Part shown: positions 1 to 64,000 of the stretch, in pieces
How positions within the stretch are numbered: position 1 is the stretch's first letter
How the letters are laid out: the number at the start of each line of letters is the position of its first letter
Assembly (NCBI RefSeq): GCF_900103175.1
Contig: NZ_FNLF01000002.1
Span: 4,478,136 to 4,542,135 of the forward strand
Length of the DNA stretch: 64,000 nt
Source: Tsukamurella pulmonis
Lineage (GTDB): Bacteria; Actinomycetota; Actinomycetes; Mycobacteriales; Mycobacteriaceae
Direction of reading: 5' to 3'
The notes under the pieces: generated by a model
Database searches by the model: none
Told to the model about the DNA's origin: nothing
Seen by the model: only the letters and a program-made list of their open reading frames with translations
Translations under genes and position numbers: made by a program

Positions 1-902
1 GACGGTGTTCCCTGCCAATTCGCGCCCTGCGGCGCGACGGGCGGCGCCATGCCCGCGGCGCCCGACATGCGGCGGGCCGCGGCGGCCAGGGCATCGGCGA
101 ACGCGCCCGCGGTGGCGAACCGGTCCGCGGGGTTCTTCGCCATCGCGCGGCTCAGCACGTGATCGACCTCGGGCGAGAGGTCGGGCCGCTTGAGCCGGAT
201 GCTGGGCGGGTTCTGGCTGATGTGCGCCAGCATGAGCTGGCCGGAGATGGTGGTGGTGAACGGCGGTGCGCCCGTGAGCAGCACGACGGTGGCGCAGGCG
301 AGCGAGTACACGTCCGCCCGGTGATCGACGGGGTGCCCGAGCAGCGCCTCGGGCGCGGTGTACGCGAGCGTCCCGACGACGGTGCCCGCCTGCGTGTTCT
401 GCCCGACCTCCGTCTGCGCGGCGCCGATCCCGAAGTCGGCGAGCTTGACCTGCTCGCCCCGGCGGCCCCGGTCGACGAGGAAGTTGGCGGGCTTGACGTC
501 GCGGTGGATGATGCCGTGCTGGTGCGCGTAGTCGAGGGCGTCGGCGACCTGCTCGATCACGGCGACGGTGCGGTCGAGGCTGAACTGCCCCTCCCGGTGC
601 ACGGTCTCGGCGAGGTTGCCGCCCTCGACCAGCTCCATCGCGATCCACAGGTGCCCGTCGGACTCGCCGCGGTCGTAGACGTCCACGATGTGCGGGTGCT
701 TGAGCCCGGCGATCAGGTCGGCCTCGCGGTCGAACCGCGACCGCACCGACGGGTCCGCCGAGAGCTGGCTCTGCAGCACCTTCAGGGCCACGGAGCGGGG
801 CAGCGTTCGGTGCCGCACGCGGTACACCGTGCCCATACCGCCGGTACCGAGTACCGACTCGATCACGTATCCCGCGATCGATTCACCGGGTTCCGACGCC
901 AC
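1..902 (-). CDS. Ser/Thr protein kinase (PknB/Hanks type), 3' end outside window
   Basis: This is the N-terminal ~300 residues of a eukaryotic-like Ser/Thr kinase; the rest lies beyond the left edge. The start is GTG at 902, chosen because GGAGG sits about 8 nt upstream. Visible kinase landmarks in order are a glycine loop GTGGMG, the VALKVL lysine, HRDVKPANF in the catalytic loop, LADFGIG, and an APEALLG activation-segment end. So it should be an active enzyme that phosphorylates Ser/Thr using ATP. The visible end turns Ala/Pro-rich, like the juxtamembrane linker of mycobacterial Pkn proteins; any transmembrane segment would be outside the window. It follows eccE by 66 bp on the same strand, so it may be co-transcribed with the ESX genes and phosphorylate ESX parts; that link is inference. 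Confidence 0.93.
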   Translation of the reverse strand, partial: MASEPGESIAGYVIESVLGTGGMGTVYRVRHRTLPRSVALKVLQSQLSADPSVRSRFDREADLIAGLKHPHIVDVYDRGESDGHLWIAMELVEGGNLAETVHREGQFSLDRTVAVIEQVADALDYAHQHGIIHRDVKPANFLVDRGRRGEQVKLADFGIGAAQTEVGQNTQAGTVVGTLAYTAPEALLGHPVDHRADVYSLACATVVLLTGAPPFTTTISGQLMLAHISQNPPSIRLKRPDLSPEVDHVLSRAMAKNPADRFATAGAFADALAAAARRMSGAAGMAPPVAPQGANWQGTP

Positions 903-968
903 GAACTTGCCTCCGCTCCTGCACGAATACAGCGGTATGAATCTACCTCGCTGCAGGTTGCGCGCGGC

Positions 969-3068
969 TTAACGCGAAGTTGGCGGCTCGTCGGACGGCG
1001 GCCGCTCCCCCGCGGTGCCCCAGCGCGGGGCGCTCGCCGGCCGCACGGGCCGCCGGGCTGGGCCGTCGTTCCCCTGGTCCTGCGAGGGGCGCACCCAGCG
1101 GTTGGCCTGCTTGCGCTGCGCACCGCTGCCCCGGTCGTACGGGGGCGGCGGCAGCGGGCGGACCGGGCGCGACGGTGCGCGGGGCGGCACGGGCGGCGGG
1201 ACGTGTCCGGTCGGAACGGGAGCCGCCCCCGGCGCACCGGGTGCGGGTGCCTGGGCCGGCGATCCCGCCGGACGCGCGTGCCGGCCGGGCGGCTGGACAC
1301 CCGGGGACTGCGGCGGGAGGGGGGCCTGCGGCACGGCACCCGGTGCCAGCCGCGGGGGCGCGGGCACCTGCCGCGGCACCCGGGGCGCGGGCTGCGCCGG
1401 GGCGGACGCGGCGCTGGGCTGGGCCAGGACGTCGCAGTACCGCAGCTCCTCATCGGTCGGGTTGAGCAGCACGTCGAAGACGGGGCGGCGGCCGATCCGC
1501 ACGCGGACCGCGGTGGCGGCGACCTGCTCGACCACGATGTCGGCGTTGGCGCGCTCGGGGGCGCTACCGGGGGCGCGCAGGGTGAGCATGGTGCGCGCGG
1601 GCACGGAATCGACCGGGGCACCGTCGAAGACGGTGATGTCCGCAGGACGGCCGAGGGAACCGTCCGCGATGCGGAAGCGGGCCGGGTCGGCGAGGGTCGC
1701 CGCCAGCGTGCTCCACTGCGCCGGGCGGTCGGTGTGCACCACCACGGAGGCGCCCGCGCCGACGGAGCGCAGCAGCACCAGTTGCAGCGGGATCAGCTCG
1801 GTGGCGAACTCCGCGACCAGCGTCTCGGGGACGGGCGAACCGTCGAACAGGGGCAGCGCGACGGCGTCCGGACCGGAGACGCCCCAGACGGGACCGGCCG
1901 GGCCGACGGGGATCTCCACCGCACTCAGATCGCTCAACGGAGTCGAGGGCAGGTCGACGATGCTGGACCCGCCGCCCGGCAGGGTGCCGCGCAGCAGTTC
2001 CATCTGGCGCCCCGGGACGGGGACGAGCGCGTCGTCGAGGTTGTCGACGATCGGCACGGCGGTGTCGTACCGCACCAGGCCGCTGATCTCCACCGGCGCG
2101 TGGGCGTAGGCCTTGCGCAGGCGCAGCACCACCGAGGTGCTGTCGCTGTCGAGTCCCCACCACCGGTCCAGCTTCTCCGTGGAGGTCCGGACCGGGTCGA
2201 CGAGGTAGGTCGTGGCGAACTCCGCGCCGTGCTCGACGTTCTGCCAGTTCTCGGTGCCGCCCAGCGGATCCGCGCCGAAGGTCATCCGGGCGTCGAGCTG
2301 CGCGAGTTCCGCGGCGGGTAGCACCCGGGCGCGGATCAGGCGCTCGAGCAGGCGCTGCTCGAGCCGGCGGGTCGCGGCCATCAGTGCCTTCGGGCCCGCC
2401 GTGCGCGACGGTCCGCGCCGGACGATGCCCTCGAGGTTGCGGCGCGTGTTCACGCGCAGGACGAGCCACGTGGACCGCTCTGCCATCGCCGCGTAGAACC
2501 GGACGCCCTGCGAGTAGGAGGCGCGGTACGCGGGACCGGGCGGCACGCGCCGGCCTGCGGAGACGACGTCGATGTCCACGTCGAGCCCGTACTGGGTCAT
2601 CATCGTGGCCAGCAGGTCCAGGGGCACGGTCTCCGCGGCGAAGGCGCGCCCGTCGCGCAGCCGCGTCTCCGCCGGGTCGGCGGTCAGCTCGATCGCCGAG
2701 ACCAGCTCGAATCCGTCGCCCTGCCGCACGCCGCAGCCGTCCACGTCGATCACGCGACCGGGGATGCCGCCCGTGGCGCGCCGGCGGCGGCGCAGGTACC
2801 GCAGGCGGGCGCCGATCTTCTCGCTGAGCACCGTTCCGTGCACCGAGACGAAGGCGAGCAGGGCGCCGATCACGATCAGCGCGATCACCGCCCACAGCGG
2901 CCGGCTCCCGCCGGCGAGCGCGACGAGCGAGGCGGAGAGCACCGCCCAGATCAGGGCGCGCCGCAGCGACACCCGGATCCAGACGGGACGGCGCAGCCGC
3001 GCGATCTCGGGATGCGTCGGTGCCTCCACCGGCTCCGGCGATGCCTGCTCGATCAGGGTCTGCGTCAT
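969..3068 (-). CDS. eccE: EccE, ESX membrane-complex component with long proline-rich tail
   Basis: EccE is a peripheral subunit of the inner-membrane ESX core (EccB-C-D-E). The 699-residue protein starts at ATG 3068, inside the TGATG junction that shares one base with the mycP stop, so translation is probably coupled. Two hydrophobic helices lie at about residues 30-75, followed by basic RRRRR sequence and a mixed cytosolic/periplasmic domain typical of EccE. After about residue 565 the protein becomes a long Pro/Ala/Arg-rich tail with PPPP runs that ordinary EccE proteins (roughly 300-550 residues) lack. Its place after mycP at the end of the ESX operon supports the call. The tail may be an interaction region or simple lineage drift; the sequence does not say which. 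Confidence 0.85.
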   Translation of the reverse strand: MTQTLIEQASPEPVEAPTHPEIARLRRPVWIRVSLRRALIWAVLSASLVALAGGSRPLWAVIALIVIGALLAFVSVHGTVLSEKIGARLRYLRRRRRATGGIPGRVIDVDGCGVRQGDGFELVSAIELTADPAETRLRDGRAFAAETVPLDLLATMMTQYGLDVDIDVVSAGRRVPPGPAYRASYSQGVRFYAAMAERSTWLVLRVNTRRNLEGIVRRGPSRTAGPKALMAATRRLEQRLLERLIRARVLPAAELAQLDARMTFGADPLGGTENWQNVEHGAEFATTYLVDPVRTSTEKLDRWWGLDSDSTSVVLRLRKAYAHAPVEISGLVRYDTAVPIVDNLDDALVPVPGRQMELLRGTLPGGGSSIVDLPSTPLSDLSAVEIPVGPAGPVWGVSGPDAVALPLFDGSPVPETLVAEFATELIPLQLVLLRSVGAGASVVVHTDRPAQWSTLAATLADPARFRIADGSLGRPADITVFDGAPVDSVPARTMLTLRAPGSAPERANADIVVEQVAATAVRVRIGRRPVFDVLLNPTDEELRYCDVLAQPSAASAPAQPAPRVPRQVPAPPRLAPGAVPQAPLPPQSPGVQPPGRHARPAGSPAQAPAPGAPGAAPVPTGHVPPPVPPRAPSRPVRPLPPPPYDRGSGAQRKQANRWVRPSQDQGNDGPARRPVRPASAPRWGTAGERPPSDEPPTSR

Positions 3069-4489
3069 CACGCCCTCCGCTTCCGGCCGGGCCGCAGGAG
3101 CGCGACCGCGCCACCGATGGCGAGTAGCGCGACCGCTCCGGCGCCGGTCACGATCGCCGCCGTCCGCCGCGGCCGGGTGTCCGGCGCGGGCGGCGGCGGG
3201 GGCACGAGCAGCTTCTCGACCGACTCGGGGTCGATGGCGGTGTCGATGTCCGGCACCTTCGCGGTCAGTGCGGCGACCGGGTCGATGAGGCCCCGGCCGA
3301 CTTCGTTGTCGGTGCCGCGGCCGGGGGCGTGCGCCGTGGCGACCAGCCGCGCCGCCACCTCCGTCGCGGAGAGCTGCGGGTACCGCGAGCGCACGAGGGC
3401 GGCCGTGCCCGCCGCGTAGGCGGCCGCGAACTCGGGGCCGGCGAAGGGCACCAGGGTGCGCTCCGACGGTGCGCCGTTCACGACGCCGTCGCCGCCGCGC
3501 GAGCTCAGCGAGACGATGCCGGCGCCCGGTGCGGCCACGTCCATCCACGGGCCGTTCAGCGAGCCGGGCAACGGGGTGCCCTCCGCGGTCGTGGCGCCCA
3601 CCGAGAGCACCTGCCCGTCGAACCAGTTCGGGGTCGCGACGGTGCTCACCTGCCGCCAGCCGCGCGGATCGTCGGGCCGGCCGGGGTCGGGATCGGGGTT
3701 CGCCCGGCAGGTGCTGGCGCCGACGGTGCCGCCCTGGCGGTCCGTCGCGCCGGCGCCCACCACGACCAGGGAGTCCTTGGCGCGCAACGCGTACGCCACG
3801 GCCCCGCCGATCTCGCGCTGGCGGAACTGGTTGTCCGCGGCCATGCACACCGGCTCGGGCACGACGATCACCTTCGCGCCCCGGTTCGCGGCCCGCACGA
3901 TCGCGCGGGCGATGCTGCGGGCGTTGACCGCGGCGCGGCTCAGGTTGGGGTCCGCGTCCTCCGCGGGGTTGTTCTGCAGCGAGAACCCGGCCGAGTCGAC
4001 GCGGATCGACAGGATCCGGGCATCCGGCGCGACGCCGACGAAGCCGTCGCCCGCCACCGGCTGCGCGCCGACGATGCCGGCGACGAGAGTCCCCGTCGAA
4101 TCGCAGTCCAGCAGCCCGCGGTCGCCGGCCACCATGTTGTCGCCCGCACCGTCGAGGCCGCGCAGGCGCGCCTGGGGACGGACGCCGGTGCTGAGCACGG
4201 CGACGGTGACCCCGGCGCCCGTCGAGAAGTCGTGCGCCTCATCGATCCGCAGGGTGTTCGCGGGGGCCGGCGCGGCGGCGAGGTTCGAGTTGGGCAGCAC
4301 GGCGGGTTCCACGCAGCGCGGGTTGTTGTTGCGCAACGGGCGTTCCGGGCCGTCGGTGTCGGGCGGCGCGCCGCCGATGTCCGCGACGGGCGGCACGACC
4401 GCACCGGAGAGGGCCGGGGCCCAGCTGCCCGCCACGATGACGGAGACGGAGACCGCGGTGATCGCGGCCGCCCTCGGGAAACGGAGCAC
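3068..4489 (-). CDS. mycP: Mycosin (MycP) subtilase-fold ESX component lacking the catalytic triad
   Basis: MycP proteins are membrane-anchored subtilisin-like proteases that cap and stabilise the ESX complex on the periplasmic side. The start is GTG 4489, 14 bp after eccD with AGGGG upstream; it gives a signal peptide (residues 1-28), a subtilase domain, a Pro-rich linker and a C-terminal TM helix (about 445-466) ending in RKRRA. Length (473 residues) is normal, and cysteines at 59, 129, 215 and 261 match the mycosin disulfide pattern. However, the Asp motif reads VAVLSTGV (Ser100 for Asp), the His motif DCDSTGT (Thr132 for His), the Ser motif AGPEFAA (Glu353 for Ser), and the oxyanion Asn position is Ala248. 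It should be a pseudoprotease with a structural role only. The frame is open and the codon use looks normal, so this is not simple decay. Confidence 0.9.
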   Translation of the reverse strand: MLRFPRAAAITAVSVSVIVAGSWAPALSGAVVPPVADIGGAPPDTDGPERPLRNNNPRCVEPAVLPNSNLAAAPAPANTLRIDEAHDFSTGAGVTVAVLSTGVRPQARLRGLDGAGDNMVAGDRGLLDCDSTGTLVAGIVGAQPVAGDGFVGVAPDARILSIRVDSAGFSLQNNPAEDADPNLSRAAVNARSIARAIVRAANRGAKVIVVPEPVCMAADNQFRQREIGGAVAYALRAKDSLVVVGAGATDRQGGTVGASTCRANPDPDPGRPDDPRGWRQVSTVATPNWFDGQVLSVGATTAEGTPLPGSLNGPWMDVAAPGAGIVSLSSRGGDGVVNGAPSERTLVPFAGPEFAAAYAAGTAALVRSRYPQLSATEVAARLVATAHAPGRGTDNEVGRGLIDPVAALTAKVPDIDTAIDPESVEKLLVPPPPPAPDTRPRRTAAIVTGAGAVALLAIGGAVALLRPGRKRRA

Positions 4490-4503
4490 GGACCCCAGCC
4501 CCT

Positions 4504-6072
4504 CTACTTCAGGAACGACAGGTCGAGCTCGCGCATGAACGCGAACAGCCGGGTGGTCCACAGCGCGAGCAGGACCACGGCGAAGATCGCCAGTTTCTCG
4601 CCGGCCTCGATCCGCCCCAGCAGGCGCGCGGACAGCGGCCGGACGTGGCCGCCGCCGTCGGTCGAGACGCGGTCCGCGAGCAGCAGGCCGCCCGCGCCGA
4701 AGGCCACCAGCACCACGGCGCTGAGCACGATCACGACCAGCCTGCCGAGATCGGAGTCCAGGGCTCCCACGAGGATCACCGCGAGGCCCGCGGCGACGAG
4801 GAAGCCCGCCACGAAGAAGACGGTGGCGTGGACCCGGTCGTCGAGGGTGCGGCCGCGGAGAACACAGATCACCGAGGTCAGGGCGGCGATCGCCACCTCG
4901 CCCCAGAAGTAGTGGCTGTCCGGCACGATCACGGTGAGCGCCGAGACCACCAGGATCCCGGCGATCGCCACGTAGAAGCCGGTGAGCAGCTTGGCCGCGG
5001 TGCGGGCCTTGCGCTCGAGGCTCGTGTTCTCCTCGGAGCGCGCGAGCTCCGTGGTGCTCTCGTCGTCGAAGGTGTCCACGTGATACGCGGCGTCGAGCTC
5101 GGTGCGATCGATGTCCTCGCCGGGCGGCGGCAGCGGATCGGGCCGGACCCGGGCGAGCAGGAGCGACCAGCCCTGGGCCCAGTTCGCCAGCAGGAGACCG
5201 GCGATCACGCCGAGGGCGGGGACGGCGGGGCGGCCCAGCGGGGTGTACGCGAACAGGGCGCTCGCCACCACGGCCGCGGCGGCGGTGAGACCGAGGGCCG
5301 CCAGCACCGTCGCGCCGAGGCCGCTCGCGCGGCCCAGCACGACGACGCCGAAGAGCGCGAAGAGCGAGCCCGTCAGCACGTTCGCCGCGGTGAAGGCACC
5401 GTCGACGCCCCCGTCCGGGGGAATGAGGACGAAGCCCGCGGCGAACAGCACCGGGGCCGAGGCGATCTGCAGGGCGTACGCCACCTGCGGGGCGTGGTAC
5501 TGGCGGTCCGCGGAGACCGCCGCGAGCACCACTCCGATCGCGGCCAGCGCGGCCACGGGGAACCACCAGAGCACGCTGGAGTGGGCGAACCAGGCGACGA
5601 GCACGAGCGCGGCGAAGACCACCGCGCCGAGGACGAGGGCGAGCAGGCCCAGCGCGCGCGCCGTCGCCGATTCGAAGCGGCGGAAGCGCTGGCGGCAGAA
5701 CTCCTGGATCGCATCGGCGGTGCTCTCGATGAGCGGCCGGAAGGTCTGCGTCGAGAAGGTCTCGGACAGGATCAGTCGATCGCCGTCGAGCACGCCCGCA
5801 TCGGCGAGCGACTTGTCCCGGGCCAGCTGCGCGCCGCCCTCACGGGCGAAGGTCCAGGCACCGGTCGTCGAGAAGTCGTGATCGGGGAAGATCTGCTCCA
5901 GCCCCGGGATCACCGAGTCCATCACGACGGAGAGCCGGCGGCGCGCCAGCAGGCTCCGCTCGACCGAGTTCTCGCCCACCTCGACCAGGACGCGAACCTG
6001 CTCGGGTACGGCGGATCTCCCGGGGCCCGCGTTCTCGGTGGCGGCGGGCTCCGGGGTGATCGGGAAGACCAT
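4504..6072 (-). CDS. eccD: EccD, polytopic ESX membrane pore protein
   Basis: EccD is the most hydrophobic ESX core subunit; dimers of it line the membrane complex. Residues about 20-105 form the ubiquitin-like (YukD) cytosolic domain (QVRVLVEVGENSVERSLLA onward). The remainder holds about eleven TM helices between roughly 140 and 520, interrupted by an acidic cytosolic loop near 315-350. The 522-residue length is typical. The start ATG 6072 lies 6 bp after the espI-like stop, and the gene is followed by mycP after 14 bp, as in ESX-1 to ESX-3 loci. No defects are visible. Confidence 0.93.
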   Translation of the reverse strand: MVFPITPEPAATENAGPGRSAVPEQVRVLVEVGENSVERSLLARRRLSVVMDSVIPGLEQIFPDHDFSTTGAWTFAREGGAQLARDKSLADAGVLDGDRLILSETFSTQTFRPLIESTADAIQEFCRQRFRRFESATARALGLLALVLGAVVFAALVLVAWFAHSSVLWWFPVAALAAIGVVLAAVSADRQYHAPQVAYALQIASAPVLFAAGFVLIPPDGGVDGAFTAANVLTGSLFALFGVVVLGRASGLGATVLAALGLTAAAAVVASALFAYTPLGRPAVPALGVIAGLLLANWAQGWSLLLARVRPDPLPPPGEDIDRTELDAAYHVDTFDDESTTELARSEENTSLERKARTAAKLLTGFYVAIAGILVVSALTVIVPDSHYFWGEVAIAALTSVICVLRGRTLDDRVHATVFFVAGFLVAAGLAVILVGALDSDLGRLVVIVLSAVVLVAFGAGGLLLADRVSTDGGGHVRPLSARLLGRIEAGEKLAIFAVVLLALWTTRLFAFMRELDLSFLK

Positions 6073-6078
6073 CTGGCG

Positions 6079-7854
6079 TCAGCGTCCCTCTGTCGTGCGC
6101 ACCTGCTGCAGCTCGGCGAGCTTCTGGGCGGCCGGCGGCTCGTAGCCCGAGTTGAAGCCGTCCGCGAGGTCCGCCGCCAGCTCCTCGAAGGCGCGGACGG
6201 TGCGCTTGCGCAGCAGATCGATGTCGATCGGCTGGTCCGAGTCGAGGTGCGGGTCGTACGGGATCTCGTGCACGCGCAGCTTCTGCCCGGCGCGGAAGAG
6301 CTCGTCGAACTGCTCGACGGAGACGCTGCTGCGACGCTTGGTGTGGTTGATGACCACGATGGTGTTCGCGAGCAGGCCGTGCCAGCCGTGGTGACGCAGC
6401 CAGTCGATGGTCGCCGCCACCTTGCGCACGCCACGCGTGGTGGCCGAGGCGGGCAGGATCAGCGCGGACGAGATCTCCAGGACGCCGGTGCCCGTGGTGG
6501 TCTGCAAGCCGCGACCCGCATCGGCCAGCGCGAGGCTGTAGTGCGGACGGAAGATCGAGTACAGGTCCAGCACGTCGTCGTAATCGGCCACATCGCGGCC
6601 GTTGAACCGCCACGGCGAAGGCAGCACGTGCAGGTTGGTCGAGGTCACCGCGAGGTGCTTGTCGACCTGGTTGCGGTCCGAGAGATCGCTCTGCTGGATC
6701 AGCGTGCGCGCCGTGGAACCGCCCTGGTGCCACGCGGTCACCTGGTCCAGATCGCCACCGTCGGGATCGAGGTCGAGCGCGACCACGTTGTCGGCGCGGG
6801 TGCGCTCGAGGATCTGGCCGAGCACGCCCACGAGCAGGGTTCCGCCGGCGTTGTCGGCGAACACGCTGGTGACGTGGAACTTGTGCTTCGGGACGCGGAT
6901 GCGGTGCACGAGCTCGGCGTGCTCCTGGTCGTTCGCGCTGGGGCCGATGTCGAGGCCCATCTTGCGCAGCCAGGCGCGCCAGCCGGAGACGCGCACGGCG
7001 GCGTCCGAGAAGCGGATCTGCTGGTTGAAGGACGAGGACGCGGTCGACATCGGCGCAGAGACCGAGTCACCCATCGGGCGCATCGGGGCCTGCTGGTGCT
7101 GCGGCACCATCGGGGCGGGCGCGCCCTGCAGCGGCGCCTGGCCGAAGGGCTGCGGCGCGGACGGGCGGTGGAGCTGACCGGAGGCCTGCGCGGACTGGAA
7201 CTGGCCGGTCGGCGGGACGCCCTGGAACGCCTGCTGCCCCTGGCCGTTCTGCTGCTGGCCGTTCTGCGCCGCGGCGGGGGCGAAGCCGTTCTGGCCGCCC
7301 TGCCACTGCTGCTGCGGCTGCGGGACCGGCGCGGGGGCCGGGGCGGGCTTGGGCGCCGCCTGCTGCGGGGTCGACGGTGCCGCGGCCTGCGGGCCGTCGG
7401 TCGCCGGCGCGTCGGCCTTGGCGGGCGCATCCGACCCGGAGTCCGCCTCGGCCGCGTCGGCCTTCGGGGACGCCGCCGGCGCCTCGCTCGTGGGCGCTGC
7501 ATCGGCCTTCGCCGCGTCCGCCTTGACGGCCTCGGCCTTCGGGGCGTCCGGGGCGGCGTCGTCGACGACTGCGGGCTGCTCCGCCGTGGGGCGCTCGTCG
7601 GCGACAGGAACGACCGGGGTGGCGGGGGCGGTGGGCATCGCCGCGGATCCGTCGAGGTCGTCGACGTCGGGGAGCGCGGGCTCCTCCCACTCGCCGCTCA
7701 CGGGCTCGGACAGCGCGCCACCGGTGGGCGCGGACGGACGGACCACCGGCACGGCGGTATCGGTCGAGGGCAGGACGGGGGAAGCCGCATCGCTCTCACC
7801 GTGGCTATTTTGCGGCACGAAAGGCACCCGAACGTTCGTAGCTGCGTCGCTCAT
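6079..7854 (-). CDS. EspI-like MinD/ParA-family protein with degenerate P-loop
   Basis: EspI-type proteins pair a disordered Pro/Ala/Gln-rich N-terminus with a MinD/ParA-like ATPase domain and modulate ESX activity. Here residues 1-290 are Ala/Pro/Gln/Asp-rich, with repeated KADAA and QNGQQ stretches, and 300-591 is the MinD-like domain. The start ATG 7854 was preferred over an in-frame start 57 bp upstream because AGAGAGG precedes it. Where family members have KGGxGKT, this protein reads VFADNAGGTLL (331-341), so both the signature lysine and the P-loop lysine are missing. The downstream ALDLDPDGGDL strand is kept. ATP hydrolysis is therefore doubtful. The gene lies between espG and eccD, 6 bp from eccD. 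Placement and fold support EspI; the function of this variant is unknown. Confidence 0.8.
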   Translation of the reverse strand: MSDAATNVRVPFVPQNSHGESDAASPVLPSTDTAVPVVRPSAPTGGALSEPVSGEWEEPALPDVDDLDGSAAMPTAPATPVVPVADERPTAEQPAVVDDAAPDAPKAEAVKADAAKADAAPTSEAPAASPKADAAEADSGSDAPAKADAPATDGPQAAAPSTPQQAAPKPAPAPAPVPQPQQQWQGGQNGFAPAAAQNGQQQNGQGQQAFQGVPPTGQFQSAQASGQLHRPSAPQPFGQAPLQGAPAPMVPQHQQAPMRPMGDSVSAPMSTASSSFNQQIRFSDAAVRVSGWRAWLRKMGLDIGPSANDQEHAELVHRIRVPKHKFHVTSVFADNAGGTLLVGVLGQILERTRADNVVALDLDPDGGDLDQVTAWHQGGSTARTLIQQSDLSDRNQVDKHLAVTSTNLHVLPSPWRFNGRDVADYDDVLDLYSIFRPHYSLALADAGRGLQTTTGTGVLEISSALILPASATTRGVRKVAATIDWLRHHGWHGLLANTIVVINHTKRRSSVSVEQFDELFRAGQKLRVHEIPYDPHLDSDQPIDIDLLRKRTVRAFEELAADLADGFNSGYEPPAAQKLAELQQVRTTEGR

Positions 7855-7932
7855 GGACCGCACCTCTCTCGATGGAAGAATTGTTTGCAGATTAATACAC
7901 GCGCTGGTCACGAAGCCAGCGGGGGGCGGCTA

Positions 7933-8799
7933 TCAGTTTGCTGTGTCGAACCATCCGGTGCAACCCCCGCGCTCGACCAGATCCGCGATCCCCTCGGAGA
8001 AACGGCGCCGCGTCCCCGGGCTCAGCGTCACGTCGACCGCGCCCTGCGATCCGCGCTGGGTCGTGGACAGGACCCGGCCCGCGGCGGTGTCCATGACGCC
8101 CACCGCCCATCCGGCCTGGGTACGCACACCGGAATCCGCACGGTGGTAGACGATCTCGGCCCGTCGGCCGGTGTACCGCGCGGCATCGAGCAGGATGTCG
8201 ACGGTCTGCTGCGAGAGGTCGTGCTCGCGCAGCCGGCTCCGGATCTCCCGTTCTGCCCGCGCCCCGCCCACCTGCGGGTCGAAGCTCGCGACGATCTCCG
8301 CCAGTTCGTTCGCGTCGAGGGTGAGGGACTCGAGTTCCGCCGGCGCCTGCGCACCGAGGACCCGCCAGAGCGGTTCGACGACCGTCGCCTCGAAGTCCTC
8401 GCGGTCCGTGCGGAACCCCTGCACGGTGAACTGATCGTCGTTGCGGAAGGCGACCACCACGGTCTCGTCGCGCCGCACCACCGCGCCGCGGAGCACGGTG
8501 TCACCGTCGAACACCCGGATCGCGAGCTCCGCCGCAGGATCCTGGAGCACGCCGAGCCACGCCTTCACCTGCGGATCGACGGACCCCGTGCCGTCCACCA
8601 GGCCCGCATCCACGAGACCGGGCAGCACCGCCAGGTCGACCACCAGCTGATCGTCGGGCCGGTACACGTTGGGATGCACCGCGAGCACGATCGGCGCCAG
8701 CTCCATGACGTCGGCCAGCCGCATGAGCAGCAGCAGCTCATCGATGTCCGCGGCGAAAGCGGACAGCTTCGCCACGGGGCCGTCGGTCGTCACGGACAC
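7933..8799 (-). CDS. espG: EspG, cytosolic chaperone for PE/PPE substrates
   Basis: EspG proteins bind the tip of PPE partners of PE-PPE dimers and keep them soluble for ESX export. This 288-residue protein has the usual length and the mixed alpha/beta EspG pattern: an N-terminal LAxxxGL-like hydrophobic segment, a central DDQFTVQGFRT strand region, and a C-terminal GVMDTAAGRV / GVDVTLSPGTRRRFSEGIADLVE segment typical of the family. The start is ATG 8799. It sits 45 bp after the second esx gene and 78 bp before the espI-like gene, the position espG3 takes in ESX-3. The PE/PPE pair in the same operon supplies its likely client. Confidence 0.88.
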   Translation of the reverse strand: MSVTTDGPVAKLSAFAADIDELLLLMRLADVMELAPIVLAVHPNVYRPDDQLVVDLAVLPGLVDAGLVDGTGSVDPQVKAWLGVLQDPAAELAIRVFDGDTVLRGAVVRRDETVVVAFRNDDQFTVQGFRTDREDFEATVVEPLWRVLGAQAPAELESLTLDANELAEIVASFDPQVGGARAEREIRSRLREHDLSQQTVDILLDAARYTGRRAEIVYHRADSGVRTQAGWAVGVMDTAAGRVLSTTQRGSQGAVDVTLSPGTRRRFSEGIADLVERGGCTGWFDTAN

Positions 8800-8844
8800 G
8801 GCACTCCCTTCCGGTCTCCGCCCACGGGCGTGGGCGTGGTGCTG

Positions 8845-9150
8845 CTAGATGGCGTAGAAGTTCATGGCCTGCACCTGGCCGGCCTTGTGGATCGCCGCAG
8901 CGGTCTGGACGTTCACGCCGGTCTTCTGCAGGGCCATGATGAGGTTCTCGTTCGCCTTCAGGCACACCTCGTGCACGCGCTGGTAGCTCTCCTGGTCGAT
9001 ACCGACCCAGTTGCCGACGTTGAGGTTCGCGACGTTGTTGCTCGTCAGCTCGGCGATGAGGCCCTCGGCGACCGCGGCCGCCTTGCCGAAGCTGACCGAG
9101 GTGACGTCGTAGCTGGAATCACTGACCCGGATGTTGGTCGGAGAGGTCAT
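8845..9150 (-). CDS. WXG100-family Esx protein (ESAT-6-like) with W-V-G motif
   Basis: This is a 101-residue WXG100 protein, the class of small helical hairpins exported as heterodimers by ESX systems. The turn motif reads NWVGIDQ at residues 47-53, with helices on both sides. No C-terminal YxxxD/E export signal is visible; the end is MNFYAI. It lies 30 bp downstream of the other esx gene, so the two probably form one heterodimer. The start ATG 9150 has GAAGGAG about 6 nt upstream. I do not assign EsxA or EsxB identity because the pair is divergent. Secretion is inferred from family and position. Confidence 0.87.
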   Translation of the reverse strand: MTSPTNIRVSDSSYDVTSVSFGKAAAVAEGLIAELTSNNVANLNVGNWVGIDQESYQRVHEVCLKANENLIMALQKTGVNVQTAAAIHKAGQVQAMNFYAI

Positions 9151-9180
9151 GGTGGAACTCCTTCGAGTGAGTGGGGTCGC

Positions 9181-9486
9181 CTAGACGGCGTAGCCGGTGA
9201 ACAGGCCGCCGGCGTCGCCGTCGGTGTTGATGATGTGCGTGCCGTTGCGGCCGAGGGCCTCGGCCACGGCCTCGAGCTTCTGCTGCTCGGCGTTGCACAC
9301 GGCGATGAGCTCCTCCATGTGCGCGGTCGCGCGGTTGGCCGTGTCACCCGAGTTCTCGGCGCGGTACGCCTCGGCGGTGGCACGCACGAACTTGATGTTC
9401 GCGAGGGTGCTCGCAGCCACGTCGGTGGTCTTGGCGGTACCGGCGGCGTGGGCGACGGTGTTCATGTCGTAGATCTGCGGGGGCAT
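9181..9486 (-). CDS. Esx-family (WXG100-like) protein lacking the tryptophan of WXG
   Basis: This 101-residue helical protein is the upstream partner of the esx pair. Its opening MPPQIYDMN resembles EsxH-type proteins (MSQIMYNYP). Where EsxH has W-Q-G-D-T, this protein reads N-S-G-D-T (residues 45-49), so the motif tryptophan is replaced while Gly-Asp-Thr remains. The C-terminus (GDAGGLFTGYAV) has no clear YxxxD/E signal. GGAG precedes the ATG start at 9486. Position between PPE and the second esx gene, length and predicted two-helix layout support an Esx identity. Partner binding and export remain inference. Confidence 0.8.
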   Translation of the reverse strand: MPPQIYDMNTVAHAAGTAKTTDVAASTLANIKFVRATAEAYRAENSGDTANRATAHMEELIAVCNAEQQKLEAVAEALGRNGTHIINTDGDAGGLFTGYAV

Positions 9487-9539
9487 GAGAGCTCCTTCTG
9501 TTCAGTGGTGGTCTGTGCGGGGCATCGGCGGGGTGCGGA

Positions 9540-10907
9540 TCAGCGTCCCTCCCCACTCGACGGAACGTCGACGGGGACGGATTCGTACTCGGGCGCCGCA
9601 TCCTGGTAGATCGGCATGGCCGCGGTATCGGGCACGACGACGCGCTCGCGCTGCTTGCCCTGCGACCGCGCCACCGGGGCACTCGTGCCCGTCGGGAGGA
9701 TCGGCCGCAGCGGCTCGGCCGCGACGCGCGGGACCGGCGGCGGAGGCGGCGCAACGGTCAGACCGTCGGTGGACCAGTTCGACGGTGCCACGACCTGCGC
9801 CTGCGCGATCGCCCCCGTCTCCACCCGCAGCGCCGACGCCGAGCGGATCGCCGGCTCGCCGCGGGACATCCGTTCCAGGTTGGGGGAACCGGGGCGCGCA
9901 CCGAAGTAGCCGACGCTGCTGGTCCGGTTCTCGGCGCTCACGTTCGCGAGCAACGCGCTCATGGGCTGGTAGACCACGCCACCGGCGGTCACCCCCGCGG
10001 TCGGCACCTGCCCGACGGCACCGCCGCCGACGTTCATCGCGGCGCCCGCGGCGGCGCTCACGCCGCCGGCCGCGCCCGCGCCGACCACGCCGCCGAGCTG
10101 CTGCACCAGGCTGGCGCCGAGCTGCTGGCCCATCACCGGGCGCGGGCCGTCGTTCGACTTCGATTCGGCGGTGGCGATGTTCGACGCCACCTGCTCGAGA
10201 CGCTGCGCGTTGACGATCGCGGTCTGCGCGAGCTTGGTCGCGGACAGCACGCCACCGGCCGTGCGCATCGCGAGCATGCTGGCGGTCGCCTGCGCGCCCT
10301 GCGCGGCCAGCGTCATCTTCGTGACCACCGCGTCGCCCACGGACGCCGCGCCAGCGGCCGCGGCCGGGATCGGCACGCCCGCGGGCGTCGCGATCGGCTT
10401 CGGCGGGATGAACGGCTCGAAGGTCATGTTGGCGACGGAGTTCGCGAGGTAGACCGCCATCATCGAGGCGTTCTGCGCCCACATCGCCGCGTACTGCGCC
10501 TCGTTGGCGGCGATCGCCGCGGTGTTCACGCCCAGGAAGTTGGTGGCGTTGAGCACGGCGTTGGTGAGGTGGTTGAGCGCGATCTCGGGCAGCTGCGCCA
10601 TGCCCGCCAGCGCGGCGGAGTAGTCGGCGGCCTGCTTGGTGTGCCGGGTGGAGGCCAGCAGCGCCTGCGCGCGCACGGCCTCGTTGTGCGCGAGGTACAT
10701 GGCCACGTTGCGGGTCATGAGGGCGGTCTCGGGCGCCTGCCACGACGCGGCGAGACGCGGCAGCAGGGACTGCAGGAAGACCGAGCGGGCGCTCACGGAC
10801 GCCGCCACCGATGCCCACGCCGCAGCGGCGGCGGTGGCGGGTGCCGGCCCGGCGCCCGACATCAGGCGCCCCACGTTGACCTCGGGCGGCAGGGCTGGGA
10901 AAGTCAC
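9540..10907 (-). CDS. PPE family protein, ESX substrate
   Basis: The N-terminus FPALPPEVNVGRLMSGAG is the hallmark of PPE proteins, and residues about 125-155 (NFLGVNTAAIAANEAQY then MWAQNA) match the helical core that pairs with PE and docks EspG. The PPE core spans roughly 1-180. The rest is Ala/Gly-rich, then Pro-rich, a variable C-terminal region without MPTR or SVP repeats. The protein has 455 residues. It begins 15 bp after the PE stop, the classic PE-PPE cistron, and is followed by the esx pair. It should be exported with PE as a heterodimer after EspG delivery; its extracellular role is unknown. Confidence 0.93.
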   Translation of the reverse strand: MTFPALPPEVNVGRLMSGAGPAPATAAAAAWASVAASVSARSVFLQSLLPRLAASWQAPETALMTRNVAMYLAHNEAVRAQALLASTRHTKQAADYSAALAGMAQLPEIALNHLTNAVLNATNFLGVNTAAIAANEAQYAAMWAQNASMMAVYLANSVANMTFEPFIPPKPIATPAGVPIPAAAAGAASVGDAVVTKMTLAAQGAQATASMLAMRTAGGVLSATKLAQTAIVNAQRLEQVASNIATAESKSNDGPRPVMGQQLGASLVQQLGGVVGAGAAGGVSAAAGAAMNVGGGAVGQVPTAGVTAGGVVYQPMSALLANVSAENRTSSVGYFGARPGSPNLERMSRGEPAIRSASALRVETGAIAQAQVVAPSNWSTDGLTVAPPPPPVPRVAAEPLRPILPTGTSAPVARSQGKQRERVVVPDTAAMPIYQDAAPEYESVPVDVPSSGEGR

Positions 10908-10922
10908 GGCGTCACACTCGGG

Positions 10923-11210
10923 TCAGAACTGGACGGCGTTGTCGGCCATGATGTACGTCGCCGCGGCCGCCGAGAGGCTGACCCCGTACTGCGCCACCTC
11001 GGCGTGGTCCAGGACGGAGGCGGCCAGGAAGTTGGCGGCGTGGGCGGCCGAACTGGTCGAGACCAGCAGCGAGACGTCATCCGCACCTGCGGGCACGACG
11101 GCACCGATGGCGCCGGCGGCGCCACCGATCACGCCCGAGGTGGTGGCCACGTTGGCCATGACCTCGTTGGTTCCTGCCAAGAGCTGAATAGGCGCCACGT
11201 TCAGGCTCAC
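10923..11210 (-). CDS. PE family protein with YxxxD export motif
   Basis: This 95-residue helical protein occupies the PE slot immediately before PPE. It starts at GTG 11210, with AGGGGA about 8 nt upstream. The canonical Pro-Glu near residue 8 is not kept (MSLNVAPIQLL), but size, Ala-rich helices and pairing with PPE fit. The C-terminus contains YIMAD (Tyr86 to Asp90), the YxxxD/E general type VII secretion signal. It is the clearest export signal among the small ESX substrates here, so PE probably leads the PE-PPE dimer to EccC. It is the first gene behind the promoter described at 11,244-11,272. Confidence 0.87.
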   Translation of the reverse strand: MSLNVAPIQLLAGTNEVMANVATTSGVIGGAAGAIGAVVPAGADDVSLLVSTSSAAHAANFLAASVLDHAEVAQYGVSLSAAAATYIMADNAVQF

Positions 11211-11224
11211 CCGCTGTCCCCTTT

Positions 11225-11272
11225 ACTTGATTTTCAAGTTGCAACTAAAACAGAACCGTCAAATTTCGTCAA
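11225..11272 (-). promoter_or_regulatory. Predicted internal ESX promoter and inverted repeat upstream of PE
   Basis: On the minus strand TTGACG (11272-11267) is followed after exactly 17 nt by TTTAGT (11249-11244), a good housekeeping-type promoter about 35 nt from the PE start. Just downstream is the inverted repeat ACTTGA-N3-TCAAGT (11225-11239), and GTTGCAAC (11238-11245) is itself palindromic. The 137-bp gap after eccC is AT-richer than its surroundings. I infer separate expression of the substrate genes. The repeat could be an operator or a leader hairpin. Confidence 0.55.
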
Positions 11273-11347
11273 TCCCGGGTTGCCCGAAATTAATGATCCC
11301 ACATTACCGGTGGGTACGGCCCACCTCGGACGGAAACCGTGTCTCCC

Positions 11348-14300
11348 TCATCCCCACACGTCCTCGTCCGACTCGGCCTCGTCCCGGCGCACGCCGTTCC
11401 AGGCGACCTGCACGACGTCCGACGGGGCGCCGCGGCCCGGATGGAACCGGCCGCGGCCGGGGATGCCGAACCGCTGGCCGCGCTCGCCGCCGATGTTGAC
11501 GTTGAACTTGTCCGCCGACAGCGCCAACGCCATGGCGCTGTTGGTGTCGAGGAACTGGATCATCGGGTCGGAGCTCGCCTTGTAGAGGTACTCGGTGTCG
11601 TTGAGCACCACGATCACGTGGAAGCCGCGAATGACGCCGTCGCTCATCAGTTTCACGGTCTGCGTGATCGGGTTGGTGCGGTCACCGCGCGCCACGACGG
11701 CGTCGTAGTCATCGATGATGAGGAAGATCTCGGGGCCCGTCCACCAGTCGCGGCGGGCGAGCGCGGCGCTGTCCGCACCGTCGGGCACGCGGCGGTACGT
11801 CACCTTCGCCGGGTCGGTCTCCCCCTCGCCCATCCACTCGACGAGCTTGTCCTGCCACCGGCGCAGGAAGTCGTGCAGGTCCGAGCCGTGCACCCCGAGG
11901 TTCTTCGGGTTCGGCGCGAAGGCGCCGCGGTGCACGCGTTTGGGGTCGAGCAGGGCGATGGCGCCGTCGTCGATCGTCGGGTACCGCCGGCTGATCGCCT
12001 CGATGAGGGTGTGCACCAGGGCCGAACGCCCCGAACCGCTCTCGCCCACCACGTACATGTGGGCCTCTCGGCCGAAGTCCGCGACGGCGGGTCCGCCGTC
12101 GATCTCGCGGACGCCGAAGGGCAGCCGGACCCGCTCGCGCGCACCGGCCTGCGCCGGCAGCACCGAGAAGAGATCGTCCTGCAGGATCACCTCGGGCAGT
12201 GCCAGCAGCTTCGGAGCCTCGGCGCCGGAGGTGTTGGCCCGGCGGATCCGCTCGACCACCTCTTCGATGCCCGCGCTGAGCGTCTCCGGCGAGCTGTCGC
12301 CGTCGGCGCGCGGCAGCGCGACGAGGCCGAGGAGCTCGCGATCGGTGGAGATGACGTGACCGGGCTTGTCGGGAACCGCCTTGTTGCGCTGCGAGTTCAC
12401 GACCGACATGTCGTAGCTCGCCGAGGAGATCCTGCCCTCGACGATCGTGTGCATATGGCTCGAGAGGCCGCGCAGCACCGTGTTGCGCGCCGTGGTGATC
12501 ACGAAGTGGACGCCGTAGTTCAGGGCGCCCGAGGCGAGCGCCTCCAGCACCGGCACCTTGTCCTCGAACACGCCGCCCTCGGTGACCGCGGCGTCGAAGC
12601 CGTCGATCACGATGAAGGCGTCGCCGAAGGCGTCCTCGCCGCTGATCTCGGCGCCGGGATCGCTGCGCAGCCTGCGGTACTCGGCCATCGAGTTGACGCG
12701 GTACTTGCGGAAGAGCTTGACGCGCTGCTCGATCAGGTCGGACATCTGGGAGATGATCCGGTTGATCGCGTCCTCCTCGGAGCGCGTCGCGATCCGGGAG
12801 ACGTGCGGCAGGTCCTCGAGCCGCATCCAGCCGCCGCCGGTGTAGTCGACGATGAAGAACTGGACCTGTTCCGGCGAGTGGGTCAGGGCCAGCGAGGTCA
12901 CCAGCGTCATCGCGGCGGTGGTCTTGCCCCGCTGCGGGCCGCCGTAGATCAGCACGTTGCCCTGGCCGCCCGACAGGTCCAGCTCCCACACGGGCTGCTG
13001 ATGCTTGGCCGGGTCGTCGAAGACGCCGAACGGCGCCTTCAGCGTGGCCGGGACGGTCACCATCGGCGCGACCCACTCGTCCGCACTGAGCGACGGTGCC
13101 AGGATGTCGAGCGTGGTGGAGGTGAGCTCGGGCAACCAGGGCTTGTAGGCCGGCCGCGCCGGCGCCTTGGTGAGCAGCTCCTTGACCACCGTGAAGACCG
13201 TGGGCGCGGCGAGGATCTCCTCCTCCGTGCGCACCACCTCGTCGTCCTCGACGATCTCGACCTCGAGGTCCGGGATGTCCACCCGGCGCGCGCTGAAACC
13301 GCGCGAGGAGAGGTCGTCCGCGGTGGGCTGCACCACCTCGCGCTTGACGGGCTCGGGAGCGACCTCGGGGGCGAAGTAGGGCTTGCCGGTGAAACCCGCG
13401 TAGAACCGGATCAGATCGTCCTCGTGGAGCGTCTTGATCAGGCCGTTGCCCGGCTTGCCGGGCAGGTTCTTGGCGTCGGGAACGCCGATCACCGCGCGGG
13501 AGTCGCCGGCGGTGCCGGTGCGAAGTGCGATGTGGTAGTGGATGTTCGACTCGAGGCCGCGCGAACGCGCCATCTCCGCGTTCTGCGAGGCGAGCAGCAG
13601 GTGCACCCCCACGGACCGGCCGACGCGGCCGATCTGGCTGAAGATGTTCACGAATTCCGGCTTGGCCTCGAGCAGCTCGGTGTACTCGTCGATCAGGACG
13701 AGCAGCGCCGGCATCGGTTCCAGGTCCGGGCAGTGCCCGGACTCGCGGGCCTTCTCGTACTCCGTGAGGCCGATGATGTTGAACGACGGGTACTTCGCGG
13801 CCGCGCTGTCGAAGAGCTGCTGGCGCCGCTTGAGCTCGCCGGTGATGACCTCCATCATCCGGTCGACCATGCTCTCGGACTTCTCGAGGTTGGTGACCAC
13901 CGCGGCGACGTGCGGGATGTCCTCCATGCCCTGGTAGGTCGCGCCGCCCTTGAAGTCCACCAACAACAGGTTGAGCATCGACGGGGAGTGGAACAGGCAC
14001 GCGTCGAGCACCAGGCAGCGCAGGAACTCGGACTTACCTGATCCCGACGTACCGATCATCTCGCCGTGCGGGCCCGTACCGCCCTGGCTGGCCTCACGCA
14101 TGTTGAGGAAGATGCGCGTGCCGTCGGGGGCGAAGCCGATCGGGAAGTTGAGGCGGTGCGGATCGTCGAACCGCTTGATCCGCTGCCAGAAGGCGAGGAC
14201 GTCGATGGCGCCGGGGTCCTCCACCTGCACCAGGCTCGCCCAGTCCCGCCCGGTGTCCTGGCGCTCCTTCGACAGCAGCGAGGCGGTCGTCTCGAGTTCC

Positions 14301-15568
14301 CACCGCGCCAGCTTGCGGGCGGTGGTGTGCGCATCGATGAGGTCGAGGTAGTCGGCGCGCGCGATCTCCTTGGGCGGCTCCAGCGGCAGGTCCGAGTCCC
14401 AGCGGGTCACGATGCCCGTGCGGTCCACGTCCAGGAGCACGGCGTGCGGGAAGGAGTCGATGACGCCCTCGGGCGGCGACATGAGGATCCAGGTGACGTC
14501 CGCCAGCGAGGCGATCGCCTGGTCCGTCATCCGGGCGCGCTCAGCGGATTCCACGATCACGACGGTGTGCCGGGTCCGCCCGGTCACCTCGGTCTCGGTG
14601 GTGAACGGCCGCGAGTAGTCGACGACGCGGTCGGCCTCGGCGGTCGGCTGTTCGTCGCTGCCCGCCAGTTCCTCGAGGAACTCGGTCCAGTTGCCGTAGA
14701 TCATGCGGCGCGAGCCCAGGGCGTCGATCAGGGTCGGATGCTGCACCTGCGGAAGCCACTTCAGGTACTCCCAGCGGCCGCCGTCCGGGGTGTCGGCGAC
14801 CACGGCGAACCGCAGCCTGTCCGGGCCGTGCGTGACCGCGAGGTGGCTCAGCATCGCGCGCACCATGCCCGCGGACCGCTCCGGATCTCCGCCCACGCCG
14901 AGCACCGGGAGATTGCGCAGCGTCAGTGCGAGCGGCATGTCGGCGATCGTCGAGTGGGTGTGCAGGAACTTCACGGTCTCGGTCCACTGCACCGGGTCGA
15001 GGAACTCCCCGTCGGGCGCCTCGGGCGTGAGCAGCTTGGCCTTCGGCACGATGCGGCCGCGGCCGTACCGCGCCGCGGTGAACCTGCTCTTGCGCTCCGC
15101 GTCGCCGCCGTTCACCTCCCACATCCGTTCCGTACCGACGAGAGAGGCGATCACCGCCGGATCCGGGTAGGCGTGCGCGAGGGCGTCGAAGTAGTTGCGG
15201 CCGCGCGCGAGCGCCTTCTCGCGGGAGGTGCCGATCGACCGGCTCGCCTGCTTGCGGTCGTGCAGCAGCTGCGCCTTCGACTTGTTGCCGCTGCCGCCGG
15301 GACCGCCGCCCATGTAGGCGAACATGCCGAACAGCAGCATCATCGGCATGAGCAGCATCACCGGATTGAAGCCGCGGTTGAGGCGGATCATCATGAACAG
15401 CATGCCGAGCACGGCGACCACCATGACCACGGGCATCATCACCGTGCGCCACTTGCCCGGAGGGTCGACCTCGTCGATGGTGTCCGGGGTGCGGACCTCC
15501 ACCTCCTTCTTGACGACCCGGGGCTCCTTCTTCGGGTGGAGCGGGGGCTCGAAGACCTGCCGACTCAC
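11348..15568 (-). CDS. eccC: EccC, FtsK/SpoIIIE-type motor ATPase of ESX
   Basis: EccC recognises substrates and powers export. The 1,406-residue protein starts at GTG 15568, sharing one base with the eccB stop (TAGTG), so translation is coupled. Two TM helices (about 43-62 and 69-87) are followed by a DUF-like stalk and three FtsK-type ATPase domains. Domain 1 has GTSGSGKS (506-513) with Walker B LLLVDFKGG. Domain 2 has GGPQRGKTT (876-884) with FFIVDYTGG. Domain 3 has GESGSGRS (1175-1182), an Arg in place of the Walker A Lys, so it may bind nucleotide weakly; it usually serves as a substrate-binding site. Unlike ESX-1, where EccCa and EccCb are split, this is one polypeptide. Confidence 0.96.
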   Translation of the reverse strand: MSRQVFEPPLHPKKEPRVVKKEVEVRTPDTIDEVDPPGKWRTVMMPVVMVVAVLGMLFMMIRLNRGFNPVMLLMPMMLLFGMFAYMGGGPGGSGNKSKAQLLHDRKQASRSIGTSREKALARGRNYFDALAHAYPDPAVIASLVGTERMWEVNGGDAERKSRFTAARYGRGRIVPKAKLLTPEAPDGEFLDPVQWTETVKFLHTHSTIADMPLALTLRNLPVLGVGGDPERSAGMVRAMLSHLAVTHGPDRLRFAVVADTPDGGRWEYLKWLPQVQHPTLIDALGSRRMIYGNWTEFLEELAGSDEQPTAEADRVVDYSRPFTTETEVTGRTRHTVVIVESAERARMTDQAIASLADVTWILMSPPEGVIDSFPHAVLLDVDRTGIVTRWDSDLPLEPPKEIARADYLDLIDAHTTARKLARWELETTASLLSKERQDTGRDWASLVQVEDPGAIDVLAFWQRIKRFDDPHRLNFPIGFAPDGTRIFLNMREASQGGTGPHGEMIGTSGSGKSEFLRCLVLDACLFHSPSMLNLLLVDFKGGATYQGMEDIPHVAAVVTNLEKSESMVDRMMEVITGELKRRQQLFDSAAAKYPSFNIIGLTEYEKARESGHCPDLEPMPALLVLIDEYTELLEAKPEFVNIFSQIGRVGRSVGVHLLLASQNAEMARSRGLESNIHYHIALRTGTAGDSRAVIGVPDAKNLPGKPGNGLIKTLHEDDLIRFYAGFTGKPYFAPEVAPEPVKREVVQPTADDLSSRGFSARRVDIPDLEVEIVEDDEVVRTEEEILAAPTVFTVVKELLTKAPARPAYKPWLPELTSTTLDILAPSLSADEWVAPMVTVPATLKAPFGVFDDPAKHQQPVWELDLSGGQGNVLIYGGPQRGKTTAAMTLVTSLALTHSPEQVQFFIVDYTGGGWMRLEDLPHVSRIATRSEEDAINRIISQMSDLIEQRVKLFRKYRVNSMAEYRRLRSDPGAEISGEDAFGDAFIVIDGFDAAVTEGGVFEDKVPVLEALASGALNYGVHFVITTARNTVLRGLSSHMHTIVEGRISSASYDMSVVNSQRNKAVPDKPGHVISTDRELLGLVALPRADGDSSPETLSAGIEEVVERIRRANTSGAEAPKLLALPEVILQDDLFSVLPAQAGARERVRLPFGVREIDGGPAVADFGREAHMYVVGESGSGRSALVHTLIEAISRRYPTIDDGAIALLDPKRVHRGAFAPNPKNLGVHGSDLHDFLRRWQDKLVEWMGEGETDPAKVTYRRVPDGADSAALARRDWWTGPEIFLIIDDYDAVVARGDRTNPITQTVKLMSDGVIRGFHVIVVLNDTEYLYKASSDPMIQFLDTNSAMALALSADKFNVNIGGERGQRFGIPGRGRFHPGRGAPSDVVQVAWNGVRRDEAESDEDVWG

Positions 15569-17166
15569 TACTTCCCCCTCGGGTCGAACTTCGCGACGAC
15601 GGGGTCCTGCGCGCCACCGTCGTGCTTGATGGATGCACCGGCCTGCGACAACGTGGGCCCCTGCGCGAACAGGCTGATCATCGTCCACGGCGCGGGCACC
15701 GGGTTGCTCAGGCCGAGCGCCTTGGCCGAGGCCCCCTGCTCCGTCGAGCCCTGATCGTCGATGCCGTACCGGATCCCGGTGTCGGCGATCCAGAACTCGC
15801 CGCTGTGCTCGCGCGAGTCCGGCGCCGAGCCGGTGGCGTAGACGTACCGGCCGCTGTTGGCCGGGAGGTAGACGTCGTCGGCGATGGTGCCGGCCGAGTC
15901 CGGCGCGCCGATGAGCGAGATCCGGGCGGCGTTCTGCTCCGCGGTGAGCGGCAGGGTGCCGGCCACGAGCACGCGTTGGTCGGCCGTGGGCTCGTCCCCG
16001 TCGTGCGACCAGGCCAGGCAGGTCACGGGATCGCTCGTCGGATCCTCGATGCGCACCTTGCCCTCCGGGAAATGGTCGACGGCGATCCGCCCACCGACCT
16101 TGGGCCACTGGTTCGCCTTCGCCGCCTCGGTCTCGACCACGCCGCTCTTGACCGGCGAGACGGTCTGCAGGATCGACGCCGCCGTCTGCGTGATCTGCTG
16201 GATGCCGTCGGCCGCGACCACGTAGTAGGTCCAGCCGCCGTCGACCGTGGGGACGCGCAGAGTGGTGCCGACGAGCAGCTTCTCCGTGTTCGGGAAGCGC
16301 ACGGGCTTACCGAGATCCGTGATCTGCGGGACGTCGACCGGCTCGCGCGCGGCGAGCGCGTTGAACAGGCCCGAGGACATCGGGACGACGCGCTGATCGA
16401 TGCTGATCCCCAGCGCCTCGCGGATCGCGGAGTTGCCCAGGTCCAGGCGGGCCCGCGCCACGACCCCGTCGTCGGAGTAGACGAGCCAGGTCTGGTTGTC
16501 GAAGGCGACGACGCGGGCGCGATCGCCCGTCAGTTCGTCGGTGCCGGCGGCGGGCGAGAGGCCGCCGCCGATGACGGTGACCTTGACCGCGGAGGTCGCG
16601 GTCGTGGGCAGGCCGGTGCCGGGATCGAGCGGTACGGCCGATCCGGTGGCCGTCGTATCGCACACGGCCCACTGCGAGAGTGTGCTCTGCGAGTTGCGGA
16701 TGACCGTGGGGGCGTACGGGATGCCGACCATGGGCCCGCGGGGCAGCTTCTCGATCTCGCCGGACTTGGCCTGGACCGGCTTGGCCGGCGAGCCCACGAT
16801 GAGCTGTCCGGAGACCACGTTGGGGATCGGGTTCAGCGTGTCACCCACCCGAACGTACAGGCCGCCCGTCTGGGCGTCCTGGATGATCTCCCCGTCGCCC
16901 ACCTTGCCCGCGGGGAAGATGACCGCGCCGATCACGGAGCCCAGCGCCACGACGAGGCCCACCGCGAGCGCCATGTAGAGCGGCGACCCCTGGTACTTCT
17001 TGACGTCGTCGATCCAGCGCGTGTCCCGCCGCACCAGCGCCTCTTCGTTGCGCCGCTGCAGGTACGCCTCGCCCGACTTCTGGTACTTCGACGTGAGCCG
17101 GAAGCCGCGGACCCGTTCCTGCAGGCCCGACTTCGGGTTCGACGGGTCGGAGTTGATCTCAGCCAT
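15568..17166 (-). CDS. eccB: EccB, periplasmic ESX core component
   Basis: EccB has one TM helix and a large periplasmic domain that dimerises on top of the ESX core. Here a basic cytosolic N-terminus (about 1-62) precedes a TM segment near 63-87 and ~440 periplasmic residues. The family N-terminal pattern GFRLTSKYQKSGEAYLQRR is present, and a WAVCDT cysteine plus a TCLAW cysteine can form the conserved disulfide. The length is 532 residues (ordinary is 480-540). ATG 17166 overlaps the end of eccA by 8 bp and the stop is fused with the eccC start, so eccA-B-C form a tightly coupled block. Confidence 0.94.
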   Translation of the reverse strand: MAEINSDPSNPKSGLQERVRGFRLTSKYQKSGEAYLQRRNEEALVRRDTRWIDDVKKYQGSPLYMALAVGLVVALGSVIGAVIFPAGKVGDGEIIQDAQTGGLYVRVGDTLNPIPNVVSGQLIVGSPAKPVQAKSGEIEKLPRGPMVGIPYAPTVIRNSQSTLSQWAVCDTTATGSAVPLDPGTGLPTTATSAVKVTVIGGGLSPAAGTDELTGDRARVVAFDNQTWLVYSDDGVVARARLDLGNSAIREALGISIDQRVVPMSSGLFNALAAREPVDVPQITDLGKPVRFPNTEKLLVGTTLRVPTVDGGWTYYVVAADGIQQITQTAASILQTVSPVKSGVVETEAAKANQWPKVGGRIAVDHFPEGKVRIEDPTSDPVTCLAWSHDGDEPTADQRVLVAGTLPLTAEQNAARISLIGAPDSAGTIADDVYLPANSGRYVYATGSAPDSREHSGEFWIADTGIRYGIDDQGSTEQGASAKALGLSNPVPAPWTMISLFAQGPTLSQAGASIKHDGGAQDPVVAKFDPRGK

Positions 17167-19093
17167 TCGTCTTCGCCCGCCAGTTCGACTCCAACAGATT
17201 CCACTCCGCCCACGGGAAGTTCGGCGACACCCGCAGGGTCTCCTCGTAGGCCAGCCGCACGTCGTCGAGCTCGAGCGTGCGCAGCAGCGACCGCTTCTCC
17301 TCCGAGGAGAGGCCGGAACGATCGATCGCGCTGACCCGGAAGTCGCGGAAACCGCGCGCGGACGAGATGACGGTGCGCATGAACCGGGCGTTCGACATCA
17401 GGTCGATGCCGGTGCACAGCCGTCCCTTCAGGTCGAGGGCGCTCACCTCGGCGAGACGGTCGTTGTGGGTCTCGAGATACTCGCGCACGCCGTCGCCCAG
17501 CCGCTCCCGGTTCTTCGCCGCCACGGACTCGGCGATCTCCACCAGCTCCCCCGGAGTGAAGGAACTGAACGAGATCCGCGTCGGAAAGCGCAGCGGGAGA
17601 CCGGCGTTCACCTGCAGCAGGCGGTTCATGTCGTCGTCGTACCCCGCGAGGACCACCACGACCTTGTCCCGCAGCGGACGGTCGCCCTCGTTCTCGATCC
17701 GGGCCAGCAGGGCCTCGAGCGCCTCGCGACCGAACCTGGAGGCCTGATCCTCGCCGTCCCCCGCGACGAGCCCGTACGCCTCGTCGAGGAAGAACAGACC
17801 GCCGCGGGACTCGTCGACCAGCTTGTTGGTGCGGATACCGGCCTGCCCGACGTAGCCGGTCATCATGTCGCTGGGCTGGTGCTCGTACACCTCGGGGCGC
17901 GCGATCACGCCGAGGCCGTAGTACAGCTTCGCGAGGATCCGCACACCGGTGGTCTTACCGGTGCCGGGCGGTCCGGTGATGATCGCCGAGAGCCGCATCT
18001 CCTCCTCGAGGTACTCCTCGCCGAGCTCCTCGCTGAGCTGCTTGCGCTCGCGGTCCATCTCGACCTTCGAGGCGAGGCGGCGGATCTGGGACTTCACATC
18101 GGGGCTGCCGACGAGGGCGTCCAGCTCGCGCCACGCATCGGCGAGCACGACGTCGCGCTGCCGGTCCAGGCTCTGCTGCTCGATCTCCTGCGCCGTGGTG
18201 CCCGAAGCCGGATCCCAGGGATCGGTGCGGGTTCCCATCGACTGCGCGGTGACCACCTCGAGGAAGCCGCCCGCCGCCGCGTGGTCGAGGTCGGCCCGCG
18301 AGGAGATCCACGCCCGCGCATCGCGCAACAGTTTGGCCGCGCCGTCCGCATCACCGGTCGCGCGGAGGGCGTACGCCTGCGTGACGATGAGGCTGGCCTG
18401 CACCAGCTTGTAGTCCTCGGAGGCGAGGGCCGTCCGCGTCGCCGAGAGCGCCTGGTGCGCATCGCCGGTCCCGACCAGCGCGCGCGCCGTCAGGGCCGTG
18501 ACGCCGAGCTGCCAGAAGCGGACCGCTCCGTCGGACTCGGCCGACACCCAGAGCGGCTCGCGGCTGTCGGCCACCGTCGAGAGGACCTCGGGCCAGCGGT
18601 GCGCGAGCCCGAGCAGGCACAGCCACAGGTAGCGCAGGTAGTTGCGCTGCGCCGGCGAATCGTGACTGACCTCGCGCTGCAGCTTGGTCAGCTCCTCCGC
18701 GGCCTCGGCGAGGTGGCCGGTCTGCGCCAGGATCACGGCGGCACCCGCACGCGCGTACGTCACGTCGGTCACCGGCATCCCGAGTTCGACGACCCCCATG
18801 TGCACGGGGATCTTCAGGCCGAGCGCTCCTTCGGCCGGGTCGACGGTCATGCCGTTGCGACGCAGTTCCGCGCCGAAGTTTCGCGCGGACGCCAGCAGAC
18901 CGCGGGCGGCGGCGGGATCGGCGAGCTGGGTGCGGTCCACGGCCATCAGGCCGATCCACGCATCGCACATCGTGGGATCGGCTTCGACCGCCAGCCGGAA
19001 GGCCTGCGCCGGTTCGCGCGTGTCCGTCCGCGCAGCGAGAGATCGCAGCCCGAGCGAGAAGTACCGCTGGGCAGTGGGATTCGAGGTCGTCAT
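17159..19093 (-). CDS. eccA: EccA, cytosolic AAA+ ATPase of ESX
   Basis: EccA proteins carry an N-terminal TPR-like helical domain and a CbxX/CfxQ-type AAA+ domain, and are thought to help release or recycle substrate-chaperone complexes. In this 644-residue protein residues 1-280 are helical repeat sequence, and the AAA+ module holds Walker A GPPGTGKTT (374-382), Walker B GLFFLDEA (432-439), and an Arg-containing segment FPTRISFSSF beyond it. ATG 19093 begins 12 bp after the stop of the large low-complexity gene, and the 3' end overlaps eccB by 8 bp. EccA is found in ESX-1, -2, -3 and -5 but not ESX-4, so this locus is not a simple ESX-4. Confidence 0.95.
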   Translation of the reverse strand: MTTSNPTAQRYFSLGLRSLAARTDTREPAQAFRLAVEADPTMCDAWIGLMAVDRTQLADPAAARGLLASARNFGAELRRNGMTVDPAEGALGLKIPVHMGVVELGMPVTDVTYARAGAAVILAQTGHLAEAAEELTKLQREVSHDSPAQRNYLRYLWLCLLGLAHRWPEVLSTVADSREPLWVSAESDGAVRFWQLGVTALTARALVGTGDAHQALSATRTALASEDYKLVQASLIVTQAYALRATGDADGAAKLLRDARAWISSRADLDHAAAGGFLEVVTAQSMGTRTDPWDPASGTTAQEIEQQSLDRQRDVVLADAWRELDALVGSPDVKSQIRRLASKVEMDRERKQLSEELGEEYLEEEMRLSAIITGPPGTGKTTGVRILAKLYYGLGVIARPEVYEHQPSDMMTGYVGQAGIRTNKLVDESRGGLFFLDEAYGLVAGDGEDQASRFGREALEALLARIENEGDRPLRDKVVVVLAGYDDDMNRLLQVNAGLPLRFPTRISFSSFTPGELVEIAESVAAKNRERLGDGVREYLETHNDRLAEVSALDLKGRLCTGIDLMSNARFMRTVISSARGFRDFRVSAIDRSGLSSEEKRSLLRTLELDDVRLAYEETLRVSPNFPWAEWNLLESNWRAKTNG

Positions 19094-19105
19094 CGTTCTT
19101 GTGCG

Positions 19106-22100
19106 TCAGTCCTGATCCTGGCTCGAGAGGAAGCGTGCGAAGGTCCAGGCGTAGACCGCCGACTCGATGTCGCGGTACGCCGAGGCCAGAGTGGCGACGA
19201 GGATCGCGCGCTCCAACAGCCGGTCGCGCAGCATGACGGCCGCCGGGGCGGGCGCCTCGAGATCCGCCGGCGACGCCGGCGTCCGGTCGAGCCGCAGCGC
19301 GTCACCGAGCGCCTGCTCGTCACTGTGCAACTGCTGCAGGACGGCCGGCGGCACCGCCGCACGCTCGTCGAGGAAGCAGCGCGCGTCGATCCGCGCCGCC
19401 TCGATGCCGATGGCGTGCTCCGGCGCGATGGGCTGGGTCTCGAGATCGCGGATCAGCGCCCGCATCTGGCGCTGGGCCTGTTCCGGGTCCAGCGAGCGGA
19501 TGTGCTGCAGGCGCACCGGGGAGACCGTGGCCTCCAACCGGTTGCGACCACCGGGGAGGACGGCACCCGCGCGGCGCACGCCCACGAGGTTCTCCTCCCC
19601 CACGACGGAGGCGTAGGCCCTGCTCGGGTGGGTCGTCGCCACGGCGGAGAGCGTGTAGCCGTTGCGCCGCGCGTACTCCACCAGCTGGCGCACCGGATCG
19701 TCCACGGACGCCCAGCGATAGCCGTCGGGAGCGTTCCACAGCACGCGGACGCCTGCGGGGATCACCACGCCGAGCGGCAGCCACCCGGCGTCCGACGTCG
19801 TGACGGCCATGACCGTCTCGGCGTCCTTGACCAGAAGCGCTGCCGCCCAGTGCAGGCCGGACTCCGGTCCGTGCGGTCCGCCGCGCAGCGAGCCGAGGAT
19901 CGAGGCGACCGCGTCGTGCACCTGCTGCACCTCCGGCGAGGACCGGCGCGGAAGCACCAGGGGCTCAGCGCGCCCGAGGATCACCGGCCCGGTCGCCAGG
20001 ACGGGCGCAGGACGCGCGGGGACCTCGACAGTCGGTTCCGGGGCGGGCTCGGGCTCCGACGGTGCCGCGGCGGCAGCCGGCACCGTCGGCTCAGCCGGGG
20101 TCGTCGATTCGGCCGGGCCCGGGGCCGGTGCGGTCGCCGCCGATACCTGTGCGGGGCCGCTCGCGCTCGGGCGAGTGGCCTTGATCAGCTCGGAGAACTT
20201 GACCGCCTTCGGCCCCGCCTTCTTCACGGGTACCGCCGCCGCAGGCACCTTCCCGGCCGCGGGCGCGGCCGGCACGCCTGCGGCCGCAGCATCCGGGGCA
20301 GGAGCCGCGTCCTCCGCGGGCACGTCGACGGGATCCGCAGCGGCCTCCCCCGGAGCGGCGTCGTCGGCTGCATCCTCGTGGCGGTCGGCCTCTTCGACCG
20401 ACTCGACCGGACCCTCGACCGCGTCATCATCCGCGTCACCGTCCGCGACGGTCTGTGCACCGTCCGTCTCGTCGGCGTCCGCGTCGGGCGCCTCGGACTC
20501 AGCAGCGGGAGCCTCATCCGCATCGTCGTCGCGCGCCGGCTCACCAGTCTCGTCCGACTCGACCGCAGTCGCCTCGTCCGCGTCACCGTCAGGCACCGGC
20601 TCACCAGTCTCGTCCGACTCGACCGCGGCCGCCTCGTCCGCGTCACCGTCGGAGCCATCGGCGCTCGCCGGCTGATCGGTCTCATCGGCTTCGTCCGGGT
20701 CCGCCCCCGCCTCCTCCGACTCGACCTCAACGATCTCGCCCGAATCAGGCTCGGGCGCATCGACATCCTCTTCGACGATGTCCTCGCCCTCCGCCCCCGC
20801 CACGGCGGAGTCGTCCTCGCTCGAGTCGAGGACGTCCTGCTCGTCGTCGCTCTCGACTGCGATCTCGTCGTTCATCGGTTCCCCGACCGCCTCGGCGTCG
20901 TCCTCCACTGCATCCAGGACCCCGGCCCCGTCGATCTCGGTGTCCGGTTCATCGTCCGCGTCGAAGGCGTCGTCGGCGAAGTCGAGCGAGGCGAGCTCGT
21001 CCTCGTCCAGGGCGACGTCGTCGATGCCCAGATCCTCCGAGACGTCCACCTCGGCGACGTCCCCCACGGACGCCGCAGTACCGATCGGCTCGTCGGACAG
21101 GGATTCCGCCGCAGCCGCCCCGACGCCCGGCACCGTCGGAACGGCACCCGAGCCCCGCCGGGCACCACCCGGTACGCGACCGAAGGAAAGGACATCGTCG
21201 TTCGCGGTGTCATCGCGGTGCGCGGCCGCTGCGTCGATCCGGCTCGGCTCCGGATGCTCGGTACCGCCACCCACAGCAAGTGGCTCCCCCGCCTCCTCGC
21301 CGAAAGACGCTCCGGCAGCAGTGCTCTCCGCGGCGATCGGCAGGAATCCGGTGGCCGCGGCGACGGGGAACGGACCACTGTTCGCCTCGTGGGGCGCCCG
21401 TGCGGCCGCCCCGGGGACCCGCCCGAAGGTGAACCCTTGCTCCAGCGGCTGCGGCAGTGCCGGCACGCCGGTCTCACCGTTCGGACCGGTGTGCGAGGGC
21501 GCGCGCCCGAGGCCGAGGAACCCCTCGGAGAGCACGGGCGCAGGCGACTCGACGGCGATCGACGGCGATGCGTCGGTCCGCACCGCCGTCCCGGATTCGA
21601 CGTCGGGCGTCTCCCGCGCCTCGACCGGCTCGGCCTCGGCGGCACCTGCCGCCGGCTCCGCAGCATCGGCGTCGTCGATCCCGGCGACGTCCGCCTCGTC
21701 GGCCTCGGGTGCCGGGACGGAAGCGGGAGCGTCGTCGGGATCGGCGCTCTCGGCATGCAGGACCGCGCCTGACGGCGTCCGACCGAATCCCATGAACACG
21801 AGGTCCATCGGGGCCTCGTCGACGGAGTTCGCGAACGCGTCCTCCGCCGCCGCGGCCGCGTCCTCGGGACGGGCGGCCGTCTCGGCACCGGCGGCCTCGT
21901 GCCCGTTGACGCTCGCGTGCCCGTTCACCGTGTCGTCGGGGACCGCGTGGGCCTCGTGGTGGCCGTTCACCGCGGTCGCGGCGTCGTCGTGGCCGTTCAC
22001 CGCGGCGTGGTCATGACCGTTCTGCGCGGCGCGCGTGTTCCGGATCGCGTAGCCGCTGCGCGCGTGCCCGTTCCGCGCCACGCGACCGTTGCGCTCCGTG

Positions 22101-22657
22101 GCCTCGGCACTGTTCCCGGGCACGCGGCCGAACGCCATGAACCCGCTCACCAGGCCGGCGGCCGGCTTCTTCTTCGCGCTCACGCTCTCGGGCGTGGCCA
22201 TCTTCTCGGCGACCTCGGCGGCGCGGGCGCGCGCATGCGCGATCAACTCCGCGATCCGTTCGGCCGAGTCGACACCGGTCTGCGCCGACTGGAGTTCCGC
22301 GGCCTCGATCTCGGCCTCGACCTGGTAGACGATCTCGGACTGCTCGAGATTGACCTGCTGCAGGCTCCGGGCGAGCTCGCCGAGCGCGGCGGAGACGTGC
22401 ACGAGCGACTCGCCGACGCGGACGATGCCGATGAAGCTCTGCGCCCACTTGCCCGTCTCGGACTCGAGGAACTCGGCGACATCGACCTCGCCCAGCTGGG
22501 CGGTGGCAGTGGTGCCCTCGCTGGCGACGCGGAACGCGTACGACGAAGCCTGGGCGGCGGACAACGCCCGCGACGCCAGATCGTCGGGGGTCACCTCGTC
22601 CTCCCAGATCCCTTCGAGGAGGACGTCGGCATGGGGGGTATCAGGGCGATCGATCAC
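19106..22657 (-). CDS. Large acidic low-complexity ESX-associated protein with repeated FGRxP motifs and DUF5632-like C-terminus
   Basis: The 1,183-residue product has three parts. Residues 1-165 are helical and could form a coiled coil. Residues about 165-890 are low complexity: Asn-Gly-His repeats (196-253), then very acidic sequence with near-tandem DADEA-AVESDETGEP units, then Pro/Ala-rich. Residues about 900-1183 form a globular domain resembling the DUF5632/DUF5631 proteins of mycobacteria such as Rv3899c near ESX-2 (hallmark AGWLPLGVVIPAGVRVLW); that match is from memory. Five copies of a hydrophobic-FGRxP motif occur at about 172-181, 288-297, 379-388, 408-416 and 489-498. It lies in the operon just ahead of eccA. 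I infer an ESX-associated scaffold or secreted protein; the role is unknown. Confidence 0.7.
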   Translation of the reverse strand: MIDRPDTPHADVLLEGIWEDEVTPDDLASRALSAAQASSYAFRVASEGTTATAQLGEVDVAEFLESETGKWAQSFIGIVRVGESLVHVSAALGELARSLQQVNLEQSEIVYQVEAEIEAAELQSAQTGVDSAERIAELIAHARARAAEVAEKMATPESVSAKKKPAAGLVSGFMAFGRVPGNSAEATERNGRVARNGHARSGYAIRNTRAAQNGHDHAAVNGHDDAATAVNGHHEAHAVPDDTVNGHASVNGHEAAGAETAARPEDAAAAAEDAFANSVDEAPMDLVFMGFGRTPSGAVLHAESADPDDAPASVPAPEADEADVAGIDDADAAEPAAGAAEAEPVEARETPDVESGTAVRTDASPSIAVESPAPVLSEGFLGLGRAPSHTGPNGETGVPALPQPLEQGFTFGRVPGAAARAPHEANSGPFPVAAATGFLPIAAESTAAGASFGEEAGEPLAVGGGTEHPEPSRIDAAAAHRDDTANDDVLSFGRVPGGARRGSGAVPTVPGVGAAAAESLSDEPIGTAASVGDVAEVDVSEDLGIDDVALDEDELASLDFADDAFDADDEPDTEIDGAGVLDAVEDDAEAVGEPMNDEIAVESDDEQDVLDSSEDDSAVAGAEGEDIVEEDVDAPEPDSGEIVEVESEEAGADPDEADETDQPASADGSDGDADEAAAVESDETGEPVPDGDADEATAVESDETGEPARDDDADEAPAAESEAPDADADETDGAQTVADGDADDDAVEGPVESVEEADRHEDAADDAAPGEAAADPVDVPAEDAAPAPDAAAAGVPAAPAAGKVPAAAVPVKKAGPKAVKFSELIKATRPSASGPAQVSAATAPAPGPAESTTPAEPTVPAAAAAPSEPEPAPEPTVEVPARPAPVLATGPVILGRAEPLVLPRRSSPEVQQVHDAVASILGSLRGGPHGPESGLHWAAALLVKDAETVMAVTTSDAGWLPLGVVIPAGVRVLWNAPDGYRWASVDDPVRQLVEYARRNGYTLSAVATTHPSRAYASVVGEENLVGVRRAGAVLPGGRNRLEATVSPVRLQHIRSLDPEQAQRQMRALIRDLETQPIAPEHAIGIEAARIDARCFLDERAAVPPAVLQQLHSDEQALGDALRLDRTPASPADLEAPAPAAVMLRDRLLERAILVATLASAYRDIESAVYAWTFARFLSSQDQD

Positions 22658-22712
22658 TTCGACACCTCACTTCAGACCGAGAGCGGCGATGCTGCCGCGG
22701 CGGACGGAACGC

Positions 22713-23027
22713 TCACGACGAAGCACCCACGGTCGACGGGGTGTGCACCCACACCGATCCGCGGGCCGACTGATCGCTCGTCGGCCGCTCGGCGCGGTTG
22801 CGCTGAGCGAGGGCCTCCGCGGCCTCGAGCTCGGGCATGACGTCATCGACGAGATCGTCGATGGCCTCGACGATCCGTTCACCATGTGCGCTGGTGCTGC
22901 CCATCGACGAGCTGATCGACGTCACCGTCGATCGCAGTTGCGCCGTGGCGATGGCCGCGCGCGCCTCGATGGCGCGGGCACCCGCGCTCTGGCCGAGGTT
23001 CGCACTGCTGTCCGTGTCGGAGCTCAA
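22713..23027 (-). CDS. Small helical protein of unknown function, first gene of the ESX operon
   Basis: I do not recognise this ~104-residue protein. It is Ala/Ser-rich and predicted helical, with acidic stretch EAIDDLVDDVMPELEAAEAL and a short C-terminal strand GSVWVHTPS. The likely start is TTG 23027, because GGGAGG lies 6 nt upstream; a GTG at 23033 in the same frame abuts that site and is less likely. It lies 55 bp ahead of the 1,183-residue gene and opens the leftward operon. Size and composition recall WXG100-like or Esp-type ESX substrates, but no WXG or YxxxD/E motif is visible, so this is only suggestive. Confidence 0.6.
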   Translation of the reverse strand: MSSDTDSSANLGQSAGARAIEARAAIATAQLRSTVTSISSSMGSTSAHGERIVEAIDDLVDDVMPELEAAEALAQRNRAERPTSDQSARGSVWVHTPSTVGASS

Positions 23028-23033
23028 TGCCAC

Positions 23034-23515
23034 CCTCCCGTCCTGCCCAGCCAGTCGGCACACACGTACCGACTGGATTCGTTGTCGCAAAAGAATGTAC
23101 CACCCCCATTGCAACTGCACTCTTCTGTAGGCGCGCTTGTCCGGCGGAAAGACTGCCAGGTCAGAACACACAGGATCGTTATCGACAATTTTGGTTGTCG
23201 GTCATGTTGTGCAAGGTTGCGGCCCGATCCGCCCCGCGGTCGGCGCCCGGGGCGCTCCGCCCCCGATCGCCGGTCGGCGACCGGCGCACACAGCCGGCCC
23301 CAATCGTCTCGTCGAGACATCATCACCGCAGGTGGTGGAGCGGTTCCGCGCGGAACCCCCTGCCGGATTCCACCCGACGGGGCGCCACACGCGCAGTTCT
23401 TTCGTGAGGATGCACATCAGACACGAGGATTCGATGTCGTAATCCGGTGGAGGTGCACCCTGGTGATCCGAGCGCGAACGCTCGGCCGGGAGGCTGACCG
23501 TGCGAAGCTATCGCA
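23034..23515. promoter_or_regulatory. 480-bp bidirectional intergenic region before the ESX operon
   Basis: The region separates the leftward ESX operon from a rightward lipoprotein gene. It holds two inverted repeats: CCAGTCGG-N10-CCGACTGG (23051-23076), which would lie in the ESX leader RNA, and CGACAA-TTTTGG-TTGTCG (23183-23200). TTGCAACT (23109-23116) also occurs at the PE promoter (11239-11246). It is less GC-rich than neighbouring coding DNA near 23,080-23,220. I could not fix a single -35/-10 pair, and no small gene is supported in it. Confidence 0.5.
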
Positions 23516-24712
23516 ATGAATCGATCCCCCGCCGGTCGGTGCTGGGTACTGGCAGCACTGCTGATCCTCGTCGGCTGCTCCGCCACCGTCGACGGCAGCG
23601 CCGAGGCCGATCCGAGCGCGATCCGGCTCGATACCGGCGGCTACCCGACGGCACCCCGCGCCGTCCCCGAGCGCACGAACATCAACGACAGCCGCGTGCA
23701 GTCCAGTTACGACCTGTCCGCGTACCTCGTGGCCCCGGCCGAGATCGACAAGAACTTCACGTGGGTCGCGCCCGCGTCGACGCCGGTCCTCCCGTCACTG
23801 GCCGGGATCGGGACGTTCTTCGGAATCCCCTTCGCCGCCCCGCTTTCGCAGAACGAGAGCTTCGTCGGTGGGGCGGTCTCGGCGCGGCAGACGACCAAGA
23901 TCGAACGCGAGAGCCCCGACACCGCCCGGATGTTCACCGCCCTCATCCGGTACCGCACCGCCGAGAACGCCGGTGCGGCCGCCCGCGCGGTCCGCACCGG
24001 ATTCGGTGCCGATCAGCCGTCGAGAATCCCCGCGCATCCCGACGCCTTCCCCGGGGCCGCGATCACACCGCGCGGCCTGACCCGGGTGTGGTGGATGCCC
24101 GTCGGTGATCAGCTGCTCATGGTCGGCTTCGGCAACGTCGGCGAGTCCTCAGCGGACGTCCTCGCCGCGACGTGGTTCGACCGCCAGATCGCCGCTCTCC
24201 GAACCCTGACCACGACGGCGGAGCAGATGCTGCGGCCGCCTCCCGACCGCGACGGGATCATGTCGCTCACACTGCCGAACGTCGTCCGGACGAGCGACGG
24301 GACGCAACCCTCCCTGGGATACCTCACCCCGCGGGCATGGCTCCACGCCGCCGCGGACGACTGGCTCGAGACGAAAGTGCGTCTGGAGCAGGCAGGGGTC
24401 GACCTGATCGGGGCAGCGGGATCCGTTGTGCAACGCACGCGCAGCGGCGCCGCCGCCCGAAACCTCTTCGACGACTACAGCAGGGATGCGGGGGCTTCGG
24501 GTGCGGCCACAACGCGTGAGCCGGCCGCTCGCGGAGTACCCGGAGTCGTGTGCGAGTCCTACCTCACGAGGGCCAACGGCGACCCCCGCAAGGCCTACTC
24601 CTGCGCCTTCGTCGCCGGTCGCTACTACGTCTCCACCGATGCGGTCAGCACGCTGGTGCAGGCACACCAGCAAGCGACGGCGAGCTACCTCATGGTCAAG
24701 GACGCGAAGTAG
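23516..24712 (+). CDS. Secreted lipoprotein, DUF7373-like
   Basis: The 398-residue protein begins with a lipoprotein signal: charged MNRSPAGR, hydrophobic VLAALLILVG and lipobox L-V-G-C with Cys21. The following LDTGGYPTAPR segment is characteristic of the mycobacterial/nocardial lipoprotein family I know as DUF7373; that assignment is from memory. Two cysteines near the C-terminus (VCESY and YSCAF) may pair in a disulfide. It is likely anchored on the outer face of the cytoplasmic membrane. No enzyme motif is visible. It is divergent from the ESX operon and convergent with the ROK gene, so it probably has its own promoter. Confidence 0.78.
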   Translation: MNRSPAGRCWVLAALLILVGCSATVDGSAEADPSAIRLDTGGYPTAPRAVPERTNINDSRVQSSYDLSAYLVAPAEIDKNFTWVAPASTPVLPSLAGIGTFFGIPFAAPLSQNESFVGGAVSARQTTKIERESPDTARMFTALIRYRTAENAGAAARAVRTGFGADQPSRIPAHPDAFPGAAITPRGLTRVWWMPVGDQLLMVGFGNVGESSADVLAATWFDRQIAALRTLTTTAEQMLRPPPDRDGIMSLTLPNVVRTSDGTQPSLGYLTPRAWLHAAADDWLETKVRLEQAGVDLIGAAGSVVQRTRSGAAARNLFDDYSRDAGASGAATTREPAARGVPGVVCESYLTRANGDPRKAYSCAFVAGRYYVSTDAVSTLVQAHQQATASYLMVKDAK

Positions 24713-24721
24713 ACGAGCCCG

Positions 24722-26020
24722 TCAGGCGGTGACGCGCGCGACCGCACCCAGCGGGTCGGTGTAGACACCGTCGAGCGCAGCGGCACCGGCGGCCTGCTGC
24801 TGCACGCGCCCACCCGCGCCGCTCACACGCACGGCCCGGCCGGGCTCGGCCGACGTGGCCTTCAGCGCGGTGGAGACGTGCGGCAGGATCGCCGTGTGGT
24901 CGGTGAACGCCTGGCCGCCGAGGATCAGCCGGTCCGGGTTGAAGATGTCGGCGACGAGGGCCGCCGCCTCACCCAGCACCCGGCCGCGCTCGGCGACGAT
25001 GGCGCGCGCGGTCTCGTTGCCGCCGTCGGCGAGCTTGTGCAGATCGGCGATGTTGCGCACCGGAAGCTTCTGCGCGCGTGCGGCATCCACGACGGCGGTG
25101 TCGGTGACCGCGTCCTCGAGACGGCCGGTGCGCTGCGGGTCCAGCAGCTCGACACCCCGCGTCGGCAGGTGGCCGATGGTGTGCGGGCCCGACTTCGGCG
25201 AGTGCACGGCGCCGTGCAGCGCGAGGGCGACGCCCACGGTCTCGCGACCGTAGAAGTACAGCGTCGAGCCCTGGGACTCGTACTCCTCGGACAGGTGCAG
25301 CTCGGCTGCGGCCATCGCCTCGACGTGCGGGGCGACGGTCACGGGAAGGCCGATGGCGCCCGAAAGGCGTTCGCCCAGAGCGACGTCCTTCCAGCCGAGG
25401 CGCGGGTGATCGGCGACGACGCCGCGATCGTCGACCCGGCCGCCGATCGCGATGCCCGCACCGAGAACGGTACGTCCGTCCCAGCGGGCGAGGAAACGTC
25501 GTGCGCTGGTGGCGATCACCGACAGCACCTCACCGGGCTCGCCGCTCTCGGGCGTCGGGATCTGGATGGCGCCGACGATCTTGCCGGCGACGTCGTGCAT
25601 CGTCACGGTGCTCACCCGGAAGCCGATGTGGATGCCGAGCGCGAGCGGACCGTTCGGATCCACCTCGAGCGGCAGGCGGGGGCGGCCGACGACGCCGCTC
25701 GCCGCGCGATCGGCGCGCTCCCGGACCAGGCCGGCCTCGATCAGAGCGGTGACCTGGCGGTTCACCGTGGCGGCGGAGAGCTGGGTCTCGCGGACGATCT
25801 CGTCGCGCAACACGAGGCCGCCGCGGCGGATCACCCGCAGGACGGCGGCGGCGGGCTTCTCCGAGACCCGCAGCTGCGGGGCGAAAACCCGTGCGGGCGA
25901 AGCGGTGCGGACCTGGCGCTCGGGGGCGGCCGGACGGACGAGCGGATTGCGCGGCCGGGCCGTGCGGGCCTGCGGCGCGCGGGTCGTGGCGGAAGTGGCA
26001 GGAAGATCAACGACGGTCAT
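24722..26020 (-). CDS. ROK-family transcriptional regulator without the zinc motif
   Basis: The 432-residue protein has an N-terminal winged helix-turn-helix (about 55-115, LRDEIVRETQLSAATVNRQVTALIEAGLV) followed by a ROK sugar-kinase-like domain. Start ATG 26020 has GAGG 4-5 nt upstream, so longer in-frame starts were rejected. ROK proteins normally carry CxCGxxGCxE; here the aligned stretch reads GHLPTRGVELLDPQRTGRLE with no cysteines, so zinc binding and glucokinase activity are unlikely. It is probably a pure regulator, comparable in outline to Rv0485 of M. tuberculosis. The inducer and targets are not evident; no sugar genes adjoin it. Confidence 0.82.
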   Translation of the reverse strand: MTVVDLPATSATTRAPQARTARPRNPLVRPAAPERQVRTASPARVFAPQLRVSEKPAAAVLRVIRRGGLVLRDEIVRETQLSAATVNRQVTALIEAGLVRERADRAASGVVGRPRLPLEVDPNGPLALGIHIGFRVSTVTMHDVAGKIVGAIQIPTPESGEPGEVLSVIATSARRFLARWDGRTVLGAGIAIGGRVDDRGVVADHPRLGWKDVALGERLSGAIGLPVTVAPHVEAMAAAELHLSEEYESQGSTLYFYGRETVGVALALHGAVHSPKSGPHTIGHLPTRGVELLDPQRTGRLEDAVTDTAVVDAARAQKLPVRNIADLHKLADGGNETARAIVAERGRVLGEAAALVADIFNPDRLILGGQAFTDHTAILPHVSTALKATSAEPGRAVRVSGAGGRVQQQAAGAAALDGVYTDPLGAVARVTA

Positions 26021-26566
26021 GATTCCTCGTAGGTGTGCGTACGCCGCGACCTGCGGGAACTCTCCCGGGCGCCGGCGTGAAGATGGAGTTGTCGAAGGTG
26101 CGGCCCGATCAGAAGGGCCGGCGGGAGGTGCGAGCGGAACGCTCAGCAGCAACACATTCGACAGTGCACGCGAACCATGGGGAGACGGCAACCCAGCGCG
26201 ACGGTCTCATAACCGACGCGCAGATGTGCCTCAAGACTCCCGGACATGTCATGAAAGTAGCACCCCGAACCGTCGAGCGCGCAAGCGCACGAGACGGAAC
26301 TGCGACGCAGGTCACACTCCGATCGGGTGTCGGCGTCCGAAACCGCCGTTTCGCCGGGTCACGGCGATGTATTCGCGTCGAGACCGCGCAGAGGGCCGGT
26401 TTCGGAGGCGCGCCGGGAGAAACGGGCATCGAGAAAAGCGGTGGCGCGCCGCGCGCACCGGCTCTTATACTCGTCGCCATGCTGTCCTGAGACGTCCTCG
26501 GCCCCCGCCGCCCTCGCACCCGGTGTCACACGGTGCCGCGGCCCCTGACGACCTCAAGGAGCATTC
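26021..26566. promoter_or_regulatory. 546-bp intergenic region with leaderless-type promoter and micro-ORF
   Basis: The region lies between the divergent ROK and ABC-F genes. TATACT (26466-26471) is followed after 7 nt by ATG CTG TCC TGA (26479-26490), a three-codon ORF positioned as a leaderless start. The ABC-F start follows 77 nt later with its own AAGGAG. The left 430 bp hold no supported gene; a tRNA-like anticodon arm at 26203-26214 does not extend into a tRNA. Confidence 0.45.
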
Positions 26567-28102
26567 ATGGCTACCTCTCTCGCTGTCTCAGCACTCTCGC
26601 TGCGCTGGCCCGATGGCACCGAAGTCTTCGACGACCTCAGCTTCACCATCCCCGCCGGACGGGCCGCTCTGGTCGGCGCCAACGGCGCCGGCAAGAGCAC
26701 CATGCTGCGCATCCTCGCAGGTCAGATCACCCCGACCGCGGGCTCCGTGAGCGGGACCGGGCTCGTCGGCTACGTCCCGCAACATCCGCAGGCCCGCCCC
26801 GAGGACACACTCGCGGACGCGCTCGGTATCGGCGGCACCGTCGCCGCCCTGCGCCGCATCGAGGGCGGCTCGACCGCCCCCGAGGATTTCGAGGCCGTCG
26901 GCGACGACTGGGACGTCGAGGAACGCGCGACCGCCGTCCTCGACGGCCTCGGCCTGCGCCTCGGGGCGCTGGACCGCACCGTCGGGACACTGTCCGGCGG
27001 CGAGGCGACGCTGCTGGCGATCGCCGGACAGCTGCTGCGCCGGCCGGACACCCTGCTGCTCGACGAGCCGACCAACAACCTCGATGAGCGCGCCCGCGGC
27101 CTGCTCACCGACGCGCTGGAGCGGTTCGGCGGTACGGCCGTCGTGGTCAGTCACGACCTCACACTGCTCGAGCGGATGGACTCCACCGTCGAGCTCTACC
27201 GCGGTTCCGTGCGCGTCTTCGGCGGGCCCTACTCGCACTACCGCGAGGTGCTCGATGCCGAGCAGGCCGCCGCGGAACAGGCCGTGACCACGGCGAAGGT
27301 CGATCTCAAGGCGCAGCGGCGCGACCTCGTCGAGGCGCAGGTCAAGCTCGACCGGCGCGCGCGGTTCGCCGCGAAGGCCGAGGCGGAGAAGCGGGTCCCG
27401 AAGATCATCGCGGGCCTGCGGAAGAACGCCGCGGAGGTCTCGGCCGGCAAGCACCGCGGTCTGCACGAGGACCGCGTCGACTCCGCGCGCGACGCCCTCG
27501 ACGCCGCCAAGGAGGGCGTCCGCGACGACCGCTCCGTCCGCATCACCATGCCCGAACCGGGCCCGGGGCTGCACCGCCTGCAGCTCGACGACGGTCCGCT
27601 GCAGGTCGTGGGCCCGGAGCGGATCGCGCTGGTCGGCCCCAACGGCGCGGGCAAGACGACGGTGCTGCGCCGCGCCATCGCCGCCGCCCGGGCCGCGGAG
27701 CCACCGACGGTGATCGGGTACGTCCCGCAGGACGTGCGCTTCGGCCCCGCCGAGAACGGCTCGCTGCTCGACGCCGTGCGCGACGCGCACCCCGATCTCG
27801 ACGCCCAGCACGCACACGCCGCCCTCGCGCGGATGCTGTTCCGCGGGCGGCAGTCGGAGCGGATCGTCAGCACCCTGAGCGGCGGCGAGCGACTGCGGCT
27901 CGCGCTGGCGATCGCCCTGCTCGGGGACCCGGCGCCGTCGCTGCTGGCACTTGACGAGCCGACCAACAACCTCGACGTCCCGTCGGTGGAGCTGCTGGTG
28001 GAGGCGTTGAAATCGTGGGAGGGCGCGCTGGTCGTGGTCTCGCACGACCGCGCCTTCCTCGACCTGCTCGAGCTGACCCGCGAGGTCGAGATCACGCGGT
28101 AG
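26567..28102 (+). CDS. ABC-F family ATPase (ribosome-associated, possible antibiotic resistance)
   Basis: The 511-residue protein has two ABC ATPase domains and no TM segment, the ABC-F layout. Domain 1 has Walker A GANGAGKST (37-45), signature LSGGE and LLLDEPTNNLD. Domain 2 has GPNGAGKTT, LSGGERL and LLALDEPTNNLD. Between them is a basic helical linker (about 225-330) rich in Arg/Lys/Ala that in ABC-F proteins reaches the ribosomal P/E-site region. ABC-F members either tune translation or protect ribosomes from drugs; the sequence does not tell which. ATG 26567 has AAGGAG 6 nt upstream. Downstream lies a large nested palindrome. Confidence 0.92.
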   Translation: MATSLAVSALSLRWPDGTEVFDDLSFTIPAGRAALVGANGAGKSTMLRILAGQITPTAGSVSGTGLVGYVPQHPQARPEDTLADALGIGGTVAALRRIEGGSTAPEDFEAVGDDWDVEERATAVLDGLGLRLGALDRTVGTLSGGEATLLAIAGQLLRRPDTLLLDEPTNNLDERARGLLTDALERFGGTAVVVSHDLTLLERMDSTVELYRGSVRVFGGPYSHYREVLDAEQAAAEQAVTTAKVDLKAQRRDLVEAQVKLDRRARFAAKAEAEKRVPKIIAGLRKNAAEVSAGKHRGLHEDRVDSARDALDAAKEGVRDDRSVRITMPEPGPGLHRLQLDDGPLQVVGPERIALVGPNGAGKTTVLRRAIAAARAAEPPTVIGYVPQDVRFGPAENGSLLDAVRDAHPDLDAQHAHAALARMLFRGRQSERIVSTLSGGERLRLALAIALLGDPAPSLLALDEPTNNLDVPSVELLVEALKSWEGALVVVSHDRAFLDLLELTREVEITR

Positions 28103-28110
28103 TCCCCGGG

Positions 28111-28174
28111 GATTCCGCGTTCTCTTGGCATCCGAAGCCGAATTCGGCTTCGGACCCGGTGTGAGCGCGGAATC
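28111..28174. terminator. Nested 64-bp symmetric inverted repeat after the ABC-F gene
   Basis: A perfect 24-bp palindrome (28131-28154, half-site TCCGAAGCCGAA) is flanked at equal distances by GATTCCGCG (28111-28119) and CGCGGAATC (28166-28174), so the whole structure shares one centre. It starts 8 bp after the ABC-F stop and ends 34 bp before the Fic gene. There is no T-tract. A rho-independent-like terminator, a cruciform site or a regulator site are all possible. Confidence 0.55.
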
Positions 28175-28208
28175 TCCTGTTCATCGCGCCGCTCGATAAG
28201 CTGCGGGG

Positions 28209-29048
28209 ATGGATCGAGCGGAGGTGTTGCGCGGAGCCATCGCGAACAGCGTGCTCGAGGGGTGGACGCCCACCCCGCTCGACGTCGCGCGACTCACCGC
28301 GGTGGCGGACGGCGACGTCGGGCTGGACGACTACGTGGACGCGGCGATCGAGCGGGCACGGAACGCAGCCGTGTCGATCGGCGCACCGGATTGCGTGGAA
28401 GTACCCGCCGAGTTCACCGACACCGTTTACCCGGGCACCCGCGTCCTGCGGAACCTCCTCGGGATCCGGGATAGGCAGGTCCTGCGGCAGCTGGAGTTCG
28501 AGGTGGGGACCGCGCGGCAGTTCGGCATCGAGACCGGGTTGGTCGCGGTGCCCGCCACCTTCGACGGTGCGCACCTGGTCGCGATCCACCGCGCCCTGTT
28601 CGGCGCGCTGTATCCGTGGGCCGGCGTGCACCGGGGGTACGACATGGGGCTGCGGGATCAGACCTTCGGCGCGGCGCTCATCGAGCGCTACCTCGCGGAT
28701 GCGACCGTGATCCTCCAGCTCCCCCACGAGGCGTTCGCCTCCGTCGCCGCCCCGCGTGAGCGCGACCGGCGCGCCTACGCGCACCGGGCCGCCACCGCCT
28801 ACGCCTATCTCAATTGCGCGCACCCGTTCCGGGACGGCAACGGGCGCGCGGCGAAGACACTCCTGCAGCTGATGGCAGCGCGAGCCGGGTACCGGTTCGA
28901 CTACGCCGCGGTCACCAAGAAGCAGTGGGACGGCGCCTCCCGCCAATCGGCACCCGACCTGGGCCACTACCGGCCCGACGCCCATGCGCTGTTCCGGGTC
29001 TTCGAGCACCTCACGATCCGCACACCCGCGGTGGACGGCGCGCGGTAA
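28209..29048 (+). CDS. Fic-domain AMP-transferase with fused VbhA-like N-terminal segment
   Basis: Fic enzymes transfer AMP or related groups to target proteins. The core motif is complete: HPFRDGNGR (His205 to Arg213), with the upstream LYPWAGVHRGYDM flap and the YPGTRVLRNLLGI entry of doc/Fic proteins. Residues about 5-50 (ANSVLEGWTPTPLDVARL onward) align well by eye with the VbhA antitoxin (ASQRLEGLEPDPQVVAQM). The inhibitory Glu17-Gly18 is kept, but the motif Ser is Asn13. This suggests a self-inhibited toxin in one chain. ATG 28209 lies 6 nt after TAAGCT, fitting a leaderless start. Length is 279 residues. Confidence 0.88.
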   Translation: MDRAEVLRGAIANSVLEGWTPTPLDVARLTAVADGDVGLDDYVDAAIERARNAAVSIGAPDCVEVPAEFTDTVYPGTRVLRNLLGIRDRQVLRQLEFEVGTARQFGIETGLVAVPATFDGAHLVAIHRALFGALYPWAGVHRGYDMGLRDQTFGAALIERYLADATVILQLPHEAFASVAAPRERDRRAYAHRAATAYAYLNCAHPFRDGNGRAAKTLLQLMAARAGYRFDYAAVTKKQWDGASRQSAPDLGHYRPDAHALFRVFEHLTIRTPAVDGAR

Positions 29049-29111
29049 CCCCGAGTTGCACAGCGTCATCGCTGCTGCGGGACCGGGGTCACGAATTCTC
29101 TCCCGACCCTC

Positions 29112-29150
29112 TTGCACTCCTCCATTGAACGAGTGTTCAATGGAGGAGTG
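29112..29150 (+). promoter_or_regulatory. TetR operator: perfect 16-bp-arm palindrome over the raaS-like promoter and start codon
   Basis: CACTCCTCCATTGAAC (29115-29130), spacer GAGT, then its exact reverse complement (29135-29150). TTGCAC (29112-29117) and TTCAAT (29136-29141), 18 nt apart, form a likely promoter entirely covered by the palindrome, and the right arm includes the GTG start at 29148. Autorepression by the TetR protein encoded directly downstream is the natural reading. Confidence 0.8.
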
Positions 29151-29792
29151 AGTGAGGAGCCCAGCGCGACTGCGCAACGAATCCGAGACGCTGCGGTGTC
29201 CCGGTTCGGGACCGACGGCTTCGGCGTCGGACTCCGCGCGATCGCAGCCGACGCGGGCGTCACCGCGGGCCTGATCATCCACCATTTCGGCAGCAAGGAC
29301 GGTCTGCGCCGTGCCTGCGACGAGTACATCCGGAACCAGCTCTGGTCCCACAAGCGGGCCCAGGCGGACGCGTCGGCGTTCACCGGGTTCGGAGCCGAGG
29401 AGATCGCTGAGCTCACGCCCGCCCTGCGCTACATGATGCGCAGCTTCCAGGCCGGCGGCGACTTCGCCCGCTCGATGATGGACCGGCTCGTCGAGGACAC
29501 CGAGGGCTACATCGATCAGGGCGTCGCGAGCGGAATGTTCAAGCCCAGCAGGACTCCCGCGAGCCGGGCACGTTTCCTCACGTACCAGGCGGTGGGCGGC
29601 ATGCTGGTGTGGCACCTGCTGCACACGGATCCCGCACGGCCCGATTTCGCGGCCGAGCTATCGGCCTACATGGAGGCGCTCACCCCGGGCGCGCTCGAGC
29701 TGTTCGCCAATGGGCTCATGGTCGACCGGACCATGCTCGACGAGTACCTCCTGTACGTCCCCGATCCGCCCGAGGACGACGTGCCCGCGTGA
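29148..29792 (+). CDS. TetR-family repressor, RaaS (Rv1219c)-like
   Basis: The 214-residue protein has an N-terminal TetR helix-turn-helix; the segment FGVGLRAIAADAGVTAGLIIHHFGSKDGLR is nearly that of M. tuberculosis RaaS (Rv1219c), recalled from memory. The next genes, an ABC ATPase and a permease, match the Rv1218c-Rv1217c order. GTG 29148 aligns with the RaaS start; upstream in-frame TTG 29112 would put the operator inside the gene. RaaS represses the efflux pump and responds to antimicrobial stress, so the same is inferred here. The start codon lies within the operator and the message is probably leaderless. Confidence 0.88.
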   Translation: MSEEPSATAQRIRDAAVSRFGTDGFGVGLRAIAADAGVTAGLIIHHFGSKDGLRRACDEYIRNQLWSHKRAQADASAFTGFGAEEIAELTPALRYMMRSFQAGGDFARSMMDRLVEDTEGYIDQGVASGMFKPSRTPASRARFLTYQAVGGMLVWHLLHTDPARPDFAAELSAYMEALTPGALELFANGLMVDRTMLDEYLLYVPDPPEDDVPA

Positions 29793-29870
29793 CGCGGGCG
29801 CGCCCCTCCAGTTCCTCCGCGCGGTGCAGTCCGCCGCCGCATTCACCTCTCCCGGAAGGGATTCCCCATC

Positions 29871-30785
29871 ATGTCTCACATCATCGACGCCGCTGGACTC
29901 TCGAAAAGTTTCGGCAGCGTGACCGCTCTCGATCACCTCGACCTGCAGGTCGAGACCGGGCACGTCCACGGCTTCCTCGGCCCCAACGGAGCCGGCAAGT
30001 CCACGACGATCCGGGTGCTTCTCGGACTACTGCGGAAGGACTCCGGCAGCGTGTCGGTGTTCGGTCGCGACCCCTGGTCGGACGCCGTCGAACTGCATCG
30101 CTCGCTCGCGTACGTCCCCGGCGACGTCGAGCTCTGGCCGTCGCTCACCGGCGGAGAGGCCATCGACCTGTTCGCACGGTTCCGCGGCGGCGTGGATCCG
30201 CACCGCAAGGCGGAGCTGTGCGAGCGCTTCGACCTGGATCCGACCAAGAAGGGCCGGACGTACTCGAAGGGCAATCGGCAGAAGGTCGCGCTCGTTTCCG
30301 CGCTGGCATCGGACGTGGATCTGTTGCTGCTCGACGAGCCCACCGCAGGTCTGGACCCACTCATGGAAGCGGTCTTCCAGGAGTGCATCCGCGAGGCCAA
30401 GTCCGCGGGCCGGACCGTCCTGCTCTCCAGCCACCTTCTGTCCCAGGTCGAGGCGCTGGCGGACCGGATCTCGATCATCCGGCAGGGCGCGGTCGTCGAG
30501 TCCGGCTCGTTGCGCGAGCTGCGTCACCTGACGCGCACGACGGTCGAGGCCGTCACCGCGCACGCTCCCACGGGTCTCGCGGACCTGCGCGGCGTGCACG
30601 GTCTGACGACGGAGCACGGGGTGATCCGGTGCGACGTGGACAACGCCGAATTGTCGGCCGTCACCGCGGAGCTCTCCCGCGCCGGGCTGCAGAGCTTGAC
30701 CGCGCACCCGCCGACGCTCGAGCAGATCCTGTTGCGGCACTACGGCGATGCGGCGACGGAGCCGCGGGAGGAGGCGGCACGATGA
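29871..30785 (+). CDS. ABC exporter ATP-binding protein (Rv1218c-like)
   Basis: This 304-residue nucleotide-binding subunit has Walker [10 protein letters not shown] (about 41-49), a Q-loop region, the altered signature YSKGNRQKV in place of LSGGQ (common in this drug-exporter group), Walker [13 protein letters not shown] and the switch His in LLSSHLL. A C-terminal ~80-residue domain ends in THPP-like [11 protein letters not shown], as in DrrA-type ATPases. It begins 78 bp after the TetR gene and its TGA overlaps the permease ATG by 4 bp, so the two are translationally coupled. Substrate unknown; multidrug export is inferred from the Rv1218c relation. Confidence 0.9.
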
Positions 30786-32437
30786 GCACCGCACTCGACG
30801 CCCGCCCCGTCGTACGGTCCCGCGCCGGCGCGGACGGCCTCGCCGGCACCGGCGTCCTGGTGCGCTCGATGCTCCGCCGAGACCGGATCCGGTTCCCCGC
30901 GTGGACACTCGGGCTGGCCGTGCTCATGCAGTACTTCACGGCCGCGATCGGCCAACTGGTGCAGAGCGAGGAGGACCTCCAGGGCCTGACCGGATTCACC
31001 TCCAGCGGTGTGGGCGCACTGTTCGGCGGCGTCATCGGATTCGACCAGCTCACCATTGAGCGGTTCCTGGTGGGCCAGTACGGGCTGTACATCATTCTCG
31101 GCGCCTCCCTCATGGGACTGCTCACCGTCGTCCGGCACACCCGCGCCGAGGAGCAGACCGGGCGCGCGGAGCTGGTCCGCGCGAACGTGGTCGGCCGCCA
31201 CGCGCAACTCACCGCCGCCCTCGTGATGACCCTGCTGATGTCGTTCACGGTGACTGTCCTCGTCGCACTCGTGATGATCGGCGGCGGTTACGGTTCCGGT
31301 GGAGCCGTACTCTTCGGCGCCTCGATCGGTGCGGCGGGAATCGTCTTCGGTGCGGTCGCGGCAGTCACGGCGCAGCTCTCGGAGTACCCGCGCGCGGCGG
31401 CCGGGATGGCCGGCGGCGTTCTCGGGATCGCGTTCGTGCTGCGCGGATTCGGCGACATGGCGTCCTCACAGGGAGCCGGCCCGGCGTGGCTGAGCTGGCT
31501 GTCACCGATCGGCTGGTCGCAGCAGACCGGTCCGTACACCTACGACCGCTGGTGGCCGCTCGGAATCTCGGTGGCAGCGGCCTGCGTCTGCGCCGCCGTC
31601 GGCTACTACCTGTCCACCCGCCGGGACGTGGGCGCGGCCCTGATTCCGCCGAGCCCGGGGTCACCCACCCTGGCGGCATGGGTCACCGCGCCGGCGGGCC
31701 TGGCCCTGCGCCTGCAACGGCCGGGACTGATCGGCTGGACGGTGTCGGTGGCCGTCGCCGGCGCCGCCTTCGGAGCCTTCACCAAGCCCATCGCGGACGG
31801 ATTCGCCGACGCCCCAGAGGAACTGACCAAGGTGCTCGGCGGAAGCGGCGATCTACTGCGCGGCTACCTGGGCGTGATGGGCTCGACCGCGGGATTCCTC
31901 GTCGCCGTCTTCGCCGTCCTCGCCGTGCAGGCGCTCAAGTCCGAGGAGACGGAGGGCCGCGCCGAGCCTGCGCTGGCGTGTGCGATCAGCCGAACGCAGT
32001 GGATGACCGGGTGGTTGGCCGTCACTGTGGCCGCCGTCCCGGTCCTGCTCCTGGCGATGGGACTCGGCACCGGCCTCGGCGCGGGCATCGGCACCGGCGA
32101 CGCCTCCCTGATCGGCAGCACCGTGCTCGGACACGTGGCGCACACGCCCGCGGTGTGGACCGTGCTGGCCGTCGCCGCCCTGCTGTACGGCATCACGCCA
32201 CGGCTCACGGCACTGGTGTGGGTCATCGTCGTCTACGGCTACTTCGCCGGGATGTTCGGCGCACTCCTCAACCTGCCCGATGCGATGGAGTGGCTCTCGC
32301 CGTTCGCTCACATCGGGAACCACCCCGCGGATCCGATCAACGGGGCCGCGGTGGCGATCCTGGTCGCGGTCGCGGCGGTGATCGCGGCCCTCGGCCTGCG
32401 CGCGTTCGGGCGCAGGGACCTCGCTCTGACGACCTGA
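30782..32437 (+). CDS. ABC exporter permease (Rv1217c-like)
   Basis: The 551-residue membrane protein has two homologous halves, each with about six TM helices, separated near residue 290-320 by a soluble Pro-rich linker ([13 protein letters not shown]). Each half begins with an amphipathic segment and carries EEQTGRAE or EETEGRAE in the first cytosolic loop, a motif repeated in exporters of polyketide antibiotics. It is the partner of the preceding ATPase (ATGA overlap). The pair resembles the Rv1218c-Rv1217c multidrug pump. No defects are visible. Confidence 0.88.
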
Positions 32438-32509
32438 TCGCAGCTCCGTCGATCGACGCCGGGCCGTCCTCCTGCGGGGCCGCCCGGCGTCGATCCGCCG
32501 TCGCCGACT

Positions 32510-32600
32510 CTCCCCCTGGGGAGGGATGCTGTAAACTGAAGTCCGGTGCGCCGGGAAGTCTGGTCGGCAAATTCGTTGTCGCCGACCCGATGAGGTACCC
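32510..32600 (+). ncRNA. Structured leader RNA upstream of nhaA (candidate riboswitch)
   Basis: Three successive hairpins fit within the leader: CTCCC/GGGAG (32510-32523), CCGG-TGCG-CCGG (32543-32554) and GGTCGGC/GCCGACC (32562-32568 with 32581-32587, 12-nt loop). Purine-rich single-stranded joins such as CTGAAGT and GAAGTCT separate the helices. The nhaA GAGG ribosome site lies right after the last helix. NhaA genes in other phyla are controlled by Li+-sensing riboswitches, so an ion-sensing leader is plausible; I cannot match this one to a named class. Confidence 0.45.
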
Positions 32601-32605
32601 CGACC

Positions 32606-33976
32606 ATGCCCGCGATCGCTCCCAAAAACCTTGGCCCCGTGTTGTTCCGACGCGGTTCGCCCGATGAGACCCGACGCATCACCGAGCTGCTCCGCAAGGA
32701 GACCGTCGGAGGATTTCTTCTGGTCCTCGCGGCGATCGCCGCGCTGATCGCCGCGAACAGCGCCTTCGCGGATGACTACGAACGCCTCCGCAGCGTCACC
32801 ATCGGTTACGCCCCTTGGCATCTCGAACTCACGCTGGGGCAGTGGGCCTCCGACGGCCTGCTCGCCATCTTCTTCTTCCTCGTCGGCCTGGAGCTCAAGC
32901 GCGAGTTCGTGCTCGGGGAACTGCGTTCTCCCCGTACGGCTGCGGTGCCCGTCGTAGCCGCCCTCGGCGGCGTGATCGCCCCCGCGCTGATCTACCTCGC
33001 CTTCACTGCGGGCACGAACGGATCCGACGGCTGGGCCATCCCGACGGCGACCGACATCGCCTTCGCCGTCGCCGTTCTCGCCGTCGTCGGCTCCCACCTG
33101 CCATCGGCGCTGCGCCTGTTCCTCCTGACCCTGGCCGTCGTCGACGACCTGCTGGCGATCAGCATCATCGCCATCGCCTACACGGAGCAGGTGCTGTGGA
33201 CGCCGCTGTTCTGGTCGGTGATTCCGCTCGGCGTGTTCGCCTTCCTCACCCACCGCTACGCCGCGTTCTTCTCCCGGCACCACGTCGCCGCCTGGATCGT
33301 GCTGCTGCCCATCGGATTCACGTTCTGGGCGCTGGTCCACGCCTCGGGCATCCACGCCACGATCGCGGGCGTCCTCCTCGGCTTCGTCGTGCCGGTCCTA
33401 CGCGGCGGACCCGATTCGGGCGCGGGCCTCGCCGAGGAGTTCGAGCACCGGTTCCGCCCGTTGTCCGCGGGCATCGCGGTCCCCGTCTTCGCCTTCATGG
33501 CGGCGGGCGTCCCCGTCCTCGGCAGCAGCGGCGTCTCGCTGTCCGAGACGCTGACCGATCCGATCGTCCTCGGCATCGCGGCGGGCCTCCTCCTGGGCAA
33601 GCCGCTCGGCATCCTCAGCTGCACGTGGGCCGTCACGAAGCTCACCCGCAGCACGCTGGATCCCGCGATCCGCTGGATCGACCTCACCGCCGTGTCCCTG
33701 CTCGCCGGAATCGGTTTCACCGTCTCGCTGCTCATCGCCGAGCTCACCTTCACCGATTCCGCCGCGGCGCTGACCAACGCCAAGCTGGCCATCCTCGTCG
33801 CCTCCACGGCGGCCGCGATCGCCGCGGGCACCGTTCTCGCGTTCCGAAGCCGGCACTACCGCCGCATCGAGGAGGCCGCCACCGAGCCCGACGTCGCGCA
33901 GACCGGCGAGGGCGCGACGGCGGCAACACCCGGTGCGGCCGGGGACCCGGCCCCGTCGACGTCGGCCGACCGATGA
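32606..33976 (+). CDS. nhaA: Na+/H+ antiporter NhaA
   Basis: NhaA exchanges cytosolic Na+ (or Li+) for protons to control pH and salt. The 456-residue sequence shows about twelve TM helices and the family motifs IFFFLVGLELKREFVLGEL and ATDIAFAVAVL, plus LLTLAVVDDLLAI with the paired ion-binding aspartates (VVDD). GLLLGKPLGI and LAGIGFTVSLLIAELTF near the end match helices X-XI. The last ~50 residues form a hydrophilic tail. A structured leader precedes the gene, and its TGA overlaps the next ATG by 4 bp. Confidence 0.96.
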   Translation: MPAIAPKNLGPVLFRRGSPDETRRITELLRKETVGGFLLVLAAIAALIAANSAFADDYERLRSVTIGYAPWHLELTLGQWASDGLLAIFFFLVGLELKREFVLGELRSPRTAAVPVVAALGGVIAPALIYLAFTAGTNGSDGWAIPTATDIAFAVAVLAVVGSHLPSALRLFLLTLAVVDDLLAISIIAIAYTEQVLWTPLFWSVIPLGVFAFLTHRYAAFFSRHHVAAWIVLLPIGFTFWALVHASGIHATIAGVLLGFVVPVLRGGPDSGAGLAEEFEHRFRPLSAGIAVPVFAFMAAGVPVLGSSGVSLSETLTDPIVLGIAAGLLLGKPLGILSCTWAVTKLTRSTLDPAIRWIDLTAVSLLAGIGFTVSLLIAELTFTDSAAALTNAKLAILVASTAAAIAAGTVLAFRSRHYRRIEEAATEPDVAQTGEGATAATPGAAGDPAPSTSADR

Positions 33977-34326
33977 CCGACACCGACGGCGACGCGCCCG
34001 CGGTGCTGATCGTCAAGACCTTCGTCCCGACGACCGCGCGGTGGCTGATCGGCACCGCGCGGCGCCCGATCTGGCTGCGGATCGACGATCGTCCGATCCG
34101 CCTCGACCGCGACGTCGACCTCCGCATCGAACTCCCGGCGGGCACGCACACGCTGACGGCGGCACCGTCGTCCGGCGTCACCGAGACCCCCACGCCCCGC
34201 CAATGGGCACGTTCGTCGGAGAGCCTGGAGACGCACCTCGGTGCGGGGCAGACCGCCGTCGTCGTGGTGATCTCGACCCACCTCGGGCTGAAGATCGGCT
34301 CGCTCGTCCGCTGCCGCCGGCCGTGA
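33973..34326 (+). CDS. Small conserved-looking hypothetical protein coupled to nhaA
   Basis: I do not recognise this 117-residue protein. It starts within the ATGA overlap with nhaA, so it is probably made together with it. There is no signal peptide or TM helix. Predicted beta strands (PIWLRIDDRPIRLDRDVDLRIELPAG) suggest a small beta-sandwich. A final hydrophobic strand precedes IGSLVRCRRP. A role in controlling or accompanying the antiporter is only a guess from the coupling. It converges with the next gene at 14 bp. Confidence 0.65.
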   Translation: MTDTDGDAPAVLIVKTFVPTTARWLIGTARRPIWLRIDDRPIRLDRDVDLRIELPAGTHTLTAAPSSGVTETPTPRQWARSSESLETHLGAGQTAVVVVISTHLGLKIGSLVRCRRP

Positions 34327-34339
34327 CCGCGGAGTGGCG

Positions 34340-35497
34340 TCAGAGCCGGTAGCTCTCGAGTCCCAACCAGCCGGCCATCTCGGCGACGGTCTTCTCCAGC
34401 GCCGCTTCCGATTCCGTGTCCCGACCGCCGGGTTCCCAGGTGGTGGAGTGCACCAGCAGCTCCCCCGCCGCCCGGTCGGCCTTGACGTCGCATCGCGCCA
34501 CGATCCGGTCCCCGAACAGGAAGGGCAGCACGTAGTAGCCGTGCACCCGCTTCTCCTTGGGCGTGTAGATCTCGATGCGGTAGAAGAAGTCGAACAGCGC
34601 CTCGGCGCGCTCGCGCTGCCACACCAGCGGGTCGAACGGGGACAGCAGCGCCCGGGCCGTGATCGCCCTGGGGCGCTTGGCCTCGGCGTGCAGGTAGACG
34701 GCGCCGGGCCACCAGTCGGCTTCCACCGGGATGAGCTCGCCTGCGGCCACGAGCTTCTCGACTGCGGGTGCGGCCTGCGCAGTGGAGAGCCGGAAGTAGT
34801 CGCGCAGGCAGCGCAGGTTCCCGATGCCGTGCGCCTTCGCCGACTGCCGGATCAGCTCGACGTAGGCGTCCTCGTCCGAAACCTCCCGTTCCGCAAGCTC
34901 GCCGAGCACCGCAGAGGTCGGGGCGTAGAGCCGCTCGAACTGACTGGTGCGCCCGGCGCTGGTGACCTCGCCGGCGTGGAAGAGCACCTCGAGCCCCTCC
35001 TTCACCGACGACCAGTTCCAGCCCCAGTGCGTCTTCTCCACCACCTGCTCGTGCTCCAGGTGCGCCTCGAGGGCGCGCGCGGTGAGCGGCGGCAGCGCGG
35101 CGAGTTCGGTGCGCAGCCGGTCGAGCTGGCCGGGGTGGCGGGACTCGTAGCTCGCGAACCGCTGGGTCACCCGGTCCGCAGTCCGACGGTGCCGCAGCAG
35201 CGGCCAGGTCTCGGGTGGCACCAGCGAGGCCTCGTGCGCCCAGGCCTCGACGAGCCGCCGCGGCGCCTTGTCGCGAGCGCGGTCGAGCAGGGCCGTGTCG
35301 TAGTCGCCGAGCCGCGCGAACAGCGGGAGGTACTGGCTGCGGGTGACCACGTTGACGCTGTCGATCTGGATCAGTTTGAGCCGGTCGATCGCCTTCTGGA
35401 CCTGCCGCATCGTCGGGGTGGAGGTGCCGGCGAAGCCCGGCTCGAAGCCCTGGGCCGCGAGGGCGATCCGACGGGCCTGGGGCTGGGTGATCCTCAT
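34340..35497 (-). CDS. AlkZ/YcaQ-like winged-helix DNA glycosylase
   Basis: This 385-residue protein belongs to the HTH_42 (winged helix) family that includes Streptomyces AlkZ and E. coli YcaQ, glycosylases that unhook alkylated bases and interstrand crosslinks. The catalytic Q-phi-D motif typical of YcaQ is present as LIQIDSVNVV (about residue 43), followed by RSQYLPLFARLG. Further blocks such as LLSPFDPLVW and KRVHGYYVLPFLFGDRIVAR are family hallmarks. ATG 35497 overlaps the NUDIX stop by 4 bp, so the two are coupled; together they suggest nucleotide-damage repair. Confidence 0.85.
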   Translation of the reverse strand: MRITQPQARRIALAAQGFEPGFAGTSTPTMRQVQKAIDRLKLIQIDSVNVVTRSQYLPLFARLGDYDTALLDRARDKAPRRLVEAWAHEASLVPPETWPLLRHRRTADRVTQRFASYESRHPGQLDRLRTELAALPPLTARALEAHLEHEQVVEKTHWGWNWSSVKEGLEVLFHAGEVTSAGRTSQFERLYAPTSAVLGELAEREVSDEDAYVELIRQSAKAHGIGNLRCLRDYFRLSTAQAAPAVEKLVAAGELIPVEADWWPGAVYLHAEAKRPRAITARALLSPFDPLVWQRERAEALFDFFYRIEIYTPKEKRVHGYYVLPFLFGDRIVARCDVKADRAAGELLVHSTTWEPGGRDTESEAALEKTVAEMAGWLGLESYRL

Positions 35498-35895
35498 GCG
35501 CGGGCCGCGGCGAGCCGCGGGAAGAGGTACTGCTCGAGCATCGGCGCGATGGTGACGTCGCCGTGGTCGGCGGGGTCGATCCAGCGGGCCTCGGCGATCT
35601 CCGCCGCGACCCGCGGCTCCACGCGCAGCTCGGTGGCGAAGACGGTGGACTCGATATCGGTGTTCGCCTCGTTCGCCGCAGGGCCGCGCCAGGACACCAG
35701 GTGCGAGAGATCGTCCGTGGTCAGCGCGACGCCGAGCTCCTCGTCGACCTCGCGGACCGCGCAGTCGATCGGCGCCTCCCCCGGCTCCAGCTTGCCGCCG
35801 GGCAGCATGAAGGCATCGGTGCCGCGTTTGCGCACCGTGAGCACCCGCCCGGTCTCGTCCCGGAAACACACCGCCGCCACCGTCAGCACGTCCAT
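35494..35895 (-). CDS. NUDIX hydrolase
   Basis: The 133-residue enzyme carries a full Nudix box, GKLEPGEAPIDCAVREVDEELGV, matching GX5EX7REUXEEXGU in pieces G-x5-E and REVDEELG. It should hydrolyse a nucleoside diphosphate-X or damaged nucleotide. The start ATG 35895 lies 7 nt after TAGGGT, fitting a leaderless transcript; a GTG slightly upstream is possible. Being coupled to the AlkZ-like glycosylase, it may sanitise alkylated or oxidised nucleotides, though the substrate is not determined by sequence. Confidence 0.9.
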   Translation of the reverse strand: MDVLTVAAVCFRDETGRVLTVRKRGTDAFMLPGGKLEPGEAPIDCAVREVDEELGVALTTDDLSHLVSWRGPAANEANTDIESTVFATELRVEPRVAAEIAEARWIDPADHGDVTIAPMLEQYLFPRLAAARA

Positions 35896-35948
35896 GCACG
35901 CCACCCTAGCGAGGACCACCGACACGTTCCTCGCTCAGCACTCCGGGA

Positions 35949-37331
35949 TCAGGCCGCACGCAGACCGGCAGCGGGCTCGGCGCGCAGCGAGGTCCTCGCG
36001 GGAAGCCACAGAACCAGGGACAGGACCAACCAGATGAGCGCGAACCCGAACACCGGCACCGCCCAGGGGACGGAGACGACGGAGCGGCCCGCGAACGCGG
36101 GCGAGCCGACGGCGGCCGCCGTGACGGTGAGCGCGACCGGCACGACGGCGAGCACGACACCCGCCAGCGCCAGCTGAAGGGCCTGCCATCCGTACCACGC
36201 CGTCACCTGACGCCGCGGCATACCCGCCACCCGCAGCAGTGCCTGCTCACGATCGCGGTCACGGGACGCGAGCGCGATCACCGCGGCCGACGTGACCAGG
36301 AGCACCACACTGATGAGGCCGGCCAGGACGAGTGTGTCGGTGAGGTTCGTCGCCGTGGCGTCGCCCCTCGCGGTGACGACCGCCGCTGTCGACTCGACCG
36401 AAGCGAGCATGACGCCGATGCCGCCGACACCGGCTGCCAACGGTGCGACGGTGTTCGCGCTCGTACCGGCACGCGCAACGGCGGCCGCGGCCGCGAGCGA
36501 ACCGATGACGCTACCCACGCAGGCGGCCGCGTGACCGAACCCCATCAGAATCACCGGCACGACCAACGGGCCGAGGACGTACACCGCCGCGACCGCACAG
36601 AGACCGGTGTAGAGGGACAGATTGAACAGCGCCGCCACGCCCGTGTCCGGACCTACCGACGAGGCGGCGAGAATCATCCCGAGCGCGGCGACGAGCAGAA
36701 GCGCACCCGCCGGCACTCGCCACCACCCGTCTCGGCGGGGAGTGACCCCGGTCGAGCGGAAGACGACGATCGCGCGGGTCCGCGCGCCTCGCCGAGCAGG
36801 GCCGACCGCCCCGAGTAGGCAGGTCAGGACACCGACGGCCAGGGACAGGAACCAGGCGAACGGGGACGGAGGCAGAGTCGGCGCCGCGAATCCCGGCGCC
36901 GCCATCTCGTTGAACATCGGCACGGCGAAGTAGGCGGCGACGAGCGCAGCGAACGAGCCGGGGACCGCACCGATCAGGGCAGCGGTGGCGACGAGCGCCC
37001 AGATCCCGTGCCGTACATCACGGGGACTCGCGCCGACCAGCCTCCACTGGGCAAAGGTGCGCCTGGTGGCTTCGACCGTGGCATTGCCGACGACGGTGAG
37101 GGCGAACACCCCCAACGCGGCGACCACGACGTAGATCGTCTGCGCGACGATGGTGAACTCGGAGACCGCGCGCCCCTGCGCCTCGACCGCGGCGACGAAG
37201 CGGGGGTCGCGGGCCCACGCGAACTGGGTCGCGCACAGGCCGACCAGCGCCGTGATCATCGCGATGGTGGTGATCGCCGGCCACCAACCGCGAGCGTCGG
37301 CGAGAAGGATGCGCAGCCCGTACCTATACAC
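35949..37331 (-). CDS. FtsX/MacB-like ABC transporter permease
   Basis: The 460-residue protein has about eight TM helices, including the FtsX-type triplets at both ends and the extracytoplasmic segment after the first TM (about 45-80). GTG 37331 is taken as start: it has GAGG 9 nt upstream and overlaps the ATPase stop by 8 bp, whereas a TTG 45 bp further up lies deep in the ATPase gene. With its ATPase it probably forms an exporter or mechanotransducing complex. No substrate is evident, and no two-component genes adjoin as in bacitracin-type modules. Confidence 0.8.
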   Translation of the reverse strand: MYRYGLRILLADARGWWPAITTIAMITALVGLCATQFAWARDPRFVAAVEAQGRAVSEFTIVAQTIYVVVAALGVFALTVVGNATVEATRRTFAQWRLVGASPRDVRHGIWALVATAALIGAVPGSFAALVAAYFAVPMFNEMAAPGFAAPTLPPSPFAWFLSLAVGVLTCLLGAVGPARRGARTRAIVVFRSTGVTPRRDGWWRVPAGALLLVAALGMILAASSVGPDTGVAALFNLSLYTGLCAVAAVYVLGPLVVPVILMGFGHAAACVGSVIGSLAAAAAVARAGTSANTVAPLAAGVGGIGVMLASVESTAAVVTARGDATATNLTDTLVLAGLISVVLLVTSAAVIALASRDRDREQALLRVAGMPRRQVTAWYGWQALQLALAGVVLAVVPVALTVTAAAVGSPAFAGRSVVSVPWAVPVFGFALIWLVLSLVLWLPARTSLRAEPAAGLRAA

Positions 37332-38112
37332 GACGGTTGCCCTCGAATCGCGCTGAGAGAACTGTGATCTCGTCAACCGAGAGGCGTCCCGCGACGTGCT
37401 CGATCGCCCCGTCGCGCAGGAACACTACGCGATCGGCCAGCGCAGCGGACTCGACGTCGTGAGTGACCATGACGACGGAGCATCCCCGGCCTGCCAGGTC
37501 CCGCAGAACACGCAGCACCACACCGGTGTTCACGGTATCGAGGGCGCCGGTGGGCTCGTCCGCGAAGATCACCGACGGCTCCGCCAGGAGCGCACGGCAC
37601 AGCGCCACCCGCTGCTGTTCGCCGCCCGAGAGTGCGGCCGCCTTCTCCCGCCTCTTCTCGAGCAGGCCGAACCGCGACAGCGTCTCGCCCAGCGCGGTAC
37701 TGCTGACGGGTCGCCGCGCGAGCACCTGCGGCAGTCGGAGATTCTCTTCGACCGTGAGGTAGTCGATCAGGTTGTACTGCTGGAAGACGAAGCCGACCGA
37801 GGGCCGCAGGAACCGCGTACGCCTCTCCTCACTCAGCGCGTACACATCGACGCCCCCGATGAGTACACGCCCTTCGTCGGGGCGGTCGAGGCCGCTCAGG
37901 CAGTAGAGCAGCGAGGTCTTCCCCGCGCCGCTCGGGCCGACGATCGCGGTCAGGCCGCCGCCCCGTACCGCGAGCGAACAGCCACGCAGGACGGGCGTCT
38001 GTTGCCGGTTTCCCGACGGGAAGGTCACGACCCCTTCCGCGCGGATCTCCGGAACCGCCGCGACGTCCTCGGCCGCAGGGGCCGTGGTGGGCAATCTGGA
38101 ACGGAACCTCAT
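37324..38112 (-). CDS. MacB/LolD-type ABC transporter ATPase
   Basis: The ~262-residue nucleotide-binding protein has Walker [11 protein letters not shown]-loop FVFQQYNLI, signature LSGGEQQRV and Walker [13 protein letters not shown] with the switch MVTHD. The segment [22 protein letters not shown] is typical of the MacB/LolD group that works with FtsX-type permeases. ATG 38112 is preceded closely by GGGAG; a GTG at 38169 would add 19 residues, so the start is uncertain. It is translationally linked to the permease (8-bp overlap). Confidence 0.87.
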
Positions 38113-38214
38113 GCTCCCATCTGACGCCACAGTAGCGGGCCGGTCGATCGCGATATCACCCGTTTCCACGGTAGGGCCTGCACTACCCCCGCGGACGTCC
38201 AGCCGGTCGTGTCC

Positions 38215-39603
38215 TCAGCACTCCGGCACGTTGACGGCGAGGCCGCCGAGGGAGGTCTCCTTGTACTTCGACAGCATGTCGGCGCCGGTCTGGCGCATGG
38301 TCTCGATGGCCTGATCCAGGGAGACGCGGTGCGTGCCGTCGCCGTGCAGGGCGATGCGGGCGGCGTTGACGGCCTTCACGGACGCGATGGCGTTGCGCTC
38401 GATGCAGGGGATCTGCACGAGCCCGCCGATCGGATCGCAGGTCAGGCCCAGGTTGTGCTCGATGCCGATCTCGGCGGCGTTCTCCACCTGCGCCGCGCTC
38501 GCGCCCATGACCTGCGCGAGCGCGCCGGCCGCCATGGAGCAGGCGGAGCCGACCTCGCCCTGGCAGCCCACCTCGGCGCCGGAGATGGAGGCGCGCCGCT
38601 TGTAGAGCACGGCGATCGCGGCGGCGGTGAGCAGGTAGTCGCACACCGTTTCCTCGCGCCGCTCGGCGAGGTGCGGCCGGAACTTCAGGGCGTAGTACAG
38701 CACTGACGGCACGATCCCGGCCGCGCCGTTCGTGGGCGCGGTGACGATCCGCCCGCCGCACGCGTTCTCCTCGTTGACGGCCATCGCCGCGACGTTGAGC
38801 CAGTCCATGGCATCGGCACCGTCGGAATCGACGAGCCGCCGGTAGAGGCCCGGCGCGCGCCGCTTGACCCCGAGCCCGCCGGGCAGCATGCCCTCGCCGC
38901 GGAAGCCCCGCTCGATGCAGGCCTCCATGACCTCCCAGATGTGCAGCAGCCCGGCACGCACCTCGCGCTCGGCCACCTCCGGCGTCTCGCCGGTCCGGGC
39001 GCCGCGGAGCGCGATCTCGTTCTCCAGCATCAGCTCCGGCACCGTCTTACCGGTGCGCGGGCAGGTCTCGAGCAGGTCGGCGGCGGTCTCGAAGTCGTGC
39101 GGTACGCGGGAGGTGCCGGCGAGCGGATTCACCGTCTCCGCACCGGATTCGCGCTCGACGAAGCCGCCGCCCACGGAGTAGTAGACCGCCTCGTGCTCGG
39201 TGCCGTCGGCGAGCTCGGCGCTGAACCGGATGCCGTTGGTGTGCCGGGGCAGCACCGTCAGCGGGTGCAGCACGATCTGCTCTGCGCTCAGCGGCACCTC
39301 GTCGCGATCGCTGACGAGCACGGTGCCGGTCGCCTCGATCTCGGCGCTGCGCTTGGCGACGTCATCGGGATCGACGGTCTCCGGCCGGTTGCCCTCCAGC
39401 CCCAGCAGCACGGCCGCGAAGGTGCCGTGGCCGCGCCCGGTGGCGGCGAGCGAGCCGTACAGGTCGACGCGCACCGTGCGCACCGTCGACCCCAGGGCCC
39501 GCAGCTCGTCCGCGAAGTCGGCCCCCGCCCGCATGGGCCCGACGGTGTGCGAACTCGACGGGCCGATGCCCACCGAGAACAGCTCGAACACACTGATCGT
39601 CAC
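38215..39603 (-). CDS. sdaA: L-serine dehydratase (iron-sulfur, single chain)
   Basis: This enzyme converts L-serine to pyruvate and ammonia using a 4Fe-4S cluster. Residues 5-24 ([19 protein letters not shown] region) match the N-terminal signature of SdaA. The catalytic domain holds cysteines in [10 protein letters not shown] and [14 protein letters not shown] for the cluster. The 462-residue length suits the one-chain form in which beta and alpha domains are fused. GTG 39603 (VTISVFEL) agrees with the M. tuberculosis SdaA start. It diverges from the cyclase gene with only 31 bp between them, so their promoters overlap. Confidence 0.95.
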
Positions 39604-39634
39604 CTCTTCAGCGTAAGCCCCATACAGTGGTCTC

Positions 39635-40729
39635 ATGGGCGACGCCGAAGATCTGGACATCGACGGCCTGCTCCTGCCGGGCGAACGCGAGTACACCTTC
39701 CGCGAGCTCGCGGAGCTGGGCGGCGTCGATGTGGAGGACCTGCGCGTCTGGTGGACGTCCGCGGGCTTCGCGGACCTGCGCGACGACGATCAGAAGGCGT
39801 TCACGCGCGACGACGTCGCGCTGGTGCAGGACCTCGCCGAGCTGTTCTCGCTGGACGTCATCGACCGGGAAGCCGTGCTGCCGGGGGCGCAGTCCCTCGG
39901 GCAGGCGATGTACCGCCTCGCGGAGTGGCAGGCCGGGATCGTCAAGACCCACCTCGACAACGCCCACGACGCGGGCGTGCAGGATCCGTCGGCGGGCGTG
40001 GCCCGCGTGATCGACAAGATGGAGAACCTGCAGGCCCACGTGTGGCGGCGGCACCTGTCCACTGCCACGCAGCGCCTGGTCACGCACGACTCGTCGGACG
40101 CGTTGACCGCCAAGATCGCGGTGGGCTTCGCCGACATGGTCGGCTACACGCGCCTGTCCCGCGGCCTCGCGGTCGAAGAGCTGAACACCCTCGTCGCGAC
40201 GTTCGAGGCCCGGATGCAGGCCGTGATCTACGGCGGCGGCGGATGGATCATCAAGGGCGTCGGCGACGAAGTGATGTTCGCGGCCGAGGATCCCGGGGCG
40301 GCGGCCCGGATCGCGCTCGAGCTGCAGGAGCCGCACGACTACCCCGAGCTGGACGCGATCGAGATCGAGTTCCCGCAGCTGCGGGTGGGCCTGGCGTACG
40401 GCGAGGTGCTGCAGCGCTACGGGGATCTGTTCGGCAGCGTGGTGAACCTCGCGGCCCGGCTGACCAGCGCGGCGCGGCCGGGGACGGTGCTCATCGACGA
40501 CAACTTCACCCAGGCGATCGCGGACGAGCCGGGCCTGGAGACCCGCAGCCTGCGCGCCTACCGGGCCCGCGGCTTCCGCGCCGTGCACCCGCACCTGCTG
40601 CGGTACGACAAGGACACCCGCGCAGCCAAGGAGGCCGAGGCCGCCGAGGCGGCGCAGGAGGCGGAGACCGCCCACGAAGCGGAAGCGGCCGTTGATGCGC
40701 GGACCGGCGAGCAGACCGAGGAGTCGTAG
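39635..40729 (+). CDS. Class III adenylate cyclase, Rv1264-type
   Basis: The 364-residue protein joins an N-terminal helical regulatory domain (about 1-150), as in the pH-sensing cyclase Rv1264 of M. tuberculosis, to a class III catalytic domain. Catalytic residues are all present: metal-binding Asp167 (GFADMVGYT) and Asp211 (KGVGDEV), adenine-selecting Lys207 and Asp264 (YGDLFG), and transition-state Asn271 and Arg275 (NLAAR). It should make cAMP from ATP as a dimer. The C-terminus has an acidic Ala/Glu tail ([12 protein letters not shown]). ATG 39635 follows TACAGT by 6 nt, a leaderless arrangement. Confidence 0.92.
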
Positions 40730-40789
40730 CCGCGGCGAGCGCGGTCGAGAATCACACGGTTACGTCGGGGACGGGCCGCACCGCGCCGG

Positions 40790-41107
40790 TCAGGCCGCGG
40801 CGAGCGCCACCGGGCGGGTGCGCGCGCCGAGCAGCTCGCGGTGCACGCCGCCGACGAACTCGATCAGCGAGCCGCCGAGGGCGTCGCAGATGCTGCCGAG
40901 CACCTCGGACGAGGCCTCCTTGCGGCCGCGCTCCACCTCGGAGAGGTACTGCGTGGAGACACCGGCGTCCCGCGCGACCTCGGCGAGCGTGCGGCCCTGA
41001 CGGGTGCGCTCCTGCCGCAGGACGCGGCCGAACACCTCGCGCAGCAGCGGGGGGCGCTCGGCCTCGACCTGCTCGTGCGTCTCGATGCTCGCCACCCCGC
41101 TCGTCAT
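40790..41107 (-). CDS. XRE-family regulator, ClgR-like
   Basis: This 105-residue DNA-binding protein has a helix-turn-helix of the Cro/CI type at about residues 30-75 ([20 protein letters not shown], then [21 protein letters not shown]). The [11 protein letters not shown] block closely resembles ClgR, the activator of clp protease and other stress genes in actinobacteria. The C-terminal AAA-like end (PVALAAA) also recalls ClgR, whose alanine tail makes it a ClpP substrate. ATG 41107 lies 7 nt after TAGGGT. Since several ClgR-like proteins exist, I leave out the symbol. Confidence 0.82.
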
Positions 41108-41117
41108 ACGCACGACC

Positions 41118-42542
41118 CTATCCGACGGTGCGCCCGGGCGGCGGAGCGTTCACGGTGGGCGTAACCGGCGCGTCGCCGCCTGCGACCGCGACCTCGCCGC
41201 CCGCGACCGCGACCTCGCCTCCCGCGACGTCGTCCCCGTCGGCCTCGACCTCGCCGTCGTCCTCGTCCTCGTCCTCGTCGCGCAGCGGGTGCTCCAGCTC
41301 GTCCTGCGGCATCCGCGCCGCGAGGATCGCGACCACGGCGAGCGGGATCGGGATGAGCGCGGCCAGCGCGAACGTGGCGGTCAGCCCGATCGCCTGGCTG
41401 ACCGGCCCGGCCAGCGCGAAGGACAGCGGCATGAACACCAGCGAGACGAAGAAGTCCAGGCTGGAGACGCGGCCCAGCAGCCGGCGCGGCACGCGCCGCT
41501 GCAGCAGCGTCCCCCAGATGACCACCGGCGCCTCGAACAGCACACCCAGCACGAAGCCCGCGATCACCATGGGCCACACGCTCTCGGCGATGCCGAAGAC
41601 CAGCATGGGCAGGGACGCGATCCCCCAGATGCCTATCATCACCGTGAGGTAGCGCCGCGGCATCGTCCGCGCGGCCATGAACAGCGCGCCCACCACACCG
41701 CCGAAGCCGTAGGCCGCCAGGATCATCGAGTGCTCGCTCGCGGCGCCGTGGGCCTGGTCCTTGATCGCGAAGGGCAGCAGGACGTCGATCGGCCCGACGG
41801 TCACGAGCACCATCAGGCTGGCGAACAGCAGCGACGCGAGCAGCCAGGGCGTGCGCCGCACGTACTGCACGCCCTCCCACAGCTCGCGCAGGGGCGAGCC
41901 GGGCTGATCGGCGTCGGCACCGTCGGCCTGCGGGACCCGGATCCGCACCACCCAGAGCGCGGCGACGAGGCAGATCGCGCCCGCGACGAGCAGCGCGGCG
42001 CCGGGGTCGGCGACGGCAATGATCCACGCCGCGATCGCCGGGCCGACGGCCATCGCGGCGGCCGGGCGGACCGCGGACTCGTAGCCGTTGACGGCCAGGA
42101 GCTCGCCGGGCGGCACGAGCCGCGGGACCAGCGCGGAGTAGGCGGGGAAGTAGAAGCCCGACACCAGGCCCAGCGCCAGCGAGCCGGCCATGAGGACCGG
42201 CAGGGTGATGGCGCCGGTGATCACCAGGGCGCCGATGCCGCCGATCACCGCGACCTTGAGCAGTTCGAGCACGAACAGGATGCGCTGCTGCGAGACCCGG
42301 TCCGCCAGCACGCCGCCCGCGAGGGTGGAGACGAGCAGGCCGATCGAGGCGGCGCCGGAGACCAGCGAGACGCTGGTGGCGGAGCCGCCCATGTGGATCA
42401 CCTGCCACACCACGGAGACCAGCCACATGCCGTCGGTGGTCAGGGCGCAGAGCAGGGTCACGAACAGCAGGCGGTAGTCCCGGCGCAGCAGCGGGCGCAG
42501 CATGCGGGGTACGCGCCAGCGGGGGCCGAGGTCGGTATGCAC
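41118..42542 (-). CDS. MFS transporter (DHA3/MFS_3-like efflux)
   Basis: The 474-residue protein has about twelve TM helices and the cytosolic loop [14 protein letters not shown] (motif A-like), resembling the drug:H+ antiporter-3 group that includes Tap-like efflux pumps and siderophore exporters. The last ~55 residues form an acidic tail ([10 protein letters not shown]) then GGEVAVA repeats, outside the transport core. The start GTG 42542 is weakly supported; ATG 42503 is an alternative. It diverges from another MFS gene across an 86-bp region with repeated half-sites. Confidence 0.85.
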
Positions 42543-42573
42543 CTTTTCACGATGCCGCCGCGGGCAGCCGTGA

Positions 42574-42621
42574 TCAACCGGTTTTTTCGGTTGACCTCAA
42601 CCATGGTCGACGTATTAGCGT
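42574..42621 (+). promoter_or_regulatory. Promoter with three alternating TCAACC/GGTTGA half-sites between MFS genes
   Basis: TCAACCG (42574-42580), its complement CGGTTGA (42588-42594) and TCAACC (42597-42602) give two overlapping inverted repeats. TTGACC (42591-42596) and TATTAG (42613-42618), 16 nt apart, or the hexamer TAGCGT (42616-42621), provide the promoter of the rightward MFS gene, whose ATG follows at 42629. A repressor bound here would block it. No adjacent regulator is an obvious partner. Confidence 0.5.
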
Positions 42622-42628
42622 CGCCGCC

Positions 42629-44002
42629 ATGACCGTCGACGAGGACCTGCAGGCACCTCCCGATCGGGGCCGGCTCCGCTGGTTCCTGATCGGGTCCGTC
42701 GCGCTGATCTCCTTCTCCGCCTTCGAATCCCTCGCCGTGGGCACCGTCCTGCCGCGCGCGGCGGCGGAGTTCGGCGCGACCGCCGAGTACTCGGTGGCCT
42801 TCGGCGCCGCCTTCGCGGCGATGATCGTCGCCATCGCCTGGGTCGGGCCGTGGGTCGATCGCAGTGGCGTGAAACCGCCCCTGATCGCGGGCGCGCTGCT
42901 GTTCGCCGCGGGGCTGGTGATCGTCGGTACGGCACCGGGCATGACCGTCCTCGCGCTCGGCCGCGGCGTGCAGGGCCTGGGCTCCGGCCTGATCAGCGTG
43001 GTGCTCTACGCCATGGTGGGCCGGCTGGTCCCGCCGGACGGGCGGCCGCGGGTCTTCGCCGCCTACTCGACGGCGTGGGTCGTGCCGTCGCTGATCGGGC
43101 CGGCCGTCGCCGGCCTCGCGGCCGACACCGTGGGCTGGCGCTGGGTCTTCCTGGGGCTGGCCGGGCCCTCGCTGCTCGCCCTCGTCGCGACGCTGCGGGC
43201 CACCGCCGGGCTCGACGAGGCGCCGTACCGCAACGACGGTCCGCCGAACCGCGGGCTCCTGTTCGCCGCGCTCACAGCGGGTATCGCGATCGCCGTCGCC
43301 CAGTTCGCGGCGCCGCGCGGGGATGCCGGACTGCTCGCGGTGGCCGCTCTCGCGCTGGTGATCGCGGTGCTCGCCGTGCGCCGGATGCTGCCCGCCGGAT
43401 CGCTCACGGGCCGCCCCGGCATCCCACGCCTGATCCTGGCGAGCCTGCTGATGGCGGGCGCCTTCTTCGCGGCCGAGATCTACGTTCCGCTCTATCTCGT
43501 GCACGTCGACGGGCTCTCCCCCTTCGGCGCCGGCTCGGTGATGACGGGCGCGGCGCTGCTGTGGGCGCTGGCGTCGCAGATCCAGGCGCGGATCCCCGCG
43601 TCGGGTCCGGTGCGCGAGCGCTTGCCGCTCATCGGCTCCGGCCTGCTCACCCTCGCCCTGACGACGGTGGCGGCGGCGTTCGCCCTCGACGCCCCGTGGC
43701 CGGTGATCTTCGCGGCCTGGGCGGTCGGCGGTTTCGGCATGGGCCTGACCTACCCGACGCTCTCGATCCTCGTGCTCGCCCGCAGCGCGGACGACGAGCA
43801 GGGCGCGAACTCCAGCGCCCTCAAGCTCTCCGACGCCGTGGGCACGGCTCTCGCGATCGCCTGCGCGGGGGCGGTCTTCGCGCAGGTCCTCGTCCGGGGG
43901 CACACCGGATTCGCGATCACCCTGCTGGTACCGATCGCGTCCGGAGCGGCCACCGTACTCGTCACCTCCCGGTTGACCGGCGGGCGATCGGCCGAGCACT
44001 GA
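42629..44002 (+). CDS. MFS transporter (multidrug efflux-like)
   Basis: The 457-residue membrane protein shows 12-14 TM helices. The N-terminal half carries a motif A-like loop WVGPWVDRSGVKPPL and the motif ALGRGVQGLGSGLISVVLYAMVG, typical of drug:H+ antiporters (motif C region GPAVAGL). An acidic residue in TM1 (FESLAVGTVLPRAA) fits proton coupling. The ATG 42629 is 7 nt downstream of TAGCGT, so the message is likely leaderless. The substrate is unknown. It is separated from the convergent LysR gene by 18 bp. Confidence 0.87.
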   Translation: MTVDEDLQAPPDRGRLRWFLIGSVALISFSAFESLAVGTVLPRAAAEFGATAEYSVAFGAAFAAMIVAIAWVGPWVDRSGVKPPLIAGALLFAAGLVIVGTAPGMTVLALGRGVQGLGSGLISVVLYAMVGRLVPPDGRPRVFAAYSTAWVVPSLIGPAVAGLAADTVGWRWVFLGLAGPSLLALVATLRATAGLDEAPYRNDGPPNRGLLFAALTAGIAIAVAQFAAPRGDAGLLAVAALALVIAVLAVRRMLPAGSLTGRPGIPRLILASLLMAGAFFAAEIYVPLYLVHVDGLSPFGAGSVMTGAALLWALASQIQARIPASGPVRERLPLIGSGLLTLALTTVAAAFALDAPWPVIFAAWAVGGFGMGLTYPTLSILVLARSADDEQGANSSALKLSDAVGTALAIACAGAVFAQVLVRGHTGFAITLLVPIASGAATVLVTSRLTGGRSAEH

Positions 44003-44020
44003 GGGCGATCCGGCACGCGC

Positions 44021-44926
44021 TCAGGCGCGTTCGGCGGCGGCCGCTGCCTCCCGGAGAAGGTGCATCGCGCGCCGCACCACGGGATTGCGGCACTCGGAGT
44101 CCTTGACGTAGGCCACGATGGTGCGCCGGGGCGCGGGGTTGCAGACGTCCACCGCGACGGTGCCGGGCGGCAGTTCGGTCGCGCCCAGGCGGGGAAGCAC
44201 CGTCACGCCCACGCCCCGCGCGACGAACCGGAGCGCGGAGGGGTAGTCGGTGGTCTCGACGACGAATCGGGGCGTGAATCCCGCTGCGGCGCAGGCATCG
44301 AGCACGGCCTGGCGACAGGCGCCGCGGCGCACGTCGTTGTCGATCCAGCGCTCGTGTTCGAGTTCCGCCATGTCGACCAGCTCGCGGCCCGCGAAGGCGT
44401 GCCCCTCGGGGAGCACGGCGACGTAGGACTCGACCACGAGGTCCTCGTGCGAGAAGCCCGGTACCGCGGTGGTCTGCCCGTGCTCCTGCCGCACCGCGAC
44501 GGCGAGATCGGGCCGGCGGGCGGCGATCTCGGTGACCTCGTCCTCGATCCGCAGCCGCAGCCGGGTGTCGGGGAACTCGGCGCTCAGCGTCTGCACGACC
44601 GCGGGCATCCAGTGCGTGCCCGCGGTGGCGAAGACGTTCATGGTGATCCGGTTGGCCTTGCCCGCCCGCAGGTCGTCCACGGTGGCGCCGAGATCGTTGA
44701 GGCGACTGAGCACCCCGTCGGCCTCGGTGGCCAGCACCCGCCCGGCAGGGGTGAGCTCAACGCCCCGCCCGACGCGTTCGAGCAGCTTGAGGCCGGTCTC
44801 GCGCTGCAGGGCGGCGACGTGCTGCGAGACGGCCGACGGGGTGTAGCCGAGGCTGGCCGCGGCCGCGGCGACCGATCCGGTGGCCGCGACGGAGCGGAAG
44901 ATCATGAGTCGGTGCGCGTCGAGCAC
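44021..44926 (-). CDS. LysR-family transcriptional regulator
   Basis: The 301-residue protein has an N-terminal winged HTH (LDAHRLMIFRSVAATGSVAAAAASLGYTPSAVSQHVAAL in outline; residues 2-60) and a periplasmic-binding-protein-like effector domain. GTG 44926 is preferred because GGAGGG lies 4 nt upstream and the product begins VLDAHRL as in related regulators; ATG 44938 lies inside the inverted repeat. It diverges from an EamA permease, which it most likely controls. The effector is unknown. Confidence 0.88.
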   Translation of the reverse strand: MLDAHRLMIFRSVAATGSVAAAAASLGYTPSAVSQHVAALQRETGLKLLERVGRGVELTPAGRVLATEADGVLSRLNDLGATVDDLRAGKANRITMNVFATAGTHWMPAVVQTLSAEFPDTRLRLRIEDEVTEIAARRPDLAVAVRQEHGQTTAVPGFSHEDLVVESYVAVLPEGHAFAGRELVDMAELEHERWIDNDVRRGACRQAVLDACAAAGFTPRFVVETTDYPSALRFVARGVGVTVLPRLGATELPPGTVAVDVCNPAPRRTIVAYVKDSECRNPVVRRAMHLLREAAAAAERA

Positions 44927-44935
44927 GATGCCCTC

Positions 44936-44954
44936 CATTCAGTCTTACTGAATG
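44936..44954. promoter_or_regulatory. LysR-type operator
   Basis: CATTCAGT-CTT-ACTGAATG is a perfect 8-bp-arm inverted repeat containing a T-N11-A core, the usual LysR binding pattern. It lies 9 bp from the LysR GTG and 54 bp ahead of the EamA start, suiting control of both genes. Confidence 0.65.
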
Positions 44955-45008
44955 ATAGTGCAGAAATATGCGCTTGTGCTTACTTCGCATCGGTCGCACA
45001 GTGAGGTC

Positions 45009-45977
45009 ATGACGAATCGACTCCCCGCCCTGGCCCTGGTGGCCGTGATGTTCGCGTGGGCCTCCGCCTTCGTGGTGATCCGCGGGCTCGGATCCGGGCC
45101 CGCCCCGCACCTCTCCCCCATCGCCATGGCGGAGGGCCGGCTGCTGGTGGGCGCCGCGGTACTCGGCGTCATCTGGGCCCTGCACTCCCTCTACAACGGC
45201 GGCGTCCGGCTGCCCCGCGGCCGGACGCTCGCGCTCACCGTCGGCTACGGCGCGCTGTGGTTCGCGCTCTACACCGTGCTGGTCAACGCCGCGGAGCAGC
45301 ACCTCGACGCCGGGACCACGGCGCTGCTGGTGAACATCGCGCCGATCATCGTCGCGATACTGGCCGGCGCCCTCCTGCAGGAGGGATTCCCGCCGCTGCT
45401 GGTCGTGGGCATCGCGATCAGCTTCGCCGGGGCCGCGGTCATCGCCTTCACGGGGGACGGCCGGCGCGACGGGGCCGGCGTCGCCCTCGCCGTCGCGGCG
45501 GCGCTGCTCTACGGCATCAGCGTGGTGGCGCAGAAGCTGGTGCTGCGCACCGTCGACCCGCTCACCGCGACGGCGCTGGGCGCGGGCGTCGGCGCGATCG
45601 TGCTCCTGCCCTGGGCGCCCCGGCTCGTCGACGAGCTCGCCGCCGCGCCGCTCTCGAGCACCGTCGGCGTGATCTACCTGGGCCTGGTGCCCACCGCGCT
45701 CGCCTTCCTGCTGTGGGCCTACGCGCTCGCGCACACCCCGGCCGGCGTCACCGCCTCGTCGTCCTACGCCGTGCCGGGCCTGTCGATCCTGCTGAGCTGG
45801 GCGTTCCTCGCGGAGACGCCCACCGCGTGGGGTCTGCTCGGCGGAGTCCTCTGCCTCGTCGGCGTCGCCGTCTCCCGGCTCACCCCGCGACGTCGCGGCG
45901 CAGCACCGACGGCCACTGCTGCACGTCCTGCGGAGTCCGGGCGACCGACAGCGTCGCCCGCGGGAGCGTCCTGCTGA
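45009..45977 (+). CDS. EamA/DMT-family transporter
   Basis: The 322-residue protein has ten TM helices arranged as two EamA repeats, with signatures FAWASAFVVIRGL at the first helix and a second repeat after about residue 150 (GVALAVAAALLYGISVVAQKLV). DMT permeases export amino acids or other metabolites. ATG 45009 has GAGG 4-5 nt upstream, so an in-frame ATG 57 bp earlier was rejected. Its last 98 bp, coding for a hydrophilic tail after the final helix, overlap the 3' end of the convergent hydrolase gene. Confidence 0.87.
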   Translation: MTNRLPALALVAVMFAWASAFVVIRGLGSGPAPHLSPIAMAEGRLLVGAAVLGVIWALHSLYNGGVRLPRGRTLALTVGYGALWFALYTVLVNAAEQHLDAGTTALLVNIAPIIVAILAGALLQEGFPPLLVVGIAISFAGAAVIAFTGDGRRDGAGVALAVAAALLYGISVVAQKLVLRTVDPLTATALGAGVGAIVLLPWAPRLVDELAAAPLSSTVGVIYLGLVPTALAFLLWAYALAHTPAGVTASSSYAVPGLSILLSWAFLAETPTAWGLLGGVLCLVGVAVSRLTPRRRGAAPTATAARPAESGRPTASPAGASC

Positions 45978-46653
45978 GCTCCTCGGCCGTCGAGACCGGG
46001 TGCGCCGGATCGTCGATCCAGGCGAGAACGCTGACCGGCACGTCGATGCGGGCGATCTCCCCGAGCGCGGGGAGATCGCTCGCCGCGGCGCCCCGGAACA
46101 AGGCCGGCAGAAGGGACTCCGGCACGTCGGGCGCCGTCGGCGGATGCCCGACGGTGGCGGGCGGCGGCACCGCCCCCTCCCCCGCGGCGAGCAGCGCGTC
46201 CAGGCCCCGCTCCTCGAGAAGGGTTGCGGAAGCCAGGTATTCGGCGGACTTGGCGACGCGGGTCTCCCACGCGGTCGGCGGCACCATCAGCGTCAGCCCG
46301 CTGAACCGGCCCGGATCGCGGACCGCGGCGTGCAGCAGCGTGCCGGTGCCCATCGACGGCCCGACGCCGTGCACCCGCTCCCCCGGGAACCAGTGGTCGA
46401 GTAGCCGCAGCAGATCGTCCGCGAGGCTCGGCCAGCGGTAGTCCTCGGGGACGGGTCGGCCGGTCGAGAGCCCGTGTCCGCGGGCGTCGTAGCGCAGCAA
46501 CCGGGTTCCGCTCAGGCCACGGCCGAGATCGAGGTCCAGCACGCGGTCGCGGGCCCGGCTGGAGGTGAGGCCGTGCAACTGCACCACGGGCCGCCCGCCC
46601 TCGTCGCTGAACTCGACGGACAGGCGCGCCCCGGGGACGTCGAAGCTGGTCAT
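45880..46653 (-). CDS. Alpha/beta hydrolase
   Basis: The 257-residue protein has the alpha/beta-hydrolase pattern: VVQLHGLTSSR oxyanion strand, LLRYDARGHGLS, and the nucleophile elbow GVGPSMG with Ser as likely nucleophile. An acidic residue is in WIDDPAHPVST. The usual C-terminal catalytic histidine is not obvious; the expected place reads ARTPQDVQQW. The only nearby His is in DPAHP. Substrate is unknown. ATG 46653 lies 51 bp from the divergent acyltransferase gene, and the 3' end overlaps the EamA gene by 98 bp on the opposite strand. Confidence 0.8.
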   Translation of the reverse strand: MTSFDVPGARLSVEFSDEGGRPVVQLHGLTSSRARDRVLDLDLGRGLSGTRLLRYDARGHGLSTGRPVPEDYRWPSLADDLLRLLDHWFPGERVHGVGPSMGTGTLLHAAVRDPGRFSGLTLMVPPTAWETRVAKSAEYLASATLLEERGLDALLAAGEGAVPPPATVGHPPTAPDVPESLLPALFRGAAASDLPALGEIARIDVPVSVLAWIDDPAHPVSTAEELSRTLPRATLSVARTPQDVQQWPSVLRRDVAG

Positions 46654-46704
46654 CGGTCTTCTCTCGCCGCGCGGAGGGTTCGTCGGAGGGCTAGGGTACC
46701 GCCC

Positions 46705-47991
46705 ATGCGCCTGACCAACGTCGCGCACCTGCGACTGCCCTTCGGCCGGATGTACGGCTACGACGTCACGGCGTCGGAGCCGGGCCCGGCGCTGCCGGTG
46801 TCCTTCGACCAGGCGCGGCACGTCGGCGGGGGCGATCGCCCGGGATCGTGGATGGCGCTGTCGTTCCGGTTGCCCGAGCCCGTCCCGCGGGAACTGCTGG
46901 CGCAGGCCTGGCTCGCGGTCATCGCCCGGCACGGCACGCTCCGCTCCGCCTTCCTCCCCGGGCCGGACGGGCCGTCCCTGCACGAGATCACCGTCGGCCC
47001 CGGGGCCTGGGTGGAGCACCCGATCGGCCCGGGCCAGGCCGTCAACGACGCACTGCGGGACGTGCTCGACGAGGCCTGTTCCCCGTACCGCCGTCCGGCG
47101 CACCGGCTCTGCGTGCTCGAGACCGCCGCGGGCCCCACCGTGATCGTCGCGGCGGATCACTCGCACACCGACATGTGGTCGATGCTCGTGATCGCCCGCG
47201 ACCTGCTCGCCGGGCTCGACGAGGTCCGCGACGGCCGCGCACCGTCGCCGGAACCCGTGCCGCCCTTCGCCGATCACACCCGCGCCCTGCGGGAGCGACC
47301 GCCCGCCCCGGACGACGTGCGACTGCGGTGGCGGGAGATCATCGCCGACAGCGGCGGTGTCATGCCCCTGTTCCCGCTGCCGCTCGGCGCGCCGGAGCCG
47401 CACGTCGAGCGGGTGGAGGTGCGCGACGTGCTCGGCACCGAGGAGGTCGCCGCCTTCGCCGATGCCGCTCGCGCGGAGGGGGTCTCGACGCTGTCGGCGA
47501 CCGTCGCCGCGATGACGCGGGTGACGCTGGACCTCGCCGGGGTGCCGCTGCGCGCGGTCTTCCCCGTGCACAGCCGGTACGAGGACGGCTGGCACGACTC
47601 GGTGGGATGGTTCATCACCAACTCGGTGCTGGACTCGCCGTCCGCGCAGCCGCGCGACGCGGCCGAGGCCGTGAAAGAGGCGGTGCGCCTGGGCTCGTGG
47701 CCGCTCGCCGACGTGCTCGCGGAGTGGGGCGGCATGCCCGAGGCACCGGGGATGTTCGCCATCTCCTGGCTGGACCTGCGGCGACTGCCGGTGCGCATCG
47801 ACGCCACCCGCCTCGACGCCCAGTACGTCGGCGCGAGCATCCGCACCGACGGCGTGATGCTGTGGTTCATCCTCGACGAGGCCGGGCTGCACCTGCGCTG
47901 CCGCTACCCGGACACGCTCGAGGCCCGCGCGTCCGTCGGCGGCTGGCTCGACGCCGTGGTGCGCGAGCTGCAGGCCCGCGCGCGGGCCTGA
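46705..47991 (+). CDS. Condensation-domain superfamily acyltransferase (PapA/NRPS C-domain-like)
   Basis: The 428-residue protein looks like a stand-alone condensation-domain enzyme. The catalytic HxxxD motif reads AADHSHTDMWS (about residues 152-160), and the later VGWFITNSV block matches the bridging DFG-like region of PapA-type acyltransferases. Such enzymes esterify lipids or build peptides with CoA- or carrier-bound acyl groups. No NRPS or PKS gene is nearby, so the acceptor is unknown. ATG 46705 follows TAGGGT by 7 nt, a leaderless start. Confidence 0.75.
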   Translation: MRLTNVAHLRLPFGRMYGYDVTASEPGPALPVSFDQARHVGGGDRPGSWMALSFRLPEPVPRELLAQAWLAVIARHGTLRSAFLPGPDGPSLHEITVGPGAWVEHPIGPGQAVNDALRDVLDEACSPYRRPAHRLCVLETAAGPTVIVAADHSHTDMWSMLVIARDLLAGLDEVRDGRAPSPEPVPPFADHTRALRERPPAPDDVRLRWREIIADSGGVMPLFPLPLGAPEPHVERVEVRDVLGTEEVAAFADAARAEGVSTLSATVAAMTRVTLDLAGVPLRAVFPVHSRYEDGWHDSVGWFITNSVLDSPSAQPRDAAEAVKEAVRLGSWPLADVLAEWGGMPEAPGMFAISWLDLRRLPVRIDATRLDAQYVGASIRTDGVMLWFILDEAGLHLRCRYPDTLEARASVGGWLDAVVRELQARARA

Positions 47992-47995
47992 CCGC

Positions 47996-48808
47996 TCAGC
48001 CGGCCGCGCGCTTGCGGGCGGGCCGCTCCGGCTGCGCCTCCCGGTTCTTCACCGACGCCTTGAGCGCGGCGAGCAGGTCGGCGACCTCGTCGTCCTCGGC
48101 CTCCTCCTCCGGCGCCTCGGGGAAGGCGGTGCCGCCGCTGGCCTTCGCCTCGATGAGCTGATGCAGCTGCACCTGGTAGTCGTCCTCGTACTGCTCCGGG
48201 TCGAAGTCGGTGGCCATCGAGTCGATGAGCGAGGCCGCCATGGCCAGCTCCTGCGGCCGGATCTTCACGTCCTCGGTCAGCGCGGGGAACTCGGGCGTGC
48301 GGATCTCGTCGGGCCACAGCAGCGTCTGCAGCACCATCACATTGCCGACCACGCGCAGCGCGCACAGGCGGGTGCGGTTGCGCAGCGTGAAGGTGCAGAT
48401 CGCGAGCCGGTCGGTCTCCTGCAGCGCCTGCCGCAACAGCACGTAGGCCTTGGGCGACTTCGACGAGGGCTCCAGGTAGTAGGGCTTGTCGAACATGATC
48501 GGATCGACGTCCTCACGGGGCACGAACTCCGTCACCGCGATCTCCCGGTGCTTCTCCACCGGCATCGACTTGATGTCCTCCTTGGACAGCACCACCGTCT
48601 CGCCCTCGTCGGACTCGTAGGCGTTCGCGATGTTCGCGAACTCCACCTCGTCGTCGGTGCCCTCGCGCACGCGCTTGTACCGGATGCGGACCCCGTCCTT
48701 CGCATCCACCTGGTGCGACTTCGCATCGTGGCTCTCGATCGCGGAGTACACCTTCACGGGCACGTTCACGAGCCCGAACGACAGCTCACCCGTCCATATC
48801 GCGCGCAT
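47996..48808 (-). CDS. ku: Ku, DNA-end-binding protein of NHEJ
   Basis: Bacterial Ku forms a homodimeric ring on double-strand breaks and recruits LigD. The 270-residue sequence begins with the family hallmark MRAIWTGELSFGLVNVPVKVYSA, followed by the Ku core to about residue 235 and a basic C-terminal end (RPARKRAAG). The length is typical. It diverges from ligD, the same arrangement as Rv0937c/Rv0938, with a 316-bp region of regular repeats between them. ATG 48808 is fixed by homology. Confidence 0.97.
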   Translation of the reverse strand: MRAIWTGELSFGLVNVPVKVYSAIESHDAKSHQVDAKDGVRIRYKRVREGTDDEVEFANIANAYESDEGETVVLSKEDIKSMPVEKHREIAVTEFVPREDVDPIMFDKPYYLEPSSKSPKAYVLLRQALQETDRLAICTFTLRNRTRLCALRVVGNVMVLQTLLWPDEIRTPEFPALTEDVKIRPQELAMAASLIDSMATDFDPEQYEDDYQVQLHQLIEAKASGGTAFPEAPEEEAEDDEVADLLAALKASVKNREAQPERPARKRAAG

Positions 48809-49124
48809 GTGACCATTGTGACTGGTGAGAGACCAGAATGCGAGACCAGCGCTATCACTTGCGCTCGAGCGGCCATGTCCGTTGCGACAGGGCATGCGCC
48901 GGGTGCATGGGGGCTGACCTGCGCGGTTACGGCAGGGCTATGCAGTTCCCGCATGACCGGGTTCGATCCCGGCCCGGAGGCGGCCGACCGGGGTCGAAGG
49001 GTATGCGCGATCCGCATGGCCCGGTGCCGTTTCCGCAGGTCACAGCCCATGCGCCGGACGCATCGCCGCGGTGCCGACCACCGAACCTCTTCCCACCCGC
49101 CGCCCGCGCTCGATAATGGGAGGC
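48809..49124. promoter_or_regulatory. ku-ligD intergenic region with four ATGC-N7-GCAT dyads in a symmetric array
   Basis: Four dyads of the exact form ATGC-N7-GCAT lie at 48894-48908, 48940-48954, 49003-49017 and 49049-49063. Start-to-start spacing is 46, 63 and 46 bp. The sequence between the first two (CTGACCTGCG) recurs reverse-complemented between the last two (CGCAGGTCA), so the region is an imperfect ~65-bp-arm inverted repeat centred near 48,978. A hairpin CCGGG-TTCGAT-CCCGG lies at the centre (48957-48972). A shared control region for both NHEJ genes is the simplest reading. Confidence 0.7.
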
Positions 49125-51473
49125 GTGGCGCAGATCCGGGAGAACCGCGAGGTCGACGGCGTCGGCGTGCAGCTGACCAACCTCGACAAGGTGCTCTACC
49201 CCGCCACGGGTACCACGAAGGCCGAGGTCATCGACTACTTCCAGGCCATCGCGCCGTTCGCGCTCCCGCACCTGCGGGATCGGCCGCTCACCCGCAAGCG
49301 CTGGCCCAACGGCGTCGACAAGACCGCCTTCTTCGAGAAGCGGCTGCCGAGCCACGCGCCGGCCTGGATCCGCCGCGCGAGCCAGTTCCACTCCGACGGC
49401 GAATCGCAGTACCCGGTCATCGAGAACGCCGCGGGCATGGTGTGGCTCGGACAGCAGGCCGCACTGGAACTGCACGTGCCGCAGTGGTCCTTCGTCCCCG
49501 ACGATGCCGATCCCGCCGGCCCGGAGACCCCCGGCCCGCCGAACCGCCTCGTCCTGGACCTCGACCCGGGCCCCGGCGTCACGCTCGACGACTGCGCCGT
49601 CCTCGCGCTGCGCATCCGGGAGCTGCTCGCGGCGATCGGCATGGAGGGTTACCCCGTGACCAGCGGCTCCAAGGGGCTGCACGTCTACGCGCCGCTCACC
49701 ACGGGCATCTCGGCGCAGGGCGCGCGGAAGGTGGCGCACGCGATCGCGGCCCAGCTCGAGGCCGAGTCCCCCGCACTGGTCACGGCGTCGATGGCCAAGG
49801 ACCAGCGCGGGGGCCGCATCTTCGTCGACTGGTCGCAGAACAGCGCCTCGAAGACCACCGTCGCGCCGTACTCCCTGCGCGGCCGGGACCGTCCCTGGGT
49901 CGCCGCGCCGCGCACCTGGGACGAGCTCGCACGGCCGGGCCTGCGGCAGCTCGAGTTCGGCGAAGTGCTCGCTCGCGCGCGCTCCGACGGCGACCTCCTC
50001 GCCGGCCTCGCGGCACCGTCTGCGCCGCCGCCCGAGCCCGTCGACCTGGGTGAGTACCGCGCCAAGCGCGACGCGCGGAAGACGCCCGAGCCGTTCGGCG
50101 GCGCACCGTCGACCGGCGAGCCGATCTTCGTCATCCAGGAGCACCACGCGCGGCGCCTGCACTACGACTTCCGGCTGGAGCACGACGGGGTGCTCGCCTC
50201 CTGGGCCGTGCCGAAGAACCTGCCCGACGACCCGGAGATCAACCACCTCGCCGTCCGCACCGAGGACCATCCGATGGACTACGCGGCCTTCGAGGGCAGC
50301 ATCCCGAAGGGCGAGTACGGCGGCGGCGACGTGAGCATCTGGGATCACGGCACGTACGAACTGGAGAAGTGGCGCGCGAACGAGGTGATCGTGACGCTGC
50401 ACGGGAATCGGCTGCAGGGCAAGCGGTACGCGCTCATCCGCACCGGGGAGAAGAACTGGCTGGCGCACCTGACCAAGGACAAGGCGGCGCCGGCGAAGCC
50501 GGGCACTGCCCCCGCGCCGGATCCGATGCTGCCCACCGAATCGTCGATCGACGGGCTCTCGGGCGCGGACTGGGCCTTCGAGGGCAAGTGGGACGGCTAC
50601 CGCATGATCGCGACGGTGCGCGGCGGCACGGTCTCCCTGCGCACCCGCTCCGGTCGCACGGTGACGGCGGAGTTCCCCGAGTTCGAGTCGCTCGCCCACG
50701 ATCTCGACGGGATGGACGTGGTGCTCGACGGCGAGGCGGTGGTGCTCGACCCGGACGGCGTCCCGTCGTTCCACCTGATGGCGGGCGGCGACACCCGGGC
50801 GGGCGCGGTGCAGCTGTACGTCTTCGACGTGCTGGCGCTCAACGGGGTGGACCTGACGAAACGCCCGTGGACGGTGCGGCGCCAGGTCCTCGACGGGCTG
50901 GCGCCGCTGCTCGAGGCCGACACCGCGGTGAGCGTGCCGCCACTGGTGGAGGCCGAGACCGGTGCGGAGGCGGCGGCGATCAGCGCGGCGCGGGGCTGGG
51001 AGGGGATCATCGCCAAGCGGCGGGACTCGCCGTACCTGCCCGGCCAGCGGGTGCGGGCCTGGGTCAAGCACAAGAACTGGCGCGACCTGCAGGTGGCGAT
51101 CGGCGGCTGGAAGCCGGGGAAGGGCTCACGGGCGAACGGGATCGGCTCGGTGCTCGTGGGGCTGCCCGCGGAGACGGGGCTGGTGTACCTGGGCGCCGTC
51201 GGTTCCGGGTTCAGCGACCGGGACCTGGCGGCGCTGCAGGAGGAACTCGAGCCCCTGCGCATGCGCCGCTCCCCCTTCACCGCGCCGATCGACGATCCCG
51301 AGGCCCGCGACGCCGTCTGGGTGCTGCCGAAGGTGATCGGCGACGTGCGGTACTCGTCGCTGCGCCGGGGCGGGCATCTGCGGCAACCGAGCTGGCGGGG
51401 CTTCCGGCGCGATCTGCTCCCCGGCGATCTTCCGTCCGCCGAGGACGCGCCCTGGGAGGGCCTCGAGGAATAG
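49125..51473 (+). CDS. ligD: LigD, multifunctional NHEJ DNA ligase
   Basis: The 782-residue protein has the mycobacterial order polymerase, phosphoesterase, ligase. The polymerase/primase domain (about 1-300) has metal-binding Asp145 and Asp147 in LVLDLDPGPG. The 3'-phosphoesterase domain (about 330-460) begins EHHARRLHYDFRLEHDG with His340 and His341. The ATP-dependent ligase domain (about 470-782) has the adenylated Lys488 in EGKWDGYR. It fills gaps, trims ends and seals breaks held by Ku. The start is GTG 49125, with GATAAT 7 nt upstream and GGGAGG overlapping; ATG 49116 is an alternative. Confidence 0.96.
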   Translation: MAQIRENREVDGVGVQLTNLDKVLYPATGTTKAEVIDYFQAIAPFALPHLRDRPLTRKRWPNGVDKTAFFEKRLPSHAPAWIRRASQFHSDGESQYPVIENAAGMVWLGQQAALELHVPQWSFVPDDADPAGPETPGPPNRLVLDLDPGPGVTLDDCAVLALRIRELLAAIGMEGYPVTSGSKGLHVYAPLTTGISAQGARKVAHAIAAQLEAESPALVTASMAKDQRGGRIFVDWSQNSASKTTVAPYSLRGRDRPWVAAPRTWDELARPGLRQLEFGEVLARARSDGDLLAGLAAPSAPPPEPVDLGEYRAKRDARKTPEPFGGAPSTGEPIFVIQEHHARRLHYDFRLEHDGVLASWAVPKNLPDDPEINHLAVRTEDHPMDYAAFEGSIPKGEYGGGDVSIWDHGTYELEKWRANEVIVTLHGNRLQGKRYALIRTGEKNWLAHLTKDKAAPAKPGTAPAPDPMLPTESSIDGLSGADWAFEGKWDGYRMIATVRGGTVSLRTRSGRTVTAEFPEFESLAHDLDGMDVVLDGEAVVLDPDGVPSFHLMAGGDTRAGAVQLYVFDVLALNGVDLTKRPWTVRRQVLDGLAPLLEADTAVSVPPLVEAETGAEAAAISAARGWEGIIAKRRDSPYLPGQRVRAWVKHKNWRDLQVAIGGWKPGKGSRANGIGSVLVGLPAETGLVYLGAVGSGFSDRDLAALQEELEPLRMRRSPFTAPIDDPEARDAVWVLPKVIGDVRYSSLRRGGHLRQPSWRGFRRDLLPGDLPSAEDAPWEGLEE

Positions 51474-51474
51474 T

Positions 51475-51499
51475 TAGTGCACTATTGATTCGTGCACTA
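51475..51499 (+). promoter_or_regulatory. Paired operator half-sites upstream of the OhrR-like gene
   Basis: TAGTGCACTA (51475-51484) is a perfect palindrome and TCGTGCACTA (51490-51499) a near copy 15 bp on, right between the ligD stop and TAGCGT (51509-51514) of the next gene. Two in-phase sites, about one and a half helical turns apart, fit a MarR-family autorepressor. Confidence 0.55.
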
Positions 51500-51520
51500 T
51501 ACGTCTGCTAGCGTCGGGGT

Positions 51521-51976
51521 ATGACAGATCCCGATCCGCTCGCCCTGGAACGCCAGGTCTGCTTCGCGCTGGCCGTCGCCAACCGCGCCGTGCTCTCGGT
51601 CTACCGGCCGATCCTCGCGCCGATGGGGCTCACGCACCCGCAGTACCTCGTGATGCTGGCGCTGTGGGAGTCCTCCCCGCGGTCGGTCAAGGAGATCGCC
51701 GGTGCGCTGCAGCTGGATTCGCCCACCCTGAGCCCGCTGCTCAAGCGGCTCGAGGCGCAGGGCCTGCTCACCCGCGGCCGCGCCGCGGACGACGAGCGCC
51801 GCATCGAGGTCGAGCTCACCGACGCCGGCCGGGAACTGCGGGAGAAGGCCCTCGCCGTCCCGCCCGCCGTCATCGAGAGCCTCGGCGCCAGCCTCGCCGA
51901 ACTCGAGGACCTGCATCGCGTCCTCACCACCGTCAACGCCAAGGCGCTCGCCGCGGGCGCACTCGAGGAGTCCTGA
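51521..51976 (+). CDS. MarR-family regulator, OhrR-like (redox-sensing cysteine)
   Basis: The 151-residue winged-helix protein opens LERQVCFALAVANR, with Cys14 where OhrR has its peroxide-reactive cysteine (LCFALY), and continues YRPILAPMGLTHPQYLVMLALWE, a close match to OhrR. The wing follows at about 85-105 (ADDERRIEVELTDAG). OhrR proteins release DNA when organic peroxides oxidise the cysteine. No ohr peroxidase gene is adjacent, which is unusual. TAGCGT lies 6 nt before ATG. The stop overlaps the next ATG by one base. Confidence 0.87.
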   Translation: MTDPDPLALERQVCFALAVANRAVLSVYRPILAPMGLTHPQYLVMLALWESSPRSVKEIAGALQLDSPTLSPLLKRLEAQGLLTRGRAADDERRIEVELTDAGRELREKALAVPPAVIESLGASLAELEDLHRVLTTVNAKALAAGALEES

Positions 51977-52362
51977 TGAACGCCGTCCACCGCCCCGATC
52001 CCCTGCACTACCTCGCCTGGGTCTACACCGGCTCGCTGCCGGAGCGGAACCGGGAGTGGGTGCGGCACAACCTCACCCGTCGCACCTGGGCCGTCCGCCA
52101 CCTGATCCGCGGCCAGCTCGCCGTGCTCCCGGTGTACGCCCTGCTGATGCTGCTGCCCGGCCCGCTGTGGCTGCGCGGCGCCACGGTGCTGCTCGGCGCG
52201 CTGCTGGCGGTGTTCTACAACGCCGCCTACATGCGCCCCAACCGCGCTCGCCGGCTGGAGAAGAACGGCCTCGATCCGGCGCTGGAGAACCCCGCCGTCG
52301 CCGAGCGCCGCGATGCGACCCGCGCCGCCTACGAGGCCGCGTACGCACCCGCGCGCGCCTGA
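51976..52362 (+). CDS. DUF5313-like small membrane protein
   Basis: The 128-residue protein starts in a TGATG junction with the OhrR-like gene, so it is coupled to it. The start RPDPLHYLAWVYTGSLPERNREWVRHNLT is the pattern of DUF5313 proteins of mycobacteria (assignment from memory). Two hydrophobic segments (about 48-62 and 66-84) make a membrane hairpin, and both ends are polar. Function is unknown; co-expression with a redox regulator may mean a stress role. Confidence 0.75.
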   Translation: MNAVHRPDPLHYLAWVYTGSLPERNREWVRHNLTRRTWAVRHLIRGQLAVLPVYALLMLLPGPLWLRGATVLLGALLAVFYNAAYMRPNRARRLEKNGLDPALENPAVAERRDATRAAYEAAYAPARA

Positions 52363-52385
52363 GCGGACCGTCGTAGCCTGAGGAC

Positions 52386-53243
52386 ATGCCCGTCGTCCCG
52401 CACGTGACCATCGCCGGCGTCCGCGTCGGCCACCACACCGACGCGGCGGCCCGCACCGGCTGCACCGTCGTGACCTTCCCCGACGGGACCGTCGGGTCCG
52501 GGGAGGTGCGCGGCGGCGCCCCCGCCTCCCGCGAGTTCGACCTGCTCGCCCCCGAACGCGCCGTCGAGGAGATCCACGCCGCCGTGCTCACCGGGGGCTC
52601 CGCCTTCGGCCTCGCCAGCGCCGACGGGGTGATGCGCCGCCTCGAGGAGGAGGGCCGGGGCGTGGAGACCGTGGCGGGGCGCGTACCGATCGTCCCCACC
52701 CTGGGCCTGTTCGACCTCATGGTCGGCGACCCGACGATCCGCCCGACCGCCGAGAACGGCTACGCGGCAGCGGCTTCCGCGGCCGCCGACGCCGAACTGC
52801 AGGGCCTGATCGGCGCCGGCACCGGCGCCACCACGGGCAAGGCCCGCGGCCTGGAGAACCTGCACGACGCCGGGCTCGCCTACGCCGAGACCCGCGCCGG
52901 CGACGTGGTCGTCGGCGCGCTGTGCGCCGTGAACGCCTTCGGCGAGATCCTCACCGGCGAGGCCGGGCCCGCCGATTTCGGCGACTACGAGCCGTTCGCC
53001 GGCAACCGGCAGAACACCACCATCGGCGTGGTGATCACCAACGCGAAACTCACGAAGGTCGAGTGCCTGATCCTCGCGCAGGGCGCGCACGACGGCCTGG
53101 CCCGCGCGATCGATCCGCCGCACACCCGTTTCGACGGCGACGCCTTCATCTCCGCGGCGACCGGACAGGTCGAGGCGAAGGTCGACGTCGTGCGCGCACT
53201 CGCGATCACCGCCGTCGCGGAGGCGATCCGCTCGCGCGCCTGA
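52386..53243 (+). CDS. P1-family (DmpA-like) peptidase
   Basis: P1/S58 peptidases are N-terminal-nucleophile hydrolases that cut themselves to expose the catalytic Ser or Thr and then remove N-terminal amino acids. The 285-residue protein has the family motif N-T-T-I-G-V-V, with cleavage predicted between Asn210 and Thr211. The N-terminal half contains VRVGHHTDAAARTGCTVV and VLTGGSAFGLASADGV, both characteristic. M. tuberculosis Rv1333 is a comparable protein. No signal peptide is visible, so it is cytosolic. ATG follows TAGCCT by 6 nt. Confidence 0.9.
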   Translation: MPVVPHVTIAGVRVGHHTDAAARTGCTVVTFPDGTVGSGEVRGGAPASREFDLLAPERAVEEIHAAVLTGGSAFGLASADGVMRRLEEEGRGVETVAGRVPIVPTLGLFDLMVGDPTIRPTAENGYAAAASAAADAELQGLIGAGTGATTGKARGLENLHDAGLAYAETRAGDVVVGALCAVNAFGEILTGEAGPADFGDYEPFAGNRQNTTIGVVITNAKLTKVECLILAQGAHDGLARAIDPPHTRFDGDAFISAATGQVEAKVDVVRALAITAVAEAIRSRA

Positions 53244-53260
53244 GGTCCTAAGCTGAGGCG

Positions 53261-54085
53261 ATGAGACGGACCCGCGGCGTGCTGCGGGGTGCCGCGTGCG
53301 CGGCGGCGGCCGGCCTGCTCAGCGGGTGCGGGGCCCTCGGGCAGGACGCGGCGCCCGCACCGCCGGCACCGTCGACGCCCGTGGTCGTGGTGACCACGCC
53401 CAGCGTGGCCCCGTACGACGTGGTGGCGCCGGAGCTCTCGCCCGCGACCGCGAGCAGGCCCACCACGGGCGCCGGGATCACCACCTTCGCCGACCCGTTC
53501 GGCGTGTACTCGAGCATCTGCACGCTGGGCTTCCTGGCGCGCTACCCCGGCGGCGAGATCGTCGCCTTCACCGCGGGACACTGCGCGGAGCTGGCCGGGC
53601 AGGCACGGCCGGGTCGCGCGCCCGTGGCCCGGTACCTCACCGCCGACGGCGGCAGCACGCCGTTCGGTGAGTACATCAAGGCCACCCGCAGCAACCGCGG
53701 GCAGGACATCGCGATCATCCAGCTGGCCGGCACCGACGTGGCGCCGGTGGCCGGCGCGATCGGCGCGGTGCGGGGCGTCAGCAGCACGGAGGATCTGCAG
53801 GCGGGCCGCCCCGAGATCTGCGTCGTCGGCGCGCGCACCGGCCGGCACTGCGGCGTCCTCGACGACGTGAGCGGCACACGCGTCACCTGGGCGGGCATCC
53901 CCGCCGTGGAGGGCGACTCCGGCGGGCCCGTCTACGCACGCTGGCCCGACGGGACCTTCACCGCCGTCGGCGTGATCAACACGGTGCACACCCGGCCCGA
54001 CGGGACCGGGACCGGCGGGGGCACCGGCACCCTCATCGCCGCGGACATCAACGCCAACGCGATGACGCTGCTCGGCACCGGCTAG
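53261..54085 (+). CDS. Lipoprotein trypsin-like serine protease
   Basis: The 274-residue protein has a signal peptide with lipobox L-S-G-C (Cys23), a Pro/Thr-rich spacer, then an S1-type protease domain. The triad is complete: His107 (AFTAGHC), Asp149 (GQDIAII) and Ser220 (EGDSGGPV). Cysteine pairs Cys87/Cys108 and Cys187/Cys197 are placed like the disulfides of streptogrisin-type proteases. It should act on the outer membrane face. Substrate is unknown. TAAGCT lies 6 nt before the ATG, and its stop is 1 bp from the convergent next gene. Confidence 0.88.
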   Translation: MRRTRGVLRGAACAAAAGLLSGCGALGQDAAPAPPAPSTPVVVVTTPSVAPYDVVAPELSPATASRPTTGAGITTFADPFGVYSSICTLGFLARYPGGEIVAFTAGHCAELAGQARPGRAPVARYLTADGGSTPFGEYIKATRSNRGQDIAIIQLAGTDVAPVAGAIGAVRGVSSTEDLQAGRPEICVVGARTGRHCGVLDDVSGTRVTWAGIPAVEGDSGGPVYARWPDGTFTAVGVINTVHTRPDGTGTGGGTGTLIAADINANAMTLLGTG

Positions 54086-54086
54086 G

Positions 54087-55571
54087 TCACCGCGTGAGGC
54101 TGGTGCCGAACACCCGCAGCGCGCGGTAGTCGACGCGGAACCGGGCGCGGGTGTGCAGCTCCCCCGCCTCGCCGTCGTGGGCGACGCGGAAGGGCGCGTC
54201 GGCCTCGATGGTGACCACCGGCGCCTGCAGCTCGCGGTACACCTTGGAGTTGCGGATCCGGCCGCTGATCCACGAGAGGAACAGGCGCGCCGTGGCGTTG
54301 CGGTGCCCGTCCTCGAGGTAGCGCACGTCGAGCACGCCGTCGTCGAGGCGGGTGCGGCGCCCGGGCACGAAACTCGGTGCGCCGTACATGGAGTTGCCGA
54401 GGAAGAAGAACGAGACGCTGGCCGGGCGGCCCTCGATCCGCACCGAGACCGGCGCGGTGGCGCGCAGCACCCGGCGCATCGCGCGCACCGTCGCCGTGAC
54501 CCGGCCGACGCGCCGCCGCTGATACCGGGTGCGCGCGCGGACGAACTCGGGGTAGGCGCCGATGCTTGCGGTGTTGAGCAGCAGTTTCTCGTCGTTGAGC
54601 CACACCACGTCGACGTGGGCGATACGCCCGTTGCGGATCGAATCCACCACGGCGGCAACGGTCTCCGCGCCGATGTCCTTGGCGAAGTGGTTGAAGGTAC
54701 CGGCAGGGAAGACCGCGAGCGGCTTGTCAGCGGCGACGGCGTGCGCGGCCAGCGTCGCGACGGTGCCGTCACCGCCGGCGACACCGAGGAAGTCGGCCCG
54801 CTCGACCGCGTCGGCGGCGATGGCGTCGATATCGGAATCGCCGTCGAGCTCGACGATCTCGGCCCGCGGCAGCGTGCGCCGGATCTCCTCCGCGACGCGG
54901 GTGCCGGTCCCGTCGCCCGAGGCCGGGTTGAGCACCACGACCAGTCCTGCCCCGTCGGGACCCGTCGTGATCTTCTCGACGGTGGGCTCCGGGGTCATGG
55001 TGCGGCTGTCGTCGACCGGCGGGACGAGGCGGGCGCCGGCGACCGCGACGCCCGCGCCGACGGCGAAGCCGGCGAGCACGTCGCCGGGATAATGTGCGCC
55101 GGTGGCGATCCGGGACAGCCCCACCGCGCCGGCCAGTCCCGCGAGGGCGTAGCCGGCGGTGCGGTTCTCCAGCCCCACCCCGATGGCGAACGCCGCGGCG
55201 GCGGCGGAGTGCCCGGAGGGGAAGGACGCCGAGGTCGGCTGGCGGCGGGCGCGTTTGGCCGGCACCCGGTCGAAGAGGGGACGCCGACGGGCGTAGATCC
55301 GCTTGAGCCCCTGGTTGACGAGGAGGCTGGTGGCGGCGATCGAGACGACGCCCCGCACGGCGCCGCGGCGGGACGAGAGCCCGCCCAGGCCGCCCAGCCC
55401 GGCGGCGAGCACCATCCACAGCTTGGAGTGGTCGGCCGCCGCGGAGAGCGGGCGCATCGTCAGGTCGAGCAGTGGGCTGGGCGAGATCGCGACGGCGTCG
55501 AAGAGCCGGCGATCGAGATCGCTCAGGCCCTCGTGGAGCGTGCGGAGGGGATGCTGCGCGGGGTCCGGCAT
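54087..55571 (-). CDS. PAP2 phosphatase / diacylglycerol-kinase-like fusion
   Basis: The 494-residue protein fuses a PAP2 phosphatase (about 1-185) to a DAGK/NAD-kinase-fold lipid kinase (about 205-494). PAP2 residues are present: K90-x6-R97-P98, PSGHS (118-122) and S153-R154-x5-H160-x3-D164. The kinase part has the nucleotide loop GGDGT (266-270) and FPAGTFNHFA. Such fusions occur in mycobacteria and may dephosphorylate and rephosphorylate isoprenoid or glycerolipid substrates. The first half has hydrophobic helices and is membrane-bound. ATG 55571 follows TACCTT by 7 nt. Confidence 0.9.
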   Translation of the reverse strand: MPDPAQHPLRTLHEGLSDLDRRLFDAVAISPSPLLDLTMRPLSAAADHSKLWMVLAAGLGGLGGLSSRRGAVRGVVSIAATSLLVNQGLKRIYARRRPLFDRVPAKRARRQPTSASFPSGHSAAAAAFAIGVGLENRTAGYALAGLAGAVGLSRIATGAHYPGDVLAGFAVGAGVAVAGARLVPPVDDSRTMTPEPTVEKITTGPDGAGLVVVLNPASGDGTGTRVAEEIRRTLPRAEIVELDGDSDIDAIAADAVERADFLGVAGGDGTVATLAAHAVAADKPLAVFPAGTFNHFAKDIGAETVAAVVDSIRNGRIAHVDVVWLNDEKLLLNTASIGAYPEFVRARTRYQRRRVGRVTATVRAMRRVLRATAPVSVRIEGRPASVSFFFLGNSMYGAPSFVPGRRTRLDDGVLDVRYLEDGHRNATARLFLSWISGRIRNSKVYRELQAPVVTIEADAPFRVAHDGEAGELHTRARFRVDYRALRVFGTSLTR

Positions 55572-55612
55572 GAGCGCCAAGGTACTCGCGCGCCCCGGGG
55601 TGCGCGGGCGGT

Positions 55613-56485
55613 TCACCGCAGGTGCACCGCCGCCGCGGCGTGGAGGGCGTCGGCGAGCCGCTCGGTGGCGCGGGTGTGCAGCCGCCACGACTGCCAGTAC
55701 AGCTTCACGTCGACGGTGTCGTCGGTGAGCCGGAGCAGCGTGCCGCGGTCAAGAGCATCGCCGATCTCGGCCTCCGGCAGGCTGCCCCACCCGAGTCCGG
55801 CGCGGACGGCGTGGGTGAAGGCCTCGGACGACGGGATGCGGTGCATGGGCGGCGGCTCGGTGATCCCGCGGCGGCGCAGCACCTTGTTCTGCAGCTCGTC
55901 CTTGCGCAGGTCGAACTGCACGACCGGCATCTCACGCCACCGCCAGCGCCCGCCGGTGCGCCACCGCTCGGCGTACCCGGCCGCGCAGACGGGCAGGTAG
56001 CGCATCGTGCCCAGGTACTCGACGGCGCAGCCCTGCACGGGTTCCGGGTCCGTGGTGAGCGCGCCGAGCACCGCTCCCGCGCGGAGCAGGTCGGCGGTGT
56101 GGTGCTCGTCGTCGACCACCAGGCGCAGCAGCGGCGGATCCGGCAGGGCCGCGACGGTGTCGATCACGTCGCGGAACCAGGTGACCAGCGAGTCCGCGTT
56201 CACGCCCACGTCGAGCACGGCCGAGGGCCCGCCGCCCGATAACCGGCCCAGCGCATCGGCCTCGAGGGAGGCGACCCCGCGGGCCAGGCCGAGGAGCACC
56301 TCGCCCTGCGCGGTGGGGCGGCACGGCCCCTCTCGCGTGACCACGACGTGCCCGACCTGCTGCTCGAGCGCCCGGATGCGCTGGCTGACCGCCGACTGGG
56401 TGATCCGCAGTCGCGCGGCCGCGGCGCCGAAGCTCTCCTCCTCGACCACGGCGACGAGGGTCTGCAGGTGGTGCCCGCTCAGCAT
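55613..56485 (-). CDS. lysG: LysG/ArgP-type LysR regulator of lysE
   Basis: The 290-residue LysR protein begins LSGHHLQTLVAVVEEESFGAAAARL, the ArgP/LysG type, and lies divergent from lysE with a 71-bp spacer, as in Corynebacterium glutamicum. LysG activates lysE when lysine, arginine or histidine accumulate. The DNA-binding helix (ITQSAVSQRIRALEQQVG) and effector domain are intact. Regulator and exporter thus form a self-contained export circuit. The operator should lie in 56,486-56,556, which is AT-richer than the genes. Confidence 0.9.
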   Translation of the reverse strand: MLSGHHLQTLVAVVEEESFGAAAARLRITQSAVSQRIRALEQQVGHVVVTREGPCRPTAQGEVLLGLARGVASLEADALGRLSGGGPSAVLDVGVNADSLVTWFRDVIDTVAALPDPPLLRLVVDDEHHTADLLRAGAVLGALTTDPEPVQGCAVEYLGTMRYLPVCAAGYAERWRTGGRWRWREMPVVQFDLRKDELQNKVLRRRGITEPPPMHRIPSSEAFTHAVRAGLGWGSLPEAEIGDALDRGTLLRLTDDTVDVKLYWQSWRLHTRATERLADALHAAAAVHLR

Positions 56486-56556
56486 GAAGCAATCCTAATG
56501 TGTGATCGCATTCTCATATTGGTGCTAATGCCTGCTCCGGTTCTAGCGTCGACGCC

Positions 56557-57168
56557 ATGACCTCCGCACTCCTCGCCGGCCTCGGGCTCGGGCTCTCGCT
56601 GATCGTGGCCATCGGCGCGCAGAACGCCTACGTGCTGCAGGTGGGTGTCCGTGGCCGCGGGCTGGCCCCGGTGGTGGCGGTGTGCATCGCCTCCGACGTG
56701 GCCCTGATCGTCGCCGGCGTCGCCGGGCTCGGCGCCGCCGTCTCCGGCCGGCCGGCGCTGCTGGAGGTGGTCAAGTGGGCGGGCGTGCTGGTCCTGGTCG
56801 GCTACGGGGTGCGATCGCTGTGGTCGGCGCGCCGGTCGGAAGGGCTCGTCGCGGGCGGCGACGGGGCCTCCTCGGTCGCGGCCGTCGTGGCGGGCGCCCT
56901 CGCTCTGACCTGGCTGAACCCGCACGTGTACCTGGACACCGTGCTGCTGCTCGGCTCCGCCTCCACCCGCTACGCCGGCGATCGCTGGTGGTTCGCCCTC
57001 GGCGCCGTGATCGCGAGCATCGCGTGGTTCTGCCTGCTGGGCTTCGGCGCCCGCCGCCTGTCCGGCGTGCTCGGGCGGCCCGGGGTGTGGCGGGCGATCA
57101 ACGCCGCCATCGGCCTGCTGCTGCTGGTGCTCGCCGCCCGCCTCGCCACGATGCCCCTCGGCGGCTGA
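56557..57168 (+). CDS. lysE: LysE basic amino acid exporter
   Basis: The 203-residue protein has six hydrophobic helices and the LysE-family opening GLSLIVAIGAQNAYVLQVG, plus the later LTWLNPHVYLDT, which is a strong signature. LysE exports L-lysine and L-arginine in exchange for protons when intracellular levels rise. The divergent LysG regulator is present. ATG 56557 lies 7 nt after TAGCGT, fitting a leaderless message. No abnormal features are seen. Confidence 0.95.
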   Translation: MTSALLAGLGLGLSLIVAIGAQNAYVLQVGVRGRGLAPVVAVCIASDVALIVAGVAGLGAAVSGRPALLEVVKWAGVLVLVGYGVRSLWSARRSEGLVAGGDGASSVAAVVAGALALTWLNPHVYLDTVLLLGSASTRYAGDRWWFALGAVIASIAWFCLLGFGARRLSGVLGRPGVWRAINAAIGLLLLVLAARLATMPLGG

Positions 57169-57238
57169 CGCGGGTGTGCGATCGTCGCCGCTGAGCGGTC
57201 ACGACCTCACACACATCGGAGCGCGTACGTTGGAATGC

Positions 57239-57888
57239 ATGGCAGCTGTCACGATCATCGGTGGACACGGCAAGATCGCGCTCATCCTGGCGCGGGTGCT
57301 CAGCTCCCGGGGCGATGCGGTCACCTCGTGGATCCGCAACCAGGAGCACGCGCCCGACGTCGCCGCGACCGGCGCGACGCCCCTCGTCCTGGACGTGGAA
57401 CGGGCCTCGCGCGAGGAGATCGCGGCGGCGCTCGCGGGCGCCGACGCGGTGGTCTTCTCCGCGGGCGCGGGCGGTGGGAACCCGGAGCGCACCTACGCCG
57501 TCGACCGCGACGCCGCGATCCGTTCGATCCAGGCCGCGGAGCAGGCGGGCGCGAAGCGCTACGTGATGGTCTCCTACCTCGGCGCCGCGCCCGATCACGG
57601 CGTGCCCGAGTCGGATCCGTTCTTCGCCTACGCGGAGGCCAAGGCCGCGGCCGACGTGGCGCTGCGCGCCTCGGACCTGGACTGGACGGTGCTCATGCCG
57701 GGCCGCCTCACCCTCGACGAGCCCACCGGCCGGGTCGATCCCGACGCCGTGCGGGCCGCGGACAACCCGGCACGTCGCGCGCGAACGTCGCGCTGGTGGC
57801 TGCCTCGGTGCTCGACCGGCCCGACACGGTCGGCAAGGACCTGCCCTTCACCGACGGCTCCGTGGCCATCGAGAACGCCTGGACGTAG
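57239..57888 (+). pseudogene. NAD(P)-binding SDR-like protein with frameshift near 57,770
   Basis: The N-terminal part, from ATG 57239 (7 nt after TACGTT), encodes a Rossmann-type NAD(P)-binding protein (VTIIGGHGKIALILARVL, FSAGAGGGN, YVMVSYLGA). The frame reads normally to about 57,768, then turns into Arg/Pro/Thr-rich sequence. In the next frame the expected C-terminus appears, GTSRANVALVAASVLDRPDT and on to TAG 57888. Adding one G to the CCCGG at 57766-57770 would restore it. Either the base is a sequencing error or the gene is truly broken. Atypical SDRs of this kind (NmrA/YwnB-like) are about 210 residues. Confidence 0.72.
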
Positions 57889-57893
57889 AGACG

Positions 57894-57935
57894 ACTCGGG
57901 CCCGGCACCGTCGAGGGACGGTGCCGGGCCCGAGT
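57894..57935. terminator. Bidirectional transcription terminator hairpin
   Basis: A perfect 19-bp inverted repeat (57894-57912 and 57917-57935; first arm begins ACTCGGGCCCGGCACCG) with a GAGG loop lies between the convergent SDR-like and pntB genes, 6 bp past the former. GC-rich stems without a strong T-tract are common in actinobacteria. Confidence 0.85.
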
Positions 57936-57945
57936 GCTGATCGGG

Positions 57946-59394
57946 TCAGCGCATCGCGGAGAGGATGTCCTGCACGCGATCCTTGGCGTCGCCGAAGAGC
58001 ATCGCCGAGTTCTCGCGGAAGAACAGCGGGTTCTGCACGCCCGCGTAGCCGGCGGCCATCGACCGCTTGAAGACGATCACGTTCTCGGCGTTCCAGACCT
58101 CGAGGACGGGCATGCCCGCGATGGGGCTGCTCGGATCCTCGGCGGCCGCCGGGTTCACGGTGTCGTTGGCACCGATCACCAGGACCACGTCGGTCTCGGG
58201 GAAGTCGTCGTTGATCTCGTCCATCTCGAGCACCACGTCGTACGGCACCTTCGCCTCGGCGAGGAGCACGTTCATGTGGCCGGGCAGGCGACCCGCGACA
58301 GGGTGGATGCCGAACCGGACGTTCACGCCCTTCTTGCGGAGCTCGCTGGTCAGCTCGGCCACGCCGTACTGCGCCTGCGCGACGGCCATGCCGTAGCCCG
58401 GGGTGATGACCACGGACTTCGCGCCCGTGAGCATCTCGGCCACGGTCTCCGCATTGACTTCGCGGTGCTCGCCGTAGTCCTTGTCGTCGGCCGGGCCGGC
58501 CTCGATGCCGAAGCCACCCGCGATGACGGAGATGAAGGAGCGGTTCATCGCCTTGCACATGATGTAGCTCAGGTACGCACCCGAGGAGCCGACCAGCGCA
58601 CCGGTGACGATGAGCAGGTCGTTGCTCAGCAGGAAGCCCGACGCGGCCGCGGCCCAACCGGAGTAGCTGTTGAGCATCGAGATGACCACGGGCATGTCGC
58701 CGCCGCCGATGGAGGCCACCAGGTGCCAGCCCAGGAACAGGGCGAGCGCGGTGATGACGCCCAGCAGGATCATCGAGGTGTTGTCGCCGTGGGTGTCCCG
58801 CGAGACGTAGACCGCGGTGAGAACGATGAAGACGATGATCGAGCCGACGTTGATGAGGTTCTTGCCGGGCAGCATGAGCGGCGCCGACTTCATCTTCCCG
58901 GAGAGCTTCCGGTTGGCGACGATCGAACCGGTCAGGGTGACCGCACCGATGAAGATGCCGATCGCGATCTCGGCCTCGTGGATGTTGGTCAGCGCGCGGA
59001 TGTCATCGGGGTTCACGCCGTCGGCGTGGAAGCCCTCGATAGCGCCGTTCCAGCCGATGAGCACGGCCGCGAGACCCACGAAGGAGTGCAGCAGGGCGAT
59101 CAGCTCGGGCATGCCCGTCATCTCGACGATGCGCGCGCGCCAGAAACCGATCAGGGCGCCGACGATGATGGCGCCGGCCAGCAGGGCCACCGGCAGCCAG
59201 GTCAGGTCGAGATCGGGGTCCGCGACCTTGTCGATGACCAGCGCGATGGTCGCCACCAGCGCGATGCCCATGCCGACGATGCCGTAGGTCAGGCCGCTCT
59301 TGGAGGTCTCGTGCTTGGACAGGCCCGCCAGCGAGAGGATGAACAGCAGCGAGGCGACGATGTACGCCGCAACGGAGATTGCAGTGATACTCAT
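57946..59394 (-). CDS. pntB: NAD(P)+ transhydrogenase beta subunit
   Basis: PntB binds NADP(H) and forms part of the proton channel of the transhydrogenase that converts NADH + NADP+ to NAD+ + NADPH. Of 482 residues the first ~260 make eight to nine TM helices (containing [12 protein letters not shown] and [20 protein letters not shown]), and the last ~180 make the cytosolic NADP domain ([16 protein letters not shown], then [10 protein letters not shown]). It follows pntA by 7 bp, as in an operon. The 3' end meets the strong terminator at 57,894. Confidence 0.96.
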
Positions 59395-59401
59395 GGGTTA
59401 C

Positions 59402-60928
59402 TCATGCCCCCTTGCTGAACATGGCGAGCATGCGGCGGGTGACCGCGAAGCCACCGAAGATGTTGATCGACGCGACCAGGATCGCGATCGTCGACAGCAC
59501 CAGGACCGTGGTGGTGTTGGTGGCGACCTGCAGGAGGGCGCCCACCACGACCACGCCGGAAATGGCGTTGGTGACCGACATCAGCGGCGTGTGCAGCGCG
59601 TGCGCCACGTTGCCGATGACGTAGTAGCCGATGACGATCGCCAGCATGAGCACGGTGAAGTGCTGCGGCAGCGGATTCGGCGAGAAGCTGATCAGCAGAC
59701 CGAAGAGCACGACGCCGACGAGGGTGAGCGAGACCTTCTTGGACGCCGACATCGGCTCCTTGACGGGCTTCGCTTCGGCCTCCGCGGCGGGAGCGGCCTT
59801 CGGCGCGGCCGAGACCTGCACCGGCGGCGGCGGGAAGAGCAGCTCGCCCGAGCGGGTCACCGTGATCGACCGCTGGACCGGGTCCTCGAAGTCGAGCACG
59901 AGCTGCCCGTCCTTCGCGGGGGTCACCAGCTTGAGCAGGTTGACCAGGTTCGTGCCGTAGAGCTGCGAGGCCTGCGCGGGCAGGCGCCCGGCCAGGTCGG
60001 TGTAGCCGATGATGGTGACGCCGTTGGGCGTCACGATCGCCTCGTCCTTGACGGTGCCCCCGACGTTGCCGCCGTTCTGCGCCGCCATGTCGACGATGAC
60101 GCTGCCGGGCTTCATCGACGCGACCATCTCCTCGGTGATGATCCGCGGCGCGGGGCGCCCGGGGATCAGAGCCGTGGTGATGATGATGTCGACGTCCTTG
60201 CACTGCTCGGCGTAGAGCTGCGCCTCGCGGGCCTTGTAGTCGTCGCCCATCTCCTTGGCGTAACCGGTGGCCGAGACCTCGGCCTCCTCGTTCTGCACGG
60301 AGAGGTACTCGCCGCCCAGCGAGGCGACCTGGTCGGCCACCTCGGGACGCGGGTCGGTCGCGCGGACGATGGCGCCCAGCGAACCGGCGGCACCGATCGC
60401 GGCGAGACCGGCGACGCCGGCGCCCACCACGAGCACCTTGGCCGGCGGGACCTTGCCCGCGGCCGTGACCTGGCCGGTGAAGAACCGGCCGAAGACGTGC
60501 GCGGCCTCGACGACGGCGCGGTAGCCGGCGATGTTCGCCATCGACGACAGCACGTCCATCGACTGCGCGCGCGAGATGCGCGGCACCGATTCCATGGCCA
60601 GGGCGGTCAGCTCGCGGCGGCGCAGGTCCTCGAGGAGCTCGGGGTTCTGCGCGGGCGCCAGGAGCCCGGCGAGGGTCGTGCCCGGCCGCATACCGTCGAG
60701 CTGCGCGCTCGACGGGGCGTTGACACCGAGAACGATGTCGGCGGCGCGAGCGTCACCGATCGACGCGCCTGCCTCGACGTAGGCCTCGTCCGCGAACGAG
60801 GACGCCACACCGGCGCCCGAGTCCACGACCACCTCGTAGCCGAGCTTGATCAGCTGGGCCACGGTGGCGGGGGTTGCGGCGGCACGGGTCTCGCCCGGCT
60901 GCGCCTCTTTCAACACTCCGATGATCAT
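59402..60928 (-). CDS. pntA: NAD(P)+ transhydrogenase alpha subunit (alpha-1 and alpha-2 fused)
   Basis: PntA holds the NAD(H) site and the remaining membrane helices. In this 508-residue protein residues 1-370 form the alanine-dehydrogenase-like NAD domain, with Rossmann [18 protein letters not shown] and [15 protein letters not shown], then a Pro/Ala linker, then three to four TM helices (about 405-500). The fused form is like E. coli PntA, whereas some mycobacteria have two genes. ATG 60928 (MIIGVLKE) is set by family starts. It leads the pntA-pntB operon. Confidence 0.95.
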
Positions 60929-61189
60929 GCGCAGCACTCCCACTGCCGACCCGAATGCGGGGTCATGGTCGGTACACCGACGTTCATTGATTCGTTCCTG
61001 TCGTCCCTACCGGGCCGCGCGGCTGCACGCCCGGAAGTTCCGGCACCGGGGAGACTCCATGCGTGTACGACCCCGCCGCGGTGTGAACGGAGGCGAATTT
61101 ACGCGGAAGGCCCGGGGTCGCCGGGCATCGCGAGGGCACGCTGGTCGCCTGATGCACAGAACAGTGGGCTGACCATAACACACCCAAAC

Positions 61190-61714
61190 TTACTCCAAAG
61201 TAGGGTCCTTAGCGGCGACAATGGGCTGGTCGAGAGCGGTATCGCCGGGCAGATCGACGCTCATATAGCGGTCGATCAGCGTCGCGAATGTGCGCAATTC
61301 CTCACTGGACCAATCGGCCGTACGCGCCGCGATCCGGCGGCGCCATTCGCGGTCGGTCTCGGCCAGGACGCGCTCCGCGCGCTCGGTCAGCCGCAGCTGA
61401 CGCGATCGCGGGTTCCGGGGATCGACGTCGCGGCGGATCAGGCCCCGTCGTTCCAGCCCCGCGAGCTGCCGGCTGGCGGTCGACTTGTCGATCGAGACCG
61501 CCTCCGCCAGGTCCACGGCGCGGATCCCCGGCGACTCGTTGAGCACGAAGAGCAGCGTGAAGTCGACGTAGGAGACCTCCGCGCCCACGAACCGGGCGTC
61601 GCTGCGAATCCGCTTGGCCAGCCCGACGATTCCCCGCACGATGAGGTCGACCTCGTCGGGCGAAGCCGCCGCACCGTCGGCCGGCGCAGCGGCTGCGGGC
61701 CGGCCGTCGGACAT
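61190..61714 (-). CDS. MarR-family transcriptional regulator
   Basis: The 174-residue protein has an Ala-rich N-terminal extension and a winged HTH (VSYVDFTLLFVLNESPGIRA, then AVSIDKSTASRQLAGLERRGLIRRDVDPRNPRSR in the family pattern). No sensing cysteine stands out. ATG 61714 shares one base with the stop of the upstream dehydrogenase gene (TGATG), so they are coupled. The likely role is control of its own operon, perhaps also of pntAB 260 bp downstream on the same strand; that is inference. Confidence 0.88.
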   Translation of the reverse strand: MSDGRPAAAAPADGAAASPDEVDLIVRGIVGLAKRIRSDARFVGAEVSYVDFTLLFVLNESPGIRAVDLAEAVSIDKSTASRQLAGLERRGLIRRDVDPRNPRSRQLRLTERAERVLAETDREWRRRIAARTADWSSEELRTFATLIDRYMSVDLPGDTALDQPIVAAKDPTLE

Positions 61715-62634
61715 CAGTAGCCCCGGTCGGTATCGACGACGGCCAGCGGCTCGAGACCGTTGGCGAAGCGGCGGACGTTGACCTCGACGCGGGCGAGCAG
61801 CGCCGGCCGCAGGTGCTGCGGCGGGTTCGCGACGTGCGGGGTGATGATCGCGTTGGGGATCGACCACAGCGGGTGATCGCCGGGGAGCGGCTCGGGGTCG
61901 GTGACGTCGAGCGCGGCGCCGCCGATGGTGCCCGCGCGCAGCGCCTCGACCAGCGCGTCCGTGTCGATCAGCGTGCCGCGGGCGACGTTGACGATCCAGG
62001 AGTGGGGCTGCAGCTGCGCGAGGACCTTCGCGTTGACCAGGGCGCGGGTCTCCGCGGTCGACGGTGCCGCCAGGATCACGTGGTCGACGGCGGGCCACAC
62101 CTCGTCGAGCCGGTCGGCGGTGACCACGACGGCGTCCGAGACCTCGGCGCCGGAGCGGTTCACGGCGATCACCTTGACGCCGAGGCCGCGGAGCGCGGGG
62201 ATCAGGTCGCGGCCGATGCCGCCCGCGCCGATGATCGCCACCGTCGATCCGCCGAGTCGGCCGGTGCGCGCGGCGGCCCCGGCGGCGTCCCACTCGCCCT
62301 CGCGGTGCCAGAGCCCGCGGACGCCCGCGAGCAGCAGCGCGATGGCCTGCTCGGCGACGGTGCCCGAGTAGGCACCCGCGGCGGAGGTGAAGACGACCTT
62401 CGGGTTGCGGGCGATCGCCCCGCTGTCCAGGAACCCCTCGACCCCCGCGAACGGCAGTTGGACCCAGCGCACGCTCGGGGGCAGCTGCGGCAGGGGCGCG
62501 CGGGAGTCGGTCCAGACCAGGCCGGCCGCTCCGGCGAGCGGGCCCGGTTCGCCGCCGCCCGCGGTGATCGCTGCGTCGAAATCGGGATCGGGCTGCGGTC
62601 CCACGGCGATGACGATGGGGTCGTCGAATGACAT
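61714..62634 (-). CDS. D-isomer-specific 2-hydroxyacid dehydrogenase
   Basis: The 306-residue NAD-dependent enzyme has the Rossmann motif GAGGIGRDLIPALRGLG (about 156-172), an Arg in NVARGTLID, an acidic residue in DVTDPEPLP and the catalytic His in ITPHVANP, completing the Arg-Glu-His set of this family. It interconverts a 2-hydroxy acid and 2-oxo acid; the substrate is not clear. ATG 62634 lies 7 nt after TAGGCT, a leaderless start. It is coupled with the MarR gene. Confidence 0.88.
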   Translation of the reverse strand: MSFDDPIVIAVGPQPDPDFDAAITAGGGEPGPLAGAAGLVWTDSRAPLPQLPPSVRWVQLPFAGVEGFLDSGAIARNPKVVFTSAAGAYSGTVAEQAIALLLAGVRGLWHREGEWDAAGAAARTGRLGGSTVAIIGAGGIGRDLIPALRGLGVKVIAVNRSGAEVSDAVVVTADRLDEVWPAVDHVILAAPSTAETRALVNAKVLAQLQPHSWIVNVARGTLIDTDALVEALRAGTIGGAALDVTDPEPLPGDHPLWSIPNAIITPHVANPPQHLRPALLARVEVNVRRFANGLEPLAVVDTDRGY

Positions 62635-62699
62635 GCCGCAAAGCCTAGTGAGCCCGCGTCGGCCCCGTGGCCCAGCCGCGCCGATCGGGATGTGAAAAC

Positions 62700-62743
62700 T
62701 GAGACTTGTGTTACCTACTGAGTCTCAAGTTAAGATTGAGACT
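62700..62743 (+). promoter_or_regulatory. Promoter with three alternating TGAGACT heptamers
   Basis: TGAGACT occurs at 62700-62706 and 62737-62743 on the plus strand and, inverted as AGTCTCA, at 62721-62727. TAAGAT (62731-62736) lies 7 nt before the ATG 62744 and acts as a likely -10, so the last copy is the leader itself. Confidence 0.5.
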
Positions 62744-63361
62744 ATGTCGACGCCCTTCCTGCACCCCGCGCAGCCGCGCCTCGCCGCGCTGCGGCAGCGC
62801 TTCGCCGCCACGCCGGTGGGCCGGCGACTCGACGAGGTGCGGCCGACCACCACCTGGAAGGTGGTCAGCTCGGTGATCTACTCGGGCCTGATCGCGGCGC
62901 TGGTCATGGGCGCCGCCGTGCTGCTCCTCGGCGTCAAGCCCGCGAGCCCCGAGGTCGCGTCCGTGAGCTCGGTCGCGGTCGGCGACTGCGTCACCGTCGC
63001 CGGCGACTCCGTCACGCGCACCGGATGCGAGGGCGACGGCTTCAGCTTCGCCGTGGCGGAGAAGGCCGCGGCCGGCACGGCATGCAGCCTGCCGAGCTAC
63101 GCGCGCGTCGAGTCGGCCGGGTCCGTGCTGTGCGTGGTCCCCAAGCTCGCGCTGGGCGAGTGCTACCAGGTCAAGCCCGACAAGGCCGCGACCACCGACA
63201 TCCGCCCCGTCGACTGCCCGAGCGGGGTGGGCAGCGCACCGTCGAACGTGATCCGCGTGATCGAGCGGGCGGCGGGCGCCCCGCTGACCTGCCGCGGCTC
63301 GTCGGCCCTGAACTACTCCGCGCCCCAGCGCATGAGCTACTGCATCGCGCCGGTCACCTAG
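62744..63361 (+). CDS. Single-pass membrane protein with cysteine-rich exported domain
   Basis: I do not recognise this 205-residue protein. A short cytosolic N-terminus with Arg/Pro is followed by one TM helix (about 40-62, VVSSVIYSGLIAALVMGAAVLLLGV) and an outward-facing domain with seven or more cysteines, likely disulfide-bonded. The cysteines appear in pairs across VGDCVTV, TGCEGDG, TACSLP, VLCVVP and later. ATG 62744 lies 7 nt after TAAGAT. A function cannot be assigned. Confidence 0.72.
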   Translation: MSTPFLHPAQPRLAALRQRFAATPVGRRLDEVRPTTTWKVVSSVIYSGLIAALVMGAAVLLLGVKPASPEVASVSSVAVGDCVTVAGDSVTRTGCEGDGFSFAVAEKAAAGTACSLPSYARVESAGSVLCVVPKLALGECYQVKPDKAATTDIRPVDCPSGVGSAPSNVIRVIERAAGAPLTCRGSSALNYSAPQRMSYCIAPVT

Positions 63362-63382
63362 CGCGAACGGGGCGCGAACAGG

Positions 63383-63415
63383 GAAGGGGCGGCCGGAAGA
63401 TCCGGCCGCCCCTTC
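63383..63415. terminator. Bidirectional terminator hairpin
   Basis: GAAGGGGCGGCCGGA (63383-63397), loop AGA, and its exact complement (63401-63415) form a 15-bp stem between the convergent membrane-protein and ptsH genes. Only a short TTCT follows. Confidence 0.82.
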
Positions 63416-63432
63416 TCCGTGCACGGGTCCGC

Positions 63433-63690
63433 TCAGGCGTCGAGGTCCTGCGCGACGAGGGCCGCGATCGCGTCGACGGTCGCCTGATCAGCGGAGTCGA
63501 CGGTGACCTCCACGCCTTGTTCGGCGCCGAGGGTCATGATCATCAGCGCCGAACCGGCGTCCACCGGCTCGCCGCCGGCGACCGACAGGGTGACCTCGTG
63601 ACCCGACTCGTTGACCGCGTTCGCGATCACGGCGGCGGGGCGGGCGTGCAGGCCGACGGCCGAACCGACGGTGACGGTGGTGCTGGGCAT
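63433..63690 (-). CDS. ptsH: HPr phosphocarrier protein of the PTS
   Basis: HPr passes phosphate from enzyme I to sugar-specific EII proteins. The 85-residue sequence has the active site His15 in GLHARPAA and the regulatory-type serine region AGSALMIMTLG (Ser47). Length and start ATG 63690 are normal. It lies just after fruA on the same strand, as in other Mycobacteriales fru-pts clusters, so it mainly serves fructose uptake. Confidence 0.96.
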   Translation of the reverse strand: MPSTTVTVGSAVGLHARPAAVIANAVNESGHEVTLSVAGGEPVDAGSALMIMTLGAEQGVEVTVDSADQATVDAIAALVAQDLDA

Positions 63691-63755
63691 GTCTCTCCTC
63701 GTGGGGTGTGCGTCTCCGCGTCGCCGGTCGCTCGCGGATGTGGTCCTGACCAGTA

Positions 63756-64000
63756 TTACGCGGCGACGGCCGCAGGCTGTGCCGAATCGGCCGCAGCGAC
63801 GCCCCGGCCGGCGAAGCTCTTGGCCGCGACGACGGCGGCGGCGCTGACCAGGACGCCGACGACCAGGGCCAGGAGGAACTTCGGCCAGGTGCCGTTGGTG
63901 GCGAACAGGACGAAGACGCCGCCGTGCGGCGCACGCAGCTGCGCGCTGAGCGCCATCGAGAGGCCGCCGGTCACGGCACCGCCGAGCATCATCGACGGGA
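63756..64000 (-). CDS. fruA: PTS fructose transporter (EIIC end), 5' part outside window
   Basis: Only the C-terminal ~81 residues are visible: PSMMLGGAVTGGLSMALSAQLRAPHGGVFVLFATNG, which is the last part of a fructose EIIC domain, and a TM helix (FLLALVVGVLVSAAAVVAAKSF) before a short Ala-rich end. The protein normally combines EIIA, EIIB and EIIC and imports fructose as fructose-1-phosphate. It is followed by ptsH after 65 bp. The identity depends on the short C-terminal match and the neighbour. Confidence 0.8.
   Translation of the reverse strand, partial: PSMMLGGAVTGGLSMALSAQLRAPHGGVFVLFATNGTWPKFLLALVVGVLVSAAAVVAAKSFAGRGVAAADSAQPAAVAA

What the first reader, a model, noticed from the sequence alone, without database searches (positions are those of the whole stretch)
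3068..4489. Mycosin of a complete ESX locus has lost the whole catalytic triad
All three triad positions are substituted (Asp to Ser100, His to Thr132, Ser to Glu353) and the oxyanion Asn is Ala248, yet signal peptide, disulfide cysteines, TM anchor and frame are intact and the gene is embedded in an otherwise full ESX operon. Mycosins are known to have a structural role apart from proteolysis. A natural, cleanly retained pseudoprotease would separate the two roles and predict an ESX system that does not process substrates.
Basis: partly seen in the sequence, partly recalled or inferred. Interest (0 to 1): 0.85.

Follow-up and report, generated by a model that had tools for sequence, protein, structure and literature searches.

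The report
A protease-dead mycosin, conserved across Tsukamurella
A core part of a bacterial protein-secretion machine, normally a protein-cutting enzyme, has lost its cutting residues in most species of the genus Tsukamurella that were examined yet is kept as carefully as its active cousin, and similar losses occur in related bacteria, which suggests that the part is needed for its shape rather than for cutting.

Summary
Confirmed. The minus-strand gene at 3068-4489 is a mycosin (TIGR03921, 308.7 bits, cut-off 278.75) whose Asp, His, oxyanion Asn and Ser positions read S100, T132, A248, E353, without gaps against MycP1. It lies in a full ESX locus, eccA to eccE. It is not decaying: 13 of 13 orthologues, from 13 of 16 Tsukamurella genomes, have S/T/E; dN/dS is 0.174 against 0.157 for the intact-triad paralogue; 55 of 61 other strongly conserved positions are unchanged in all 13. 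The window's genome also has an intact-triad mycosin, but in T. ocularis the dead one is the only mycosin found. New here: triad loss recurs, in MycP3-like mycosins of genera g30 and g8 and in Mycolicibacter nonchromogenicus; a 64-row tree forces at least 6 changes of triad state. Most likely a structural pseudoprotease that caps the membrane complex; this is inferred from published mutants, not shown here. The structure prediction failed. EspI of the same locus has also lost its P-loop.

The parts
3068..4489 (-). mycP: mycosin with all catalytic residues replaced (S100, T132, A248, E353)
969..3068 (-). eccE; its ATG overlaps the mycP stop (ATGA)
   Evidence: TIGR03923 and PF11203 within ORF 969-3848; sequence of the overlap
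4504..6072 (-). eccD
   Evidence: TIGR03920, PF19053
6079..7911 (-). espI-like MinD-type protein whose Walker A is lost (true start possibly 7854)
   Evidence: no family hit; tblastn homology to Nocardia-like and g30 genes with GGVGRTT / GGVGKTA; start by analogy with the annotated copy in L128
7933..8799 (-). espG chaperone gene
   Evidence: PF14011
8845..9150 (-). WXG100-like esx gene (has W-V-G); no family hit, assigned by position, size and motif (motif rule recalled)
9181..9486 (-). second esx-size gene; no family hit, assigned by position and size
9540..10907 (-). PPE protein
   Evidence: PF00823
10923..11210 (-). PE protein; has a Y-x-x-x-D motif near its end (YIMAD; secretion-signal meaning recalled)
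   Evidence: PF00934, translation
11348..15568 (-). eccC (FtsK/SpoIIIE-type ATPase); start set by analogy with the annotated copy in L128
   Evidence: TIGR03924, TIGR03925 within ORF 11348-16108
15568..17166 (-). eccB
   Evidence: PF05108
17159..19093 (-). eccA
   Evidence: PF21545, PF00004

Best explanation
This is a mycosin pseudoprotease. The secreted, membrane-anchored subtilase fold is kept because it caps and holds together the EccB part of the ESX membrane complex, while the cutting chemistry was discarded before the 13 Tsukamurella lineages that carry it diverged. Shown here: all triad positions and the oxyanion Asn are replaced, the triad replacement is the same in all 13 orthologues, and the gene is under purifying selection like its intact-triad paralogue. 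Inferred from published mutants of MycP1 and MycP5: the retained job is structural. Inferred: substrates of this ESX are secreted without mycosin cleavage.
For: S/T/E in 13 of 13 orthologues from 13 of 16 genomes. NG86 dN/dS median 0.174 (77 of 78 pairs with dS<1) against 0.157 for the intact-triad paralogue (84 of 91 pairs); subtilase domain 0.139 against 0.165, N-terminal extension 0.08. Change is concentrated on the catalytic machinery: 55 of 61 other strongly conserved positions are unchanged in all 13. The ESX locus is complete in the window; mycP sits between eccD and eccE in the 9 dead-type loci (8 genomes) mapped, and a closely matching eccB is found in 12 of the 13 genomes. T. ocularis (G003 = L035) has the dead mycosin and no other. 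Changes of the triad elsewhere in mycosins. Published: catalytic Ser-to-Ala MycP1 and MycP5 restore secretion, and the active-site mutant restored the ESX-1 complex that is lost without MycP1 (PMC5082899, passages); MycP5 trimer caps the EccB5 chamber and stabilises the complex (PMC8131196, passages and section 7).
Against: No structure or assay. The one structure prediction was useless (pLDDT 38). The MycP5 tryptophan buried against EccB5 (Trp523) is Ala410 here, so the interface is not identical; but Ala also stands there in 13 of 14 intact-triad Tsukamurella paralogues, so this does not decide. In a reconstituted ESX-5, deleting mycP5 made no major difference to the main membrane complex, though the summary table marks later columns for EsxN and PPE18, as I read them secretion, as affected (PMC10597459, passages). 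In an M. smegmatis mycP3 deletion, growth and iron level were not much changed (PMC6389172, passages), so a mycosin is not always needed for a visible trait. One species (G004) has no match for eccA, eccB and the start of eccC next to an intact dead mycosin, so there the complex is probably not built.
Confidence: 0.8

Rival explanations
1. The old active-site groove has been turned into a binding site: it holds a passing substrate or peptide without cutting it, acting as a receptor, filter or chaperone in the secretion chamber.
For: S100, T132 and E353 are invariant in 13 orthologues, and 14 of 19 residues at 346-364 and 12 of 14 at 126-139 are invariant. In MycP5 the active sites face the lumen of the chamber.
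Against: 198 of 333 residues of the whole domain are invariant too, and only 6 of 13 at 240-252, so the pocket is only moderately richer. The other full-triad loss uses different residues (G/V/A in g8). Blocking the groove of MycP1 or MycP5 with a bulky residue did not stop secretion.
Confidence: 0.12
2. It is still an enzyme, with new residues doing the chemistry (S100/T132/E353 or others).
For: The three new residues are invariant in 13 orthologues and all are polar.
Against: The usual base and nucleophile are gone, and the oxyanion Asn is Ala or Ser. Parallel changes elsewhere have G/V/A, or Gly at Ser. Sedolisin-type triads keep the Ser (recalled).
Confidence: 0.03
3. The gene is decaying.
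For: The ESX locus of G004 is itself incomplete upstream.
Against: 13 orthologues without internal stops and dN/dS close to that of the intact-triad paralogue.
Confidence: 0.02
4. The intact-triad mycosin of the second ESX cluster (L002 type) supplies the cutting in trans, so the dead copy is the inactive partner of a mixed system.
For: 14 of 16 genomes hold an intact-triad mycosin of that type.
Against: T. ocularis has no such mycosin, nor a second EccB, nor the 710-775-bit EccC that the other 15 genomes have. The two mycosins are only 42% identical.
Confidence: 0.1

Closest known systems
MycP1 (mycosin-1) of ESX-1
   Same: Same family, near whole-length alignment (318 bits to 4kb5), N-terminal extension, cysteines
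   Different: MycP1 has Asp-His-Ser and cleaves EspB (PMC5082899 and PMC5156307, passages); here all three and the oxyanion Asn are replaced, and no genome of this genus is among the 9 of 151 with an EspB_PE match
Laboratory catalytic mutants of MycP1 and MycP5 (Ser to Ala)
   Same: A mycosin without catalysis in a working ESX; secretion kept
   Different: Made in the laboratory, one residue; here natural, four residues, in 13 species genomes
Ancestral ESX-1 cluster of Tsukamurella paurometabola in Newton-Foot et al. 2016 (PMC4791881; section 4 part 1 of 3 and passages seen)
   Same: Probably the same cluster (listed beside an ESX-4EVOL cluster)
   Different: The parts seen do not mention the state of the mycosin triad
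CspC pseudoprotease of Clostridioides difficile (PMC6636752; search listing with start of abstract only)
   Same: A pseudoprotease kept for another job (that it is a subtilase is recalled)
   Different: Senses germinants in spores; not a secretion part

Membership tests
T7SS mycosin (TIGR03921) | Whole-protein score over NCBI's cut-off | tested here: met
   308.7 bits against 278.75
T7SS mycosin (TIGR03921) | Subtilase domain with N-terminal extension, conserved cysteines and C-terminal TM anchor | tested here: met
   PF00082 91-400; extension aligned from residue 31 to 4kb5; Cys 59/129/215/261; hydrophobic windows from 443-450
T7SS mycosin (TIGR03921) | Encoded in an ESX locus with eccB-eccC-eccD | tested here: met
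Active subtilisin-like protease (MEROPS S8, recalled) | Asp-His-Ser triad | tested here: not met
   S100, T132, E353
Active subtilisin-like protease (MEROPS S8, recalled) | Oxyanion Asn | tested here: not met
   A248, or S in L014
Active subtilisin-like protease (MEROPS S8, recalled) | Measured proteolysis | not testable with these tools
   needs purified protein
Pseudoprotease (conserved, non-catalytic homologue) | Catalytic residues lost but gene conserved under purifying selection | tested here: met
Structural subunit of the ESX membrane complex | Binds EccB and stabilises the complex | tested here: inconclusive
   Trp523 of MycP5 is Ala410 here, but also Ala in 13 of 14 intact-triad Tsukamurella paralogues; structure prediction failed

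The most novel reading that the evidence does not exclude
Proteolysis is an optional trait of mycosins that evolution has switched off repeatedly (at least 6 changes of triad state forced on the 64-row tree), because the essential role is structural. In Tsukamurella the ESX has gone furthest: the mycosin triad and the P-loop of its EspI are both gone in every dead-type locus where both were read, leaving a machine without two of its presumed enzymatic brakes and, in T. ocularis, no intact-triad mycosin found at all.
Probability: 0.45. Interest if true: 0.8.

Novelty: new variant of a known kind. Interest (0 to 1): 0.72.

Why it matters
In the passages I saw, the evidence that mycosin cutting is dispensable rests on engineered mutants of MycP1 and MycP5. 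Thirteen species genomes with a dead mycosin, and parallel changes in other genera, suggest that nature accepts this over long times, so the structural role can be studied alone. Database names mislead: the T. tyrosinosolvens copy is annotated 'serine protease mycosin'. Changes in MycP3-like mycosins touch ESX-3, which is tied to iron (passage), and bear on the idea of mycosin active sites as targets.

Tried and rejected
Shifted-triad alignment: rejected; no gaps inside the catalytic motifs against MycP1, and the same reading in 109-row and 145-row alignments.

Decay: rejected. The signal peptide (0.52) and TM tail (0.44) have higher dN/dS than the rest.

Orthologous intact-triad copy in G010: its mycosin (L015 = L060) lies in a different ESX (eccC matches at 27%, eccE at 28%), so it is not a reversal. 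G009 (83% complete) and G011 (890 contigs) have no dead mycosin and no closely matching eccB; gaps cannot be excluded.

Loss of the known MycP1 substrate as the cause: EspB_PE (PF18625) matched 9 of 151 genomes, 4 over the cut-off, in 3 of 31 genera (g11, g30, g31), none in this genus. But 28 genera had no match, among them g23, whose mycosins read here all keep the triad, so the absence explains nothing by itself.

Buried EccB-contact Trp as a test of scaffold function: not decisive.

Structure: AlphaFold2 with 11 permitted rows gave pLDDT 38; no fold comparison was made. A second job was not used because the tool admits too few diverse rows.

Literature: nothing on naturally dead mycosins seen in nine searches of the held library, of which I saw listings and, for some papers, passages. 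The library lacks most subscription papers; three mycosin papers asked for by id were not held.
Full report
What is there. The window is part of a 4.78 Mb genome (G000). Relatives in the same genus are named Tsukamurella. On the minus strand, from 19093 down to 969, runs a full ESX (type VII secretion) locus: eccA, eccB, eccC, PE, PPE, two small esx-size genes, espG, an espI-like gene, eccD, mycP, eccE. The mycP stop overlaps the eccE start. The two esx genes and espI have no family hit and are named by place, size and homology.

The mycosin. window:3068-4489 (minus) gives 473 aa without stops. It passes the mycosin model (308.7 bits, cut-off 278.75) and Pfam subtilase. Against solved MycP1 the catalytic motifs align without gaps: DTG becomes STG, DCDAHG becomes DCDSTG, AAGNT becomes AGAT, GTSF becomes GPEF.

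Conserved in the genus. Of 16 Tsukamurella genomes, 13 (the window's included) have an orthologue at 72% identity or more. All 13 have S/T/E; position 248 is Ala in 12 and Ser in 1. Ten of the 13 were matched to named records by an identical 1-kb stretch: T. sputi, T. spumae, T. conjunctivitidis, T. asaccharolytica, T. sp. M9C, T. ocularis, T. pseudospumae, T. sp. 1534, T. sp. TY48 and T. tyrosinosolvens. The other three genomes lack it: G009 (83% complete), G011 (890 contigs, no mycosin found) and G010, which has a different ESX with an intact-triad mycosin. A closely matching eccB (79% or more) is found in 12 of the 13; the exception is G004.

Selection. Pairwise NG86 dN/dS has a median of 0.174 for the dead mycosin (77 of 78 pairs with dS below 1) and 0.157 for the intact-triad paralogue (84 of 91 pairs). 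By region, using pairs with dS below 1.5: N-terminal extension 0.08, subtilase domain 0.139, linker 0.179, signal peptide 0.52, TM and tail 0.44; the paralogue's subtilase domain is 0.165. NG86 is a simple method and synonymous changes are many in the more distant pairs; only the comparison is used here.

Where it changed. Of 109 mycosins read, 85 have Asp-His-Ser. Sixty-four positions of the window protein are at least 95% conserved in those 85; three are the triad, by construction. Of the other 61, 55 are unchanged in all 13 dead proteins. The six that change are the oxyanion Asn 248 (13 of 13), 227 Leu to Ile (13), 316 (13), 115 (12), 319 (5) and 150 (3). So change is concentrated on the catalytic machinery.

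Other mycosins in the genus. Fourteen of 16 genomes have an intact-triad (Asp-His-Asn-Ser) mycosin of the L002 type, including the window's own genome, where it is 42% identical to the dead one. T. ocularis (G003; 9 contigs, completeness 100) has only the dead one: protein search and the mycosin model each give one hit, the EccB search gives one hit, and the EccC type that scores 710-775 bits in the other 15 genomes is missing, though another EccC on a contig without a mycosin hit is present. An assembly gap is possible but would have to remove the whole cluster.

It has happened elsewhere. Of the 20 outside relatives fetched first, 18 have an intact triad. Among the 109 mycosins, 24 lack at least one triad residue: 13 Tsukamurella, 2 from genus g8 (Gly-Val-Ala, oxyanion Asp) and 9 from g30, with Ser changed to Gly or Ala, two of these with His changed as well. 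The 109 are 29 from the genus and 80 picked by me from the places listed, mostly best match first; they are not a random sample, and one search had more matches than it listed. A further 36 loci (the 30 best genomes for a dead g30 mycosin plus 6 loci from g8, so biased and with several repeats of genes already read) gave 16 with a changed triad, one g30 protein having also lost Asp. Four g30 proteins, two with and two without the triad, match 4kg7 best among solved mycosins; that 4kg7 is MycP3 is recalled. The g8 proteins join that clade by the trees only; the direct comparison failed. A named case is Mycolicibacter nonchromogenicus DSM 44164, D/H/D/G. The 109-row tree needs 5 changes of triad state, 4 forced by well-supported branches. 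A 64-row tree, with rows picked by me and rich in changed ones, needs 9, with 6 forced and 7-9 in bootstrap trees. Catalytic columns were left out of both. Both used LG+G4 without the mixture model, and the program warned that the Tsukamurella and Nocardia-like long branches meet, so their sister relation is unsure. Counts of changes cannot tell loss from regain.

EspI. At the P-loop the espI-position protein reads AD(N/S)AGGTLLVG or close to it in all 12 distinct Tsukamurella loci where it was read (of 13; G005 was not read), whereas three Nocardia-like homologues have GGVGRTT and one g30 homologue has GGVGKTA (duplicates identified). The homologue in the different ESX of G010 also lacks a standard P-loop, so the loss is not confined to this locus type. 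That g23 is Nocardia is recalled from type and size. So two presumed enzymes of the same ESX have lost their motifs.

How it likely works. Published work shows that MycP1 and MycP5 are needed for secretion and for a stable complex while catalytic Ser-to-Ala and groove-blocking mutants still secrete; MycP1 mutants even secrete more (PMC5082899, passages). MycP5 forms a trimeric cap over the EccB5 chamber (PMC8131196, passages and section 7). The simplest reading is that this mycosin does the structural job only. Its contact with EccB could not be checked: the MycP5 contact Trp523 is Ala410 here and also in 13 of 14 intact-triad Tsukamurella paralogues, and the structure prediction failed. A reconstituted ESX-5 without MycP5 showed no major difference in its membrane complex (PMC10597459, passages), and an M. 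smegmatis mycP3 deletion grew much as the parent (PMC6389172, passages), so the need for the scaffold may vary.

What was known. All five M. tuberculosis mycosins are described with an Asp-His-Ser triad (PMC5156307, passages). The cluster in T. paurometabola was listed in 2016 as an ancestral ESX-1 cluster (PMC4791881, section 4 part 1 and passages). I saw no paper on naturally dead mycosins in nine searches of a library that lacks most subscription journals. The genome annotation of T. tyrosinosolvens calls the gene a serine protease.

Verdict. Real, conserved and recurrent: a natural pseudoprotease of a known family, a new variant of a known kind.

Noticed in passing
window 6079-7911 (-); L030-L038, L062-L067, L128: The espI-like protein has lost its Walker A P-loop in all 12 distinct Tsukamurella loci read, while three Nocardia-like and one g30 homologue keep GGVGRTT or GGVGKTA.
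   Followed up: partly
L140 (G004:C1:322000-337000): In G004 there is no match for eccA, eccB and the first 218 residues or so of eccC; an ORF at L140:8218-9531 looks like an IS256-type transposase (recalled), while mycP downstream is intact.
   Followed up: partly
G003 (T. ocularis, L035): The second ESX cluster with the intact-triad mycosin, whose mycosin is present in 14 of 16 genomes, was not found; the dead mycosin is the only mycosin.
   Followed up: partly
L059/L174, L107/L173, L175-L178 (G022, G051): Genus g8 has a mycosin of the MycP3-like clade with Gly-Val-Ala in place of the triad; G051 has another with Ser to Gly; both genomes also have an intact-triad mycosin.
   Followed up: partly
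L039 and g30 loci L057, L084, L088, L091, L092, L098-L100, L102, L144-L151, L156, L158, L163: Mycosins with catalytic Ser changed to Gly or Ala, mostly together with oxyanion Asn to Asp.
   Followed up: partly
L051, L054, L068, L071: Nocardia-like mycosins with intact triad but oxyanion Asn changed to Asp or Gly.
   Followed up: no
G003:C1:1216658, G008:C22:236212, G012:C22:44284, G013:C233:145888, G015:C3:136700: Five Tsukamurella genomes hold a further EccC (526-536 bits); in G003, G008, G012 and G013 no mycosin hit lies on that contig.
   Followed up: no
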